Shown in pieces: positions 1 to 64,000 of a stretch of 64,000 nucleotides of DNA. The notes beneath the pieces were generated by a model. That model was not told the DNA's origin, did no database searches, and was given only the letters and a program-made list of their open reading frames with translations. The stretch spans positions 2,170,001-2,234,000 of the forward strand of contig NZ_CP080376.1 of the NCBI RefSeq assembly GCF_019443405.1. The letters are read 5' to 3'. This DNA comes from Brevundimonas sp. PAMC22021. Lineage in GTDB: Bacteria; Pseudomonadota; Alphaproteobacteria; Caulobacterales; Caulobacteraceae. Position 1 is the stretch's first letter, and each line of letters starts with the position of its first letter. Made by a program: the position numbers and the translations under genes.

Positions 1-137
1 ACGGCCGACCGGTCGTCGCGGCCGGCCGCCTCGGCGATGCGGCCCGCTCGCTGGGCGGACAGGCCGGCCCACACGGCGCAGACGGCGGCGAAGGCCGACA
101 CCAGCAGGACGAGGATCAGCAGCAGGTCGATCGGCAT
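1..137 (-). CDS. N-terminus of a membrane-anchored protein, possibly RmuC (partial)
   Basis: An ATG at 137 opens a frame that runs off the left edge, so only about 45 residues are visible. They start with a hydrophobic helix (IDLLLILVLLVSAFAAV) followed by an Ala/Arg-rich stretch (SAQRAGRIAEAAGR) that could begin a coiled coil. This architecture fits RmuC, a membrane-anchored nuclease-like protein that limits recombination between inverted repeats, and recR lies just upstream on the same strand. The fragment is too short to exclude other single-pass coiled-coil proteins. The 120 bases between it and recR show no clear signal. Confidence 0.5.
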   Translation of the reverse strand, partial: MPIDLLLILVLLVSAFAAVCAVWAGLSAQRAGRIAEAAGRDDRSA

Positions 138-257
138 GGCGGCTCCGACAGGAAATCAGGCGAACGCCACGATTGACGAGGCTCTACGACGGACACGGTC
201 GCACAGCTAGGCGTTCACCGTCCGTTCCTAGAGGGAGTCGCCCGGCCGTAACAGCCT

Positions 258-860
258 TCAGGCGGGCCGGCGGGCGCGCAGGGCCTGGACGATGGTGCCG
301 TCGTCCAGCCAGTCCAGATCGCCGCCGACCGGCACGCCGCGCGCCAGCGAGGTCACGTCCACCTCGGGGCCGCTGATCCGCTCGGCGACATAGTGGGCGG
401 TGGTCTGGCCGTCGACGGTGGCCGGCAGGGCCAGCACCACCTCGCGCACGCCGCCGCCCCTCACCCGTCCGACCAGTTCGGCGATGCGCAGGTGCTCGGG
501 CCCCACCCCGTCCAAGGCCGACAGCAAGCCGCCCAGCACATGATACTTGCCGCGAAAGGCGCCCGACCGCTCCATGGCCCACAGGGCGCCGGCCTCCTCC
601 ACCACGCAGATCAGGCCGTTGTCGCGCGCCCCGTCCGCGCAGATGGCGCAAGGGTCGCGCGTGTCTGGGGCGCCGCACACCGAGCAAGACACCACCCGCT
701 CGGCCGTCTCGGCCATGGCGGCGGCCAAAGGGACCAGCAGTTGCTCGCGCCGCTTCAGCAGCGCCAGCGCCGCACGCCGCGCCGAGCGGGGGCCGAGCCC
801 CGGCAGCTTGGCGAGAAGGGAGATGAGCCGCTCGATTTCCGGCCCGGCGGATGCGGCCAT
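258..860 (-). CDS. recR: Recombination mediator protein RecR
   Basis: 200 residues, the usual length for RecR, which works with RecF and RecO to load RecA onto SSB-coated single-stranded DNA at gaps. The N-terminus has the helix-hairpin-helix [16 protein letters not shown] (residues 19-34). A four-cysteine zinc finger follows (Cys59, Cys62, Cys71, Cys74, in CSVCG and CAIC). A Toprim domain starts near residue 82 ([18 protein letters not shown]). The start ATG overlaps the ybaB stop by one base (TGATG), so recR is translationally coupled to ybaB, the common ybaB-recR pair downstream of dnaX. Confidence 0.96.
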
Positions 861-1189
861 CAGAACAGCTTGGGCATGCCCGGGATGTTCATCCCCGCCA
901 TCGGCCCGGCCGCCTCGCGCATCAGCGCCGAGTTGGCCTCATCCAGCTTGCGCCGCGCATCGGCGTGGGCCGCCGTGATCAGATCGGCCAGGATTTCGCC
1001 CTCGCCGGCTTTCAGCAGGCTGTCGTCGATGACCACCGAGGTGATCTCGCCGGCGCCCTTGAGCGCGATCGTCACCAGCCCGCCGCCGGACGAGCCCTGT
1101 GCGGTCGTCTCGGCCATCTTCGCCTGGGCGTCCTGCAGCTTCTGCTGCATCGCCTGAGCCTGCTGCATCAGTTGGGTAAGGTCTTTCAT
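860..1189 (-). CDS. YbaB/EbfC family nucleoid-associated protein
   Basis: 109 residues beginning [19 protein letters not shown], the amphipathic N-terminal helix typical of YbaB/EbfC. The conserved core ([23 protein letters not shown]) and the helical tail ([14 protein letters not shown]) follow. Family members form dimers that bind DNA and are almost always encoded between dnaX and recR, as here. The stop overlaps the recR start, and the dnaX stop is 57 bases upstream. All three genes are probably one transcript. Confidence 0.93.
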
Positions 1190-1246
1190 GGGGCGTTAGA
1201 TAATGCGGTCCGAGGCGTTGCGACAGGGGCCGCAGGTTGGTGTGGC

Positions 1247-3079
1247 TCAGTCGTCGTCTTCCTCGACGGCGTCGGGGATTTCCGGCGTCACCACCGTCGG
1301 CGCGATCGTGCGGATTTCGCCAAGCGTCGCGCCGGGAAAGGCGTCCAGGATCGCCTTGACGAAGGGATCGGCCTCGACCTCGGCGCGCTCGGCGAGCCGC
1401 GCCTTCTTCTGTTGTTCGATCAGGGTTTCGCCGCCGCCCTGGCCGTTGGCGACCACGAACCACGGGCGGCCGGTCCAGTCCCGAAGGCGCGCCGTCAAGC
1501 GGGTGGCCAGATTGGCGGGCGCGCCGTCGGCGGGTTCAAAGGTGATGCGACCCGGCTGAAACTCCACCGGGCGGACGAACCGCTCGACGTCCATCTGCAG
1601 GCCGATCTCGCGCTTTTCGCCGATCAGGGCCACGACCTGCTCGAACGTCTGCGGATTGGGCAGGGCGGGCTGGACCACCGGGCGCGGCGCCAGCTGCGCT
1701 GAAGCGCCTCCGCCGCCGCCACCTCCACCTCTGGGCGCACCGCCCGCTCCGCCGCCTATCGGCTCGCCCGACTGCAGCCGCTTCAGCGCCTCTTCCGGCC
1801 CGGGCAGGTCGGCGGCGTAGGCGAGGCGGACGATGGCCATCTCCACCGCGTCCGACGGATTGGGCGCGCGCCGCACCTCGTCCAATGCCTTCAGCAGCAT
1901 CTGCCAGGTCCGCGACAGGGTCGCCGCCGGAATGGCCGCGCCCAGCGCCGCCAGCGTCTGCGCCTGATCTTTGGGCAGCCGCGTCGCCTGCGGCCCCAGC
2001 ATCTTGGCCACCGACGCCGCGTGGCAATGCTCCAGAAGGTCGTTGGTCACCTGCACCGGATCGGCGCCGTAGCCGTAGAGGGTGCGAAAGCTCTCCAGCG
2101 CCTCGGGCGTGCGGCCGGCCATGATCGATTCGAACAGGGCGATGGTCTGGCTGCGGTCGGCGAGCCCCAGCATGTCGCGCACGGTCGCGGCCTGCACCGT
2201 CTGCCCGCGCTCGCCCTGCACCAGCGCCTGGTCGAGCAGGCTGAGACCGTCACGCACCGAGCCCTCGGCCGCGCGCGCGATCAGCGCCAAGGCTTCCTGC
2301 TCAATCCGCATGCCTTCGCGGTCCGCCACTCGGTCCAGGTGTTCGACCAGCACCTCGGGCTCCACGCGCCGTAGGTCGAAACGCTGGCAGCGCGACAGGA
2401 TGGTCACCGGGACCTTGCGGATCTCAGTGGTGGCGAAGATGAATTTGGCGTGCGGCGGCGGCTCCTCCAGTGTCTTCAGAAGGGCGTTGAAGGCCTGGTT
2501 CGACAGCATGTGCACTTCGTCGAGCACATAGACCTTGTAGCGCGCCTCGACCGGCGCATAGCGGACGCTTTCCAGGATGTCGCGGATGTCGCCGACGCCC
2601 GTGTGCGAGGCGGCGTCCATCTCCATCACGTCCATGTGCTGGCCGGACATGATCGCTGAGTCGTGCCGTCCGTTCGGCGTCAGCGCCAGAGACGGCTTGT
2701 CGATGACGTCCGTCTCGTTGTTCAGGGCGCGGGCCAGAAGGCGCGCGGTGGTGGTCTTGCCCACCCCGCGCACGCCGGTCAGCATGAAGGCGTGGGCGAT
2801 GCGGCCGGTGGCGAAGGCGTTGGTCAGGGTCCTGACCATGGCCTCCTGCCCGATCAGGTCCTCAAAGGTGCACGGCCGGTATTTGCGCGCCAGCACCTGA
2901 TAGGCGGCGTCGGACGCAGGCGGTTCAGGCGCCGCGACAGGCGCGGGCGCGGGCGCAGGCGCAGGCGGCGCTGGTGCGGGCGCGGGCGGAGCGCCGAACA
3001 TGTCGTCGGTGTTCTGATCGCGCTCGACGACGTCCTCGTCCCAGGGAGGGCCGTCGAGACTCGGGTCGATGTCGCTCAT
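1247..3079 (-). CDS. dnaX: DNA polymerase III subunit gamma/tau
   Basis: 610 residues. This is the clamp-loader ATPase that opens the beta clamp and couples the replicative polymerases. Walker A is GVRGVGKTT (102-110) and Walker B is VYVLDEVH (183-190). Sensor 1 is ATTE (216-219), and the SRC arginine-finger motif is at 229-231. Two features differ from the E. coli form. First, an N-terminal extension of about 60 residues includes a Pro/Ala run (31-56). Second, the region between Walker A and the DAASHTGVGDIR segment lacks the usual four zinc-binding cysteines. Residues 440-470 are a Gly/Pro linker before the C-terminal polymerase-binding part. The gene precedes ybaB and recR. Confidence 0.95.
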   Translation of the reverse strand: MSDIDPSLDGPPWDEDVVERDQNTDDMFGAPPAPAPAPPAPAPAPAPVAAPEPPASDAAYQVLARKYRPCTFEDLIGQEAMVRTLTNAFATGRIAHAFMLTGVRGVGKTTTARLLARALNNETDVIDKPSLALTPNGRHDSAIMSGQHMDVMEMDAASHTGVGDIRDILESVRYAPVEARYKVYVLDEVHMLSNQAFNALLKTLEEPPPHAKFIFATTEIRKVPVTILSRCQRFDLRRVEPEVLVEHLDRVADREGMRIEQEALALIARAAEGSVRDGLSLLDQALVQGERGQTVQAATVRDMLGLADRSQTIALFESIMAGRTPEALESFRTLYGYGADPVQVTNDLLEHCHAASVAKMLGPQATRLPKDQAQTLAALGAAIPAATLSRTWQMLLKALDEVRRAPNPSDAVEMAIVRLAYAADLPGPEEALKRLQSGEPIGGGAGGAPRGGGGGGGGASAQLAPRPVVQPALPNPQTFEQVVALIGEKREIGLQMDVERFVRPVEFQPGRITFEPADGAPANLATRLTARLRDWTGRPWFVVANGQGGGETLIEQQKKARLAERAEVEADPFVKAILDAFPGATLGEIRTIAPTVVTPEIPDAVEEDDD

Positions 3080-3123
3080 GGCCGTGTCTTAGACCGAAGG
3101 CGGCGCGGGCGGCAGAGGGATTC

Positions 3124-3927
<804 letters not shown>

Positions 3928-3955
3928 GCGCGATCCAGACCGAACCCCGAGGGGC

Positions 3956-4450
3956 TCAGTTGGTCCCTTCGGGATAGAAGACGCCCTGCACCCGACGGCC
4001 GGCCGCGCCGCGCGGCGCGCCCTCCATGCGGGCGGCCTCGGTGTTGACGTTGTAGACGAGGCGGCCGCCGGTCAGCACGTTCTGGCCCTGCGTCAGGATC
4101 ACGTCGCCCGTCACCACCACCTCGCCGGAGCTCGGCGTATACACGGCGCGGTCGCCGCGCATCGATTGCTCGGACGTCACCAGATAGACCGTGCCGGTGG
4201 CATCGATCCGCTGCAGGTCGCCGTCCGACGCACGAACAAGCGACAGGACGTCGGCGCGAAGGCGATTTCCACCCTGCACCACCTCGGCGCGACCGCGCAG
4301 AACAACTCCGTCTGCGGTATTCTCGAGGGTGTCGCCGCCGAAGGCGATCGGCTGGCGCGAGGCGCCCGACTGGGCGTCGCCTGTTGTCGGAAGGGCCAGC
4401 AGCGTCAGGGCGGCAGCCGCCGCCGCGATCGCCTTGATTGTCGTCGCCAT
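3956..4450 (-). CDS. lptA: LPS transport periplasmic protein LptA
   Basis: About 164 residues. A signal peptide (MATTIKAIAAAAAALTLLALPTTGDAQ) precedes an OstA-type beta-jellyroll, the periplasmic bridge that carries LPS from LptC toward LptD. The pattern IAFGGDTLENTADGVVLRGRA and the repeated RADVLSL / DVILTQGQN strands fit the fold. ATG at 4450 is chosen; TTG at 4456 is in frame and would give an overlap with the lptC stop. It is shorter than many LptA proteins but complete. It sits between lptC and lptB in one probable transcript. Confidence 0.88.
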   Translation of the reverse strand: MATTIKAIAAAAAALTLLALPTTGDAQSGASRQPIAFGGDTLENTADGVVLRGRAEVVQGGNRLRADVLSLVRASDGDLQRIDATGTVYLVTSEQSMRGDRAVYTPSSGEVVVTGDVILTQGQNVLTGGRLVYNVNTEAARMEGAPRGAAGRRVQGVFYPEGTN

Positions 4451-4452
4451 GC

Positions 4453-5109
4453 TCAACCCTCCGAGCCGGAGGGGTTGATGACGCCCCTCACCTTGTTGTC
4501 GCCCGCGCCCTGGAAGACGACGCGTTCGCCCTGATCATGGATCGCATAGGACGAAGCGTTGATCGTTCCAAGGGGGCCGGTCCCCTGCACGCCCTTGGTT
4601 CCCGTCACCACGCCGGTGCGGGTATCGACCACCGCCTCGGGCGTGGTCAGCGTAAAGCCCGAGCCGCCGTCCGAGATGCGCACGTTCGGCCCGATGATGA
4701 CCTTGCGCTGCCCCTCGTCATAGGTGCCGCCGTCCGCCGTCATCTGCGTCACCTTGCGGCCGCCGAGATTGAGCCTGAGCACAGGCCCGACCAGGCGGAA
4801 ATGGCCGGTGTTCGGATCGCGGATCGCGCCCTGCGCCCCCACCAGAAAGGCGCGGCCTTGCGCATCCTGGCCATGGAACATCGGATTGTCGAGGCGGATT
4901 TCCTGGCTCTGGCTGGCCCGGCGCTCGACGCCGGACATGACTGTGCGAAACACGGTCCAGGTCAGGGCGGCGCCCGCCACCACCAGGATCAGCACCGGCA
5001 GCACGCGGCGATAGAAGCGGATGCGGCGCGATCGCGCGCGCCAGCGGTCGCCCTCGCGGGCGACCCGCGCCTCGTCCGCCTCGATGCTGCGCCGCTCCGC
5101 CTCGCTCAT
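4453..5109 (-). CDS. lptC: LPS export protein LptC
   Basis: 218 residues from ATG at 5109. A basic N-terminus (RARSRRIRFYRR) leads into one membrane helix (VLPVLILVVAGAALTWTVF). A periplasmic beta-jellyroll with DNPMFHGQDAQGRAF and repeated Asp/Gly turns follows. LptC is the bitopic protein that receives LPS from LptBFG and hands it to LptA. The reading frame extends upstream to 5256, but that part lies inside the ribonuclease D gene and is unlike LptC, so the internal ATG is preferred. Its start is only 4 bases from the stop of the upstream ribonuclease gene. Confidence 0.88.
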   Translation of the reverse strand: MSEAERRSIEADEARVAREGDRWRARSRRIRFYRRVLPVLILVVAGAALTWTVFRTVMSGVERRASQSQEIRLDNPMFHGQDAQGRAFLVGAQGAIRDPNTGHFRLVGPVLRLNLGGRKVTQMTADGGTYDEGQRKVIIGPNVRISDGGSGFTLTTPEAVVDTRTGVVTGTKGVQGTGPLGTINASSYAIHDQGERVVFQGAGDNKVRGVINPSGSEG

Positions 5110-5113
5110 GGGA

Positions 5114-5728
5114 TCAGCTGTGGGCGAACACGTCGATCTCGTCCCAGCCGGCGAGATCGAGCGCCGAACGGGTCGGCAGGAAGTCAAAGCATTGGCGCGC
5201 CAGCTCGGTGCGGCCCTCGCGCTCCAGCATGGCGTCCAGCCGCCCCTTGACCGCATGCAGGTGCAACACGTCCGATGCGGCGTAATCCAGCTGCGCCTGG
5301 GTCAGGGTCTCGGCGCCCCAGTCCGACGACTGCTGCGCCTTGGACAGATCCACGCCCGCCAGCTCACGCACCACGTCCTTCAGCCCGTGCCGGTCGGTGT
5401 AGGTCCGCGCCAGCTTTGAGCCGATCTTGGTGCAATAGACCGGCCGCGTCTCGACGCCGAGGTGCAGCTGGAACATGCCGATGTCGAAGCGGCCGAAGTG
5501 AAAGATCTTCAGCACGTCCGGATCAGCCAGCAGCCGCTTCAGGTTCGGGCAGTCGTAGTCCGGCCGGCGCAGGCGCACGACGTGGGCGTTCCCGTCGCCC
5601 GATGACAGCTGCACCACGCACAGCGGATCGCGCCGGAAGCGCAGGCCCATGGTCTCCGAATCGATGGCGACCTCCGGCCCCAGGTCCAGGTCGTCGGGCA
5701 GGTCGCCTTCGTGCAGGTAAACGGTCAT
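5114..5728 (-). CDS. Ribonuclease D-like 3'-5' exonuclease, catalytic domain only
   Basis: 204 residues forming a single DEDDy exonuclease domain. Exo I is AIDSET (Asp23, Glu25), Exo II is HFGRFDIG (Asp83) and Exo III is YAASDVLHL (Tyr150, Asp154). The HRDC domains found in full-length E. coli RNase D (about 375 residues) are absent. Short forms like this are common in alphaproteobacteria and act in RNA 3'-end processing; the exact substrate cannot be read from sequence. It heads the lptC-lptA-lptB group with a 4-base gap. Confidence 0.87.
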   Translation of the reverse strand: MTVYLHEGDLPDDLDLGPEVAIDSETMGLRFRRDPLCVVQLSSGDGNAHVVRLRRPDYDCPNLKRLLADPDVLKIFHFGRFDIGMFQLHLGVETRPVYCTKIGSKLARTYTDRHGLKDVVRELAGVDLSKAQQSSDWGAETLTQAQLDYAASDVLHLHAVKGRLDAMLEREGRTELARQCFDFLPTRSALDLAGWDEIDVFAHS

Positions 5729-5773
5729 TGCGCGATCATATATGAGCTGGGCGGTTCTGGCGAAACCGCCGCC

Positions 5774-5816
5774 GGAAACAACAACGGCGCCGCACCCGAA
5801 GATGCGACGCCGTTGT
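5774..5816 (-). terminator. Intrinsic terminator of tRNA-Leu
   Basis: Reading the minus strand out of the tRNA, a stem with arms ACAACGGCG and CGCCGTTGT (5781-5816) surrounds an inner stem and a TTCG-type loop. It is followed by TGTTTC. It begins 7 bases past the CCA end of the tRNA, the normal place for a tRNA terminator. The T-tract is weak. Confidence 0.75.
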
Positions 5817-5822
5817 AAAAAG

Positions 5823-5909
<87 letters not shown>

Positions 5910-6077
5910 CCCGGCGGCGTCGCCTTGCGGCGTCGTCATCGGGAAGGCGCGGACCTCTAAGGCAGGCCGCAGGGCGGGTCAACAGGGCGATGCTGCAAAA
6001 AACGTCATCTTTTTCGCCGGCGCCGTTAACGCTGTGCGCTTACCCGGTCTTGAGCCGAGCAGGGCTATCCAGCGGCG

Positions 6078-6932
6078 ATGACCGAGCCCGCCGTCCTGCC
6101 CGCCCGCGAGCGTCGCGCGACCCCGCGCCGGCCGTTCCGCAAGGAACGCCGCGAGGCCGAACGCGTCCGCATCCTGGGTCAGCCGATGGACCTCGTCCGC
6201 CCGGAGGAGGTGCTTCACCACGTCCAGAACGCGGTGGCGGCGGGACGCAAGACGGTGGTGGCGAACCACAATCTGCACAGCCTTTATCTGTTGCGGAAAC
6301 ATCCGGAAGTCGCCCGCTTCTATGAGCAGGCCGACCTTGTCGAAGTCGATTCGACTCCGCTGATCTGGTTCTCGCGCGCGCTGGGCCTGCACAGCCGGCC
6401 TTTCCACCGCTGCACCTATCTGGACTGGCGCGACCACTTCTGGAGCGTGGCCAACCGGCTGGGCTGGCGCGTCATGGCCGTGGGCGGCGCACCAGAGGTC
6501 GGGCCTGCGGCTCGGGCGAAGCTGGCGATCGCCTATCCGGGCGCGGACATCCGCACCCAGTCCGGCTATTTCGACGCCCGACCGGATGCGGCCGACAATG
6601 CGGAAGTGCTGTCGGAGATCGCGCGCTTCCAGCCGCACATCCTGTTTGTCGGCATGGGCATGCCCCGGCAGGAGCGTTGGATCGCCGAAAACCTGCATCG
6701 CCTACCCGACTGCGCCATCCTGTCGGTGGGCGCCGCCTTCGACTACGAGGCCGGGGTGCAGAGCGCGGCGCCCCGGTGGATGGGTCGGGCGGGGCTGGAA
6801 TGGCTGTACCGCCTCCTCCACGATCCTCGACGCCTGTTCCACCGCTACTGCGTCGAGCCCTGGAGCCTCCTGCCGCTGATCTGGACCGACATCCATCAAG
6901 CGCGCCGGCGGCGTCAGTCCGCTCTCGGCTGA
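6078..6932 (+). CDS. WecG/TagA/CpsF family glycosyltransferase (GT26)
   Basis: 284 residues. GT26 enzymes transfer a sugar (often ManNAc or ManNAcA) from a nucleotide donor to a lipid-linked acceptor in polysaccharide synthesis. Visible family motifs are the N-terminal ANHNLHSLYLLRKHP, VDSTPLIWFSRALG, the central VMAVGGAPEV, and the C-terminal signature LFVGMGMPRQERWI, then GAAFDYEAGV. A basic N-terminal stretch of about 40 residues precedes the domain. The 3' end overlaps the convergent tyrosine-kinase gene by 19 bases. Caulobacter HfsJ, a holdfast glycosyltransferase, belongs to this family; whether this gene serves holdfast or another polysaccharide is open. Confidence 0.88.
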   Translation: MTEPAVLPARERRATPRRPFRKERREAERVRILGQPMDLVRPEEVLHHVQNAVAAGRKTVVANHNLHSLYLLRKHPEVARFYEQADLVEVDSTPLIWFSRALGLHSRPFHRCTYLDWRDHFWSVANRLGWRVMAVGGAPEVGPAARAKLAIAYPGADIRTQSGYFDARPDAADNAEVLSEIARFQPHILFVGMGMPRQERWIAENLHRLPDCAILSVGAAFDYEAGVQSAAPRWMGRAGLEWLYRLLHDPRRLFHRYCVEPWSLLPLIWTDIHQARRRRQSALG

Positions 6933-9100
6933 GCAAAGGCGACGTAGTCGGCGTAGTCGTAGTCGATGTCGCCATAGCCGTGCCGCGCCTGGGCGTTCAT
7001 GTCGACCTGCGTCAGCACCACGCCGACAGCGGCGGCTCCCGACTGCTCCAGCATCCGCAGTGCGCTCCCCACGACGCGGTCAGGCGTGCGCCGCCAGCGC
7101 GCCAGGACCACGGCCGCGTCGGCCCGCGTCGCCAGAACCCTGGCTTCACTGGCGGCCAGAAGCGGCGGCGTGTCCAGGATGACGAGGTCGAACCGCTCTC
7201 GCAGCGCCGCCATCAGCCGGTCCATCTCGCGCCCCCCCAGGATATCCCGCGGCGTCGCGCCGCCCCGCGCCAGCGGCAGGACCCACGCGCCCGAGCCCTC
7301 GTCCAGATGCAGCGCCTGGTCCAGCGCAGCCGACCCGTCCAGCACCTCGAGCAAGCCGACCTCCGGCTCGACCCTCAGCATGCGGGCCACGGCACGCCTG
7401 CGCAGATCGCAGTCGACCAGCACCACCCGTCCGCCGGCCAGGGCCGAGATGCGCGCAAGGCTCAGCGCGGTGGTCGACTTGCCCTCGTCGGGCAGGGCAG
7501 AACACAGGGCGACCACCTGAACATTGCGGCCCGGCCTTGAGTGCAGAATGGCGGCGCGCAGGGTCCGAAACGCTTCGGCGAACGGCGACAACGGCCGTTT
7601 CAGCACATAGTCGGCGGGCGCCAGGCTGCGATCCGCCTTTTCCGCCACCGAGCGCAGCAGCGGCGCCTGACCGAGGCTCGGCTTGCCCAGCCGCTGCTCC
7701 ACATCCTCCCCATGCCGCAGGCCGCTGTCCAGCATCTCGGCCAGGCCGACCGCGACCAGCGCCAGCACCAGGGCGGCCACCAACCCGCCCGCCAGCATCA
7801 GCGGGATATTCGGCGACGACGGCTCGGACGGGGTGCGGGCGCGCGAGACGATGCGGGCGTCCGACTGCTCGGCCCCTTCGCTGGCGCTGGTCTCCTGAAA
7901 GCGAGCCAGGAAGCTCTGATACAAGGTTCGCACCGAGGAGGCGTGGCGCTCCAGTTCGTTCAGGCGGACACCGGCGGCGTTGTCGATCGCCAGCGTGCGG
8001 CGGGCTTCATCCAGGCTGGCGTCCACCGCCCCCGCCCGCTCGCGCGCGACCTGCACCCGCGCCTCCAGGTTGGAGACGATGCGGCGGATCTCGGCATCGA
8101 TCTGTTCGTCGGCGTCGGACAGTTCGTGGCGGGCCCGCACCATGTCCGGATGACGTTCGCCATAGCGGCTGGACAGGTCCGCTACGCGAGCCGACGCCTC
8201 GGCCCGGCGGGCGCGCAGCTGCTGCACGACCTGGGACTGAAGCGCCTCGCCCACATCCTCGCCGCTCGATCCGCGCGCCAGCTGGGCGCGGGCGGTGCGC
8301 AGCCTCGCCTGCTCTTCCGCCAGCTGACTGCGGGCGGCGGCCCGCTGCTGGTTGTAGGCCGATATCTCCTGTTCGGTCAGGGTCGCGCCGTCGGCGCTGA
8401 GCAGGCCGTTCTCGGCGCGGTATCGCTCGACCGCGCCTTCCGCCGCCTCGACCTCGGCGCGCAGGGCCGCCAGCCGCTCGGTCAACCAGCCGTTGGCCTG
8501 GCGCGTCGCATCGCCCTTGGCCTCCAGCTGTTGCAGCAGATACTGGTCTGCAAAGGCGTTGGCGATGCGCGCCGCCTTGGCCGGGTCGCGCGATTCAAAC
8601 GCCACGTTCATCACGTAGGTCCCGCCGGTCCGTGCGATGCCGAGCCGCTCCAGCACCGCGTCGATCACCTGCTCCTTGCGCGCCTGCGGATCGCTCAAGA
8701 CGGCTGGCCCGCCCGCTACGCCGAACCGGCGCCCTGACCTCGGCTCGGCAAACTCGGGATCTTGGACCAGCCTCAGCGCGTCGACCACCCGCTCCGCCAA
8801 CTGACGGGACCTCAGGATTTCGACCTCGGTGTCCACCACCGCCGACTCGGCTGTCAGGCCCGACAGCACCGCCTCGGAATCGACCACCCGAGCCCTGCGG
8901 GTGTCGATCGTCAGGCTGGCGACGGCCGTATAGAGCGTCGGCTGCATCCGGATCGCCGCCATGGTCGCGACCGTGGTCAGCAGGAACACGGCGCACGCCA
9001 GCCACAGCCGACGACGCACGACGCCGATCAGCCGATGCAGGTCCACGCCCTCTCCGATCGCGCCGCGCCAGCCGGCCGGCGCCTGCAGCCCTGCGTCCAT
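6914..9100 (-). CDS. Wzc-like polysaccharide co-polymerase / tyrosine autokinase
   Basis: 728 residues. The N-terminus has a Wzz domain: first membrane helix after RRRLWLACAVFLLTT, a long periplasmic coiled-coil (about residues 200-400) and a second membrane helix near PLMLAGGLVAALVLALVAV. The C-terminus is a BY-kinase: Walker A SALPDEGKST (about 534-543), Walker A' VVLVDCDLRR, Walker B DLVILDTPP (about 638-646). A C-terminal tyrosine cluster (Tyr709, 714, 716, 719) is the expected autophosphorylation site. Such proteins control chain length and export together with Wza. It sits 23 bases downstream of the beta-barrel gene and is probably co-transcribed with it. Confidence 0.93.
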   Translation of the reverse strand: MDAGLQAPAGWRGAIGEGVDLHRLIGVVRRRLWLACAVFLLTTVATMAAIRMQPTLYTAVASLTIDTRRARVVDSEAVLSGLTAESAVVDTEVEILRSRQLAERVVDALRLVQDPEFAEPRSGRRFGVAGGPAVLSDPQARKEQVIDAVLERLGIARTGGTYVMNVAFESRDPAKAARIANAFADQYLLQQLEAKGDATRQANGWLTERLAALRAEVEAAEGAVERYRAENGLLSADGATLTEQEISAYNQQRAAARSQLAEEQARLRTARAQLARGSSGEDVGEALQSQVVQQLRARRAEASARVADLSSRYGERHPDMVRARHELSDADEQIDAEIRRIVSNLEARVQVARERAGAVDASLDEARRTLAIDNAAGVRLNELERHASSVRTLYQSFLARFQETSASEGAEQSDARIVSRARTPSEPSSPNIPLMLAGGLVAALVLALVAVGLAEMLDSGLRHGEDVEQRLGKPSLGQAPLLRSVAEKADRSLAPADYVLKRPLSPFAEAFRTLRAAILHSRPGRNVQVVALCSALPDEGKSTTALSLARISALAGGRVVLVDCDLRRRAVARMLRVEPEVGLLEVLDGSAALDQALHLDEGSGAWVLPLARGGATPRDILGGREMDRLMAALRERFDLVILDTPPLLAASEARVLATRADAAVVLARWRRTPDRVVGSALRMLEQSGAAAVGVVLTQVDMNAQARHGYGDIDYDYADYVAFAQPRAD

Positions 9101-9123
9101 CGATCTCCCCCTCCCGCACCCGG

Positions 9124-10398
9124 TCAGAACCGGGCGACCAGCGCCCCCGCCAGTCGATTGATCTCGAACCCCGCCCCGGCCGACCGCCCCCGCGACGATC
9201 GCTGCTCATGGATGCCGGTAAGGCGCACTCCATACCGTCGGTTGAACAGATAGCTGGCTTCGAGGGCGGTTGTGAACCGCCGATCCTCCCGATCCACGTC
9301 ATTGTAGGCCTGGCGTCGCCATCCGATCCGCGCGCTCAGGATCAGGTTGCGCAGCAGTTCATGATCCACCGCCAGGGCGACGCGGCTCGATAAGGATGCA
9401 GCCGAGCCGAGGCGCTCCGCATCCTCGACCGTTCGATCCCCCGTCAGGGTTACCGTCGTCAGTTGCGTCGGAAACCACTCGACCCTGGCCGTCGCGGCTA
9501 CGCCCTGGATGTCGCGAATGGCGGGATCGTCAAACGCCTGTCGAACATGGCCGGCCGCGATCTGGGCGCGGATCAGCGCGCCCACCTCGAAGTCGGCGCC
9601 CAGCAAGGCCTCGCCGCCTGCCGAGTCCCTTCCTCGCGCACTGTCATAGTCCCGCCGGTCGGCGCTGCCCTGCACGAACAGGGCGACTGCGGGCGTGACG
9701 GCATAGTCGGCGCGCCCGGTCAGACGCGACACCGTCCGGTCGCGGTGATCCTGATCGACTTCTTCGCCCGCTGCTGTTTCGCCATCGCGGAAGTCGAGAC
9801 GGCGTTGCTCGGCGCGCAGCGTGGTCCTGAAACGACCGGAGACGCGTCGGCCCTGCAGATGAAGCTCGCGCGCCTCGATGACGATCGGTTCGGCGCTGAC
9901 GTCGGGCGCATCCACCGCGCCGCGCGGCTCGGCTCGCCTGGACAGGCCGGCGCCGAACGCCAGGTCCATGTCACGCGTCAGGTCCAGCCGGCCGGACAGG
10001 TCGAGCGATCCATCGCTGCTGTCCTCACGCGATGCAGACGCATGGCGGCGCGCCACGCCATCCGCCTGGACGACCAGCGCATGACGCGACCACGTCGATC
10101 GCAGCGATGCACCCGCGGCGAGCCGCAGGAGGCTGTCGGCCACCCGATCGGCCGGCGCGGCGTAGAGGTTGTCGACGATCTCGGTTCCGACCTCCGCGCG
10201 GGGGCGCAACACAAAGCCGCCCAGGCGCGCGCCCGTGGCTTCATATTCCGGATGCGGACGGTCGCGCACGGCCATGCCCCGGTCCCGCTCGAACAGCGGC
10301 GCCGGCTGAGCGCTGACCTGCGCCATCGCGTCGGACGCCCACGTCGACGCAGCGAGCAGAACCATCGCCACGGCGAGCCGCCGTTTCCTTGCCCCCAT
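9124..10398 (-). CDS. Outer membrane beta-barrel protein of a polysaccharide export locus
   Basis: 424 residues. A signal peptide (RRLAVAMVLLAASTWASDAMAQ) is followed by alternating amphipathic strands and a C-terminal phenylalanine (ALVARF) typical of outer membrane barrels. The strand FVLRPRAEVGTEIVDNLYA resembles the start of the BBP2-like barrels often encoded next to wza and wzc. Its precise role is unknown; an outer membrane pore or assembly factor for the polymer is an inference from position. It is divergent from the wza-like gene, 88 bases apart, and upstream of the Wzc-like gene. Confidence 0.8.
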   Translation of the reverse strand: MGARKRRLAVAMVLLAASTWASDAMAQVSAQPAPLFERDRGMAVRDRPHPEYEATGARLGGFVLRPRAEVGTEIVDNLYAAPADRVADSLLRLAAGASLRSTWSRHALVVQADGVARRHASASREDSSDGSLDLSGRLDLTRDMDLAFGAGLSRRAEPRGAVDAPDVSAEPIVIEARELHLQGRRVSGRFRTTLRAEQRRLDFRDGETAAGEEVDQDHRDRTVSRLTGRADYAVTPAVALFVQGSADRRDYDSARGRDSAGGEALLGADFEVGALIRAQIAAGHVRQAFDDPAIRDIQGVAATARVEWFPTQLTTVTLTGDRTVEDAERLGSAASLSSRVALAVDHELLRNLILSARIGWRRQAYNDVDREDRRFTTALEASYLFNRRYGVRLTGIHEQRSSRGRSAGAGFEINRLAGALVARF

Positions 10399-10486
10399 GT
10401 CGCCCGCCCCCGCCGGCCCGCGTCGTCCCGCCTTGGCTGGCGAGCGCGACCACGCCTATGGTGCACTAACGGTATGGGGGCTGAAG
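10399..10486. promoter_or_regulatory. Divergent intergenic control region of the polysaccharide genes
   Basis: These 88 bases separate the minus-strand barrel/Wzc transcript from the plus-strand wza-like gene and must hold both promoters. On the plus strand TTGGCT (about 10434) and TATGGT lie 18 bases apart and could be -35/-10 elements, but the match is weak. No operator symmetry was recognised. Confidence 0.4.
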
Positions 10487-11056
10487 ATGAAGGCGCAAAC
10501 GCTTGGCGCGTGGACGATGGTCCTTGTCGTTGCGATGGGCGTCGCGGCCAACGCGCCGGCCTCGGCCGGGCCGATCCAGACGCCCGAGCGTGTCGTGCCC
10601 GAGTATCGGCTCGGGCCCGGCGACCGCGTCCGCGTCACCGTCTTTGGTGAAGAGGCGCTGGGCGGGACCTTTGTGGTGGACGGCGCGGGCGCCGCGTCCC
10701 TGCCGCTGATCGGCGAGGTGCGGGCCGGCGGCCTGACCGTGGCGCAATTCAGGGACGGCGTGGCCGCCGCCTTGCGAGACGGCTATCTGCACGAGCCGCG
10801 CGTCTCGGCCGAGGTGGTGAACCACCGTCCCTTCTACATCCTGGGCGAGGTCAATCGGCCCGGCGAATACCCATACGCAGCAGGTCTGACGGTGATGAGC
10901 GCGGCCGCCACCGCCGGCGGCTTCACCTACCGCGCCAACACCCGCCGGGTGTTCATCAAGCGCGTGGACGAGAACGCCGAGCAGGCCTATCCGCTGACCA
11001 GTTCCACGCCGGTCGCGCCCGGCGACACCCTGCGCATCGGCGAACGCTATTTCTGA
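10487..11056 (+). CDS. Wza-like polysaccharide biosynthesis/export protein
   Basis: 189 residues from ATG at 10487 (a longer frame begins at 10397, but its extra residues precede the signal peptide). Signal peptide MKAQTLGAWTMVLVVAMG with cleavage near ASAG. Then a Poly_export domain (YRLGPGDRVRVTVFGEE, FVVDGAGAASLPLIG) and one SLBB-type domain (FYILGEVNRPGEYPY). It is about half the size of E. coli Wza and lacks the C-terminal helix that forms the outer membrane pore and a lipobox cysteine. Export through the outer membrane may therefore need the neighbouring beta-barrel protein. Confidence 0.9.
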   Translation: MKAQTLGAWTMVLVVAMGVAANAPASAGPIQTPERVVPEYRLGPGDRVRVTVFGEEALGGTFVVDGAGAASLPLIGEVRAGGLTVAQFRDGVAAALRDGYLHEPRVSAEVVNHRPFYILGEVNRPGEYPYAAGLTVMSAAATAGGFTYRANTRRVFIKRVDENAEQAYPLTSSTPVAPGDTLRIGERYF

Positions 11057-11116
11057 CGCGACGGGCGGCGTTCGGTTAACCGCGATTAAACGGCTTTTCC
11101 CCAAGGGTCCCAGGCG

Positions 11117-13948
11117 ATGTCCGGGGCCCCGCACAGCAAGCGCCTGCTGAAGACGACCGTGGCGGCCGCCGCGGCTGGCGCGGTCGCGCTTGCGCCCGTT
11201 GCGCCGTCGCTGGCGCAGGAGGCGGCGCGCGGCGGCGCGCCCCTGTCGGTCGATATCGGCCGCACCGCGGATTTCACCCGCGTCGAGTTCGGCGGCGTCA
11301 TCGGCGGTCGCGCGCAGGTGCGGCGTCAGGGCGACGCCGTGATCGTGCGCATCGGCACAACGGCCGCGCCCGACATTTCGCGTCTCAAGGTCGATCCCCC
11401 GGAAGGCGTCGCTTCGGTCGAAACGCGCGCGGTGCGCGGCGCGGCCGAGGTCGTCATCACCCTGGCGGAGGGCGCGCAGGCCCGGTCCGGCGTCGCCGAC
11501 GGGGCCGTCTGGCTGAACCTCTATGCGCCGGGCAAAGCGCCCGAAGGCGAAGAAAAGCCGAAGCCGGCGACTCAGTCGGTCGTGCCGGTGCGCGCCACGA
11601 GTTCTGCGGACAAGACGGTGCTCTCCTTCGGCTGGAGCACGCCGGTGGGCGCGGCCGTGTTCCGGCGGGGCGAGGCGGTGTGGATCGTCTTCGACGCCGC
11701 CGCCAGGATGGATCTCGCGGGCGCCAAGGACCTGGGCCCGGCCAAGGATGCGCGCTGGGCCGCCGGTCCCGACTATTCGGTGGTGCGGATCGCCGCGCCG
11801 GACGGCCTGGCGGTCACCGCACAGGGCGAAGGCGGTCTGTGGACCGTGACGATCGGCGGATCGCCCGCCGGCGCATCGGGTGTCGAGATCGGCCGCTCCG
11901 ACGACGGCTCCGCGACCCTGACGGCGCGCATGGCCGGGGCCACCAAGACGGTGTGGCTGACCGATCCGCTGGTCGGCGACCGCTTCGCCGCCGTTACCGC
12001 GCTTGCGCCCGGCAAGGGCCTGGCCGAGGCCCGTCGCACCGTGGACCTGTCGCTGATCCCCACCGCCCAGGGGCTGGCTGTCGAAACCGCCACCGACGAC
12101 CTTCAGGTCGAGGCCGCCGGCGACCTGGTGACGCTGAGCCGCCCGGACGGCCTGATGCTGTCGCCGCCGTCCGCGGTGCTTGCGGTCGGCGACCACGCGG
12201 CCGATGCGCCGAAAAAGGCCGATCATCCAGGCCTGATCCTGGCCGAGTGGTCCGAACTGGGCGAGGACGGCTTTTCCGAACGCCAGCGCCAGCTTCAGGA
12301 TGCGGCCGGCGAGGAGACCTTGTCGGCCAAGGACGATCCGCGCGCGCCGATCGAGGCGCGCATGGCCTATGCCCGCTTCCTGGTCGGCTCCGGTCTGAAC
12401 TTCGAGGCCGTTGGCGTGCTGAACGCCCTGGTGGCTCAGGCCCCGAACATGCTTGGCGAGCCCGAGGTGCGCGGCCTGCGCGGCGCCGCGCGCGCGGCGA
12501 TCGGCCGGCTGGAGGAGGCGCAAAGCGACTTCTCAGGCGCGGCCCTGGCCAACGATCCGGCGACAAGGGTCTGGCTGGGCTATATCGCCGCCAATCAGGG
12601 CGACTGGGCCGGCGCGCGGACCGCCTTTGCGGCAGGCGCCTCGGTGATCGACGACTTCCCCAAGGAATGGCGCGCCCGTTTCGGCGCCGCCCACGCCATG
12701 GCCGCCATCGAGACCGGCGATCTGGACGCCGCGCGCCAGCTTCTCGCCTACAGCTTCAGCCAGCAGGCCCCGGCGGCGGACCAGTTGACCGCGCGGCTGG
12801 TGCAGGCGCGCCTGTTCGACCTCTCCGGCGACAAGAACCGGGCGCTCGCTGTCTACAAGGCCGTGGCACGCGCGCCGCTGGACGGCATCGCCACCCCCGC
12901 CAAGCTGGGCGTGATCGGGCTGGAGCTGGACAAGGGCGCCCTGCCCGCCAATGAAGCCGCAGCGCAGCTGGAGCAGCTGAAATGGCGCTGGCGAGGCGAC
13001 GCGACCGAACTGGCCGTAATCCGCAAGCTGGCCGACATCTACCTGCGCCAGGGGCGCTACCGCGAGGCGCTGGACGCGCTGCGCAGCGCGGGCAAGCGGA
13101 TGGCGCGCATTCCAGGCGCGTCCGACATCCTCGCGGACCAGTCCAACGCCTTTCGCGCCCTGTTCCTGGACGGCGCGGCGGACGGCCTTCAGCCGGTGCA
13201 GGCCCTGGCGCTGTTCTACGACTTCCGCGAGCTGACGCCCGTCGGCGCCGACGGCGACGAAATGGTGCGCCGCCTGGCGCGTCGCCTGATCGACGTGGAC
13301 CTGCTGGACCAGGCGGCCGAGCTGCTGAAGCACCAGGTGGACGCGCGGCTGGAGGGCGTGGCCAAGGCGCAGGTCGCGACCGATCTTTCGACCATCTATC
13401 TGATGGATCGCCAGCCTGAGAAGGCGCTGCAAGCCATCTGGTCCTCGCGCACCACCCTGTTGCCCAGCGCCATGAACGCCGAACGCCGGGCGCTGGAGGC
13501 CCGCGCCTTGATGGACCTGGGCCGTTTCGACCACGCGCTGGAGGTGCTGGACAAGGACCAGAGCGCCCCGGCACGCGAAGTCCGCGCCGACATTCTGTGG
13601 AAGCAGCAGAAGTGGGCCGAGGCCGCCGCCCTGTACGAAGCCCGCTTGGGCGACCGGTTCGCCGATCCGTCGCCACTGAAGCCGGTCGAGGAAAGCTGGC
13701 TGGTTCGCGCCGGCGTCGGCTATTCGCTGGGTGGAAACCGGCCCGCGCTGCAGCGTCTGCACGGACAGTATTCGCCGTTCATCGCCAAGGCTCGGTCCGC
13801 CAACGCCATCCGCGTGGCGCTGGATGACAGCCTCTCGGGCGTCGCGGGCGCCGGCGACTTCGCCGGGCTTGCGGGCGGCGCCGACACCTTTGTCGGCTGG
13901 GTCGGCGCGATGAAGGACGACTTCAGAAAGGAAACGGGCGGGGCCTGA
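11117..13948 (+). CDS. Large secreted TPR-repeat protein, unknown function
   Basis: 943 residues with a signal peptide (KRLLKTTVAAAAAGAVALAPVAPSLAQ). Residues about 35-140 form a beta-rich domain (LSVDIGRTADFTRVEFGG, AQVRRQGDAVIVRIG) reminiscent of AMIN-type domains. From about residue 400 a long alpha-helical TPR array runs to the end (for example ARQLLAYSFSQQAP, ALQAIWSSRTTLLP, WAEAAALYEARLGDRF). No catalytic motif is visible. A periplasmic location is inferred from the signal peptide. It lies beside the HU and flagellar fliO/fliP genes, so a role in flagellar or envelope assembly is possible but not shown. TTAACC and ATTAAA just upstream resemble a CtrA site with non-standard spacing. Confidence 0.82.
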   Translation: MSGAPHSKRLLKTTVAAAAAGAVALAPVAPSLAQEAARGGAPLSVDIGRTADFTRVEFGGVIGGRAQVRRQGDAVIVRIGTTAAPDISRLKVDPPEGVASVETRAVRGAAEVVITLAEGAQARSGVADGAVWLNLYAPGKAPEGEEKPKPATQSVVPVRATSSADKTVLSFGWSTPVGAAVFRRGEAVWIVFDAAARMDLAGAKDLGPAKDARWAAGPDYSVVRIAAPDGLAVTAQGEGGLWTVTIGGSPAGASGVEIGRSDDGSATLTARMAGATKTVWLTDPLVGDRFAAVTALAPGKGLAEARRTVDLSLIPTAQGLAVETATDDLQVEAAGDLVTLSRPDGLMLSPPSAVLAVGDHAADAPKKADHPGLILAEWSELGEDGFSERQRQLQDAAGEETLSAKDDPRAPIEARMAYARFLVGSGLNFEAVGVLNALVAQAPNMLGEPEVRGLRGAARAAIGRLEEAQSDFSGAALANDPATRVWLGYIAANQGDWAGARTAFAAGASVIDDFPKEWRARFGAAHAMAAIETGDLDAARQLLAYSFSQQAPAADQLTARLVQARLFDLSGDKNRALAVYKAVARAPLDGIATPAKLGVIGLELDKGALPANEAAAQLEQLKWRWRGDATELAVIRKLADIYLRQGRYREALDALRSAGKRMARIPGASDILADQSNAFRALFLDGAADGLQPVQALALFYDFRELTPVGADGDEMVRRLARRLIDVDLLDQAAELLKHQVDARLEGVAKAQVATDLSTIYLMDRQPEKALQAIWSSRTTLLPSAMNAERRALEARALMDLGRFDHALEVLDKDQSAPAREVRADILWKQQKWAEAAALYEARLGDRFADPSPLKPVEESWLVRAGVGYSLGGNRPALQRLHGQYSPFIAKARSANAIRVALDDSLSGVAGAGDFAGLAGGADTFVGWVGAMKDDFRKETGGA

Positions 13949-14004
13949 AAGGCGCCCGCCCGTCGAAACGCAGCTTCGATCCGCACCGGCGGACCGGATC
14001 GGCC

Positions 14005-14283
14005 TTAGCCGTTCACGGCGTCCTTCAGCGGCTTGGAGACGCGGAAGCGCACGGCCTTGGAGGCGGCGATCTTGATCGTCTGGCCGGTAGCCGGGTTGCG
14101 GCCCTCGCGCTCGGCGCGGTCGGCGGTGTCAAAGACGCCCAGGTTCGAGATGCGGACGTCGCCGCCTTCCTTCAGGCTCTTGTGGATGTTCTCGACGATC
14201 GAGGTCAGCACCTTGCCGGCGTCGCCTTGCGACACACCGGTGTCCTTGGCGACGGCGGCGATCAGTTCGGCTTGAGTGGTCAT
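14005..14283 (-). CDS. hup: DNA-binding protein HU
   Basis: 92 residues with the complete HU/IHF fold. The N-terminal helices are MTTQAELIAAVAKDTGVS, and the core is VRISNLGVFDTADRAEREG. The DNA-binding arm RNPATGQTIKIAASKAVRF carries the conserved Arg-Asn-Pro tip. HU bends and compacts DNA without strong sequence preference. The gene is monocistronic, convergent with the large TPR gene and upstream of fliP on the same strand with a gap of 109 bases. Confidence 0.96.
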   Translation of the reverse strand: MTTQAELIAAVAKDTGVSQGDAGKVLTSIVENIHKSLKEGGDVRISNLGVFDTADRAEREGRNPATGQTIKIAASKAVRFRVSKPLKDAVNG

Positions 14284-14392
14284 GAGGATTTATCCATTGC
14301 AATCGCCCCCACGGGGCGAGACCCGCCGATCAACACGGAAAAGCGTCGCCTTGGCAAGTGCGGATACGGCGCAAACCCTTGCGGGGCGGGCC

Positions 14393-15361
14393 TCAGCCGC
14401 CTCCGGCCGCCCGCTGGAAGCTTTCCACCAGACTGCCCGCGACCAGCCGCCAGCCGTCCACCAGCACAAAGAAGATCAGCTTGAACGGCAGGGACACCAC
14501 TACCGGCGGCAGCATCATCATGCCCATCGACATCAGCACGCTGGCGACCACCAGATCGATCACAAGAAACGGAATGAACAGGAGAAATCCGATCGAGAAC
14601 GCCTGCTTCAGCTCCGAGATCATGAAGGCCGGAGTGACCACGCGCAGCGGCAGCTCCTGCACGTTCTGCGGCGCTTCCACCTGGCTCAGGCGGGTGAAAA
14701 GGGCTAGGTCGGCGCGGTCCACCTGACCCAGCATGAAGGTCTTGACCGGCTCGGACGCCGCATCGAACGCCTGGGGCAGTTCCATCTGCTGATCCAGCAA
14801 GGGGCGGATGCCCGAATCATAGGCGTCCTGCCAGGTCGGAGCCATGACGATCGCCGACAGGAACAGCGCCAGCGACACCAACACCGCGTTCGGCGGCGAC
14901 TGCTGCATGCCCAGGGCGGTCCTCAGCAGCGACAGCACCACCACGATCCGCACGAAACTGGTGGTCATGATGACGATCGACGGCGCCAGCGACAGCACGG
15001 TCATCAGTCCGACCAGTTGCACCACTCGCTGAGTCAGGCCGGAGCCGGTGCCCAGGTCGATGTTGATGGCGGATCCGGTCTGCGCCGCCTCCTGCGCCAG
15101 CGCCCCGAGCGGCCAGGCCAGGCACACCAGCGTCGTGAACAGCGACAGCAGCGCCGCCCGCTTCAGTTCGGCGCCGGTGGGGATGGAGAAGATCCTCTCC
15201 CTCCCCGCCCCGGGGAGGGTGGCTGAGCGTAGCGAGGCCGGGTGGGGGCGGCCGGGCGACACATCGCGGGTCCGTGCGTCCTTGCCTTGCCGCCCCCACC
15301 CGGTCGCTCCGCGACCACCCTCCCCGAAACGGGGAGGGAGAGGGTTGAACCGGCGATTCAC
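14393..15361 (-). CDS. fliP: Flagellar type III export protein FliP, with unusual N-terminus
   Basis: Core is typical FliP: signal peptide KRAALLSLFTTLVCLAWPLGALAQ, then QRVVQLVGLMTVLSLAPSIV, SFVRIVVVLSLLRTALGMQQ, PPNAVLVSLALFLS and the C-terminal pair of helices ending FVLVDGWRLVAGSLV. FliP forms the membrane export gate with FliQ and FliR. GTG at 15361 overlaps the fliO stop (GTGA). Reading from it adds about 60 residues ahead of the signal peptide, and they are encoded mostly by a paired inverted repeat (15194-15343). A GTG at about residue 34 lies inside the repeat; no ATG, GTG or TTG exists between repeat and signal peptide. The true start is therefore unresolved. Confidence 0.9.
   Translation of the reverse strand: MNRRFNPLPPRFGEGGRGATGWGRQGKDARTRDVSPGRPHPASLRSATLPGAGRERIFSIPTGAELKRAALLSLFTTLVCLAWPLGALAQEAAQTGSAINIDLGTGSGLTQRVVQLVGLMTVLSLAPSIVIMTTSFVRIVVVLSLLRTALGMQQSPPNAVLVSLALFLSAIVMAPTWQDAYDSGIRPLLDQQMELPQAFDAASEPVKTFMLGQVDRADLALFTRLSQVEAPQNVQELPLRVVTPAFMISELKQAFSIGFLLFIPFLVIDLVVASVLMSMGMMMLPPVVVSLPFKLIFFVLVDGWRLVAGSLVESFQRAAGGG
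15194..15343. repeat. Paired inverted GC-rich repeat inside the fliP 5' region
   Basis: Two related units face each other. The left unit is CTCTCCCTCCCC, a short loop, GGGGAGGGTGG and then CCGGGTGGGGGCGG. The right unit is the near reverse complement: CCGCCCCCACCCGG, CCACCCTCCCC, gaaa, GGGGAGGGAGAG. Each unit can form its own hairpin and the two can pair over the whole length. The layout resembles bacterial REP/BIME-type intergenic repeats. It sits between the fliO stop and the fliP signal-peptide codons and contains no stop codon in the fliP frame. Confidence 0.85.
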
Positions 15362-15633
15362 TTGCCGCTCCCGATCTGGCGCGGCTCGATCAGTTCGCGC
15401 CCTTCGCCCAGCAGGATCAGCCGCTCCTCGTCGTCTACCCGCACCAGCACCAGCCGGCGCGCCGGATCTAGCACCAGGGTCTCGACCACCTGCAGGCGAC
15501 GCTCGCCCCGCTGGACCTGCAGCCGGGCCAGCAACTGCGGCGCATAGCGGCGCGCCGCCCAGGCCGCCAGGCCGATGATGCCGAGTGTAAAGGCCAGGCC
15601 GAACACGGCGCGGGCGAGATCAAGGAAGTTCAT
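15358..15633 (-). CDS. fliO: Flagellar biosynthesis protein FliO
   Basis: 91 residues from ATG at 15633. One N-terminal membrane helix (ARAVFGLAFTLGIIGLAAWA) is followed by a short cytoplasmic domain with RLQVVETLVLDPARRLVLVRVDDEERLILLG, the conserved FliO pattern. FliO helps assemble FliP into the export gate. It precedes fliP with a stop/start overlap, and its start faces flgB across a shared control region. An in-frame start 9 codons upstream is less likely. Confidence 0.88.
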   Translation of the reverse strand: MNFLDLARAVFGLAFTLGIIGLAAWAARRYAPQLLARLQVQRGERRLQVVETLVLDPARRLVLVRVDDEERLILLGEGRELIEPRQIGSGK

Positions 15634-15681
15634 CGGGCGTGTCGTGGGAGCGGCGCGCACCCCGCGCGTCGTTGGCGACTG

Positions 15682-15726
15682 TTAACCAGCAGGGTTAACG
15701 AGCCGTTGAGATAACCCCGCGTTAAC
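15682..15726. promoter_or_regulatory. CtrA-like binding sites between fliO and flgB
   Basis: Two matches to the CtrA pattern TTAA-N7-TTAA occur side by side: TTAA-CGAGCCG-TTGA (15695-15709) and ATAA-CCCCGCG-TTAAC (15711-15726), each with one mismatch. A third TTAAC lies at 15682. In Caulobacter, early flagellar operons are activated by CtrA, and this is the divergent region of fliO-fliP and flgB-flgC-fliE. Assignment is by pattern only. Confidence 0.6.
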
Positions 15727-15783
15727 CAGACAGGCGGCATTTTCTGCCTATCGGGTGCGATCGTCGCGCTCTCGGAGGCCGTC

Positions 15784-16227
15784 ATGGGCGTCGCCGACCT
15801 GCCGCTGCTGCAACAGATCAAGGGTCGGCTCGGCTGGCTGGACGAGCGCCAGCGCGTGATCGCCCAGAACGTCGCCAACGCCGACACGCCCGGCTACGGC
15901 GCCCAGGACCTGAAGGCGCCGCCCGCCTTCGCCGACGCCATGCGCGGCGGCGGCTTGCCGATGGCCCAGACCCATCCGGGCCACGCCGGCGGTCGCGTGG
16001 AGATGCTGCGAACCAGCAACGCCCACATCGCGCCGGCCGGCTCGCGCCTTCGCTACGACCCGATGAAGGCGCCGGACTCGGAGACCACCATGGACGGCAA
16101 CTCGGTGGTGATGGAGGAGCAGATGCTGAAGATGGCCGAGAGCCGCATGGCCTACGACGCCGCCATCGGCTTCTACCAGAAGTCGATGAGCATGATCCGC
16201 CTGGCCGCGAAGAAGCCCGGCGCGTGA
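15784..16227 (+). CDS. flgB: Flagellar basal-body rod protein FlgB
   Basis: 147 residues. The N-terminal rod motif QRVIAQNVANADTPGYGAQ and the C-terminal helix (ARTN-like EEQMLKMAESRMAYDAAIGFYQKSM) are those of FlgB, a proximal rod subunit exported through the flagellar type III apparatus. ATG at 15784 follows GGAGG at about 15775. First gene of flgB-flgC-fliE, with 17-base gaps between genes. Confidence 0.95.
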   Translation: MGVADLPLLQQIKGRLGWLDERQRVIAQNVANADTPGYGAQDLKAPPAFADAMRGGGLPMAQTHPGHAGGRVEMLRTSNAHIAPAGSRLRYDPMKAPDSETTMDGNSVVMEEQMLKMAESRMAYDAAIGFYQKSMSMIRLAAKKPGA

Positions 16228-16244
16228 CGAAAGAGGCCTGATCA

Positions 16245-16664
16245 ATGCCCGACCCCATCACCCCCCGCAACAACGCCATGGCGGTCGCCGCCAGCGCCCT
16301 GAAGGCCCAGCAATCGCGCATGCGCGTGATCGCCGAGAACATCGCCAACGCCCAGTCCACCGCCGACGCGCCGGGCGGCCAGCCCTATCGCCGCCAGGTG
16401 CCGGTGTTCCAGGCGCGCGAGATGGACGGCATGACCGGCGTGTCCCTGTCCCAGGTGCGGTCCGATCAGAGCGAGTTCAAGAAGGACTACGATCCGACCC
16501 ATCCGGCGGCGGACGCTCAGGGCTATGTGCTGCGGCCCAACGTCGACACCCTGGTCGAGGCCATGGACATGCGCGAGGCCCAGCGCGCCTACGAGGCCAA
16601 TCTGAACGTGATCGAGACCGCGCGGACCATGGAAAGCCGCACCCTCGACATCATCAAGCGCTGA
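16245..16664 (+). CDS. flgC: Flagellar basal-body rod protein FlgC
   Basis: 139 residues. N-terminal rod motif QSRMRVIAENIANAQST and the FlgC-specific YRRQVPVFQAREMDG region are followed by VRSDQSEFKKDYDPTHPAAD. The C-terminal helix is EAMDMREAQRAYEANLNVIE. FlgC is a proximal rod subunit located between FlgB and FlgF. Middle gene of flgB-flgC-fliE. Confidence 0.96.
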   Translation: MPDPITPRNNAMAVAASALKAQQSRMRVIAENIANAQSTADAPGGQPYRRQVPVFQAREMDGMTGVSLSQVRSDQSEFKKDYDPTHPAADAQGYVLRPNVDTLVEAMDMREAQRAYEANLNVIETARTMESRTLDIIKR

Positions 16665-16681
16665 CGAGAAGGGCCTGATCC

Positions 16682-16981
16682 ATGAACCCCTTGATGGCCG
16701 CCCGCGCCTATTCCTCCATCCAGGGCGGCGCCATGCCCAGCGCGCCCACGCCGGCCGCGTCCGGCGGCGGCTTCGGAGACATGGTCCAGAACGTCATGCA
16801 GGACATGACGCAGCAGACCCGCGCCGCCGAGACCCAGATGACCCAGTCCATCGGCGGCCAGGGCAATCTGATCGACGTGGTCACCGCCCTGTCCTCGGCC
16901 GAGGCGTCGCTGGAAACGGTGATCTCGGTGCGCGATCAGGTGATCAACGCCTACAAGGAAATCATGGCCATGCCGATCTGA
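16682..16981 (+). CDS. fliE: Flagellar hook-basal body complex protein FliE
   Basis: 99 residues. The second half carries the FliE signature: GGQGNLIDVVTALSSAEASLETVISVRDQVINAYKEIM, shown here as pattern only (the NLIDVV and VISVRDQVINAYKEI blocks are the conserved parts). FliE links the MS ring to the rod and is needed for export of rod proteins. Last gene of the flgB-flgC-fliE operon; the next gene, DUF983, is 60 bases downstream and not obviously flagellar. Confidence 0.94.
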   Translation: MNPLMAARAYSSIQGGAMPSAPTPAASGGGFGDMVQNVMQDMTQQTRAAETQMTQSIGGQGNLIDVVTALSSAEASLETVISVRDQVINAYKEIMAMPI

Positions 16982-17040
16982 TCGCGGGTGGACCATCGGT
17001 CCCGGCGACACCTTGCGCCGTTCGGCGCATTGAAGACGGC

Positions 17041-17424
17041 ATGAGCGACCATCCGCGCCTGAGTTCCCTGTCCACCGGCCTGCGCTGCCGCTGCCCGCGC
17101 TGTGGGGAGGGGCCGTTGTTCAAGGGCTTTCTGTCGCTGCGCGATCGCTGCCCCGCCTGCGACCTCGACTTTGGCTTCGCAGATCCGGCGGACGGCCCGG
17201 CCTTTTTCGTCATGTCGGCGGTGGGCGTGGTCGGCATGATCGGCTTCATGATCTTCGACTTCACCGTGCAGCCGCCCGTGTGGGTGCACCTGTTCACCAC
17301 CCTGCCCGTTCTGGTCGCCCTGTGCCTGGGCGCGCTTCGCCCGTTCAAGGCCTGGATGGTGGCCGAGCAATATCTGCACAAGGCGGAGGAAGCGCGCTTC
17401 GACCGGCCCGTCGACCAGCCATGA
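17041..17424 (+). CDS. DUF983 family membrane protein
   Basis: 127 residues. The N-terminus has a zinc-ribbon-like cysteine pattern (CRCPRCGEG, then CPACDLDFG) followed by two membrane helices ([18 protein letters not shown] and [20 protein letters not shown]). This is the layout of DUF983, an alphaproteobacterial family of unknown function often found near cytochrome oxidase genes, though none is here. The stop overlaps the next start (ATGA), so it is coupled to the SMR transporter gene. Confidence 0.85.
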
Positions 17425-17753
17425 ACGGTTACCTGTTTCTGGCCGGCGCCATCGTGGCCGAGGTGATCGCCACCACCGCCCTGAAGGCGTCGGACGGCTT
17501 CACCCGTCTGGTCCCGTCGGTGATCACGGCCGTCGGCTATGCGGTCGCCTTCTATCTGCTGTCGCAGGTGCTGAAGACCATCCCGACCGGCGTCGCCTAC
17601 GCCATCTGGTCGGGCGCAGGCATCGTGCTGATCACCCTAATTGCCTGGCTGGGATTCGGTCAAAAGGTGGATGCGGCAGCTATCGCCGGCATGGTCCTGA
17701 TCGTGGCCGGCGTCGTGGTCATCAACGTCTTCTCCAAAGCCCAAGCGCACTAG
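17421..17753 (+). CDS. Small multidrug resistance (SMR/EmrE-type) transporter
   Basis: 110 residues, four membrane helices, the canonical SMR size. The essential membrane glutamate is present at residue 14 ([16 protein letters not shown]), and the [15 protein letters not shown] helix matches the EmrE substrate-binding region. The family exchanges protons for cationic drugs. The reading frame is open upstream to 17280, but ATG at 17421 gives the family length and overlaps the DUF983 stop by four bases. Confidence 0.92.
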
Positions 17754-17779
17754 GATCAGGCGCACCAGGATCAGGCGCA

Positions 17780-18355
17780 TCAGGGCTCGACGATCGTCAG
17801 CTCCGGCCAGCGCGCCTTGGCCCGCTCCACCACGCGGTTCCAGTCCTTGGCCAAGGGCCTGAACGGATTAGGCCGGATCACCATGTCGAACACGTCCGCC
17901 AGCCCGAATGGCGCGACAACCGTCAGCGCGTCGTCCGCCTCAAGCCGCACGCCCACGGCGAACGCCGGCGCCACGAAGCGGGCCAATGCCTCGCCCGTGC
18001 TGTCCAGGGGCCCGTAGGCCTCGCCGAACTTGGCCGGAAACCACAGCGGCACTCGCGCCTGGTTGCGCACTTCGACCCGTTCACGCAGACCGGGCTCAAA
18101 GGCGTCGGCCACACGCCGGATCACCGCATCCTCGGCGTCCCACGAGGTGTCGGGATCGAAATAGCCGATGTCGAAATCCTTGACGCCCTGCCCCGGCGGC
18201 CTGCCGGTCAGAGCGTTCCAAACCGACTGGTAGACCGCGCCGGAGAAGACCAGCCAGTCCGGCGGGTCGAGGTCGCGCATCGTCCTCAGCACCGTCATCA
18301 GGTCGGGATCGGCCCGAACGATCTCGATCAGCCGCTGTTCCAGGGAATCGCTCAT
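17780..18355 (-). CDS. Nucleotidyltransferase-like protein (DUF925/COG3575 type)
   Basis: 191 residues. An N-terminal helix is followed by WLVFSGAVYQSVWNALTG and VKDFDIGYFD, a DxD-like pair typical of minimal nucleotidyltransferases. The C-terminal part (FGLADVFDMVIRPNP) closes the fold. The substrate is unknown. It is convergent with the SMR gene and divergent from the VOC gene at 18409. Confidence 0.8.
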   Translation of the reverse strand: MSDSLEQRLIEIVRADPDLMTVLRTMRDLDPPDWLVFSGAVYQSVWNALTGRPPGQGVKDFDIGYFDPDTSWDAEDAVIRRVADAFEPGLRERVEVRNQARVPLWFPAKFGEAYGPLDSTGEALARFVAPAFAVGVRLEADDALTVVAPFGLADVFDMVIRPNPFRPLAKDWNRVVERAKARWPELTIVEP

Positions 18356-18408
18356 CCCGCATCCAATAAGGCCCCGCCTCGTTGATCGGGAGAGGAAAGG
18401 AGGCGTCC

Positions 18409-18759
18409 ATGTCGATCGCCAAGGTTTACGCCAATCTGTCGTGCCGGGACCTGAACACCAGCACGCGCTGGTTCACGGCCCTGTTCGGGCGCGATCCGGA
18501 CACTGCGCCGATGGCCGGCCTGCACGAATGGGACTGCGGCTCCGGCGGGCTTCAGCTGTATGAAAAGCCCGAGCACGCGGGCGCCGGCACCCTGACCCTG
18601 ATCGTCGATGACATCGCGGCCGAACGCGCGCGGCTGGATGCGGCGGGCCTGGTGGTGGCCGAGGTCGAGGCGGCCGACTACACCACCATCATGCGGCTGC
18701 GCGATCCGGACGGGAACCTGGTGGTGCTGGCCCAGCCGAACCCCGCGGCCGGCGCCTAA
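18409..18759 (+). CDS. VOC (glyoxalase/bleomycin-resistance-like) family protein
   Basis: 116 residues, one VOC domain: AKVYANLSCRDLNTSTRWF, GTLTLIVDDI and RLRDPDGNLVVLAQP are the characteristic beta-alpha-beta-beta-beta segments. The strong site GGAAAGGAGG, ending 7 bases ahead, fixes ATG at 18409; a TTG at 18382 is in frame but has no such site. Substrate unknown. The end overlaps the convergent thiD gene by four bases. Confidence 0.85.
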   Translation: MSIAKVYANLSCRDLNTSTRWFTALFGRDPDTAPMAGLHEWDCGSGGLQLYEKPEHAGAGTLTLIVDDIAAERARLDAAGLVVAEVEAADYTTIMRLRDPDGNLVVLAQPNPAAGA

Positions 18760-19556
18760 CCCCTGACCGGCCAGGCGTGGTCCAGCGGACCGTGGCCGCC
18801 GCCGAGGCCCGGCGCGAGGCGGATCGCCTCGCCGACATAGGCCCAGGCTTCGGCCACCGCGACCTCCAGCGGGCGGCCCATCGCCAGCCCCGCCGCACAG
18901 GCGCTGGCCAGGGTGCAGCCGGTGCCGTGGGTATGGCGGGTGTCGATCCGCTCGCTTTCCAGCACCGTCTCGCCGTGGCCGGTGAGCAGCAGGTCGATCA
19001 CGACGGGGCCCGGCACGTGGCCGCCCTTCATCAGAACCGCCCGGGCGCCCAGCTTCAGCAGCGCCTCCCCCGCCCGCCTCTGCCCGTCCAGATCGGCGAC
19101 CTCCAGACCCGTCAGGGCCTCGGCCTCGGGCGCATTGGGGGTCAGAAGCGCCGCACGCGGGATCATCAGGCGCGCGACCGCCTGCACCGCCTCGTCCGGC
19201 AGCAGCGGATGACCGCCTTTGGCCACCATCACCGGATCGACCACGGCCGGCGCCTTGGCCTCGTCCAGCAAGGCGGCGACGGTTTCCACCACCTCGACCG
19301 AGCCGAGCATGCCGGTCTTCACCGCATCCGCGCCGATGTCGTCCAGCACAGCGCGCGCCTGGGCCGCGATCAGATCCAGCGATAGCGGATGCACGCCGTG
19401 GACGCCCAGCGTGTTCTGCACGGTGATCGCGGTGATGGCGGTCGCGGCGAACCCGCCCATCATGGTCACCGCCTTGATGTCGGCCTGAACGCCAGCTCCG
19501 CCGCCTGAGTCCGAGCCGGCGATAATCAGAACGCGGCCCAAAGGACTGATCGCCAT
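18756..19556 (-). CDS. thiD: Hydroxymethylpyrimidine/phosphomethylpyrimidine kinase
   Basis: 266 residues from ATG at 19556. ThiD phosphorylates HMP and HMP-P in thiamine synthesis. Motifs: VLIIAGSDSGGGAGVQADIK near the N-terminus, GMLGSVEVVE, VVDPVMVAKGGHPLL, and the ATP-binding HTHGTGCTLASACAAGL near the C-terminus. A much longer frame to 19892 covers the adjacent SMR gene and is ignored. The start overlaps the stop of that gene by one base (TGATG). Confidence 0.94.
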   Translation of the reverse strand: MAISPLGRVLIIAGSDSGGGAGVQADIKAVTMMGGFAATAITAITVQNTLGVHGVHPLSLDLIAAQARAVLDDIGADAVKTGMLGSVEVVETVAALLDEAKAPAVVDPVMVAKGGHPLLPDEAVQAVARLMIPRAALLTPNAPEAEALTGLEVADLDGQRRAGEALLKLGARAVLMKGGHVPGPVVIDLLLTGHGETVLESERIDTRHTHGTGCTLASACAAGLAMGRPLEVAVAEAWAYVGEAIRLAPGLGGGHGPLDHAWPVRG

Positions 19557-19897
19557 CAGTGCGCCCCTGAGAACAGCTTCAGGCCGACAATGCCGGAAAC
19601 GATCAGCAGGATGCAGACAAGGCGCACCGCCGTGGCCGGCTCGCCATAGACCAGGATGCCCACGCTCGCCGCGCCCACCGCGCCGATGCCGGTCCAGATG
19701 GCGTAGGCGGTGCCGATCGGCAGCCGCTGGGTCGCCACCCACAGCAGGAACATGCTGGCCCCAAGCGCCGCCAGCACGCCCAGCGACGTCAGCGGCCGGC
19801 TGGGCCCGACGTTCTTCAGGCCGGACGCCCAGAGCACTTCCAGAACACCGGCGACGACTAGCGTCAGCCACGGATTGATCGACATTATCCAAGTCAT
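19556..19897 (-). CDS. SMR-family guanidinium exporter-like protein (Gdx/SugE type)
   Basis: 113 residues from ATG at 19897 (or 109 from ATG at 19885). Four membrane helices with the essential glutamate in VVAGVLEVLWASGLK. The segment GTAYAIWTGIGAVGAASVG matches SugE/Gdx more closely than EmrE, which suggests guanidinium rather than drug export. It is coupled to thiD. The four 12-bp repeats that end the preceding gene lie directly upstream, so its leader is unusual. Confidence 0.88.
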   Translation of the reverse strand: MTWIMSINPWLTLVVAGVLEVLWASGLKNVGPSRPLTSLGVLAALGASMFLLWVATQRLPIGTAYAIWTGIGAVGAASVGILVYGEPATAVRLVCILLIVSGIVGLKLFSGAH

Positions 19898-19937
19898 GCC
19901 CGGGACATGGGACAAGCCGGGACCAAGGGCAAGCCGC

Positions 19938-19985
19938 AGATCAGCCCAGAGGTCGGGCCAGAGATCAGGCCAGAGATCAGGCCAG
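19938..19985. repeat. Four 12-bp tandem repeats across a stop codon
   Basis: Four consecutive units, AGATCAGCCCAG, AGGTCGGGCCAG, AGATCAGGCCAG, AGATCAGGCCAG, the last two identical. The array contains the stop codon of the DUF486 gene (19977-19979) and continues into the leader of the Gdx-like gene. Because the unit is a multiple of three, gain or loss of a copy keeps frame. Confidence 0.9.
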
Positions 19986-20330
19986 CGGCCCCTTGAAGAT
20001 GAAGAAGGCGCCCAGCGCAATGAAGCCGAAGCCGACCAGATGGTTCACCGTCAGCTTCTCGCCGAGGTACAGCACCGAAAAGCCCGCGAAGACCGCGAGG
20101 GTGATCACCTCCTGCATCGTCTTCAGCTCCGCGGCCGAATAGACCTGATGGCCGATGCGGTTGGCCGGCACCGCCAGCCAGTATTCGAAGAACGCCACGC
20201 CCCAGCTGGTCATTACCGCGATCCACAACGGCTTGGGATTGCCCTTCAGATGGCCATACCAGGCAAAGGTCATAAAGAGGTTGGACGCGACCAGCAGCAG
20301 GATCGGCGACAGGTAAGGGCTTACGGGCAT
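19977..20330 (-). CDS. DUF486 (DMT superfamily) membrane protein
   Basis: 117 residues from ATG at 20330, four predicted membrane helices (LSPILLLVASNLFMTFAWYG, WIAVMTSWGVAFFEYWLAVP, ITLAVFAGFSVLYLG, HLVGFGFIALGAFFIF). The pattern NPKPLWIAVMTSWGVAFFEY is typical of DUF486, half-size relatives of drug/metabolite transporters with no known substrate. The start is 7 bases after the folP stop. Its last codons lie in the 12-bp tandem repeat. Confidence 0.87.
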   Translation of the reverse strand: MPVSPYLSPILLLVASNLFMTFAWYGHLKGNPKPLWIAVMTSWGVAFFEYWLAVPANRIGHQVYSAAELKTMQEVITLAVFAGFSVLYLGEKLTVNHLVGFGFIALGAFFIFKGPLA

Positions 20331-20337
20331 CGCGGTC

Positions 20338-21168
20338 TCAGTCCAGAAGCGGGCGAGCGACACGCGAGGCCTCGACCGCCGTCTGCACCTTCAGCGCCTG
20401 AACCGTCTCGCGCACGTCGTGGACCCGCACCATGCGGGCGCCGCGCCGCGCCGCCTCCAGCGCCAGCGCCAGCGAGCCGCCCAGCCGGTCGCCGGCCTCC
20501 ACCGCCGTGTCGTCGATGGCGCGGATCGTGCGCTTGCGGCTGGCGGCGTAGAGAACGGGAAACCCCGTCTCCGCCAGCACGTCCAGCCGCGCGGTCAGGT
20601 CCAGGTTGTGCTGCAACGTCTTGCCGAAGCCGATGCCCGGATCGAGCCAGATGCGCTCGGCGGCCACGCCGGCGTCCATCGCGGCCTGCGCCCGCGCGAC
20701 CAGATGATCGCGCACCTCGGCCACCACGTCGCCATAGCGCGGATCGTCTTGCATGGTGCGCGGCTCGCCCTTCATGTGCATCAGCACCACCTCGCAGCCC
20801 AGCTCGGCGGCGATGCCGGCGCCATCGTGAGAATGGCCGAGCGCGGTGACGTCGTTCCACATCGTCGCCCCGGCAGCAACGGCGGCACGCACCACGCCCG
20901 GCTTCATGGTGTCGATGCTGATGCGGCCGCCCCAGCGTGCGCGGACGCGTTCGATCACCGGCGCGGTGCGGTTGATCTCCTCGGCCTCGCCGACCGGCTC
21001 TGCGCCCGGCCGGGTGCTTTCGCCGCCGATGTCCAGCACGTCCGCGCCCTGCCCGGCCAACCGCAGCGCATGGTCCGTCGCCGCCTCCACCGACGCCCAG
21101 CGCCCGCCGTCGGAAAAGCTGTCGGGCGTGACGTTGACGATGCCCATGACGAGAGGCCGCATGGTCAT
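20338..21168 (-). CDS. folP: Dihydropteroate synthase
   Basis: 276 residues from ATG at 21168. FolP condenses p-aminobenzoate with dihydropterin pyrophosphate in folate synthesis and is the target of sulfonamides. Motifs: MGIVNVTPDSFSDGG (residues 8-22), DVLDIGGESTRPGA (44-57), SIDTMKPGVVRAA, LDPGIGFGKT and the C-terminal RVHDVRETVQAL. The start overlaps the stop of the upstream YdeI-like gene by four bases (ATGA). Confidence 0.95.
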   Translation of the reverse strand: MTMRPLVMGIVNVTPDSFSDGGRWASVEAATDHALRLAGQGADVLDIGGESTRPGAEPVGEAEEINRTAPVIERVRARWGGRISIDTMKPGVVRAAVAAGATMWNDVTALGHSHDGAGIAAELGCEVVLMHMKGEPRTMQDDPRYGDVVAEVRDHLVARAQAAMDAGVAAERIWLDPGIGFGKTLQHNLDLTARLDVLAETGFPVLYAASRKRTIRAIDDTAVEAGDRLGGSLALALEAARRGARMVRVHDVRETVQALKVQTAVEASRVARPLLD

Positions 21169-21761
21169 GGGGTCTTCTGCGGATAGACCGTCTCGCCGCG
21201 CTTCAGCATGGCAACAAGCCTTTCGAGGGCGCGGGCGCGTCCGGCGGGCGTCTTCGGCGCCTCGGTGCGGAAGATCAGCGCAAAACGATTCTGCGCGGTC
21301 AAGCCTTCGAACATCGCTCGCGCGCCGGGTTCGGCGTCGATGGCCGCCAGCAGGTCGTCCGGCGCGACCGCGCCGCGGATTCGGTAGGCGGCCTCCCACC
21401 GGCCGTCCGCCTTGGCCGCCTCGACCTGTGCGAGCCCGTGCGCCGTCATACGGCCGTCGGCGATCAGCCGTTCGACGTTGGCGACATTGACCTGGCTCCA
21501 GACGCTCTTTTTGCCGCGAGGGGTGAACCTCTGAAGGAAGCTGACCTCGTCCAGACCCTTGCGCACGGAATCGATCCAGCCCCAGCACAAGGCCTCGTCA
21601 ACGGCCTCGGCCCAGGTGACCGAAGCCACGCCCGACCTGACCTTGAACATGCGAACCCACACCTCGGATTCGGACATGTGGCGCCCGGCGAGCCAGTCGC
21701 CGAACGCCGCGCTGTTTTCGAAGGCGCGGATCCGGTCCGGGTCTACGACGATCGGCGCCAT
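21165..21761 (-). CDS. YdeI/OmdA-like protein
   Basis: 198 residues. The blocks SEVWVRMFKVRSG, TWAEAVDEALCWGWIDS and RFTPRGKKSVWSQVNV are those of the YdeI/OmpD-associated family, small proteins of unclear biochemistry linked to peptide or bacteriocin tolerance. The C-terminal GRARALERLVAMLKRGETVYP is the usual helical tail. It is translationally coupled to folP, with no obvious functional link. Confidence 0.85.
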   Translation of the reverse strand: MAPIVVDPDRIRAFENSAAFGDWLAGRHMSESEVWVRMFKVRSGVASVTWAEAVDEALCWGWIDSVRKGLDEVSFLQRFTPRGKKSVWSQVNVANVERLIADGRMTAHGLAQVEAAKADGRWEAAYRIRGAVAPDDLLAAIDAEPGARAMFEGLTAQNRFALIFRTEAPKTPAGRARALERLVAMLKRGETVYPQKTP

Positions 21762-21815
21762 TCGCCCTCCGCGCGATCAGGCCCGCCGCCGTCGCCGGTC
21801 GGCGGGCCCAGAGCC

Positions 21816-23763
<1,948 letters not shown>

Positions 23764-23777
<14 letters not shown>

Positions 23778-25119
23778 TGATGTCCTCGGTCGTCCAGCAG
23801 TCGTCCCCCGACCGCCGGTCCATGTGTTCTGCGCCAAGACATAGGGGGTTCCAAGGCCCTTCGCCATCTGCGGGCGAACGCAGATCGTCCTCATGCGTCG
23901 TTTCGCCCGACGCCCGGCTGAGCGCCAGACGCAGTCGCTGCGCCGTCAGCCCGCGAACGGACACCGCCTCGGAGCTCAGGACCGGGCCGCTTTTTTCATG
24001 CATCAGCACCGGCCAGGACGCGCGGGCCGGCGCCGGCAGACGCGACAGGCACGCACGGTCAAGGTCCGACAACTGCGCCATCCGCCCCTGCGCCGCCGCG
24101 ACCGCCCAGCCCGGCTCGCGCGCCTGCAGCTCGATCCGCCCGTCCCAGACCGTCGCCGTGCCCGGCTGCAGGACCAGAGGCTCCGCCGCCCGCCGCCTCA
24201 GCTCGCCGGCCTCCCGCAGGATCGCCAAATCCGGCCCCTTCGCCTCCAGACGCGCCCCGGACAGGGTGGCCACGAAGTCTTCGCCCGACGCCAACCGGCT
24301 CATCAGGGCCTGCAGCTGTTCTCTCCGCGGCTGCGCCTCTCCGCCGCCCGCACAGACCAGCGCCGCCGCCAAGGCTTGGCGGCCGACCTGACGCGCGCAG
24401 CGGAAGCCTTCGCCGTCGATGGCTTGCGGAGGGTCGCCCAACAGCGGGCGTCGCGCCGAACCGACCGCGGCGGCGGCCTCCCCGGCTAGAGCGAGGCGGG
24501 CGCGGGCGCGTCCATACCGGGGATCGTCATTGGCCGGATCGTCGATCCAGCTGCTGCCCCGTGGGCCCAGCCAGCGCCGCAGCGGCTCGCGCCGCTCGGC
24601 CAGCATCGGGCGCAACAGCATCAGCCCGCGCCCTTGCGGCCACACGGGCGACGGCGACCATTCGCGCATGCGGCCCAGCGTCGAGCCCCGCGCGCGCATC
24701 CATTCGGCCTCGTCCACATCGTCGGCGGTGTGGCCGAACAGGACCACGCGGGCGCCCGCGTGTCGGGCCGCGTCGGCGATCAGGCGGTGTCGCGCCAGGC
24801 GCGCGGCGGCCGTAAGCCCCGTCTCCGGCTTTGGCCCCTGCCAGGCCAGCGCCCGCCACTCGGCGCCGCAACGACGGGCCTGCGCCCCTGCGAACGCAGT
24901 CCACTCGCCGCTGAGCGGATGCAGTCCGTGGTCAACCGTTAGGGCCAGCAGCCGCCGCCCGCGATCCTTGGCCCAAACCGAGGCGATCTGCAGCAGCGCC
25001 AGAGAGTCGCCGCCGCCGGACAGGGCGACGCACACCGGCGCGTCGATGTTGCGGCTCAGGCGCGCATCCAGCCGGGCGCAGACCCGCGCTTCGAGGTCCG
25101 GTTCGATCAGGCGGCGCAC
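23764..25119 (-). CDS. tilS: tRNA(Ile)-lysidine synthetase
   Basis: About 451 residues if the GTG at 25119 is used. TilS converts cytidine 34 of tRNA-Ile(CAU) to lysidine, which prevents AUA being read as methionine. The PP-loop SGGGDS is at residues 34-39, followed by [16 protein letters not shown] and [18 protein letters not shown]. The C-terminal half is less conserved, as usual. The frame extends to 25209 inside cpoB; GTG at 25119 is 13 bases into the cpoB end and leaves a normal N-terminus. tilS between cpoB/pal and ftsH is the conserved alphaproteobacterial order. Confidence 0.9.
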
Positions 25120-25940
25120 GCCGCGCGGGTGCGGGTCTGGGTCGCGCGGGTCTTCAGCGCGGCGGGGGCTTCCGGATAGCGGCGCGTGAACTCCGACAGG
25201 GCCGCGCACCCTTGCGTCTTGCGGTCGGTGGCCAGAAGCGCGTCCGCCAGCTTCAGCGTCGCCTCCGGCGCCCAGGCGGTCTTGGGCCAGTCCTTCAGCG
25301 CGGCGGCGTAGTAGGACACCGCATTCGCCCGGTCGTTGGCCTGAACGCTGAGGTCGCCCAGACGCAGATTGGCCTCGCGCGCCTCGGCCGCCTCCGGCCA
25401 GGTCACGATCAGCGTCTCCAGCGCCCGCACGCCGCGCGGCCGGTCGCTCGACAGCAGCCGCACCGCCGCCGCCAGGTCGCCCGGCGCGGCGCCTGTGGGA
25501 GAGTTGGCCACGATGGGAGCGTTCAGTTCGGCTTCAGTCTCCAACTTCCCCACCCGCTCTTCCGCCTGCGCCAGGCGGGTGCGCAGGGTCTCGTTCGCCC
25601 GCTGGGTTTCATCAAGCTGGAAGGTCAGGCGCTCGCCGTCGGCGTTCACCCGCTGAAAGGTCTGCTCCAGATCCTGCAGCCGCTGGTCCATGGCCGCGAC
25701 GCGCCCCTGCAGCGCGACCACCTCGGGGTCCGGCTGCACCAGCACGGGCTCGCCCGCCGCGTTCCGCTGCGTCAGCGCGCGCTCCAGCCGACGAACGTTG
25801 CGGTCCAGCTGATCCAGGCGGCGCACGTCCCACTGGATCGCCGGCAGAGGCGCGGTCTGGGCGACCACCGCGCCGCCGATCAGGCAGACGCCGACGGCCG
25901 TCATGGCCAAAACGCGGGGAGACACGGAAAGCTTGATCAT
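25107..25940 (-). CDS. cpoB: Tol-Pal system protein CpoB/YbgF
   Basis: 277 residues from ATG at 25940. Signal peptide (MIKLSVSPRVLAMTAVGVC, cleaved near VAQ). Then a coiled-coil trimerisation region (VVALQGRVAAMDQRLQDLEQ, QRANETLRTRLAQAEERVGK), and a C-terminal TPR domain (ALETLIVTWPEAAEA, ALLATDRKTQGCAAL). CpoB sits in the periplasm and links Tol-Pal constriction to peptidoglycan synthesis. It is the last gene of the Tol-Pal group and overlaps tilS. Confidence 0.92.
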   Translation of the reverse strand: MIKLSVSPRVLAMTAVGVCLIGGAVVAQTAPLPAIQWDVRRLDQLDRNVRRLERALTQRNAAGEPVLVQPDPEVVALQGRVAAMDQRLQDLEQTFQRVNADGERLTFQLDETQRANETLRTRLAQAEERVGKLETEAELNAPIVANSPTGAAPGDLAAAVRLLSSDRPRGVRALETLIVTWPEAAEAREANLRLGDLSVQANDRANAVSYYAAALKDWPKTAWAPEATLKLADALLATDRKTQGCAALSEFTRRYPEAPAALKTRATQTRTRAACAA

Positions 25941-25992
25941 GGCCGGATTGCTCCCACCGATTTGCGGCGCGGGCAAGGCCCGGAATACGCCC

Positions 25993-27078
25993 TCAGTGAC
26001 CGAGGCCCAGATAGACGATGGCGGCGACGAACAGGCTCACGACGATGGTGCTGAAGTTCAGCAGGAACATCGTTCGCCAGCCGGCCGACCACCACGACAG
26101 GCCATAGGCGCCCTTCAGCTGGGCGAACATGTGCACGGGGACCGCCAGCATGGCCAGAAAGGCGGCGGGCACGGCCAGACCAGGGATCATGCCCGCCAGC
26201 ACCAGCGCCATCAGCAGCATGGCCATGAAAGTCAGTGAATACAGAACAAAAACGCCGTGGTCGTACAGAGTAAAGCCGCGTCGCCACAAGAACAGCAGGG
26301 CCATGAACGGGATCGACAGCGGCACCAGCAGAAAGGCAAACTTGTAGATCGTCTGCTGCAGCTTGTAGAGCGCCAAGTCGGGATTCTGCAGCTTCTTGAC
26401 CAGCACTCCGCCTAGGCCCTTGCCACGAATTCTGTTCTCGGCCGCCATATCCTTGATCTGGGCCTGCCAGCTGCCGGGCTTCAGGCCGTCTGCGCGGCCG
26501 TCGCGCGCCTCCTGCTCCATGCCGGTCAGCCGCGCCCTTTCCTGTGCGACCAGAAACTCGGCGCCCTTCAGCGCCTCCTGCGCGATGCGACCGTCCTGTT
26601 GCGCCATCTCGGCCCGGACCTGGGTCAGCGCGGTCTCTGCCTCCTGCACGTCCTGACGCTGCTCGGCGATCCGTTCGGTCATCGGCTGCTCCTCCGCCTC
26701 GCGATGCGGGGCGAAGGTCAGGGCGAAGAACATGACGAAAATTGTGAATAAAAACATCGCCAGCGGCGAGACATAGCGCGTGCGCCTGCCCTCCACCCAT
26801 TCGCGCGTCAGCCGGCCGGGGTTGAAGGCCAAAAGCGGCAGGGTGCGCCACACGCGGGCGTCGAAATGCATGACGCCGTGCAGCAGCTCCTCGCCGAGGT
26901 GCAGCAGGGTCCGGTGCGTATGCGCGGGCTGGCCGCATTCCGGGCAGAACTTGCTGGACACCTCCGCCCCGCAGTCGGCGCAGCGATGCCCCGCCTCGCC
27001 CGCATGGCCCGCAGGTCTTTCGATCGCGCCGGCGATCAGCCCCGCCGACACCATGCCGCCCGCCGCATCCACGTCCAT
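25993..27078 (-). CDS. DUF3667-like membrane protein with N-terminal zinc ribbon
   Basis: 361 residues from ATG at 27078; the frame is open far upstream but in a region covered by pal. A zinc-ribbon-like CADCG / FCPECG motif lies at about residues 33-49. It is followed by a conserved HLGEELLHGVMHFDARVW block and an RTRYVSPLAMFLFTIFVMF helix. A charged, probably coiled region (EEQPMTERIAEQRQDVQEAE) leads into four membrane helices. The layout is that of DUF3667, function unknown. It sits between pal and cpoB, 52 bases upstream of cpoB, which is unusual in an otherwise standard Tol-Pal order. Confidence 0.8.
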   Translation of the reverse strand: MDVDAAGGMVSAGLIAGAIERPAGHAGEAGHRCADCGAEVSSKFCPECGQPAHTHRTLLHLGEELLHGVMHFDARVWRTLPLLAFNPGRLTREWVEGRRTRYVSPLAMFLFTIFVMFFALTFAPHREAEEQPMTERIAEQRQDVQEAETALTQVRAEMAQQDGRIAQEALKGAEFLVAQERARLTGMEQEARDGRADGLKPGSWQAQIKDMAAENRIRGKGLGGVLVKKLQNPDLALYKLQQTIYKFAFLLVPLSIPFMALLFLWRRGFTLYDHGVFVLYSLTFMAMLLMALVLAGMIPGLAVPAAFLAMLAVPVHMFAQLKGAYGLSWWSAGWRTMFLLNFSTIVVSLFVAAIVYLGLGH

Positions 27079-27145
27079 GACGATCCCCCCGAACCTCGGG
27101 ACCGATCTAGCCGCCCATCCTCGTCTGCGACAAGCCGCCGCAACG

Positions 27146-27175
27146 AAAAGAGGCGCCGGCCGCAGCCGACGCCTC
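27146..27175 (-). terminator. Intrinsic terminator after pal
   Basis: On the minus strand GAGGCGTCGGC-TGCG-GCCGGCGCCTC forms an 11-bp stem with one mismatch, followed by TTTT. It begins 26 bases past the pal stop, so the DUF3667 gene probably has its own promoter or depends on readthrough. Confidence 0.8.
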
Positions 27176-27200
27176 TTCACGCTGGACCTGCTCTGCGTCC

Positions 27201-27776
27201 TTAGCGCTGGGCGCCGGAGACGATGGCGGTGTGGGCGTTGCGGTTGCGGGCGAAGGAGTCTTCGGTCGATCCTTCCGCGATGGGCCGTTCCTTGCCGTAG
27301 CTGATGGTGTCGATCCGACCGGCCGGGATGCCGCGATTGATCAGATAGGTGCGAACCGCCTCGGCGCGGCGCGCGGCCAGCGCCAGGTTGTATTCGCGCG
27401 TTCCGCGTTCGTCGGCGTTGCCTTCGATCCGCACCGCGACGCCGGGATAACGCTGCAGCCACTGGGCCTGGGCGTCCAGGCGCGGAAAGGCCTCGGGACG
27501 CACCTCATAGCTGTCGAGGTCGAAGTAGACGCGGTCGCCGACGTTGACCACGAAGTCCTGCTCCGACCCCGGCGCGCCGGCGATGCTTCCGCCCGTGACC
27601 GGCCCGGTCGGCGCGGTCGGATAGGCCGGGTTGGTCGCGGGGCCGGACGGCACGGCGCCGGCGTCAGGCGTGGCGCCCTGCGCGGGCGGGCGACGGTTGC
27701 AGGCGGCCATGGCGGCGACGGCCACGCCGATCAGGGCCAGACGGCCCAGGCGGGACTTGGAAGCGGCGGACATCAT
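27201..27776 (-). CDS. pal: Peptidoglycan-associated lipoprotein Pal
   Basis: 191 residues. Lipoprotein signal (LGRLALIGVAVAAMAAC) with the acylated cysteine at the end of the lipobox, then a Pro/Gly-rich linker. The OmpA-like domain contains YFDLDSYEVRPEAFPRLDAQ and the peptidoglycan-binding GNADERGTREYNLALAARRA. Pal anchors the outer membrane to the cell wall and is recruited by TolA/TolB at division. Start is ATG at 27776, or 27773 as the second codon is also ATG. It follows tolB by 115 bases. Confidence 0.95.
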   Translation of the reverse strand: MMSAASKSRLGRLALIGVAVAAMAACNRRPPAQGATPDAGAVPSGPATNPAYPTAPTGPVTGGSIAGAPGSEQDFVVNVGDRVYFDLDSYEVRPEAFPRLDAQAQWLQRYPGVAVRIEGNADERGTREYNLALAARRAEAVRTYLINRGIPAGRIDTISYGKERPIAEGSTEDSFARNRNAHTAIVSGAQR

Positions 27777-27891
27777 GATGGGGTCGTCTCCTGAAGGTTC
27801 TTCTTTTTGAGGACGGCGGCCTCAAGCTTTGGCGTTGCAGTCTGCGCGAGGCCCGTGGCGCGCGCCATAGGCCTAACGCAGGATTGATCAA

Positions 27892-29262
27892 TCAGGCCGG
27901 GCAGGCGTCGGCGCCGCCCAGGCCCGCGCTGGCGCTCTCGTCCAGCAACGGCGACCAGGCCGGGTCCGAACCCCGTCCGTTGTAGCCGGCCTGGGCCACC
28001 ACGCGGCCGGACAGGTCCACCGTCCACAGGCGGGTGTCGCCGCCCGGCGTCTGGCGCGCGAACATGACGTAGCGGCCGTTCGGCGCCCAGCTGGGGCCTT
28101 CCTCGAAATAGGACGACGACAGGATGCGCTCGCCCCCGCCGGAGGGGTCCATCACGCCGGTTGAGAACCGTCCCCCGCCCTGTTTGGTGAAGGCGATCAG
28201 GTCGCCGCGCGGACTCCAGGCCGGCGCGGTGTAGATGCCGCCGCCGCGGCTGATCGGCCGCTGGCTGGAGCCGTCCGACCGCATCACATAGAGCCGCGCC
28301 GATCCGCCCCGGTCGGAGGTGAAGACGATCTGCGACCCGTCCGGGCTGAACGACGGCGAGGTGTCGATGCCGGGATCGGTGGTAAGGCGCGACAGCTGGC
28401 GGCTGCGCAGGTCCATCACATAGACGTCGGTGTTGCCGCGCCGGATGATCGAGAACGCCACCTTGGACCCGTCATTGGAGAAGCGCGGGGCCAACACCTG
28501 TCCGTCGAACTCGCCAAGCGACTCGCGACGACCGGTGGTCAGGTTCAGCAGATAGATGCGGCTGTAGTCCTTGCCCAGCGCCACATAGGTGATCTCGTCC
28601 GGCTGCGAGGTCGAAAAGCGCGGCGACATGATCACCTCGTCGCCCTGCGTCAGATAAACCGGGTTGTAGCCGTCCTGGTCCACGATCGCGAGGCGGCTCA
28701 TGCGGTTCAGCTGGGTGCCGCTTTCGGAAACGAACACCACGCGGGTGTCGAAGAAGCCGGCCTCGCCCGTCATGCGCTGATAGATCAGGTCGGAGATCTT
28801 GTGCGCGATGCGGCGCCACTGCTCAGGCGTCGCGGTGAACTGATAGCTGACGATCTGGCACTGACGATAGGGATCGTAGAGGCGGAAACCCACGTCGTTG
28901 CGACCGTCAGGGCGCGGCGTCACCGCCCCGTACAGCACAGCCTGCGCGCCGATCTGCGTCCACTGCGGGAAGTTGGGGGCGTTGGCCAGTGTCAGGCCCG
29001 TCTCGATGAAGCTGGACGGGTTCAGCGGCTCAAAGAAGCCCGACCGCTTCAGGTTTCCGCTGACGACGTTCGAGATGTCCGACCCGTTCTGCCCGCTGAA
29101 CGGCACAACGGCGATCTGCAGCGGACGCAGCACGCCCTGATCGATCTCGACCTCTACCGGCTGGCCAGACTGCTGGGGAGACGCCGGCTGCGGGTTCTGC
29201 GCCATCAGCGGAGAGGCCATCGCCATGGCCGCGACCGAGGCCAGAAGAAGGTTCAGACGCAT
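27892..29262 (-). CDS. tolB: Tol-Pal system beta-propeller protein TolB
   Basis: 456 residues. A signal peptide ([19 protein letters not shown]) leads to the N-terminal TolB_N domain ([15 protein letters not shown]). The WD40-like beta-propeller follows, with repeated PxFSxDGSxIxF blades ([13 protein letters not shown]: [18 protein letters not shown]). TolB binds Pal in the periplasm. It is followed by pal and preceded by a DUF1622 gene. Confidence 0.96.
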
Positions 29263-29326
29263 TGCGGGCTCCGTGGGTCGTGCAGGATCGCGCCCTTATC
29301 GCCGGGCGACGGCGCGACCGCCAGCT

Positions 29327-29788
29327 TCATGGTGAATGGGGCGACTTTCGGGCCTGGGGGTTCGCGTTTTCGTCAGGCGCATCCGCCTTTTGCGGATGCT
29401 CGCGCAGGGCCGCGTCGCGCCGCCAGGGCCAGCGTCCCTCGATCTCGGTTTCCAGCGAGAAGCTGAGAAAGGTCCGGATCAGCACCACCCCGGCGAGCAG
29501 CCCCACGCTCTCGACCGTCAGCGGCGAGGTCACGGTGGCGATGATGTCGGCGCCGACCAGCAGCTCCAAGCCGAGCAGGATGCCCCGCCCAAGGTTGGCG
29601 CGGTAGCCGTCATAGGCCCTGGCCCAGCCGCCGCCCTTGAAGCCGTTGACCAGGTAAAGCACCGTGGCCAGCACCACCGCCAGCAGCAGCACGCCGACGC
29701 CGAACAGCTCCAGCGCCGTCGCCGCCTGTCGCGCCAGGTCGATCAGCGGGCCGTGGCGATCTTCGGACAGAACGGTCGAGGGGTTCAT
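29327..29788 (-). CDS. DUF1622 family membrane protein
   Basis: 153 residues with three membrane helices (LELFGVGVLLLAVVLATVLYLV, ILLGLELLVGADIIATV, VGLLAGVVLIRTFLSFSLETEIEG). The ending SFSLETEIEGRWPW is the DUF1622 signature; function unknown. After it comes a polar tail of about 30 residues. It lies between tolA and tolB, in the same orientation, separated from them by 24 and 64 bases, so co-transcription with the Tol genes is likely. Confidence 0.85.
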   Translation of the reverse strand: MNPSTVLSEDRHGPLIDLARQAATALELFGVGVLLLAVVLATVLYLVNGFKGGGWARAYDGYRANLGRGILLGLELLVGADIIATVTSPLTVESVGLLAGVVLIRTFLSFSLETEIEGRWPWRRDAALREHPQKADAPDENANPQARKSPHSP

Positions 29789-29812
29789 GCCTCATCGAAC
29801 CGCCGGCGCTTG

Positions 29813-30694
29813 TCACCTGTTCCCGCACGCTCTCTCAGCATTGAACGAAGGCCTGTAGCGCCCTCCCTCAAACCCAGACGGCACGTCGAACGGCTGAGAT
29901 GCGATAAGCGCTCTGACGGCGCCATCCGCCACAGCCCTCCATACAGATCCGCTTTGAGGCGACACCAACGTGGGACCCGCCACGATCCGGCCGTTGGGCG
30001 ACAAGGTGATGTCCATCTGGATTCGCATCTGGTTGACCCCGACGGTTTGACAGGGCGGATTCCAGTTTTGGTAGACCCTCGCGAACGAGGCGGTGAGTTG
30101 CGGTCCGGCTGCCTGGCTGGCCTGGCCGGCGCCCTGCTGCCCGGCCGCCGGGCGACCCCGATTGGCGCCGGGGTTCGGGCGTCCGGCCAGGGCGTCCAGG
30201 TCGAGGCTGGGTTCGGTACGCTGGGGCGCCGGCCGGCTCGGGGCTGGGCGCGCTGGCGCCGGGTTCGGCCGAGCGGGCGCAGGGCGCGGGGGCGTCGGCT
30301 GGGCCTTTTGAGGCGGCGTGGGCGCTGGGCGGGGCGGCGTCGGGCGCGGCGCCGGACGAAGCGATGGCGCAGGCCGGGGCGTCGGGGCGGGCGGCGTGGG
30401 TCGCGGGGTCGGCTGCGGCGGGGCGGGCGTCGGCGGCGTCGGTTCGGGCGTCGGGGGAACCGGATCGGGCTGCTGCACCGGCGCGGTGGCGGCGTTGTCC
30501 GGCGACGGCTCGGGCTGCGGATTGTCGGCGGCGGCGGCCGCGATCTCGGTCTCCGACACGATGGAGACCGGCACCGAACTGACCAGCGGCTTGGGGTCTT
30601 CCGGGTTCCGCTCGGGCCAGGAGAAGAAGGCGAGCGCGGCCACGCCCAGGTGCAGGGCGACGGATCCGAGAACGGCCGGGCTCGGACGACGCAA
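29813..30694 (-). CDS. tolA: TolA: Pro-rich envelope-spanning protein
   Basis: About 293 residues if TTG at 30694, 6 bases past the tolR stop, is the start; no ATG is available. One membrane helix (AVLGSVALHLGVAALAFFSW), then about 140 residues of Pro/Ala/Thr low-complexity sequence, then a C-terminal TonB/TolA-like domain (FARVYQNWNPPCQTVGVNQ, VRALIASQPFD) with two cysteines that could form a disulfide. TolA transmits proton-motive energy from TolQR to TolB-Pal. The Pro-rich linker replaces the Ala/Lys helix of E. coli TolA. Confidence 0.85.
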   Translation of the reverse strand: MRRPSPAVLGSVALHLGVAALAFFSWPERNPEDPKPLVSSVPVSIVSETEIAAAAADNPQPEPSPDNAATAPVQQPDPVPPTPEPTPPTPAPPQPTPRPTPPAPTPRPAPSLRPAPRPTPPRPAPTPPQKAQPTPPRPAPARPNPAPARPAPSRPAPQRTEPSLDLDALAGRPNPGANRGRPAAGQQGAGQASQAAGPQLTASFARVYQNWNPPCQTVGVNQMRIQMDITLSPNGRIVAGPTLVSPQSGSVWRAVADGAVRALIASQPFDVPSGFEGGRYRPSFNAERACGNR

Positions 30695-30699
30695 GGGGC

Positions 30700-31152
30700 T
30701 CAGGCCTCCGGCGCCGTGTCGGTGATCAGGTTCATCTTGGTGAAGCCCGAGGCGGACAGCCGCGCCATCACCCGCGCCACCGCCTGATACGGCGCCCGGC
30801 CGTCCGCGCGCACGAACACCGGCCGCTCGCCGGCCTGCTCGGCCCCGCCGACTTCCTGCAGCAGGCGCGGCGCCAGTTCCTCGAACGGCGTCTCGCTTTC
30901 GGCGATGAACACGGCGCCCTGCTGGTCGATGGAGACGCTGAGCGGCTCGTTGTTGGTCTCGACCGCGCTGGCGTCCGTCTGCGGCAGCTCCACCGGCACG
31001 CCAACGGTCAACAGCGGCGCCGAGATCATGAAGATGATCAGCAGCACCAGCATCACGTCCACAAGCGGCGTGACATTGATCTCGGTCAACGGGCCCTTGC
31101 GCCCCCGCCGGCCGCGACGGCCGCCGCCGCCCGATCCCCCGCCCATGGCCAT
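30700..31152 (-). CDS. tolR: Tol-Pal proton-channel protein TolR
   Basis: 150 residues. A Gly/Arg-rich N-terminus is followed by PLTEINVTPLVDVMLVLLII, the single membrane helix with the proton-carrying aspartate of the ExbD/TolR family. A periplasmic domain (VELPQTDASAV, VFVRADGRAPYQAVARVM) follows. TolR with TolQ powers TolA. Start 31152 (MAMGGG) is 3 bases after the tolQ stop. Confidence 0.95.
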   Translation of the reverse strand: MAMGGGSGGGGRRGRRGRKGPLTEINVTPLVDVMLVLLIIFMISAPLLTVGVPVELPQTDASAVETNNEPLSVSIDQQGAVFIAESETPFEELAPRLLQEVGGAEQAGERPVFVRADGRAPYQAVARVMARLSASGFTKMNLITDTAPEA

Positions 31153-31155
31153 GGC

Positions 31156-31908
31156 TCAGACCGTCCGGTTCAGGGTGATGCCGTCCGACGGCGGCGGGGG
31201 CGGCGGGGCCGCGCCCGGCGAGCCGAGCCGACGCGCCACCGCCGCCTGCAGATCGTCGGCGAAGCTTTCCAGCCGTCCGGTGAACTTGCCCGCGTCGATC
31301 GAGAACTTGTTGTAGGCGATATAGGCCGGAATAGCCGCCGCCAGGCCGATGGCGGTGGCGAACAGCGCCTCCGCGATCGCCGGCGCCACGGTGGTCAGGT
31401 TGGTGTTGCCGGCCGCTGCGATGCGCCCAAACGCGTTCATGATGCCCCACACCGTGCCGAACAGGCCGATGAACGGCGAGGCGGTGGCGACGATCGACAG
31501 CACGCCCAGACCCTTTTCGATGCGCTGGCCCTCGCGTGCGATCAGGCTGTCCATGGCCCGGTCGATGCGGGTCAAAAGCAGGCCGCCCTGCTCGCCGTTC
31601 AGCGCGCCCTTCTGCCGGGCCTCACGCCAGTCCGACAGGGCGATCACCAGCATGCGCGGCAGGGCGTGCGACGGGTTCGGCCCCGCCTGGTTGGCGACCT
31701 CTTCCAGCGAACGGCCGGACGACACCGCCGTCTCGAAATCCTCCGCCTGCTTGTTCAGCGCCGTGAAGCGGAAGGCCTTGTCGATGATGATGGTCCAGGA
31801 CCAGACCGAGGCCGCCGCCAGGCCGATCATCACGCTCTTGACCACCCAGTCGGCGGTCAGAAACAGCTCAACGGGATTCATCATCGAGGCGTCGACGGCG
31901 GCAGTCAT
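31156..31908 (-). CDS. tolQ: Tol-Pal proton-channel protein TolQ
   Basis: 250 residues of the MotA/TolQ/ExbB family. First helix VKSVMIGLAAASVWSWTIII, then a cytoplasmic region, then the conserved pair with IVATASPFIGLFGTVWGIMNAF and APAIAEALFATAIGLAAAIP. TolQ and TolR form the proton channel of the Tol-Pal machine, required for outer membrane constriction. First gene of the minus-strand Tol cluster; a promoter probably lies in the 150 bases between it and ubiA, though none was recognised. Confidence 0.96.
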   Translation of the reverse strand: MTAAVDASMMNPVELFLTADWVVKSVMIGLAAASVWSWTIIIDKAFRFTALNKQAEDFETAVSSGRSLEEVANQAGPNPSHALPRMLVIALSDWREARQKGALNGEQGGLLLTRIDRAMDSLIAREGQRIEKGLGVLSIVATASPFIGLFGTVWGIMNAFGRIAAAGNTNLTTVAPAIAEALFATAIGLAAAIPAYIAYNKFSIDAGKFTGRLESFADDLQAAVARRLGSPGAAPPPPPPSDGITLNRTV

Positions 31909-32074
31909 GCAGGGGCGCTCCGAGGGACGGTGAACAGGCGTCCTTACCAGCGGCAGGACGTGTTCTTTGTGTGGCGAAGCCTGCCTCTAGCCGTCCGCCC
32001 CGCCGCCGTCACCTCACAGAGGAGTCATCCCGCCAACCTTCACGGTCGATGGCTCAGGGTCTATGGAGGCGACC

Positions 32075-33124
32075 ATGACGTCCGCCCCCCTCCCCGACGC
32101 CGGCCAGAACTGGGTGGACCGCCATGCGCCGGAGGGGTTGAAGCCGTGGCTGAAGCTCGGCCGCTTCGACCGTCCGATCGGCATATGGCTGCTGCTGCTG
32201 CCGGGGTGGCAGGGCATCGCCCTGGCGCTGGCGCAGTACGGCAAGGCGCCGGGCGCCTATGAGCTGTGGCTGTTTGTCGGTTTCGGGATCGGCGCCTGCC
32301 TGATGCGGGCGGCGGGCTGCGCCTTCAACGACATCGTGGACCGCGACTTCGACGCCCGCGTCGCCCGCACGGCCCAGCGTCCGATCCCGTCCGGCCGCAT
32401 CTCGGTCAAGCAGGCCTGGGCCTTCGTGGTGGGATGCAGCCTCGTCAGCCTGCTGATCCTGCTGACCCTGCCGACCGTTGCGATCCTTTTGGGCGTGGGA
32501 TCGCTGGCGTTGGTCGCCGCCTATCCGTTCATGAAGCGGATCACCTGGTGGCCCCAGGCGTGGCTGGGCCTGACCTTCAACTGGGGCGCCCTGATGGGCT
32601 TCGCCTCCGCCCTGCCGCTGGCCGCGGCGCCCCTGCTGCCGCCCGAGATCGCCGGCGAGTTCCGACCCTTTCTGTGGCAAGGCGCGCCGACGGGCGACCA
32701 CGCCGTGGGTCTCGCCTGGCAGGCCTACCTGCCCGCCGTGCTGCTGTACCTCGGCGGCGTGTTCTGGACGCTGGGCTACGACACCATCTACGCCCTGCAG
32801 GACATCGAGGACGACGCCATGGTCGGGGTGAAGTCCTCGGCGCGTCGTCTGGGCGCGGGCGTGCGGCGGGGCGTCGCCGTCTTCTACGCCCTGGCCGCCC
32901 TGCTGGCCGGATGCGCGCTCGCCTCGGCCGGACTGGGCGTTCTGGCCTGGACCGGCCTCCTCCTCTACGCCGGACACCTGGCGTTTCAGGTCGTGCGGCT
33001 GCGAGCGGACGATCCCGCCCTGGCCCTGCGCCTGTTCAAGTCCAACCGCGAGGCGGGGCTGCTGTTGCTGTTCGCCATCGCCGCCGGCGTCCAGACCGTC
33101 GGCGTCTTGGGCGCCGCCTCTTGA
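32075..33124 (+). CDS. ubiA: 4-hydroxybenzoate polyprenyltransferase
   Basis: 349 residues. UbiA attaches the polyprenyl tail to 4-hydroxybenzoate in ubiquinone synthesis, in the inner membrane. Both Mg-binding motifs are present: NDIVDRDFD and YDTIYALQDIEDD. Eight or nine membrane helices are visible. ATG at 32075 is chosen because GGAGG ends 6 bases ahead of it; that site overlaps an in-frame ATG at 32063 which therefore is probably not used. It is about 50 residues longer than E. coli UbiA. Confidence 0.93.
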   Translation: MTSAPLPDAGQNWVDRHAPEGLKPWLKLGRFDRPIGIWLLLLPGWQGIALALAQYGKAPGAYELWLFVGFGIGACLMRAAGCAFNDIVDRDFDARVARTAQRPIPSGRISVKQAWAFVVGCSLVSLLILLTLPTVAILLGVGSLALVAAYPFMKRITWWPQAWLGLTFNWGALMGFASALPLAAAPLLPPEIAGEFRPFLWQGAPTGDHAVGLAWQAYLPAVLLYLGGVFWTLGYDTIYALQDIEDDAMVGVKSSARRLGAGVRRGVAVFYALAALLAGCALASAGLGVLAWTGLLLYAGHLAFQVVRLRADDPALALRLFKSNREAGLLLLFAIAAGVQTVGVLGAAS

Positions 33125-33147
33125 TCCCGGAACAAGGAGCCTCACCG

Positions 33148-33981
33148 ATGACGCCGTCCCGCCTCTTGCTGATCGGATGCGCCCTCGCCGCCTTCGCCGG
33201 ATGCCAGCGCCGCGAGGAGCCGGCGCCCCCGCCGCCCGCCGCCCCGGCCGCCGCGCCTGCGCCCGCCCTGTCGAACGAACCGCTGAGCTTCAGCGAACAG
33301 ACGCCCTACGCGACCGTCCGCCTGACCTTGCCGGAAGGGGTCCGCACCCAGCCCCAGCTGCATGCCGCCCTCTACGCCTCGACGGTGCGCGAACTGCGCC
33401 AGTTCATGGAGGGCGCCCAGGCCGACCGCACCGAAGCGGGCTCGGACAGCGACCTTCCGCCCTACGAGAAGACCATCACGGTCGAGCCGGGCGCCGACGC
33501 GGCCAAGCTGTTCAGCCTGAAGCGCACCGATTACGACTATTCGGGCGGGGCGCACGGCAATACCCTGTTCGCCGGCGTGCTGTGGGACAAGGCGGCCATG
33601 CGCCAGATCGCGGCCGCGGACCTGTTCCGCCCCGGCGTCGATGCCGCGGCGCTGGACCGCGCCCTGTGCGATGCGGTCAACACGGCCAAACAGGTGCGCT
33701 CGCCGGGAACGGAGCGGCTGACGCTGGGTCGCGGCGACACCTGGAACTGTCCGCGCGCCCTGCAGACGCCGATGGCGCTGGAGCCGTCCGCCGGTCAGCC
33801 GGGCAAGGCGGGCGGGCTGGTGTTCCTGATCGGACCCTATGCGGTCGGGCCGTATGCGGAAGGCGCCTATGAGGTCGTCCTGCCGCTGAGCGCCTTCCAG
33901 GCCCTGCTCAACCCCGCCTACGCCAGCGATTTCGCAGGCGCTCCGGCCCGAACGGGCGACGTGACGCCGCGGGAGGGCTGA
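33148..33981 (+). CDS. Lipoprotein with DUF4163/DUF3298 (RsiV-like) domains
   Basis: 277 residues. The signal peptide ends at a cysteine (LLLIGCALAAFAGC), followed by a Pro/Ala linker, so an outer membrane or periplasmic lipoprotein is likely. The blocks LKRTDYDYSGGAHGNTLF and FLIGPYAVGPYAEGAYEV are hallmarks of DUF3298, found in anti-sigma factor RsiV and in PdaC-type proteins; DUF4163 would be the N-terminal part. Function unknown. AAGGAG precedes the ATG. It follows ubiA by 23 bases. Confidence 0.85.
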   Translation: MTPSRLLLIGCALAAFAGCQRREEPAPPPPAAPAAAPAPALSNEPLSFSEQTPYATVRLTLPEGVRTQPQLHAALYASTVRELRQFMEGAQADRTEAGSDSDLPPYEKTITVEPGADAAKLFSLKRTDYDYSGGAHGNTLFAGVLWDKAAMRQIAAADLFRPGVDAAALDRALCDAVNTAKQVRSPGTERLTLGRGDTWNCPRALQTPMALEPSAGQPGKAGGLVFLIGPYAVGPYAEGAYEVVLPLSAFQALLNPAYASDFAGAPARTGDVTPREG

Positions 33982-33990
33982 GGGCGGCCT

Positions 33991-34106
33991 CCCCCTCCAC
34001 CATGCTTCGCATGGTCCCCCTCCCCCAGAGGGGGAGGAGCGCATTGTTCGACAATCCTCCCCCTTTGGGGGAGGGGGACCGCGCCCGAAGGGCGGGGTGG
34101 AGGGGG
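33991..34106. repeat. Paired inverted intergenic repeat
   Basis: Outer arms CCCCCTCCAC (33991-34000) and GTGGAGGGGG (34097-34106) are perfect complements. Inside, GGTCCCCCTCCCCC / GGGGGAGGA and TCCTCCCCC / GGGGGAGGGGGACC form two face-to-face units around a central GCGCATTGTTCGACAA. Same design as the repeat at 15194, but with a different sequence. It fills the convergent gap between the lipoprotein gene and the epimerase gene, and may also terminate transcription. Confidence 0.88.
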
Positions 34107-34121
34107 CCCGGCTCTCGCCCC

Positions 34122-34541
34122 TCAGTGCCCGTCCGCAGTCTGCATCAGCTCCACCAGCACCCCGCCCATTTCTCGGGGGTGCAGGAACACCACCGGCGTG
34201 CCGTGCGCGCCGATGCGGGGCTCTCCGGTTCCCAGCAGGGTCACGCCCTTTGCCTTCATCTCGGCGATGGCGGCAGTGATGTCCTCGACCTCGAAACAGA
34301 CGTGGTGCTGGCCGCCGCGCGGGTTCTTGGCCAGGAAGCCGACGATCGGGCTAGTGTCGTCAAAGGGCTCGATCAGCTCGATCTGGGCGTTGGGCAGGTC
34401 GACGAAACAGACCTTCACCCCCTGCGCCGGCAGGTCGAACGGCTCGCCGATGCGCGTCGCGCCCAGCACGTCGCGGTACAGCCGGATCGACTCGGCGATC
34501 GACGGGGTGGCGACGCCCACGTGGTTCAGCTTGCCGATCAT
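34122..34541 (-). CDS. mce: Methylmalonyl-CoA epimerase
   Basis: 139 residues, a single VOC-fold unit pair typical of the enzyme that interconverts (2S)- and (2R)-methylmalonyl-CoA. Metal-ligand contexts are KLNHVGVA near the N-terminus, [12 protein letters not shown] in the middle and GGVLVELMQ at the end. Start overlaps the mutase stop by four bases (ATGA). Last gene of the propionate operon, followed by the paired inverted repeat. Confidence 0.95.
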
Positions 34542-36700
34542 GCGGGCTCTCTTCTCGGCGCCGGCTGGGCGTAGCCGAGCCTCTGGTTCAGCTTTTCGAT
34601 CAGGTCGATGGCCGTGTCGGCGATGGCTGAACCGGGCGGATAGACCGCCGCCGCCCCCATCTCCAGCAGCGGCTGGACGTCCGAGGGCGGGATAACGCCG
34701 CCGACCACGATGGTGATGTCCGGCCGTCCCAGCTTCTCCAGCTCGGCCTTAAGCTGAGGCACCAAGGTCAAATGCCCGGCCGCGAGCGAGGAGGCCCCAA
34801 CCGCATGCACGCCCTTCTCCACCGCATCGCGCGCGGCCTCGGCCGGGGTCTGGAACAGGCTGCCGGCCGTGACGTCGAAGCCCAGGTCGCCATATCCCGT
34901 CGCCACGACCTTCTGGCCGCGATCGTGACCGTCCTGACCCAGCTTGGCGATCAGGATGCGCGGCGGCCCGCCGTCGTTCTCCACAAAGGTCGCCACCATC
35001 TCGCGAGCGCGGGCGAAGCGCGGATCGCGTCCCGCCTCGCGCGCATAGACGCCCGAAACCGTCTTCACCGAGGCCACGTGCCGGCCGAACGCCGCCTCCA
35101 GCGCGTCCGAAATCTCGCCCACCGTCGCCTTGGCCCGCGCGGCCCGCACCGCCAGTTCCAGCAGGTTCGCCTTGCCGTGCGCGCCCTGGGTCAGGGCGCC
35201 CAGCGCGGCTTGCGTCTCCGCCTCGTTCCGTTCGGCGCGCAGGCGCTTCAGCTTGTCGATCTGACGGGCGCGGACCTCGGCGTTGTCGACCTTCAGCATC
35301 GGAATGTCGTCGGGCGTATCGCTGAGATAGCGGTTCACGCCCACCACCGTCTGCTGGCCCGTGTCGATCCGCGCCTGGGTGCGGGCGGCCGATTCCTCGA
35401 TCCGCATCTTGGGCACGCCGGCCTCGATGGCCTTGGCCATGCCGCCCAGCGCCTCGACCTCCGCCATGTGGGCGCGCGCGCGTTCGGCGAGTTCGTGCGT
35501 CAGCCGCTCGACATAGAAGCTGCCGCCCCAGGGATCGATGACGCGCGTCAGGCCTGTCTCCTGCTGCAACAGGATCTGGGTGTTGCGTGCGATCCTCGCC
35601 GAGAAGTCGGTCGGCAGGGCCAGCGCCTCGTCCAGCGCATTGGTGTGCAGGCTCTGGGTCTGGCCGCCGGCCGCCGCCATGGCCTCGACCATGGTGCGAC
35701 TGACGTTGTTGAACACGTCCTGCGCCGCCAGCGACCAGCCCGACGTCTGGCAGTGCGCGCGCAGGGACAGCGAGCGCGGGTCCTTGGGCGAAAACGCCGT
35801 CTGCACCGCCTCGGCCCACAGCAGGCGCCCGGCCCGCATCTTGGCCACCTCGGTGAAGTAGTTCATGCCGATGGCCCAAAAGAAGCTGAGCCTTGGCGCG
35901 AACCGGTCCACGTCCATGCCGGCCGCCACGCCCGCGCGGATGTACTCCAGCCCGTCAGACAGGGTGTAGGCCAGCTCGATGTCGGCCGAGGCCCCCGCCT
36001 CCTGCATGTGATAGCCGGAGATGGAGATCGAGTTGAACTTCGGCGTCTCCTGCGCCGTCCAGGCGAAGATGTCCGCGATGATCCGCATCGAGGGCTCGGG
36101 CGGATAGATGTAGGTGTTGCGGACCATGAACTCCTTGAGGATGTCGTTCTGGATGGTCCCGGTCAGCGCCGCGTGCGGCACGCCCTGCTCCTCGGCCGCC
36201 GCGACATAAAGGGCCAGGACCGGCAGCACCGCGCCGTTCATGGTCATCGACACCGACATCTGGTCCAGCGGAATGCCGTCGAACAGGGTCCGCATGTCGT
36301 AGATGCTGTCGATCGCCACGCCCGCCATGCCGACGTCGCCGGTCACGCGCGGGTGGTCGGAATCGTAGCCCCGGTGCGTCGCCAGATCGAAGGCGATCGA
36401 CAGGCCCTTCTGCCCGGCCGCGAGATTGCGGCGATAGAAGGCGTTGGACTCCTCGGCGGTGGAGAAGCCCGCATACTGCCGGATCGTCCACGGATTGCCA
36501 GCGTACATGGTCGGATAGGGGCCGCGCATGAAGGGCGCGAAGCCCGGCAGGCCGTGCTGGGCCTCCAACCCTTCCAGCGCCTCGGGCCCATAGGCGGGCT
36601 GCACCGTCAGCCCCTCGGGCGTCCGCCACGGCTCGCGCGCCTGACCCTCTCCCGTCGGGGACAGGTCCAGCCGGATGGAGGAGAAGTTCGGAAAGGTCAT
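34538..36700 (-). CDS. Methylmalonyl-CoA mutase, large (catalytic) subunit
   Basis: 720 residues from ATG at 36700. It isomerises (2R)-methylmalonyl-CoA to succinyl-CoA with adenosylcobalamin. The TIM barrel carries [18 protein letters not shown] and [19 protein letters not shown]. The C-terminal B12-binding domain has the cobalt-ligand motif DGHDRG (Asp590, His592, Gly595) and [14 protein letters not shown]. The frame extends to 37273 inside the next gene and that part is ignored. Start overlaps the small-subunit stop by four bases. Confidence 0.96.
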
Positions 36701-38076
36701 CGGGCGTTCGCCTCGTGCGGCTCGGCGAAGCGGATGGGCGTCAGCGGCTCGCAGACGCGTTCGACAGACGAGGCGGTCGGGCGCAGCGCCTCGGTGGATG
36801 CGGGGCGCGGATCGGCGTCCTCGAACCTGGTCACGCCGACGATCTGAGCCGATCCGTCGGCATAGGCCTTCTCCCGCAGGGCGCGTGCGCGGGCGATGCG
36901 CGGCTGGATCACCCCGCCGCTGAGGGCCTCGATCACCCCGCCTTCCGCCTCGATCATCTGGAACTCGGCCCATCCGGCCTCGGCCAGCTCGCGCGTGCGG
37001 CTGTCCAGGAACCAGGAGCCGGCGGCGGGATCGTCCACGCGGCCGAGGCTCGCCTCCTCCATCAGCACCAGCTGGGTGTTGCGCGCCTGTCGCCGGGCAA
37101 AGGCTTCCGGTCGCCCGGAAGCCGTGGTGAAGCCGTCCAGCACCACTACGTCCGCCCCGCCCACGCCGCCGGCGAAGCCCGCCGCCGTCAGCCGCAACAG
37201 GTTCGGCCACGGATCGCGCGCCGCCAGCATGCGCCTGGACGACCGCGCCTCGATCACGGCGGGCGTCTCCCATCCCAGGGCCCGCGTCAGGCTGCGCCAG
37301 ATCAGGCGCATGGCGCGGATCTTGGCTAGGCTGTCGAAATACTCCTGATCGACCGACAGGCCGACCACCGTGCCCGCAAGCGCCCGTTCCAGCGTCATGC
37401 CCGCCTCCAGCGCCGCCCGCGCATAGGCCACGGCCGAGGCGGCGGCGAAGGCCAGCTCCTGCGCGATCGACCCGCCCGCCTCGTGCGCGACCCGGCCCGA
37501 GGCCAGAAAGAAGCTCGCTTCCGGATAGGCGCCCGCGTGCCGCTGAGCGGTATTGGCGGCCAGCATCAGGTGCTCGTCCACTGAGCGCGGCGAGCCCCCG
37601 GCCTCGGCGAAGGCGCCGATCGGATCGAGGTGGAACCGCAGCTTCGCGCGAGGCGCCCCCTTGGCCGCCACCGCCAGGGCGTTCGCCGCATCGGGCCCGT
37701 CTATCCCCGCATCCAGCGCGACGGGCGCCAGCTCAACCGCCACGCCGTCTAGGGCGCGCCGCAGCGGCTCGGAGTCATCGAGCACCGCCCCGGCCAGCAG
37801 CACCGACGCCGCCCCGCCTTCCAGTTCGGCCAGCACCGCCGCATTGACCGCCGCCGGATCGTCGCCCTCGACCGGCGCGCGCAGGTCCCAGGCCCGACCG
37901 TCCGCGTCGGATGGACGCGGCGCGGACAGGGGCTGCACTCCGCTCGCCGCCGCATACAGGGGCCGCACCGCCAGGCCGTCGGCGTCCAGGTGGACCAGGC
38001 TTTCGATCGGCAGGTCCTTTAGCGCCTTTTGCGCGGCCTCCCGCCATTCCAGCGGCGTGGGGACGGGAAAGGTCAC
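36697..38076 (-). CDS. Methylmalonyl-CoA mutase, small-subunit-like protein without B12 domain
   Basis: About 459 residues from GTG at 38076, two bases past the thiolase stop. It is homologous to the mutase barrel ([57 protein letters not shown]). It ends after the barrel and has no C-terminal cobalamin-like domain, so it is shorter than the MutA of Propionibacterium (about 620). It is expected to pair structurally with the large subunit as a non-catalytic partner, an inference from operon order and family. Confidence 0.85.
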
Positions 38077-38078
38077 GG

Positions 38079-39260
38079 TCAGGCCAGCTCGACCGCCATG
38101 GCCACGGCCTCGCCGCCGCCGATGCACAGCGACGCCACGCCCTTGGAGCCGCCCCGCGCCTTAAGCGCCGAGATCAGGGTCGCCAGCACCCGCGCGCCGG
38201 AGGCGCCGATCGGATGGCCCAGCGCACAGGCGCCGCCGTTCACATTCACCTTGGCGTGGTCGATGTTCATCTCGCGCATGGCGATCATCGGAACCACCGC
38301 AAAGGCCTCGTTGATCTCCCACAGGTCCACGTCGTCCACCGACCAGCCCGCCTTCTTCAGCGTCTTCTGCATCGCCGGCACAGGGGCGGTGGTGAAGTGA
38401 CCGGGCGCATGCGCGTGCGCGGCGTGGCTGACCACGCGCGCCAGGATCGGCAGCCCCAGCGCCTCGGCTGTGCTCTGGCGCGTCATCACCACGGCGGCCG
38501 CGCCGTCCGAGATCGAAGACGCGTTGGCGGCGGTGATGGTCCCGTCCTTGGAGAAGGCGGGTTTCAGCGTCGGGATCTTGGCCGGATCGGCCTTGGTCGG
38601 CTGTTCGTCGACGGCGACCGTCTCCACGCCCTTGCGGGTCTTGACCTCGACCGGGACGATCTCGGAGGCGAAGCCGGCTCCGGTCGCGGCGGCGCGGGCG
38701 CGGTTCAGGCTTTCGACCGCATAGTCGTCCATGGCCTGGCGGGTGAACTGGTATTCGGCCGCCGTCTCCTCGGCGAAGGCGCCCATCAGCTTGCCCGTGT
38801 CATAGGCGTCTTCCAGCCCGTCCAGGTACATGCTGTCGGAGATCACGTCGTGGCCGATCCGGGCGCCGCCGCGGTGCTTGGCCATGACGTAGGGCGCGCC
38901 GGTCATGGACTCCATACCGCCGGCCACGATCACGTCGGCGGTCTCGGCCTTCAACGCATCGTGCGCCATCATCACGGCCTGGAGGCCCGAGCCGCACATC
39001 TTGTTGACGGTGGTCGCCTCCACATGCTGGCCCAGCCCGGCGCCGATCGCCGCCTGGCGCGCCGGCGCCTGGCCCAGACCGGCCGACAGCACGCAGCCCA
39101 TGTAGATCTGCTCGACCTTGTCGGCCGAAACGCCCGCGCGCTCGACCGCCGCCCTGACCGCGACGGCGCCCAGTTCGGTGGCCTTCACGCCGGACAGCGC
39201 GCCTTGGAAGCCGCCCATCGGCGTGCGCGCGACGGAGCAGATGACGACCGGATCGGACAT
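38079..39260 (-). CDS. Acetyl-CoA acetyltransferase (thiolase)
   Basis: 393 residues from ATG at 39260. Catalytic residues are visible: nucleophile Cys89 in NKMCGSGLQAV, His349 in GHPIGASGA, and Cys379 in LCIGGGEA. It catalyses reversible condensation or cleavage of acetoacetyl-CoA (or a longer beta-ketoacyl-CoA). In this operon it could feed propionyl-CoA from branched-chain amino acid or odd-chain fatty acid breakdown into the carboxylase. Substrate preference cannot be told from sequence. Confidence 0.93.
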   Translation of the reverse strand: MSDPVVICSVARTPMGGFQGALSGVKATELGAVAVRAAVERAGVSADKVEQIYMGCVLSAGLGQAPARQAAIGAGLGQHVEATTVNKMCGSGLQAVMMAHDALKAETADVIVAGGMESMTGAPYVMAKHRGGARIGHDVISDSMYLDGLEDAYDTGKLMGAFAEETAAEYQFTRQAMDDYAVESLNRARAAATGAGFASEIVPVEVKTRKGVETVAVDEQPTKADPAKIPTLKPAFSKDGTITAANASSISDGAAAVVMTRQSTAEALGLPILARVVSHAAHAHAPGHFTTAPVPAMQKTLKKAGWSVDDVDLWEINEAFAVVPMIAMREMNIDHAKVNVNGGACALGHPIGASGARVLATLISALKARGGSKGVASLCIGGGEAVAMAVELA

Positions 39261-39294
39261 GATGTTTCCCTGAACTTTCTTGTTGTTCTGCAGC

Positions 39295-41274
<1,980 letters not shown>

Positions 41275-41297
41275 TGCAAATCTCAGTCGATAAGGTT

Positions 41298-42035
41298 TCA
41301 GGTCTTAGCCAAACGCTGCAGCGCTGCCATGTAGCGGTAAATCTCTTCTCGCTCGTCCATAAACCCTTGCTTAAATTCACCTGCCGACAGACCTGACTTA
41401 ACTTGCGTAAGACCAAGTTTTTTCAGATAATTTCTGACGACCGGACCTGCAAACGTCCTAGTTTTCTTACTGAACTTAACACCACCAACATCCGTGTTAA
41501 TGCTAAACGACCGTCCACCGTCGGTTTTTTTCACTCTAGCTCCCGCCAGTTCCGACATCTTGATGAAGTCATTTGCAGATGTTGTGCCAAATCTATTGTC
41601 TAGCGCCTCAGTATTTTGAGACAGCCATTGGGAAATTTCGATCACAATCTGATCGACATTTCTTGCATTGCTATCCGGAAAATTATCAGCGGTCACATCT
41701 AGCGTGAAATTATATAGCAAATCATCATCTACATTCCGGCACAGAACCTTGTCATTTCTATGCAAAGAAGTGAGCATAGCAACGAGAGCAGTTCTCTTGT
41801 TTCCGTTATGGAATGCGTGATTTTTTATAAGGCTATGAAATAGAGCTGCGGTTTTTTCGGTAAGCGTTTTGTACTTATCCACACCTCCAATCCCAGTGTG
41901 CGGCCTTTGACACGCAGACTCTAGCAACCCCTCGCTCTTCACACCTGGAGGCGAGATAGGATCTTCGGATTTTTCAAATACATCTACAAGCTCAAAGTGT
42001 ATTCGACGAACATCTTCTACATTAGGAAACCACAT
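41298..42035 (-). CDS. Fic/Doc-family protein with C-terminal extension, AT-rich insertion
   Basis: 245 residues. The Doc-type active-site motif H73-A-F-H-N-G-N-K80-R81 lies in SLIKNHAFHNGNKRTAL, with the typical upstream GLLESACQRP block. Lysine in place of the Fic glycine matches Doc, which phosphorylates EF-Tu rather than AMPylating. Typical Doc is about 125 residues; here about 110 more follow, and residues 155-210 resemble a HicA-like fold. Two 60-base rows counted by hand have 40% and 35% GC, far below the flanks. The gene starts 6 bases after the pccB stop and ends 23 bases before pccA. No Phd-like antitoxin gene is adjacent. Confidence 0.85.
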   Translation of the reverse strand: MWFPNVEDVRRIHFELVDVFEKSEDPISPPGVKSEGLLESACQRPHTGIGGVDKYKTLTEKTAALFHSLIKNHAFHNGNKRTALVAMLTSLHRNDKVLCRNVDDDLLYNFTLDVTADNFPDSNARNVDQIVIEISQWLSQNTEALDNRFGTTSANDFIKMSELAGARVKKTDGGRSFSINTDVGGVKFSKKTRTFAGPVVRNYLKKLGLTQVKSGLSAGEFKQGFMDEREEIYRYMAALQRLAKT

Positions 42036-42041
42036 AATGCC

Positions 42042-43583
42042 TCACAACGGAATATTGTCGTGCTTCTTCCAGGGGTTCTCCTGGACCTTGTTCTTCAGCG
42101 TCCGCAGCGCCTTCACCAGCCGCCGCCTTGTCCCGTGCGGCATGATGACGTCGTCGATGTATCCCAGCCCCGCCGCCACGAACGGGTTGGCGAAGCGCTC
42201 CTTGTATTCGGCCTCGCGGTCCGCCAAGGCGTCAGGATCGCCGGCCTCCTTGCGGAAGATGATCTCGACCGCCCCCTTGGCGCCCATCACCGCGATCTCG
42301 GCCGAGGGCCAGGCGTAGTTGACGTCGCCGCGCAGGTGTTTGGAGCTCATCACGTCATAGGCGCCGCCATAGGCCTTGCGCGTGATCACCGTCAGCTTGG
42401 GCACGGTGGCCTCGGCATAGGCGAACAGCAGCTTGGCCCCGTGCTTGATCAGGCCGCCGTATTCCTGGCGCGTGCCGGGCATGAAGCCGGGCACGTCCAC
42501 CAGCGTCACCAGCGGGATGTGGAAGGCGTCGCAGAAGCGCACGAAGCGCGCGGCCTTGCGGCTGCTGTCGATGTCCAGCACGCCGGCCAGCACCTGCGGC
42601 TGGTTGGCGACGATGCCCACCGGCTGGCCGTCCAGCCGGCCGAAGCCGCACACGATATTGCGGGCGAAGTCGGCGCCGATCTCGAAGAAGTCGGCCTCGT
42701 CCACGACCTTCCCGATCAGTTCCTTCATGTCGTAGGGCTGGTTGGGATTGGCGGGCACCAGGGTGTCCAGGCTGGGCTCGTCCCGCTCCGGCTCGTCATA
42801 GCTGTCGCGCACCGGCGGCTTTTCGCGGTTCGACAGCGGCAGAAAGCCGATCAGGCGCCGCACCTCGGCCAAGGCCTCAAGGTCATTCTCGAACGCGCCG
42901 TCCGCCACGCCCGACTTGCCGGCGTGAACGCGGGCGCCGCCCAGGTCCTCGTGGCTGACCACCTCATTGGTGACGGTCTTCACCACGTCGGGGCCGGTCA
43001 CGTACATGTAGGAGGTGTCCTTCACCATGAAGATGAAGTCGGTGATGGCGGGCGAATAGACGTCGCCGCCCGCGCACGGGCCCATGATGACGCTGATCTG
43101 CGGAATGACGCCCGAGGCCAGCGTGTTCTGCAGAAAGATGTCGGCATAGCCGGCCAGGCTCTCGACACCCTCCTGGATGCGCGCGCCGCCGGCGTCGAAC
43201 AGGCCGATGATCGGCGCACCGTTGGTCAGGGCCATCTTCTGGATCTTGACGATCTTGGCCGCGTGCGCCCCCGACAGCGATCCGCCGAAGACGGTGAAGT
43301 CCTTGGAGAAGACATAGACCAGCCGCCCGCCGATGGTCCCGCGCCCGGTCACCACGCCGTCGCCGGGGATGCGCTGCTTTTCCATGCCGAAGTCGTGGGA
43401 GCGATGCTCCACGAACATGTCGGTTTCCTCAAAGGAGCCTTCGTCCAGCAGCACCTCGATCCGCTCGCGCGCCGTCAGCTTGCCCTTGGCGTGCTGGGCC
43501 GCGATGCGCGTCTCGCCCCCGCCCAGCCGGGCGACCGCGCGCCGGCGCTCCAGTTCGTCGATGATCGACTGGCTCATAGACAT
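42042..43583 (-). CDS. pccB: Propionyl-CoA carboxylase, beta (carboxyltransferase) subunit
   Basis: 513 residues from ATG at 43583 (ATG at 43577 also in frame). The two crotonase-like halves carry [54 protein letters not shown] and [20 protein letters not shown]. The ending HDNIPL is the classical PccB terminus. It transfers carboxyl from biotin of PccA to propionyl-CoA. First gene of the operon; its promoter should lie in the 213 bases shared with the divergent MFS gene. Confidence 0.96.
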
Positions 43584-43796
43584 CCTCGCCCTGATGCGAC
43601 GCCGTCGCCGCCGTGGATCGACGGTCGCGGTTCGCGTGCGCCGGACGCCGCATGCGCCCGTCCCGACCCTCTGCGCCGGTCGTTCGATCCTGTGAAGGGG
43701 CGCCCCCAATGTCAAACCGGGGCAAGGACTTGCCGGCGACGGCGAATAAGGCGCGCATGGGGGCAACAGCCGTCCCGCTGAACCGTTTGCAGGCCC

Positions 43797-45500
43797 ATGC
43801 CGTCCGTCGCCGATACGCCCTCCCAAGCCTCGCCCCCGCCGGCCGACACGCCCCCCGCCATGCCGACCTCGCCGTGGGCCCTGCCGATCTTTCGGGCGGT
43901 GTGGCTGGCCAGCATGGCGTCGAACTTCGGCGGACTGATCCAGTCGGTCGGCGCCTCGTGGATGATGACCTCGCTGGACGCCTCGCCCCAGATGATCGCC
44001 CTGGTCCAGGCCTCGACCACGCTTCCGATCATGCTGCTGTCGCTTTGGGCCGGAGCGGTCGCGGACAATCTGGATCGACCCTGGGTCATGCTGTCGGCGC
44101 AGGGCTTCATGCTGACGGTGTCGATCGTGCTGGCCGCCTGCGCCTGGGGCGGGGTGCTGACGCCGTGGCTGCTGCTGGGCTTCACCTTCCTGATCGGCTG
44201 CGGCACCGCCATCAACAATCCGGCCTGGCAGGCCTCGGTCGGCGACATGGTCCCGCGCTCTGTCCTGCCCACCGCCGTGGCGCTGAACAGCATGGGCTTC
44301 AACATCGCCCGCAGCCTGGGTCCGGCCATCGGCGGGGTGATCGTCGGCACCTTCGGCGCGGCGGCGGCCTTTCTGACCAACGCCTTCAGCTATGTCGCCC
44401 TGATCGTGGTGCTGGCCCGCTGGCGCCCCGCGCGCCCGCCGCGCCTGTTGCCGCGCGAGAAGCTGGGCATGGCGATGGAGGCGGGGCTTCGCTACGTCGC
44501 CCTGTCGCCCGGCATACGACGCGTGCTGTTCCGGGCCTGTGTCTTCGGCTTGGCCGCCAGCGCCGTGCCGGCCCTGATGCCGCTGGTGGCGCGCGACCTA
44601 GTGGGCGGCGGACCGTTCGTCTACGGCCTGCTGCTGGGCGCTTTCGGCGTGGGCGCGGTCGGCGGAGCCCTGTCATCCACCCGCCTGCGGCAGCGTCTGT
44701 CGGCCGAATGGATCGTGCGGGTCGCCTCGATGGGTCTCGCGGCCGGGGCCGCCGGCGCGGCGCTCAGCCCCACGCTGGTTCTGACCCTGCCGTGCCTCGC
44801 CCTTGCCGGCGCCGGCTGGGTGCTGGCGTTGTCGACCTTCAACGTCACGGTACAGATATCGGCCCCGCGCTGGGTCGTGGCCCGGGCGCTCGCGCTTTAT
44901 CAGATGGCGGCCTTTGGCGGCATGGCGGCCGGCAGCTGGATCTTCGGCGGCCTGGCCGGGGATCATGGCGTAGCCACCGCCCTGCTCGCCGCCGCGGCGG
45001 TTCAGCTCGGCGGCGCGTTGCTGGGCTTCCTTCTGCCCGTCCCGCGCATGCAGATGCTGGACCTGGATCCGCTCGGTCGTTTCCAGGAGCCGGAGACCGC
45101 CGTCCCGGTCGAGCCGCGCACCGGCCCGGTGGTGGTCACCATCGAATATCGGATCGCGCCCGAGCGGGTCGTCGCCTTCCTCCACGTCATGACCGAGCGC
45201 CGCCGCATCCGCCGCCGCGACGGCGCCAAGCACTGGACCCTGCTGCGCGACCTGGGCGAGCCCGACCTGTGGATCGAGCGCTATCATGTGGCGACCTGGC
45301 TGGACTATGTCCGCCACAACCAGCGCCGCACCAAGGCCGATGTGGACAACAGCGACGCCATCCTGGCCCTGCATTCCGGCCCCGAGCGCCCACGCGTCCA
45401 CCGCATGATCGAGCGCCAGACCAGCACCCTGCCCTGGTCGCGCCATGTCGATCCGCGCGAAATGACCGACGCCCTGACCGACCCGACCCGCTCCACATAA
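43797..45500 (+). CDS. MFS exporter (EntS-like) with extra C-terminal domain
   Basis: 567 residues. About 415 residues form a 12-helix MFS transporter of the EntS/MFS_3 group ([55 protein letters not shown]). From about residue 450 a soluble domain follows ([40 protein letters not shown]), which resembles the antibiotic biosynthesis monooxygenase (ABM) ferredoxin-like fold. The transported substrate is unknown. A longer overlapping frame from 43613 is a shadow. Confidence 0.9.
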
Positions 45501-45501
45501 G

Positions 45502-45534
45502 AAAAACGGCGGCCCTCCGTCAGGAGAGCCGCCG
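45502..45534 (-). terminator. Intrinsic terminator between convergent genes
   Basis: Arms CGGCGGCCCTCC (45507-45518) and GGAGAGCCGCCG (45523-45534) with loop GTCA pair at 11 of 12 positions. On the minus strand the stem is followed by TTTTT, so it ends the YflT-like transcript; it starts right after the MFS stop and may serve that gene less efficiently. Confidence 0.85.
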
Positions 45535-45560
45535 CTCATCAGTCAGCGCGCGGATGCGCC

Positions 45561-46208
45561 TTAGCGGTACTGGGCCCGCTCGCGCTCGATCTGCTCGCTG
45601 GAGTACGGGTCGGCGTTCGGATCAAAGGCCGACCAGCCGGTCTGCCGATAGGCTTCGCCACGCGTCGTGGCGTCGAAGCCGCGACGTCCGTTCAGGATGC
45701 CTTCCAGCCGGTCGCGATCGTGATCGTCGGCCTTGATGCTGACCAGGGTGCCGCCGCGACGCACGCCCTCGGCATAGACGTTGGCCTCTTCGTCGCTGTG
45801 GCCGGCTTCCTTCAGGGCGCCGAGGAGGCCGCCCGTCGCGCCGCCGATCGCCGCGCCCGCCGCTGCGCCGACCGCCGTCGAGGCCAGCCAGCCGGCGGCG
45901 ACCACCGGACCGAGGCCCGGAATGGCCAGCATGCCCAGACCCGCCAGCAGGCCGCCGGCCGCGCCCAGCACGCCGCCGGTGGTCGCGCCCTTGCCGGCGC
46001 CGTCTGCGGCATCGTTCTCGCCATCGCCGTTGCGATCGCCCAGCGGGCCGCCGGCGGCGCGATCAGGGTGCGAATGGCCGGCGTGCCAGTTGTCGGTGTT
46101 GTTCGAGACAATGCTGATGCGGTCGTGATCGACGCCTGCGGCTTCGAGGTCCGAGACGGCGTCGAGGGCTTGCGAGTGGCTGTCGAACAGTCGTGTGATG
46201 GTCGCCAT
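45561..46208 (-). CDS. YflT-like stress protein with glycine-zipper core
   Basis: 215 residues. N-terminal TRLFDSHSQALDAVSDLEAAG and DRISIVSNN match the YflT/general stress 17M domain. The middle (about 75-135) is a Gly/Ala-rich, membrane-like zipper (AAGGLLAGLGMLAIPGLGPV, AAAGAAIGGATGGLLGAL). The C-terminus is polar (GRRGFDATTRGEAYRQTGW) and ends EQIERERAQYR. The function is not established; a role in envelope or osmotic stress is family-based inference. AAAGGAGG precedes the ATG. It lies 47 bases downstream of the lipoprotein gene. Confidence 0.82.
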   Translation of the reverse strand: MATITRLFDSHSQALDAVSDLEAAGVDHDRISIVSNNTDNWHAGHSHPDRAAGGPLGDRNGDGENDAADGAGKGATTGGVLGAAGGLLAGLGMLAIPGLGPVVAAGWLASTAVGAAAGAAIGGATGGLLGALKEAGHSDEEANVYAEGVRRGGTLVSIKADDHDRDRLEGILNGRRGFDATTRGEAYRQTGWSAFDPNADPYSSEQIERERAQYR

Positions 46209-46255
46209 GGGGCGCCTCCTTTGGTGTGTTGGTGCGAGAGGGGCTTGGGCGTGCG

Positions 46256-46606
46256 CTACTGCGCGCTCACCACGCCCTTGTAGTCGACCGAGACCGTGGT
46301 CTGGGCGCCGTCGCGGCTGGCGGTGGCCGACCAGACGCCCTGGTCGTTCTGGCTGAGCGCGCCGACGTCGGTGTAGCCCTGCTTTTCGATGGCTTCGCGC
46401 GCCTGGCCTTCGGTGAAGGAGTTGGCGCCGGGCGTCAGGGCGCCCTGCTGGGACGTGTCGGCGGTATCGACGGCCGGGTTGCGCGGCGCTTCCGACGAGG
46501 AAACGGCCGGGCCTTCAACGGGTCCGGTTTCGGGTGCGGCGTCGTTGTCGCCGCAGGCCGCCAGCAGCGACGCGGTCGCCGCGAGGGCGAGAACGGGTTT
46601 GATCAT
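46256..46606 (-). CDS. Small lipoprotein with PepSY-like C-terminus
   Basis: 116 residues. Lipobox LLAAC (signal MIKPVLALAATASLLAAC), then an Asp/Pro/Ser-rich linker of about 45 residues. A short domain ends the protein (EGQAREAIEKQGYTDVGALSQ, GVWSATASRDGAQTTVSVD) and resembles a single PepSY unit, a fold often found in periplasmic inhibitors. No partner is evident. Same strand as, and 47 bases upstream of, the YflT-like gene, so they may be co-transcribed. Confidence 0.78.
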   Translation of the reverse strand: MIKPVLALAATASLLAACGDNDAAPETGPVEGPAVSSSEAPRNPAVDTADTSQQGALTPGANSFTEGQAREAIEKQGYTDVGALSQNDQGVWSATASRDGAQTTVSVDYKGVVSAQ

Positions 46607-46745
46607 GGGCTTTCCCTTCCGAGGTTGCCCAGTGGGAAGAACCCTGTCCCCCTATGGTTCCCCTGCGAGGCGAGAAGCCGCGCCCCGTTCGCCTTTCGCG
46701 CGCGCCGTCGCTATAGAAGCCGGCCCATCCGCAATCGACCTCGCC

Positions 46746-47765
<1,020 letters not shown>

Positions 47766-47859
47766 TCATGCCGCCCGCAAGCTTGGCTGCAAACCTCCCT
47801 TAAGGGCTGCTTGGTAACGGGAGTCCGGACCCCCTTCTTCCCCTCCGGAGCCCTCCCCA

Positions 47860-48534
47860 ATGAACCGCCTCGCCCGCAAGGCCGCCGTGGCCGTCGCCCT
47901 CGCCGCCGCGCCCGCCGCGGCCCTCGCCCAGGTCCCCGGCCCCATCGCCGTCGGCGCCCAGGTCGGCACGCCGGGTTTCGGCGCCAACATTCAGTTCGCG
48001 CTCAACGACCTGGTCGTGCTGCGCGGCGGCTACGACGTGCTGCAATGGGACCGCGACGACAGCTATCAGGACGTCGATTACAATGCCGAGATCGACTTCA
48101 AGTCGCCGGGCGCCTTTGTCGACCTGCACCCGTTCCGCAACAGCTTCTTTGTCTCGGGCGGCGCCTATTTCGGCGAGCGCGGCGTGGACCTGGACGCCAC
48201 CCCGACCCGTGACGTGCGCATCGGCGGCGTGACCTTCACCCCCGCCCAGGTCGGTCGCCTCGACGGCCGCATCGACCTTGAGGACACCGCCCCCTTCGCC
48301 GGCATCGGCTTCGACAACACCTTTACGCGCGGTGGCCGGCTGGGCTTCCGCTTCACCGCCGGCGCGGTGTTCGGCGATGCGCCGGTCGTGGACCTGCAGT
48401 CCAGCGGCGGGACCTTCTCCGACAATCCCCTGTTCCAGGAGCGCCTGCGCCAGGAAGAGGCCGAAATCCAGGAAGACGCCGACGACTACAAGGTCCTGCC
48501 GGTCGTGCAACTGGGCCTGAACTACCGCTTCTGA
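47860..48534 (+). CDS. Outer membrane beta-barrel protein
   Basis: 224 residues. Signal peptide RKAAVAVALAAAPAAALAQ, then amphipathic strands (VAVGAQVGTPGFGANIQ-type, VLRGGYDVLQWDRDD, FFVSGGAYFGERGVDL) and a C-terminal phenylalanine (LGLNYRF). A 20-residue acidic helix (ERLRQEEAEIQEDADDY) precedes the last strand. It resembles small eight-stranded barrels; no function can be assigned. Confidence 0.8.
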   Translation: MNRLARKAAVAVALAAAPAAALAQVPGPIAVGAQVGTPGFGANIQFALNDLVVLRGGYDVLQWDRDDSYQDVDYNAEIDFKSPGAFVDLHPFRNSFFVSGGAYFGERGVDLDATPTRDVRIGGVTFTPAQVGRLDGRIDLEDTAPFAGIGFDNTFTRGGRLGFRFTAGAVFGDAPVVDLQSSGGTFSDNPLFQERLRQEEAEIQEDADDYKVLPVVQLGLNYRF

Positions 48535-48581
48535 GGCTGACCAACGGGGACAGGGCGCCGCCGGGCCGCTAGAAGGCGGCG

Positions 48582-49406
48582 ATGAGCGCCCTGCCCGTGT
48601 CCGAACTGATCGCCCTGGTCGCCGCTCTGGCCGCCGCCGGGCTGATCGGAGGCTTGATCGCCGGCCTGTTCGGCGTCGGGGGCGGGACCGTTCTGGTGCC
48701 CGCCCTCTTCTATGCCTTTGAGGCGCTGGGCGTGGGCGGCGAGGGCAATCTGCACACCGCCATCGGCACCTCGCTTCTGACCATCGTCGCCACCTCCTGG
48801 CGCTCGCTGGGCGCGCACCGAGCTTTGGGGGCGGTGGACGAGCAGGTGCTGAAAAGCTGGACGCCCTGGGTGGCGCTGGGCGGCCTGGTTGGGGCGGGCC
48901 TGGCAGGGATCACCAGCATGGGCGGGCTGGCGATCGTCTATGGCGTGTGCCTGACGCTGGTGGCGGCGCAGATGGGGCTTCTGCCCGAGCGGATGACGCT
49001 GCGGCGAGACCTGCCGACCGGATGGGGCCGCAGGATCATCGGCGGGCTGATCGGCCTGTTCTCGGCCCTGATGGGCGTCGGGGGCGGCAGTTTCGGCGGC
49101 ATGACCATGACCCTGTGCGGCCGGCCCATCCATCAGGCGGTGGCCACCGCCTCCGGCTTCGGCTTGGCGATCGGCGCAGCCGCGGCGCTCGGATTCGTGG
49201 TCTTCGGCTGGGATGCGGGCGGCCGGCCGCCGTTCTCGCTGGGCTATGTGAACTTTCCGGCGGGGATAATCCTTGGCTCGATCACCGTGCTGACCGCGCC
49301 GTTCGGTGCGCGGCTGGCGCACCGTATGAGCCGGACTCTTCTGAGAAAAACCTTCGCGGTCTATCTGCTGGCCACCGCGGCGTCGGTGTTGATCAAGGCG
49401 CTCTAG
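48582..49406 (+). CDS. Sulfite exporter TauE/SafE family protein
   Basis: 274 residues with about eight membrane helices. The two halves carry the family repeats GLIAGLFGVGGGTVLVPALF and GLFSALMGVGGGSFGGMTM, and HTAIGTSLLTIVATS and HQAVATASGFGLAIGAA. TauE/SafE proteins export small sulfur-containing or organic anions; the substrate here is unknown. It follows the barrel gene by 47 bases. Confidence 0.9.
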   Translation: MSALPVSELIALVAALAAAGLIGGLIAGLFGVGGGTVLVPALFYAFEALGVGGEGNLHTAIGTSLLTIVATSWRSLGAHRALGAVDEQVLKSWTPWVALGGLVGAGLAGITSMGGLAIVYGVCLTLVAAQMGLLPERMTLRRDLPTGWGRRIIGGLIGLFSALMGVGGGSFGGMTMTLCGRPIHQAVATASGFGLAIGAAAALGFVVFGWDAGGRPPFSLGYVNFPAGIILGSITVLTAPFGARLAHRMSRTLLRKTFAVYLLATAASVLIKAL

Positions 49407-49472
49407 TCAGGGGATGACCCCAAAGGGCGCACGGCTTTGCCACATTCTCGCCTCATCCCCTACCGACAAGGC

Positions 49473-50102
49473 ATGCGTCGGCTGCGTTGGGGGCCGGGGT
49501 CTCCGCGAGACAAGTCGATGATCGGCACGGCCGCTGCGTTCGCCATGCTCTGGGCAATGGTGTTTCCCGTCACTGATGCGTCTGCATCCGACGGTCCCAT
49601 CCCGTACGAAGCCGCAGTCGCTGCGGACTCGAACAAGAGCAAAACACCCGATGCGAGCATCGGTTCCGACGAACAAGCGGCCGGCGAAGATCACGCTCTC
49701 GACGCCCAGCAAGCCGAACTGATGGACGGCGATCCGGATTGGCGCCCGTCGGCGCGCCTCTATCATGCGGGCGGCGGCGGCGCGACGGGGCGGGATTCGC
49801 TGGGTTGCCAGCCGATCGCCATGCGCACCGTGGCCGTCGATCCCAAGGTCATTCCCCGCCGCACCCGCCTGTTCATCCGCGAAACGGTCGGCATGCGCCT
49901 GGCCGACGGCACGCGTCACGACGGCTACTGGTACGCCTCCGACACCGGCGGCGCGATCAAGGGCCAGAAGGTAGACCTGTTCACCGGCCATGGCCGCGGC
50001 TCCATGGCACAGGCCCAGCGCCTCAACATGCGCACCCTGACGGTCGCCGACGCCGGCCGCTTCGACGGCTGCCCCCCGCCCTGGGAAAGCGCCTCCAACT
50101 AG
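49473..50102 (+). CDS. 3D-domain (double-psi beta-barrel) secreted protein
   Basis: About 209 residues from ATG at 49473; ATG at 49518 is another option close to the signal peptide (MIGTAAAFAMLWAMVFPVTDASA). After a charged linker of about 70 residues comes a 3D domain: CQPIAMRTVAVDPKVIPRRT, then YWYASDTGGAIKGQKVDLFT with the aspartates that name the family. Related domains occur in lytic transglycosylases and RlpA-like proteins acting on peptidoglycan. It lacks the rest of MltA, so it may be a stand-alone enzyme or binding module. Confidence 0.85.
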   Translation: MRRLRWGPGSPRDKSMIGTAAAFAMLWAMVFPVTDASASDGPIPYEAAVAADSNKSKTPDASIGSDEQAAGEDHALDAQQAELMDGDPDWRPSARLYHAGGGGATGRDSLGCQPIAMRTVAVDPKVIPRRTRLFIRETVGMRLADGTRHDGYWYASDTGGAIKGQKVDLFTGHGRGSMAQAQRLNMRTLTVADAGRFDGCPPPWESASN

Positions 50103-50115
50103 GTCTGCGTCAGAC

Positions 50116-50157
50116 ACACAAAAGGGCGGCCGGTGCGAACCGGCCGCCCTTTTGTGT
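50116..50157. terminator. Perfect 19-bp bidirectional terminator
   Basis: Arms 50116-50134 and 50139-50157 are perfect complements with loop GCGA. The lower part of the stem is A/T-rich, giving a T-run on either strand (TTTTGTGTTG and its mirror). It lies between the convergent 3D-domain and Mpo1-like genes and can serve both. Confidence 0.93.
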
Positions 50158-50168
50158 TGTTTGCAGGA

Positions 50169-50492
50169 TCAGAAGCGCCGCTTGCCGCTGACCGTCTCGA
50201 AGAACAGGCGGAAGTCGCCCATCAGGCTCCACATCGGATACTGGAAGGTCGCCGGCCGGTTCTTCTCAAAGGCGAAATGCCCGACCCAGGCGAAGCCGTA
50301 ACCCAGCACCGGCATGGCCAGCAGCCACCACGGATTCATCGTCACGACCGCCAGCAGAAAGGCCGCGATCACCAGCCCTGTCCCCACCACATGGATGCGC
50401 CGGCATGTCCGGTTGGAATGCTGGTGAATGTAGAAGGGATAAAAGGCCTCAAACGAAGCAAAGCGGCCTTCGGGCGTGTGCGACTGGCTCAT
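50169..50492 (-). CDS. Mpo1-like (DUF962) membrane protein
   Basis: 107 residues. The N-terminal FYPFYIHQHSNRTCRRIHVVG motif, with conserved histidines, and GYGFAWVGHFAFEKNRPATF match the DUF962/Mpo1 family. In yeast Mpo1 is a membrane dioxygenase that alpha-oxidises 2-hydroxy fatty acids with a His-bound iron. Two membrane helices are visible (VIAAFLLAVVTM, WWLLAMPVLGYGFAW). The same reaction is plausible but not proven for bacterial members. Confidence 0.85.
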   Translation of the reverse strand: MSQSHTPEGRFASFEAFYPFYIHQHSNRTCRRIHVVGTGLVIAAFLLAVVTMNPWWLLAMPVLGYGFAWVGHFAFEKNRPATFQYPMWSLMGDFRLFFETVSGKRRF

Positions 50493-50572
50493 GGACGCGA
50501 TGCTGCGCCTGCATCAACGAACTGACAAGCCTGGGGCGCGCCCATCCCTGCGCCGCAGGGATGGGTCCTGCA

Positions 50573-52480
50573 TCAGCTCGGCCGCTTGCCCTTGAACCCG
50601 GTCTTCTTGAAGCCGCCTTCCTTGAAGCCCGGCTTGGGCTTGAACGGCTTCTTGGCGCCCGCATGGGAGAACGGCTTGTCGCCGGCCGGGCGCGGCGCGC
50701 CCTCGGCACGGGGCTGGTAAGGCTTCTTCTTGAACGCCGGGCGGGCTTCGCCGCCTTCGCCTTCCGCCCGCTTGAAGGGCGGCTTCTTGACGAAGGGGCG
50801 CGCGCCCTCACCGTCCTCGCGCCGGGCGCGCTTGAACGAGCCGGGGGTGGGCGCCTCCGACGGCGTGATCTTGACCTCTTCATTCGAGGCGGCGACCGCA
50901 TCGCGGAACGCCTTTTCGTGCGACTTGGCGATCTCGAACCGGGTCTCTTCCGGGAAGGTGCGGATGGCGCCGATCTGAGGCTTGGCGATGCCGCCGACGC
51001 GACAGATCAGCGGGATCAGCCACTTGGGATCGGCGTTGCGATTGCGGCCGATGTCCATGCGGAACCAGGTCACCTCGTCCGGCTGCAGCCGCTCGCCCGG
51101 CCACGGCGTGGGCGCCAGCTCGTCGCCACCCTCGCTGCGGACCCTTTCGCGCCTTTGCGGCTGCCGGTCCGCGCCCGGATCGGACAGCTCTTCCGGCGCC
51201 GGCAGGTCGGCGCGGCGAAGGCGGACCAGGGCGGCGGCGATCTCTTCCGGCGTCCGCTCGGCGATCAGGCGCTTGGCCAGGATCATGTCCTCGTCGGTGA
51301 CTTCGGCCTCAAAGAATTCGGGCGCCACAAGGCGATCCTCGTCGGCCTTGCGGATCTGGTCGAATGTCGGCGCGCCCTGCCACACGGCCTCGACGCCGGC
51401 CTCGGCCAGCAGCCGTTCGGCCTTTCGCCGACGCGAGTGCGGCACCATCAGCACCGACACGCCCTTCTTGCCCGCCCGTCCCGTCCGGCCCGACCGGTGC
51501 AGCAGCGCCGCGCGGTTCACCGGCAGCTCGGCGTGGATCACAAGGCCAAGATCGGGCAGGTCCAGCCCGCGCGCCGCCACATCGGTGGCCACGCACACCC
51601 GCGCCCGGCCGTCCCGCAGGGCTTGCAGCGCATCCGTCCGCTCGCGCTGGCCCATCTCGCCCGACAGGCTGACCGAGGCGAAGCCCCGCTCCAGCAGCGA
51701 CGCCTGAAGGTGGCGCACCGAGTCCCGCGTCGAGCAGAACACCATGGCCCGACCCGCCTCGAACCAGCGCAGGGTGTTGACCGTGGCGTGCTCGATCTCG
51801 TTGGGCGCGATGCGTAGCGCGCGATATTCGATGTCGCCGTGCGGCCGGCTCTTGTCCGTGGCGTCGATCCGCACCGCGTCGCGCTGATAGCGCTTGGCCA
51901 GGGTCGCGATCTCGCGGGCGATGGTGGCCGAGAACAGCAGCGTCCGACGTTCGGGCGGCGACTGCTCCAGGATGAACTCCAGGTCCTCGCGGAAGCCCAT
52001 GTCCAGCATCTCGTCGGCCTCGTCGAGCACCAGCACCTTCAGCGCCGACAGGTCCAGGTTGTCGCGCTCGATATGGTCCTTCAGGCGGCCGGGCGTCCCC
52101 ACCACGATGTGGACGCCGAAGTTCAGGGCGCGGGCTTCCTTGCGCGCATCCATGCCGCCGACGCAGGTGGTGATCTTGGCCCCCGCCTCGGCATAGAGCC
52201 AGCTCAGCTCCTGGGCGACCTGCAGCGCCAGCTCGCGGGTCGGCGCGATGGCGAGCGCGAGAGGCGCATCGGCCGGCCCGAACGTCTCGGCCTCGCCCAG
52301 CAGACTGCCCGCCGCCGCCAGGCCGAACGCCACCGTCTTGCCGGACCCGGTCTGGGCCGAGACCAGCAGGTCCTGCTCGCCCAACCCTTCCAGAACGGCG
52401 GCCTGCACCGGCGTCGGCTCGGCGTAGCCCTTGTTGGCGAGCGCGCGGTCGAGCGCGGGGTGGACGGCGGGAAAGGGCAT
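50573..52480 (-). CDS. DEAD-box RNA helicase with DbpA-like RNA-binding domain
   Basis: 635 residues from ATG at 52480. Helicase core: AQTGSGKT (42-49), PTRELALQ, TPGRLKDH, DEAD (153-156), SAT (184-186) and HRSGRTGRAGKKG. A DbpA-type RNA-binding domain follows around residues 470-550 (VTWFRMDIGRNRNADPKWLI, IGAIRTFPEETRFEI). The tail is Lys/Pro/Phe-rich and repetitive (GFKEGGFKKTGFKGKRPS). It probably acts in ribosome assembly or cold-adapted RNA unwinding. The tail may bind RNA without specificity. Confidence 0.93.
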   Translation of the reverse strand: MPFPAVHPALDRALANKGYAEPTPVQAAVLEGLGEQDLLVSAQTGSGKTVAFGLAAAGSLLGEAETFGPADAPLALAIAPTRELALQVAQELSWLYAEAGAKITTCVGGMDARKEARALNFGVHIVVGTPGRLKDHIERDNLDLSALKVLVLDEADEMLDMGFREDLEFILEQSPPERRTLLFSATIAREIATLAKRYQRDAVRIDATDKSRPHGDIEYRALRIAPNEIEHATVNTLRWFEAGRAMVFCSTRDSVRHLQASLLERGFASVSLSGEMGQRERTDALQALRDGRARVCVATDVAARGLDLPDLGLVIHAELPVNRAALLHRSGRTGRAGKKGVSVLMVPHSRRRKAERLLAEAGVEAVWQGAPTFDQIRKADEDRLVAPEFFEAEVTDEDMILAKRLIAERTPEEIAAALVRLRRADLPAPEELSDPGADRQPQRRERVRSEGGDELAPTPWPGERLQPDEVTWFRMDIGRNRNADPKWLIPLICRVGGIAKPQIGAIRTFPEETRFEIAKSHEKAFRDAVAASNEEVKITPSEAPTPGSFKRARREDGEGARPFVKKPPFKRAEGEGGEARPAFKKKPYQPRAEGAPRPAGDKPFSHAGAKKPFKPKPGFKEGGFKKTGFKGKRPS

Positions 52481-52677
52481 CGGGAACCTGGATAAACGGA
52501 CAAGGCGGCCGCTTGAAACGACCGCGCCCGGCGCAAGGACAAGCCTCGGCCGGGCGGAAAGATGCGTCTTTATACACGGATCAAGGCGCGCGTGCGGCCG
52601 ATTTCGCCGTTCACCCTGTTCCTTCAGCCGCCATTGAGGCTGCGCGCCCATGCTGGGCGGCGAAGGAGACCGTGTTC

Positions 52678-52887
52678 ATGCAGGCCGTGTCCATCGCCGC
52701 CGCCGGGATGTCGAACGCGCTGAACCGGTTCGAGACCAGCGCCCGCCGCACCGCTTCCGGATCGCTTCAGACCCTCGAGCAGGAGGTGGTGGAGCAGGTC
52801 CAGGCCAAGACCGCCTTCAGCGCCAACATCGCCGTCATCCGCACGGCCGACGAGATGATGGGCGCGCTGCTCGACCTCAAGGTCTGA
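52678..52887 (+). CDS. Tiny stand-alone flagellar-rod-like protein
   Basis: 69 residues from ATG at 52678, with GAAGGAG ahead of it. It starts with MQAVSIAAAGMSNALNRFE, like the N-terminus of rod and hook proteins. It ends TAFSANIAVIRTADEMMGALLDLKV, which is the pattern of the flagellar rod/hook C-terminal helix (compare FlgE/FlgG ends). The large middle of such proteins is absent. No flagellar gene is adjacent. A separate small exported protein or a remnant of a larger gene are both possible. Confidence 0.75.
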   Translation: MQAVSIAAAGMSNALNRFETSARRTASGSLQTLEQEVVEQVQAKTAFSANIAVIRTADEMMGALLDLKV

Positions 52888-52949
52888 CGGCCAAGCCGAA
52901 CGGACCCGCCGCTGGCGGGTTGTTTCCTGCAGCAGCAAGGAGTCCCCGC

Positions 52950-53555
52950 ATGTCGCACGCCGCCCACCCCGAACACTCCGGCCAGGCCATCACCTTCGTC
53001 AAGGTCGAGCCCTATACCGAGGGCGTGCTCCTGGTCACTTCCGACGCCGTGGACGTCGACGGCTGGCTGGACCCGGTGCATGCGCAGTCGGGCGACGAGA
53101 CCTCGCCGGCGCTGAGCTGGGAAGCGTCGCCCGGCGTCGTCTCCTACCTGCTGGTGGTCGAGGATCCGGACGCGCCGCAAGAGGCCCCGGTGGTGCACTG
53201 GTTGATGTGGAACATCCCCGGCTCCCTGCACGGCCTGCCCGCCGGCCTCGACAAGGTTTCAGAGCCCGAAGGCTCAGGCGGCGCGATCCAGGGGCTGAAC
53301 AGCCACGGCAAGCCCGGCTGGCTCGGCATGGCCCCGCCCGAGGGGCATGGCCCGCACCGCTATCATTTCCAGCTGTTCGGCCTCGATCGCCGTCTGGACC
53401 TCGCGCCGGACACCTCCCTGGCCGACATCGTCAATGTGCTGAAGGGCGCGACCGTGGCCAAGGGCGAGCTGGTCGGCCTGTTCGAAGTGCGCGGCCCCAT
53501 GGACGAACCCTCGCCCGCCCGCACCGGCAGCTACGGCTCCGAGCCGGCGACCTGA
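52950..53555 (+). CDS. YbhB/YbcL-type Raf-kinase-inhibitor-like protein (PEBP family)
   Basis: 201 residues from ATG at 52950. PEBP fold motifs: SPALSWEASPGVVSYLLVVEDPDAP, VHWLMWNIPGSLHGLP and HRYHFQLFGLDRRL. The histidine and aspartate of the anion-binding pocket are in place. No signal peptide is seen, so it is probably cytoplasmic. Bacterial members have no settled function. Its 3' end overlaps the HxlR gene by 25 bases on the opposite strand. Confidence 0.9.
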   Translation: MSHAAHPEHSGQAITFVKVEPYTEGVLLVTSDAVDVDGWLDPVHAQSGDETSPALSWEASPGVVSYLLVVEDPDAPQEAPVVHWLMWNIPGSLHGLPAGLDKVSEPEGSGGAIQGLNSHGKPGWLGMAPPEGHGPHRYHFQLFGLDRRLDLAPDTSLADIVNVLKGATVAKGELVGLFEVRGPMDEPSPARTGSYGSEPAT

Positions 53556-54235
53556 GCTCCGGCGGTCTCGGCTTTCGGCGGCATGTGGAAGAAGCCGACG
53601 AACCGCTCGAACACCGCCGCATCGCCCGCGACCCTCATCCCGTCGAGCGCCTCGGGCGGCGCCTTGCCATGGACGGCGGCGGCGACCAGCGGCGGGGCCG
53701 CCGTCACGACAACCTCCGCTCCCTTGGGCTCGCCTCGCCAGGCCTCCAGTCGCCCGTCCGCGACCCGCACTGCCATCCGGTCCTCGCCCAGCACAAAGCC
53801 CAGCGTCATCCGCGCCTCGCCCGCCAGACGGGGATCGAACATCGTCTTGAACGACAGCATCAGCGACACAGCGCTGAGCGGCAGGGTCGGATCGTGGCTC
53901 GGCGAGCGCGCCGCCCAGCGCCCCAGCACCATGAACACCGGCTCGATCTCCAGCCCCCATTCCGTCGCCTCATAGACCTGGACCGAGGCGGGCGGCGCCA
54001 GCTTGCGTTTTCGCACCAGCCCCGACGCCTCCAGTCCCTCCAGCCTCTGCGTCAGCACATTGGCGCTGACCCCGCACAGGTCGCGCCTGAGGTCCCCGAA
54101 CCGCCTCGGCCCCAGCATCAGCTCGCGCATCACCAGCAGCGCCCAGCGATCCCCCACCAGATCCAGCCCGTGCGCCGCGCCGCAGGCGTCATGATACCGC
54201 CGCGCCTTGTCATTGGTTATTTTTTCTAACTTCAT
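53531..54235 (-). CDS. HxlR-family regulator with SCP2-like C-terminal domain
   Basis: 234 residues. Residues about 14-100 form the winged helix (HDACGAAHGLDLVGDRWALL, VMRELMLGPRRFGDLRRDL, LTQRLEGLEASGLV). HxlR proteins are usually about 110-150 residues; the remaining 120 here resemble an SCP2/sterol-carrier fold (EARMTLGFVLGEDRMAVRVADG, ALDGMRVAGDAAVFERFVGF). It may sense a hydrophobic ligand. Divergent from the VOC/SRPBCC cluster, which it probably controls; the operator should lie in 54236-54293. Confidence 0.86.
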   Translation of the reverse strand: MKLEKITNDKARRYHDACGAAHGLDLVGDRWALLVMRELMLGPRRFGDLRRDLCGVSANVLTQRLEGLEASGLVRKRKLAPPASVQVYEATEWGLEIEPVFMVLGRWAARSPSHDPTLPLSAVSLMLSFKTMFDPRLAGEARMTLGFVLGEDRMAVRVADGRLEAWRGEPKGAEVVVTAAPPLVAAAVHGKAPPEALDGMRVAGDAAVFERFVGFFHMPPKAETAGAQVAGSEP

Positions 54236-54293
54236 CGTTGACTAAGATAAGCAGGCGAGTCCAGATGGGAAGGCCAAGAAGGAGAGAAACGCC
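54236..54293. promoter_or_regulatory. Divergent promoter region of HxlR regulator and VOC cluster
   Basis: 58 bases between the two starts, AT-rich compared with flanks. TTGACT at 54238-54243 fits a -35 element on the plus strand, though the -10 is weak. AAGAAGGAG provides the ribosome-binding site for the plus-strand gene. No clear palindrome was found, but HxlR operators are short and degenerate. Confidence 0.4.
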
Positions 54294-54740
54294 ATGCCGA
54301 AGATGATTTTCGTCAACCTGCCGGTCACGGACCTCGCCCGGTCCACCGCCTTCTACGAAGCGATCGGGGCGACCCGGAACCCGATGTTCAGCGACGAGAC
54401 CGCCGCCTGCATGGTGTTCTCCGACACCATCCACGCCATGCTGCTGACCCACGACAAGTGGCGCACCTTCACCGACCGGACGATCCCCGACGCCCAGGCC
54501 AGCGCCCAGGTGCTGCTGTGCCTGTCCGAAGACTCTCGCGCCGGCGTGGACCGCGTGATCGACGCGGGCGCCGCCGCCGAAGGTCGGGGCGATCCGAACC
54601 CCCGACAGGACTACGGCTTCATGTACGGCCGCAGCGTCGCCGACCCGGACGGCCACATCTGGGAGGTCATGTGGATGGACCCGGCCGCCGTCGCGCAAGG
54701 CCCCGAAGCCTTTGCCGCCAACGATCTCGCGCCCGCGTGA
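54294..54740 (+). CDS. VOC family protein (lactoylglutathione-lyase-like)
   Basis: 148 residues, VOC fold: KMIFVNLPVTDLARSTAFYE, then CMVFSDTIHAMLLTH and SVADPDGHIWEVMWMDP, which ends with the conserved metal-side glutamate. Substrate unknown. AAGGAG is 8 bases ahead of the ATG. First gene of the cluster divergent from the HxlR regulator; the next gene starts 4 bases after its stop. Confidence 0.9.
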   Translation: MPKMIFVNLPVTDLARSTAFYEAIGATRNPMFSDETAACMVFSDTIHAMLLTHDKWRTFTDRTIPDAQASAQVLLCLSEDSRAGVDRVIDAGAAAEGRGDPNPRQDYGFMYGRSVADPDGHIWEVMWMDPAAVAQGPEAFAANDLAPA

Positions 54741-54744
54741 CGCC

Positions 54745-55206
54745 ATGACCGATCGTCACGAACTGAGCGTCACCCGCCTGATCCAGGCCTCGCCCGAGGC
54801 GGTGTGGCGCATCTACACCGAGCGGTCGGCGGAATGGTTTTGTCCCCGCCCCTGGACCACGCCGGTCGTGGACTGGGACCTGCGAGCCGGCGGCCGCTGC
54901 AACACGACCCTGCAGTCGCCGGAGGGCGAGCGGCATCCCTATGAAGGCGTGTTCCTTGAGGTCGATCCCGGCCGCCGCCTGGTGTCGACGGGCGCCATGA
55001 CGGCTGGATGGATACCGCAGAACAGTGATATGAACTTCGTCCGGATCGACACGTTCGAGCCGGAAGGCGACGCCACCCGCTTCACCTCCCGCGCCCTGCA
55101 CTGGACCGCCGAGGCGGCCGACACGCACAGGACCATGGGCTTCGAGGCCGGCTGGGGCGCGGTCGCCGACCAGTTGGCGGCTCTGGCCGAAGGATCGGGA
55201 TCATGA
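54745..55206 (+). CDS. SRPBCC/AHSA1-type domain protein
   Basis: 153 residues from ATG at 54745. VTRLIQASPEAVWRIYTE, VVDWDLRAGGRCNTTLQS and GAVADQLAALAE are AHSA1/START-like helix-grip motifs that enclose a hydrophobic cavity. The ligand is unknown. Stop and next start overlap by four bases (ATGA). Proteins of this type are often paired with ArsR or HxlR regulators, as here. Confidence 0.88.
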   Translation: MTDRHELSVTRLIQASPEAVWRIYTERSAEWFCPRPWTTPVVDWDLRAGGRCNTTLQSPEGERHPYEGVFLEVDPGRRLVSTGAMTAGWIPQNSDMNFVRIDTFEPEGDATRFTSRALHWTAEAADTHRTMGFEAGWGAVADQLAALAEGSGS

Positions 55207-55643
55207 AGGTCACGCCCAATCTGATGTTCCGCACCGAGGCGCGCGAGGCGTTCGGCTTCTACGCCGAGGTGCTGCGCGCCGACCGGCTCGACTTTGTCGC
55301 CATGGCCGACGTGCCTGGCGCGGCCGAACACGTCGGCGCCGAGTGGCTGGACAAGGTCGCCCATGCATGGATGCAGATCGGCGACCAGGCCATCATGGGC
55401 TCCGACAGCCCACCGGGCGTCTGCGCCGACGGCATGGAGACCGGCGTCGGGCCGGGGGCCGGTTCGGTCGCCCTGCACTTCGACGATCTGGAAGAGGCGC
55501 GCCGCGTGTTCGACGCCCTGGGCGCGGGCGGCGCGGTTCAGATGCCGTTCGGCCCGTCGCCCTGGTCGCCCGGCTTCGGCATGCTGCGCGACCGCTTCGG
55601 CAAGGACTGGATGATCAACACCAACGCGGAGCCCGCATCATGA
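55203..55643 (+). CDS. PhnB-like VOC protein
   Basis: 146 residues, single VOC/PhnB-like domain: MKVTPNLMFRTEAREAFGFY, AWMQIGDQAIMGSDSPPG, MPFGPSPWSPGFGMLRDRFG, ending DWMININ-type (KDWMINTNAEPAS). PhnB-like proteins have no fixed enzymatic role. Both ends overlap neighbouring genes by four bases, tying it into a coupled operon. Confidence 0.9.
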   Translation: MKVTPNLMFRTEAREAFGFYAEVLRADRLDFVAMADVPGAAEHVGAEWLDKVAHAWMQIGDQAIMGSDSPPGVCADGMETGVGPGAGSVALHFDDLEEARRVFDALGAGGAVQMPFGPSPWSPGFGMLRDRFGKDWMINTNAEPAS

Positions 55644-56122
55644 GCGACAAGATCGTCCCCTGCCTGTGGTTCAACGGCGACGGCGAGGAGGCGGCGCGCT
55701 TCTATGTCTCGCTGCTGCCCGACAGCCGCATCGATGCGGTCAACCGTTCGCCGGTCGACACGCCGTCCGGCCCCGCCGGCTCGGTGCTGACGATCCAGTT
55801 CACCCTGGCCGGCCGCGCCTATCTGGCGCTGAACGGCGGGCCGGACTTTCCCTTCAACCAGTCCGTCTCGTTCCAGGTCCTGACCGACGATCAGGCCGAG
55901 ACCGACCGGCTGTGGGACGCCCTGGTCACAGGCGGCGGGCGCGAGGTTCAGTGCGGCTGGCTCATCGATCGCTGGGGCCTGTCCTGGCAGGTCACGCCGC
56001 GCCGCCTGATGGAGCTGACCACCGACCCGGATCCCGCCCGCGCCAGGGCGGCGATGGAGGCCATGATGACCATGGTCAAGATCGACATCGCGGCGCTGGA
56101 CCGCGCCGTCGCCAACGCCTGA
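55640..56122 (+). CDS. VOC protein of the 3-demethylubiquinone-9 3-methyltransferase-like family
   Basis: 160 residues from ATG at 55640. KIVPCLWFNGDGEEAARFYVS, AYLALNGGPDFPFNQSVSFQ and REVQCGWLIDRWGLSWQVTP are the family signature. Despite the family name, such proteins are not known to be methyltransferases. Overlaps the preceding stop by four bases. A longer frame from 55343 is a shadow. Confidence 0.9.
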   Translation: MSDKIVPCLWFNGDGEEAARFYVSLLPDSRIDAVNRSPVDTPSGPAGSVLTIQFTLAGRAYLALNGGPDFPFNQSVSFQVLTDDQAETDRLWDALVTGGGREVQCGWLIDRWGLSWQVTPRRLMELTTDPDPARARAAMEAMMTMVKIDIAALDRAVANA

Positions 56123-56153
56123 TCCCCGTTCAACCGAGAAGGAGGAGACGACC

Positions 56154-56501
56154 ATGACCTACATCAGCGGCTTCGTGACGCCGGTGAAGCCTGAGAACAA
56201 GGACGCCTATATCGAGTCCGCACGCATGGCCTGGCCCCTGTTCCAGGAGTTCGGGGCTCTGGCGATGAACGAAGGTTGGGGCGACAACACGCCCGACGGC
56301 AAGGTCACCGACTTCCGCCGCGCGGTCCAGGCCGAGGACGGCGAGATCGTGGTCTTCTCCTGGGTGGTCTGGCCAGACAAGGCCACCGCCGACGCGGCCG
56401 AAGGCAAGATGATGAGCGATCCCCGCATGGAAAATCTGCCCATGCCCTTCGATGGCAAGCGCATGATCTACGGCGGCTTCCAGACCGTGTTCGAGGCCTG
56501 A
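56154..56501 (+). CDS. DUF1428 family protein
   Basis: 115 residues: YISGFVTPVKPENKDAYIES, AMNEGWGDNTPDGKVTDFRR and MPFDGKRMIYGGFQTVFE match DUF1428, small dimeric ferredoxin-like proteins of unknown function. GAAGGAGGAG lies ahead of the ATG. Last gene of the HxlR-divergent cluster, followed by inverted repeats that can end transcription. Confidence 0.9.
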   Translation: MTYISGFVTPVKPENKDAYIESARMAWPLFQEFGALAMNEGWGDNTPDGKVTDFRRAVQAEDGEIVVFSWVVWPDKATADAAEGKMMSDPRMENLPMPFDGKRMIYGGFQTVFEA

Positions 56502-56511
56502 GACGCAGAGA

Positions 56512-56659
56512 GCCCTCTCCCGCTCGCGGGAGAGGTGGCCCGTCGATCGCGCAGCGATCCAGGGTCGGTGAGGGGAGTCTTCTTAAGCCGAAGACTTCCC
56601 CCCATCGTCGCTGCTCTCGCTGCGCTCGAGGACGCGACACTTCCCCCTTAGGGGGAAGA
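56512..56659. repeat. Intergenic inverted-repeat cluster
   Basis: Three hairpins fill the gap between the convergent DUF1428 and glyS genes: CCTCTCCCGCTCGCGGGAGAGG near 56514, AAGTC-type GGGGAGTCTTC / GAAGACTTCCCC near 56571-56602, and CTTCCCCCTTAGGGGGAAG (56640-56658). The first and last also share CTCCC/GGGAG arms with the repeats at 15194 and 33991. They may be mobile REP-like elements and act as terminators. Confidence 0.8.
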
Positions 56660-56669
56660 TCGCCTGCGC

Positions 56670-58877
56670 CTAGCCCGCGATCTGGCCGAAGTCGGCGACC
56701 CGACCCATCACGTTGCGCACCTGGCCCAGCAGCTTCAGCCGGTTGTCGCGCTCGGCCGCCACGTCCGAGTTGACCATGACCTGATCGAAGAAGGCGTCCA
56801 CCGGCGCCCGCAGCCGCGCCAGCGCCGTCATGGCGGCGGCGAAGTCCTCGCCGTCCAGCGCGAGGTCCACCGCCGTCCGCGCCGCCCCGACCGCAAAAGC
56901 CAGCGTCGTCTCCGCCTCGGGCTGGCCGGGCAGGCCCGTCTGCACCATGCCGGTCGGGAGCTCGCCTTTCTTGGCCTCGGCCCGCAGGATGTTGGTCGCC
57001 CGCTTGTAGCCCGCCAACAGGTTCGCCCCGTCGTCCGTCGCCAGAAACGCCGACAGCGCCTCAACGCGCCGCACAATGCGGACGAGGTCATCGTCGCCCA
57101 GCGCGAACACGGCATCCACCAGGTCGTGACGCTGGCCCTGATCGCGGAGGAGGACTTTCAGGCGATCGAGGATGAATAAGCCCAAGTCAGTCCAGTAGGA
57201 ATGCTCCCACTCGACTGGTGCAACATCGTTGACAGTCGATCTCTCTAGCGCTTGCCGCGCCTTATCCGCCACAGTGACCAGACCATCTTCGTTCGGTGTA
57301 ACGGTAAAGCCGAAAGCCGCCATGGACGCGGCTAGGTTGGGAATGATGCTGCCCGCACGGCCAAGAAGCTGAGCAGATAAGCGCCGGCCCTGATGTACGA
57401 ACAGGCGGTTTAGCGGCAACCGCAGTTCGGCTGTCAGGACTTGGCGTGCAACGCCTAAGGCTGCACGACGTAGCGCGAACGGATCCTTAGACCCCGTAGG
57501 CTTCTCAGAGATGTACCAGAAGCTGACCAAGGTATCGATTTTGTCGGCAAGGGCCACCGCCACCGTCACCGGCGCCGTCGGCACCGTGTCGTTCGGCCCC
57601 TGCGGCTTGTAGTGGTCGCGCACGGCGTCGGCGATGGCGTCTGGCTGCCCGGCTAGGCGCGCGTAGTAGCCGCCCATGATCCCCTGCAGTTCCGGGAACT
57701 CGCCCACCATGCCAGAGGCCAGGTCCGCCTTGGCCAGACGCGCCGCCGTCTCGGCCTGATCCGGATCGGCGCCGACCAGCGGCGCAATCTCGCGCGCCAG
57801 GGCCGCGATCCGCTCCACCCGTTCGGCCAGGGTTCCCAGCTTGGCGTGGAAGGTCACGCCCTCCAGCTTCTTCGACCAGGCGTCGAAACCGACCTTCTGG
57901 TCCTCGTCCCAGAAGAAGCGGGCGTCGTTCAGCCGCGCCGACAGCACCCGCGCATTGCCTGCCGCCAAGGCTCGCCCGCCGTCCGACGCCTCGACATTGG
58001 CCACCACCACGAAGTGCGGCGCGAGACCTTCGCGCGCCGGATCGCGCACGGCGAAATACTTCTGGTGCACCTTCATCGACAGGCGCACCACCTCGGGCGG
58101 CAGCGACAGGAACTGCGGGTCCATGTCGCCCAGGATCGGCGTCGGCCATTCGGCCAGGCCCGCCACCTCGTCCAGCAGGCCGTCATCATCGACCAGGCTC
58201 AGCCCCCGCGCCGCGCAGACGGCCTTGGCCTGTTCAAGGATACGCAAGCGTCGATCCGCCGCGTCCAGCAGCACGTATTCGGCCTCCAGCTTCCGGCGAT
58301 AGCTGGCGAAGTCGCTGGCCGCGAACGGCGCGCCCGAGCCCAGGAAGCGGTGGCCCTCGGTCACGGCGTCCGAGCGGATGCCCTCGACTTCGAACGGGAC
58401 CACCGCCCCGTCGAAGATGCACAGGATGCGCTTGATCGGCCGCACCCAGCGCAGGGTTCCCGTTCCCCACCGCATCGACTTGGGCCAGGGAAAGTTGCGC
58501 ACCACCGCATCGACCATCTCGGCCACGACTTCGGGCGTGCTGCGTCCCTGTTGGCTGATCTGCGCGAACCAGACCCCGTCGCGCTCGACCAGCTGACCGG
58601 CCGTCAGGCCGGTCTTGCGCAGGAAGCCGTCCAGCGCCTGCTGCGGCGCGGAGGTCTTGGGTCCCTTCAGCTCCTCGTTGCGGTCCGGCGTCGCCGCCGG
58701 CAGGCCGTCGATCACCAGCGTCAGCCGGCGCGGCCCCGCATAGGTCGTAAGCGCCTCCCACGTCAGGCCGGCCGCGCGCAGTCGCTCGGACGCCATCCGC
58801 TCCAGGTCGCGCGCCGCGCCTTGTTGCATGCGCGCGGGGATCTCTTCCGAGAAGATTTCAAGCAGAAGTTCGGGCAT
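56670..58877 (-). CDS. glyS: Glycyl-tRNA synthetase, beta subunit
   Basis: 735 residues, slightly longer than usual. Domains of the bacterial beta subunit are complete: LLLEIFSEEIPARMQQGAARD at the N-terminus, GVWFAQISQQG, FLSLPPEVVRLSMKVHQKYF, and the core KPTGSKDPFALRRAALGVAR. With GlyQ it charges tRNA-Gly. Codons between about 57165 and 57545 use TTA, AGA, GTT, GCA and CCA, unlike the rest of the gene, although the protein remains intact. The start overlaps the glyQ stop by one base. Confidence 0.96.
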   Translation of the reverse strand: MPELLLEIFSEEIPARMQQGAARDLERMASERLRAAGLTWEALTTYAGPRRLTLVIDGLPAATPDRNEELKGPKTSAPQQALDGFLRKTGLTAGQLVERDGVWFAQISQQGRSTPEVVAEMVDAVVRNFPWPKSMRWGTGTLRWVRPIKRILCIFDGAVVPFEVEGIRSDAVTEGHRFLGSGAPFAASDFASYRRKLEAEYVLLDAADRRLRILEQAKAVCAARGLSLVDDDGLLDEVAGLAEWPTPILGDMDPQFLSLPPEVVRLSMKVHQKYFAVRDPAREGLAPHFVVVANVEASDGGRALAAGNARVLSARLNDARFFWDEDQKVGFDAWSKKLEGVTFHAKLGTLAERVERIAALAREIAPLVGADPDQAETAARLAKADLASGMVGEFPELQGIMGGYYARLAGQPDAIADAVRDHYKPQGPNDTVPTAPVTVAVALADKIDTLVSFWYISEKPTGSKDPFALRRAALGVARQVLTAELRLPLNRLFVHQGRRLSAQLLGRAGSIIPNLAASMAAFGFTVTPNEDGLVTVADKARQALERSTVNDVAPVEWEHSYWTDLGLFILDRLKVLLRDQGQRHDLVDAVFALGDDDLVRIVRRVEALSAFLATDDGANLLAGYKRATNILRAEAKKGELPTGMVQTGLPGQPEAETTLAFAVGAARTAVDLALDGEDFAAAMTALARLRAPVDAFFDQVMVNSDVAAERDNRLKLLGQVRNVMGRVADFGQIAG

Positions 58878-59770
58878 CAGGCGCTCGCGCGTTCAGATTC
58901 AACCTGGGCGAGGGCGCAGGCTTTGCACAGGTCGCGAATGCGGCCGATGTAGCTTTGCCGCTCCGCCACCGCGATGGCCCCGCGCGCGTCCATCAGGTTG
59001 AACAGGTGCGAGGCCTTCAACACCTGATCGTACGCCGGCAGCACCAGCGCCTGACCCTGCGGCCCCGTCATGGCGAGCAGCCGCCTGCTCTCGGCCTCCA
59101 TGTCCTCGAACCGGCGCTTCAGCCCATCGACGTCATAGCCGTGGAAGTTCGCCTCCGACTGCTGGCGCTCGTTCTCCAGGAACACCTCGCCGTAGGTGGT
59201 CCCTTCCTTGGTGAACTTCAGGTCGTAGACGTTGTCCACGCCCTGCACATACATGGCCAGGCGCTCGAGCCCATAGGTCAGCTCGCCCGAGACTACGTCC
59301 ACCTCGATGCCGCCGACGCCCTGGAAATAGGTGAACTGCGTCACTTCCATCCCGTCGCACCACACCTCCCAGCCCAGACCCCAGGCCCCCACCGTCGGGT
59401 TCTCCCAGTCGTCCTCGACAAAGCGGATGTCGTGCAGCTTGGGATCGATCCCGATCGCCTCCAACGAGCCGAGATACAGCGCCTGCAGATTGTCCGGGTT
59501 CGGCTTCAGGATGACTTGATACTGGTAGTAATGCTGCAGCCGGTTGGGGTTTTCGCCATAGCGGCCATCGCCGGGGCGGCGGCTGGGCTGGACATAGGCG
59601 GCCTTCCAGGGCTTGGAGCCCAGCGCGCGCAGCACGGTCGCCGGGTGCAGGGTGCCCGCCCCCACCTCGATGTCGTACGGCTGCAGGATGGCGCAGCCCT
59701 GGTCGCCCCAATAGCGGTGAAGCGTCAGGATCAGGTCCTGAAACGCGAGCGGTTCGGCGGGAGCGGTCAA
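58877..59770 (-). CDS. glyQ: Glycyl-tRNA synthetase, alpha subunit
   Basis: 297 residues. The catalytic class II subunit: [57 protein letters not shown] block ([17 protein letters not shown]), and [20 protein letters not shown]. Start is TTG at 59770, the only family-like position in frame; its ribosome-binding site is weak. Coupled to glyS by a one-base overlap. Confidence 0.95.
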
Positions 59771-59788
59771 GGCGTGTCCGGGAGGTGC

Positions 59789-59822
59789 AAAAAAGACGGC
59801 GGACCATAGGGCCCGCCGCCTT
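59789..59822 (-). terminator. Intrinsic terminator downstream of the Pro/Asp-rich gene
   Basis: On the minus strand AAGGCGGCGG (59813-59822) pairs with CCGCCGTCTT (59793-59802), one mismatch, and is followed by a run of T. It lies 34 bases after the 59856 stop and directly ahead of glyQ, so it isolates glyQS from the gene upstream. Confidence 0.8.
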
Positions 59823-59855
59823 CATCATCAACACGCCTCCGGATGGAGGGCCGGC

Positions 59856-60365
59856 TTAGGCGCTGGGCGGCGTGGTGTCGCCTTCCGGTTCGCCATCCGC
59901 CGGATCGGGGGCGGAGGTCGGCGAGGTCGTGGCTGGGTCGCCGTCCGCATCGTCGTCGGCGTCCGGATCGACCTGGCCGTCCGTCGGGTTGGAGACCGGC
60001 GGCGAGGCGGTGGTGGTCACGTCGTCCGTCGGCTGTCCGTTCGGGGCGGTATAGGGCGGCGTCTCGCTGCCCGGCTGGCCCGGAGCGGCCGGCGGCGGCG
60101 TCACTTCCGGATCGGTCGGCGACGGCTGGGCGTCATCGTCGGCGTCGTCCGTCGGATCGGTCGGCTGCGTCCACTGGTTCGGCTGGGCGGGCGCGGGCGT
60201 CGGGCTGATGTCCGGCTGGTCCAGCGGCGTGGTCGACTGGGTGTTGGGCGTGGTCTGCTCGCCGGCCGGCGGGCTGGCCGGTGCGGTCTGGTCCTGGGCT
60301 AGGGCGGCGGGGGCGATCAGCAGGGCGGCGGCGGTGGTCGCGGCCAGGATTTGCTTGCGGGTCAT
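59856..60365 (-). CDS. Secreted Pro/Thr/Asp-rich low-complexity protein
   Basis: 169 residues from ATG at 60365, with GAAAGGA ahead. Signal peptide MTRKQILAATTAAALLIAPA, cleaved near ALAQ. The mature part is almost wholly Pro, Thr, Asp, Gln, Gly and Ser (for example DPTDDADDDAQPSPTDP), with no cysteine, no aromatic core and strong negative charge. It is probably disordered and could be a surface linker or calcium binder; no family was recognised. Confidence 0.72.
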   Translation of the reverse strand: MTRKQILAATTAAALLIAPAALAQDQTAPASPPAGEQTTPNTQSTTPLDQPDISPTPAPAQPNQWTQPTDPTDDADDDAQPSPTDPEVTPPPAAPGQPGSETPPYTAPNGQPTDDVTTTASPPVSNPTDGQVDPDADDDADGDPATTSPTSAPDPADGEPEGDTTPPSA

Positions 60366-60563
60366 AAAGGCATCCTTTCGGTTGACGGGAGGCCGCATCG
60401 GGGGAGCCGCGGCCTGTTCCACCTTGGGGAACTGCCGGACTCAAGGCCTCAGGATCGGCCGGGTTCCAGGATCGTGAAACGATTTGAAACACTCGTGATG
60501 ATCATGGCGTAGCGGTGTTCGCATCGCCTCAACCTGCACCGAAAAGCCGACAAATCGCCGGAT

Positions 60564-61436
60564 TCAGACGGCCTCGGCATTCAGAAGGCCCGCTTCGGTC
60601 CACCAGGCCGGATGACTAACGCAAAGCCATTGCGCCGCGCGCTCGGCGTCCTCGGCGGTGTCAAACAGGCCGAACACGGTGGCGCCTGAGCCCGACATCC
60701 GCGCCAGGCGCACGTTCGGCGCCGCCCGCATCGCTTCGAGCGCCTGGCCGGTCCCCGACGTCAACGACAAGGCCGGCGCCTCCAGGTCATTGCGCTGGCG
60801 AGCCAGCCAGTCGATCACGGCGCTTCGGCTCCAGTCGTCCGGCGCAGCCGGCCGATCCGCCTCAGCCGCCGGGTTCGCGTCATAGGCGCGGTAGACCGCG
60901 CCCGTCGGCGACGGCAGGCGCGGGTTCAGCAGCACCACGGGCAGGGACGGCAGGCGCGGCTCGTCCGTCAGCGCCTCTCCCCGGCCGCCGGCCCAGGCCG
61001 TGCGCGCGCGCAGGCACATCGGCCCGTCGGCGCCGACCACGTCCGCGATCCGCTCCAGCCTCGTCTCGTTCATGTTTAGCGACAGCACCCGCGCCGCCAG
61101 CCGCAGGGCCGCGCCCGCGTCCGACGACCCGCCGCCCAGCCCGGCCGCGATCGGCAGTCGCTTGTCCAGAACGATGCGCAGGGGCGGCTCTCCGACGCCA
61201 GCCGCCTCACCCAGCGCCCGCACCGCGCGCACGATCAGGTTGTCGTCGCCCGCCAGCCCCTCGGCGAACGGCCCGGCAACCTCCAGCGTCAGCCGGTTCG
61301 ACGGCTCCACCGTCACCCCATCGCCGATGTCGGCGAAGGCGACCAGGCTTTCCAGCGGATGATAGCCGGCCGCGTCCACCGGTCCCACATGCAGGAACAG
61401 GTTGATCTTGGCCGGCGCCAGGGCGGTCAGGCGCAT
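60564..61436 (-). CDS. ispE: 4-diphosphocytidyl-2-C-methyl-D-erythritol kinase
   Basis: 290 residues of the GHMP kinase family. APAKINLFLHVG near the N-terminus and the ATP-binding loop GLGGGSSDAGAALR (99-112) with a C-terminal RLARMSGSGATVFGLF. IspE phosphorylates CDP-ME in the MEP isoprenoid pathway. The stop is followed by a 198-base gap before the Pro/Asp-rich gene that shows no recognised element. The start is 14 bases after the TPR gene stop. Confidence 0.95.
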   Translation of the reverse strand: MRLTALAPAKINLFLHVGPVDAAGYHPLESLVAFADIGDGVTVEPSNRLTLEVAGPFAEGLAGDDNLIVRAVRALGEAAGVGEPPLRIVLDKRLPIAAGLGGGSSDAGAALRLAARVLSLNMNETRLERIADVVGADGPMCLRARTAWAGGRGEALTDEPRLPSLPVVLLNPRLPSPTGAVYRAYDANPAAEADRPAAPDDWSRSAVIDWLARQRNDLEAPALSLTSGTGQALEAMRAAPNVRLARMSGSGATVFGLFDTAEDAERAAQWLCVSHPAWWTEAGLLNAEAV

Positions 61437-61450
61437 CGATCCGCCGACGA

Positions 61451-63319
61451 CTACTGCGACACGCCCACCGACATGGCGGACCCGTCAGGCAATCCGCGCT
61501 CCAGCTTGACCTCGACGCCGGCGCGACGTTCGTCCTCGGGCTCTAGCGTCAGCACGCGTTCCCACTGCCATTCCGCCTCGCGCTGGCGCCCGACGCGCCA
61601 ATAGGCGTCGCCAAGATGATCCACGATCTCGGCGTTGGCCGGCTCCTTGGCCACCGCCTGCTCGAGCGTGGCGACCGCCTCGTCGAACCGGCCCTGGCGG
61701 AATTGGGCCCAGCCCAGCGAGTCCTGAATGTTGCCGTTGCGGGGATCGGCGGCGTGGGCGCGCGCGATCAGGGCGGCCCCCTCCTCGACCCGCAAGCCCT
61801 TGTCGACCCACAGATAGCCCAGGTAGTTCAGCATATTGGCGTCGTTCGGCGCGGCCTGCAGCGCGGCCCACAGCTCAGCCTCCGCTTCCGGGATGCGCCC
61901 CAGCGACTCATAGGCCGCGCCCCGGATGAAGTGCACCTGCGCGCCCTGCTCGGCCGTGTTCAGCACCGGACCGTTCAGGATGGCCAGCGCCTCGTCATAG
62001 CGTTCGGCCTGGGCCAGCTGCCCAGCCAGCACCAGGGCGATGCGGGGATCGGACGGCGCGGCGGCGGCGGCGCGACGCAGCTCTTCCAGCGCGTCCTCGG
62101 GCCGGCCGTCCTCGTCCAGCGAGATGGCCAGCTGGGTCCGGGCGTTGGCGTACAGAACCGGGTCTTCGGTCCCGACCTGCGACCAGGCGGTGCGCGCCTG
62201 ATCCTTCAGGCCCGCCCGCGTCAGGACCTGCGCCAGCCGCGTCTCGCCCTGCGCATCGCGGTGCAGGTTCAGCGCCAGCCGCAGATAGACGGCGGCGAAC
62301 TCGTGCCCGCCTTCGGCCGAGGCCTGCGCCGCCGCGGCCGACAGGGCTTCGGCCGCACCTTCCATCAGGGTCGGCATAGCGGGCGCACGCCCCCTTGCCT
62401 CGACCCGCTCCAGCGCCCGGGCGAGCGGGAGGTCCAGCTCGTTGGCCCGGGCCGCCGTTTCATACAGGGCGCGCGCCTCATCGCGCCGGCCGCGCCGTTC
62501 CAGGAACTCGCCATAGGGACGGCGGAACACCGGGCCGGTGATGGCGCCCTCGGTCAGGGATTTCAGTTCGGCCTCGGCGTCCTCGTAGCGACGACGGCGC
62601 TCCAGCAGCAGCGCGCGGTTCTGGCGCACAAAGGCGGTGGTCGCCGGATCCGCCCCTTCCGGCGGCGGGACCAGGGCGCGTTCCCAGTCGTCGGCCGCCG
62701 CCGCGATCCACGGCGAGATCAGCAGCGCCGCACGCGCATGCGGCGAGGCGATCGGCTCGGCGGCGAGACTGGCGTTGGCCGCGCGGGCGTCGCCTCCCGC
62801 AAAGGTCTGCACCACCTGCACCAGCCGGCCGCCCTGGACCATGGCGGGCGAGCCTTCGCTCGGCGCGACGCTGGCGGCCACGCCGAGGTCCCCGGTCAGC
62901 AGGGCCGAGGTAAAGGCCTGTTCGCGCACCCGGGGCTGTTCGGGCACAAGCGCATTGGCTTCTGCGAGGTAGCGCGCGCCGAGTTCCCCCTCTCCGTCCA
63001 CCACCGCCGCCTTGCCGGCCAGATACAGGCCATAGGCGCTGCGATCCGCCGCATCGGTCGGCGCCGGCGCCCACTCGGCCGGGAGGGCGGGCTCGGCCGG
63101 CGTCGCCTCCGCATCCTCGCTCTCCGCATCGGGATCGGGCGCGGGCGCGTCGTCCGGCGTGTTGTCCGGCGTCGGCTCCTCGCCAGAGGCGGGATTTTCG
63201 GCGGGCGGGGTCTCGATCGGAGGCGTCTGGACGGGCGCCGGCTCCTGCGCCCCTGCGCCTGTCGCGGCCAGCGACAGCAGAAGGGCGGAACACAACAGGC
63301 GGGCGCGAAGGGTCGACAT
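61451..63319 (-). CDS. TPR-repeat secreted protein
   Basis: 622 residues from ATG at 63319. Signal peptide STLRARLLCSALLLSLAAT, then a Pro/Glu/Asp-rich stretch of about 60 residues. TPR repeats run to the C-terminus (for example AYESLGRIPEAEAELWAALQ, DSLGWAQFRQGRFDEAVATL, DHLGDAYWRVGRQREAEWQW). The frame extends to 63838 over the ETF-QO gene and is not used there. A TPR protein ahead of ispE is common in alphaproteobacteria; its function is unknown. Confidence 0.88.
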   Translation of the reverse strand: MSTLRARLLCSALLLSLAATGAGAQEPAPVQTPPIETPPAENPASGEEPTPDNTPDDAPAPDPDAESEDAEATPAEPALPAEWAPAPTDAADRSAYGLYLAGKAAVVDGEGELGARYLAEANALVPEQPRVREQAFTSALLTGDLGVAASVAPSEGSPAMVQGGRLVQVVQTFAGGDARAANASLAAEPIASPHARAALLISPWIAAAADDWERALVPPPEGADPATTAFVRQNRALLLERRRRYEDAEAELKSLTEGAITGPVFRRPYGEFLERRGRRDEARALYETAARANELDLPLARALERVEARGRAPAMPTLMEGAAEALSAAAAQASAEGGHEFAAVYLRLALNLHRDAQGETRLAQVLTRAGLKDQARTAWSQVGTEDPVLYANARTQLAISLDEDGRPEDALEELRRAAAAAPSDPRIALVLAGQLAQAERYDEALAILNGPVLNTAEQGAQVHFIRGAAYESLGRIPEAEAELWAALQAAPNDANMLNYLGYLWVDKGLRVEEGAALIARAHAADPRNGNIQDSLGWAQFRQGRFDEAVATLEQAVAKEPANAEIVDHLGDAYWRVGRQREAEWQWERVLTLEPEDERRAGVEVKLERGLPDGSAMSVGVSQ

Positions 63320-63390
63320 GCGCGGACCCTTCACGTTTTGCCCGGCCGCCGCAAGGGCCGCCGCACGGCCGGCCTCACATGTTCGGAGAG

Positions 63391-64000
63391 TTACATGTTC
63401 GGATAGTTCGGGCCGCCGCCGCCCTCCGGCGTGGTCCAGACGATATTCTGCGACGGATCCTTGATGTCGCAGGTTTTGCAGTGGACGCAGTTCTGGGCGT
63501 TGATGACGAAGCGCGGATCGGCCTTGTTGGCCTCGTCCTGATAGACGACCTCGTACACCCCGGCGGGGCAGTACAGGCGCGCGGGCTCTCCGTATTTCGG
63601 CAGGTTGATCCGGATCGGGATCGACGGATCGATCAGCTTCAGGTGCGCCGGCTGCTCCTCCGCGTGATTGGTGTTGGAGATGAACACGCTGGACAGCTTG
63701 TCGAAGCTGAGGACGCCATCCGGCTTGGGGTAGGCGATGGGCTTGTGCCTGGACGCCTCTTCCGTCGCCGCCGCGTCGGTCTTGCCGTGCTTGAGCGTGC
63801 CCAGCGGCGACCAACCGCCGGTCAGGTGGTTGATCCACATGTCGGCCATGCCGATCGCCCCGCCCATCATGGTGCCGAACCTGGACAGGATCGGCTTGGC
63901 GTTCCGGACGATCTTCAGCTCGCGCGCGACCCAGCTGCTTTCGTAGGCCGTCTGGTAGGCCTCCAGCCGGTCGCCCTCGCGCCCGGCCACGACGGCGTCA
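63391..64000 (-). CDS. Electron-transfer flavoprotein:ubiquinone oxidoreductase, C-terminal part (partial)
   Basis: About 200 residues are visible and the frame runs off the right edge. The C-terminal 4Fe-4S ferredoxin-like domain is clear: YCPAGVYEV, then CVHCKTCDIKDPSQNI and WTTPEGGGGPNYPNM. Upstream are KPILSRFGTMMGGAIGMADM and WSPLGTLKHGKTD, as in ETF-QO. This inner-membrane enzyme passes electrons from ETF, fed by acyl-CoA dehydrogenases, to ubiquinone. It fits with the propionyl-CoA operon in the same window, though not linked to it. Confidence 0.93.
   Translation of the reverse strand, partial: DAVVAGREGDRLEAYQTAYESSWVARELKIVRNAKPILSRFGTMMGGAIGMADMWINHLTGGWSPLGTLKHGKTDAAATEEASRHKPIAYPKPDGVLSFDKLSSVFISNTNHAEEQPAHLKLIDPSIPIRINLPKYGEPARLYCPAGVYEVVYQDEANKADPRFVINAQNCVHCKTCDIKDPSQNIVWTTPEGGGGPNYPNM

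Follow-up and report, generated by a model that had tools for sequence, protein, structure and literature searches.

Why does a Doc-type Fic gene lie alone between pccB and pccA, which encode the carboxyltransferase and biotin-carrying subunits of propionyl-CoA carboxylase, in the genome of Brevundimonas sp. PAMC22021? We examined this question in a stretch of 64,000 nucleotides (contig NZ_CP080376.1, positions 2,170,001 to 2,234,000; hereafter, the window) and at the corresponding junctions of related genomes. What is striking about the locus is not the lack of an antitoxin gene but the slot that the Fic gene occupies: pccB ends at a recurrent hotspot, where empty and variously filled states occur at one core-gene border. 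The explanation that we favor, to which we assign a probability of about 0.57 when taken as a whole, combines this hotspot with the turnover of its contents by recombination, and views the Fic protein as a stand-alone effector with Doc and HicA folds whose likeliest role would be in phage defence.

The Fic gene and its flanks

An earlier note, prepared from the sequence alone, described a low-GC gene for a 245-residue Fic/Doc protein with an intact HxFxNGNKR motif, placed in operon orientation between two whole genes and adjoined by no antitoxin gene, and this description is confirmed. The open reading frame (245 codons), the Pfam Fic family (above its cut-off at E 9e-13, residues 5-89) and the NCBIfam model TIGR01550 DOC_P1 (51.9 bits, the cut-off being 38.65) all agree on the gene that fills the gap (Table 1). 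Its ATG, with GAGG just 5' of it, lies 6 nt past the pccB stop codon, and its own stop codon ends 23 bp ahead of the pccA ATG; the gene would use a ribosome-binding site of its own and be expressed by read-through from pccB. Its GC content is about 0.44 (0.43-0.45), compared with mostly 0.65-0.70 (about 0.67) in the flanks, and the difference is larger at third codon positions (GC3 of 0.42, vs. 0.89 for pccB and 0.91 for pccA). Both flanking genes contain the expected Pfam domains, and the true start of pccB is probably near residue 80 of the listed reading frame, since the alignments of many relatives begin only at residues 70-85. The Fic gene has pccB and pccA as its sole flanking genes: the junction holds no other non-overlapping reading frame of at least 50 codons (a 66-codon frame runs antisense inside the Fic gene), and scans found no tRNA between positions 36000 and 48000 and no Rfam match at the gathering score between 39000 and 44500. 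On the far side of pccA, a thiolase-like gene (window positions 38079-39311) separates pccA from the next conserved gene; it was not found there in the loci of 38 relatives that hold both of these neighbors.

Table 1. Features of the pccB-pccA junction, in window coordinates
Feature	Position	Strand	Basis
pccA, biotin-carrying subunit, downstream flank	39295..41274	-	Pfam
Variable slot, pccB stop codon to pccA start, 770 bp	41275..42044	-	
Solitary Doc-type Fic gene, junction cargo	41298..42035	-	ORF, Pfam, TIGR01550
C-terminal helices and conserved RLAKT tail, residues 226-245	41301..41360	-	Alignment
Predicted HicA-fold domain, alpha-beta-beta-beta-alpha, about residues 150-212	41400..41588	-	Structure model, Foldseek
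Fic/Doc domain, Doc fold, about residues 1-148	41592..42035	-	Pfam; Foldseek
Catalytic motif HAFHNGNKR, residues 73-81	41793..41819	-	Alignment, 65 rows
pccB, carboxyltransferase subunit, upstream flank	42042..43826	-	ORF as listed; Pfam Carboxyl_trans
AT-rich last five codons of pccB, beside left edge of cargo	42045..42059	-	GC3, 111 genomes

Occupancy of the pccB 3' end

All of the 131 genomes of the genus that we searched for pccB yielded some match at a loose cut-off, and the 3' end of the gene was readable in 114, the other 17 being left out for want of a match reaching the C-terminus. The junction is empty in 16 of these 114 genomes (i.e., pccA follows after 11-14 bp, with the stop codon counted), and 37 have between 323 and 1718 bp of cargo ahead of pccA; in two of them the measurement runs to a truncated copy of pccA, and the complete gene is found at 1615 and 2332 bp. 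The remaining 61 have no pccA in the fetched stretch, which sometimes ends at the end of a contig. When pccA is adjacent, the junction is thus occupied in 37 of 53 cases, and by varied genes. Several cargoes have a start codon that overlaps the pccB stop, and some abut or overlap the start of pccA. Reading frames that lie on the same strand, span at least 100 amino acids, have a GC3 below 0.72 and start no more than 60 nt from the pccB stop occur in 31 of the 37 filled junctions and in 28 of the 61 pccA-less genomes (being absent from the other 33), as against 8 of the 100 positions that were examined as controls further downstream. Cargo GC is lower than that of both flanks in only 25 of the 37, partly because the 5' end of pccA is itself AT-rich.

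This variability sets the junction apart from three others, which served as controls in place of a whole-genome survey and vary far less. Among 40 loci of about 20 kb, the distance between pccB and pccA ranges from 11 to 2332 bp and exceeds 250 bp in 28. The corresponding ranges are -4 to 11 bp for R08-R07 and 803 to 1335 bp for pccA-R08 (each in 38 of 40 loci), R08 being by our reading a methylmalonyl-CoA mutase gene with an over-called start; and two tolQ/tolR-like genes at another place in the window (named by reading) are -19 to 24 bp apart in 29 of the 30 loci, the last being unmeasurable.

The comparison of relatives bears directly on the origin of the Fic gene, which the earlier note had attributed to a recent horizontal transfer into the junction. 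Acquisition into the junction is supported, in that most relatives lack the gene, a Fic gene is present at just two of the 114 readable pccB ends, and empty junctions exist; its portrayal as a single recent insertion does not survive, because the site fills recurrently and with varied genes. The proposal that an orphan Doc toxin arrived in a one-off transfer would accommodate the low GC of the gene and its absence from every other readable junction save for that of one distant relative on the opposite strand, but the prevalence of filled junctions makes this arrival one event of a series. The occupancy survey already contradicts a one-off event as a sufficient account, and we regard it as quite improbable.

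The second Fic gene at this junction, that of genome G020, matches the first from end to end in a profile comparison (234 columns, probability 99.9, 37% identity) and has the same RLAKT end. It would be surprising for one family to reach the same junction twice, independently, if the site were not favored. The reversed orientation of this second copy also bears on the idea that regulation of propionyl-CoA carboxylase or of propionate metabolism is the function of the Fic protein and the reason for its operon position: orientation and position in PAMC22021 are what such a role would predict, but Fic is not conserved at the junction and its relatives elsewhere adjoin unrelated genes, leaving a regulatory role very hard to credit.

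The contents of the slot are diverse. Clustering by blastp (E 1e-6) resolves the cargoes of the 37 filled junctions into about 24 types, treating the two Fic genes as a single type, and six cargo families follow pccB in loci of both kinds, those with an adjacent pccA and those lacking one. Those situated before pccA include the two Fic genes in their opposite orientations, TIR effectors, a NucS-like nuclease and a HATPase-STAS pair, and those behind pccB in pccA-less genomes include Mrr, RES and another TIR gene. We compared 30 occupants with Pfam, taking one per type where possible, including the Fic gene and leaving out the GIY-YIG and phosphatase-like types. Eight matched families of defence or toxin type (two Fic, a CAP12-type TIR, TIR_2, NucS_C, RES and two Mrr), one matched DUF4145/HEPN, one was the HATPase-STAS pair, three matched another DUF, four gave sub-threshold matches only, and 13 had none. 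PADLOC, applied to 20 of the occupants besides the Fic gene, assigned Mrr to a type IV restriction enzyme (3e-73), TIR to TIR-TM (8e-32) and DUF4145 to PD-T7-4 (8e-9), and returned no match for 10. A possible enrichment for defence functions is suggested within this chosen sample, at 8 of 30 occupants, with 13 of the 30 lacking a Pfam match and 7 matching a DUF or falling below the cut-off.

Certain loci require caution in how their cargo is read. In eight of the 37 (L017, L018, L031, L039, L046, L074, L087 and L128), the cargo appears to be a GIY-YIG-like gene (identified by reading) on the other strand with palindromic repeats on its flanks, and the same-strand reading frames of these loci may be antisense and not real. 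The GIY-YIG-like unit is also present in L200 and L204, and its repeats translate as SSSGLSRGS or WILGTRPRMT. In L061 (genome G100), the 323-bp cargo continues in frame into pccA with no stop codon, and, judging from the reading frame, may extend the biotin-carrying subunit at its N-terminus.

Filled junctions also occur outside of the genus. From 40 genomes of other genera in the family, many of them picked for a weak Fic match, 26 matched pccB at E 1e-150 and provided 28 readable loci. pccA was within reach in five of the 28, at distances of 5, 13, 148, 596 and 1204 bp, and in L172, a locus without pccA, the pccB stop is overlapped by a gene of low GC (GC3 of 0.57); 28 loci are too few to call the site a hotspot at this level. 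Core-gene-bounded defence hotspots are known from Pseudomonas aeruginosa, and the pccB slot resembles them in its fixed core-gene borders, its varied cargo, some of it of defence type, and in apparently needing no integrase. It differs from them in having room for about one gene, in lying inside a metabolic operon and in the tight contact that its cargo often makes with both neighbors.

Proposed exchange of cargo at the slot

The explanation that we favor views the pccB 3' end as a hotspot that receives single accessory genes, of which the Fic gene is one. In many genomes this slot would lie inside a pccB-pccA operon; its occupants, having no integrase of their own, would be replaced from species to species, the most probable mechanism being homologous or homology-assisted recombination in the pcc flanks. 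In every locus read, pccB ends in the same eight residues, and unrelated sequence starts at the last base or the stop codon of the gene. The final codons are also peculiar in composition: across 111 genomes, the D-N-I codons have GC3 values of 0.41, 0.34 and 0.15, against a mean of 0.92 for the codons that precede them.

A constant edge of this sort, an unusually AT-rich one, and the use of the same slot with different downstream neighbors would all be expected if the slot were the target of a site-specific element, i.e., if an integrase acting in trans recognized the pccB 3' end and inserted single-gene cassettes. But no integrase was present among the 30 occupants scanned with Pfam, no repeat of the pccB end was found on the far side of the cargo (searches downstream with the last 24 nt, on both strands, did no better than shuffled queries), and sequence of a foreign type extends into pccA in two genomes. 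We consider a site-specific element unlikely. Two of its possible signatures were evaluated on their own. As a recognition site, the AT-rich codons give a strong signal (none of the 16 empty-junction genomes has the AT-ending Asn codon), but one that is partly confounded with clade, because 13 of those 16 genomes fall into two related clades by pccA. As a target-site duplication, matches to the pccB end stay at the shuffled level and are not evidence for an integrase.

That cargo is exchanged through recombination in the flanks is the simplest reading of the sequences of four genomes. Two of these (L209 and L211) have pccA genes whose first 40 nt are 0.93 and 0.97 identical to the type of another clade and 0.83 identical to the empty members of their own, while the last 50 nt of their pccB are identical to those of their own clade. 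The foreign type of pccA start occurs in both filled and empty members of the clade to which it belongs. The other two (L200 and L204) are close relatives with different first cargoes, and each has a 107-nt truncated copy of the pccA 5' end situated after the first cargo and ahead of further sequence, which is followed by the real pccA. A blastn search of the cargoes against the pcc ends recovered these two copies and, in pccA-less loci, three short matches that resemble chance.

An origin of the truncated copies in a foreign clade did not hold up: their identity is 0.90 to the pccA of the same genome and 0.92-0.93 to the best-matching other pccA, and over the first 72 nt they match the pccA of the same genome at 0.99. 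The copies still point to recombination or duplication, and, because they are common to both genomes (0.97 identity), may go back to a single old event, with the first cargo replaced afterwards. This comparison slightly lowered our confidence in the favored explanation and slightly raised that in an integrase. Moreover, flank recombination leaves the preference for the pccB end unaccounted for.

The Fic protein and its solitary state

The Fic domain is predicted to adopt the fold of phage P1 Doc (Foldseek matches to 3k33/3dd7, TMt 0.87-0.88), and its catalytic motif is of the HxFx(D/N)(A/G)NKR type common to both proteins, in which Lys stands where AMPylating Fics have Gly. All of its residues other than A74 and H76 are invariant across 65 of 65 aligned homologs. 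P1 Doc consists of a single Fic domain of about 126 amino acids and exerts its toxicity by phosphorylating EF-Tu. The protein encoded at the pccB junction is twice as long, its additional portion comprising a predicted HicA-fold domain and a conserved tail in which R234, L242 and A243 are invariant and K244 and T245 are each present in 63 of 65 homologs; and its gene is adjoined by no Phd gene.

The assignment of the C-terminal domain derives from a structure model of 101 residues (mean pLDDT 75.9, with block means of 89-93 over model residues 11-60). Its top Foldseek matches are five HicA or HicA-like chains (6hpb, 6g26, 5yrz and 4p78, all HicA mRNA interferases, and 1whz, which we take to be HicA-like) at a weak E-value of 0.14, and no Pfam family, HicA_toxin included, was reported for residues 145-245, in a scan from which weak matches can be filtered out. 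Unlike in HicA, the domain is fused to Fic, no HicB-like gene adjoins it, and the catalytic His is not conserved: the column, as matched to HicA by eye, has Phe177 in this protein and His in 15 of 65 rows.

The earlier note considered the absence of a partner unusual, which the search around family members in other hosts does not bear out. In all five relatives whose neighborhoods were read (L130, L003, L161, L163 and L162), no antitoxin-like gene was present beside the Fic gene among reading frames of at least 70 amino acids (50 for L130). The gap to the upstream neighbor is 70 bp in L003, 173 bp in L161, 53 bp in L163 and 21 bp in L162, and in L130 a 57-codon reading frame overlaps the upstream end of the Fic gene. 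Standing alone is not unusual for this Fic family, whose member in PAMC22021 possesses the extra HicA-fold domain. Were the protein instead a conventional toxin, a Phd-type antitoxin would have to be supplied from elsewhere in the genome, which does contain three PhdYeFM matches above the cut-off. But all three are about 400 kb or more away, and the solitary state of the five relatives also argues against such an arrangement, making it improbable.

The favored explanation instead places control within the protein. It would be a Doc-type Fic phosphotransferase joined to a HicA-fold domain that probably binds RNA, and most likely acts as a stand-alone growth-arrest effector kept in check by its own C-terminal half, i.e., as a self-contained accessory effector, possibly directed against phages. 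A different built-in brake, the Fic inhibitory motif [ST]xxxE[GN], was sought and set aside: it occurs in 9 of 65 homologs at scattered positions and is absent from this protein.

Phage defence would be the likeliest use of such an effector, a preference that we hold with perhaps slightly less than even confidence and that draws upon its neighbors in the slot, its Doc-type catalytic domain and the partial relatives encoded by Vibrio phages. Using tblastn, matches confined to the Fic part were obtained in five plasmid records (residues 6-116) and in four phage records, three from Vibrio and one from Gordonia, with the Vibrio matches covering residues 3-157 in two pieces. One of the three Vibrio phages (PQ189365.1) is of the filamentous class. 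These plasmid and phage matches do not account for the junction. In PADLOC, the Fic gene matches PDC-S23 candidates, again over the Fic domain only.

It is a tentative proposition, and one toward whose negation we lean somewhat, that this is both a dedicated one-gene slot, in many genomes within a core metabolic operon, through which single genes, a good part of them of defence type, pass between species by flank recombination, and the site of a new effector in which a Doc-type Fic is wired to a dead, RNA-binding HicA-fold domain. If true, every occupant of unknown function would be a candidate for a new defence gene. Solitary genes within a metabolic operon could escape ordinary searches for defence islands, for which the slot offers a defined place to look, and it would provide a clean system for learning how single genes spread when they carry no mobility functions. 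The fusion of Doc and HicA folds would itself exemplify a toxin with no separate antitoxin.

A search for related loci with the Fic protein alone recovered four distant ones. Among the solitary relatives, that of L162 (positions 1042-2262) has an additional N-terminal domain of about 140 amino acids, and that of L003 (1159-2073), which belongs to a different species of the genus, encodes a protein of 304 amino acids that is about 29-35% identical to the one described here and is situated not behind pccB but between aldehyde dehydrogenase-like and AsnC-like regulator genes (both named by reading).
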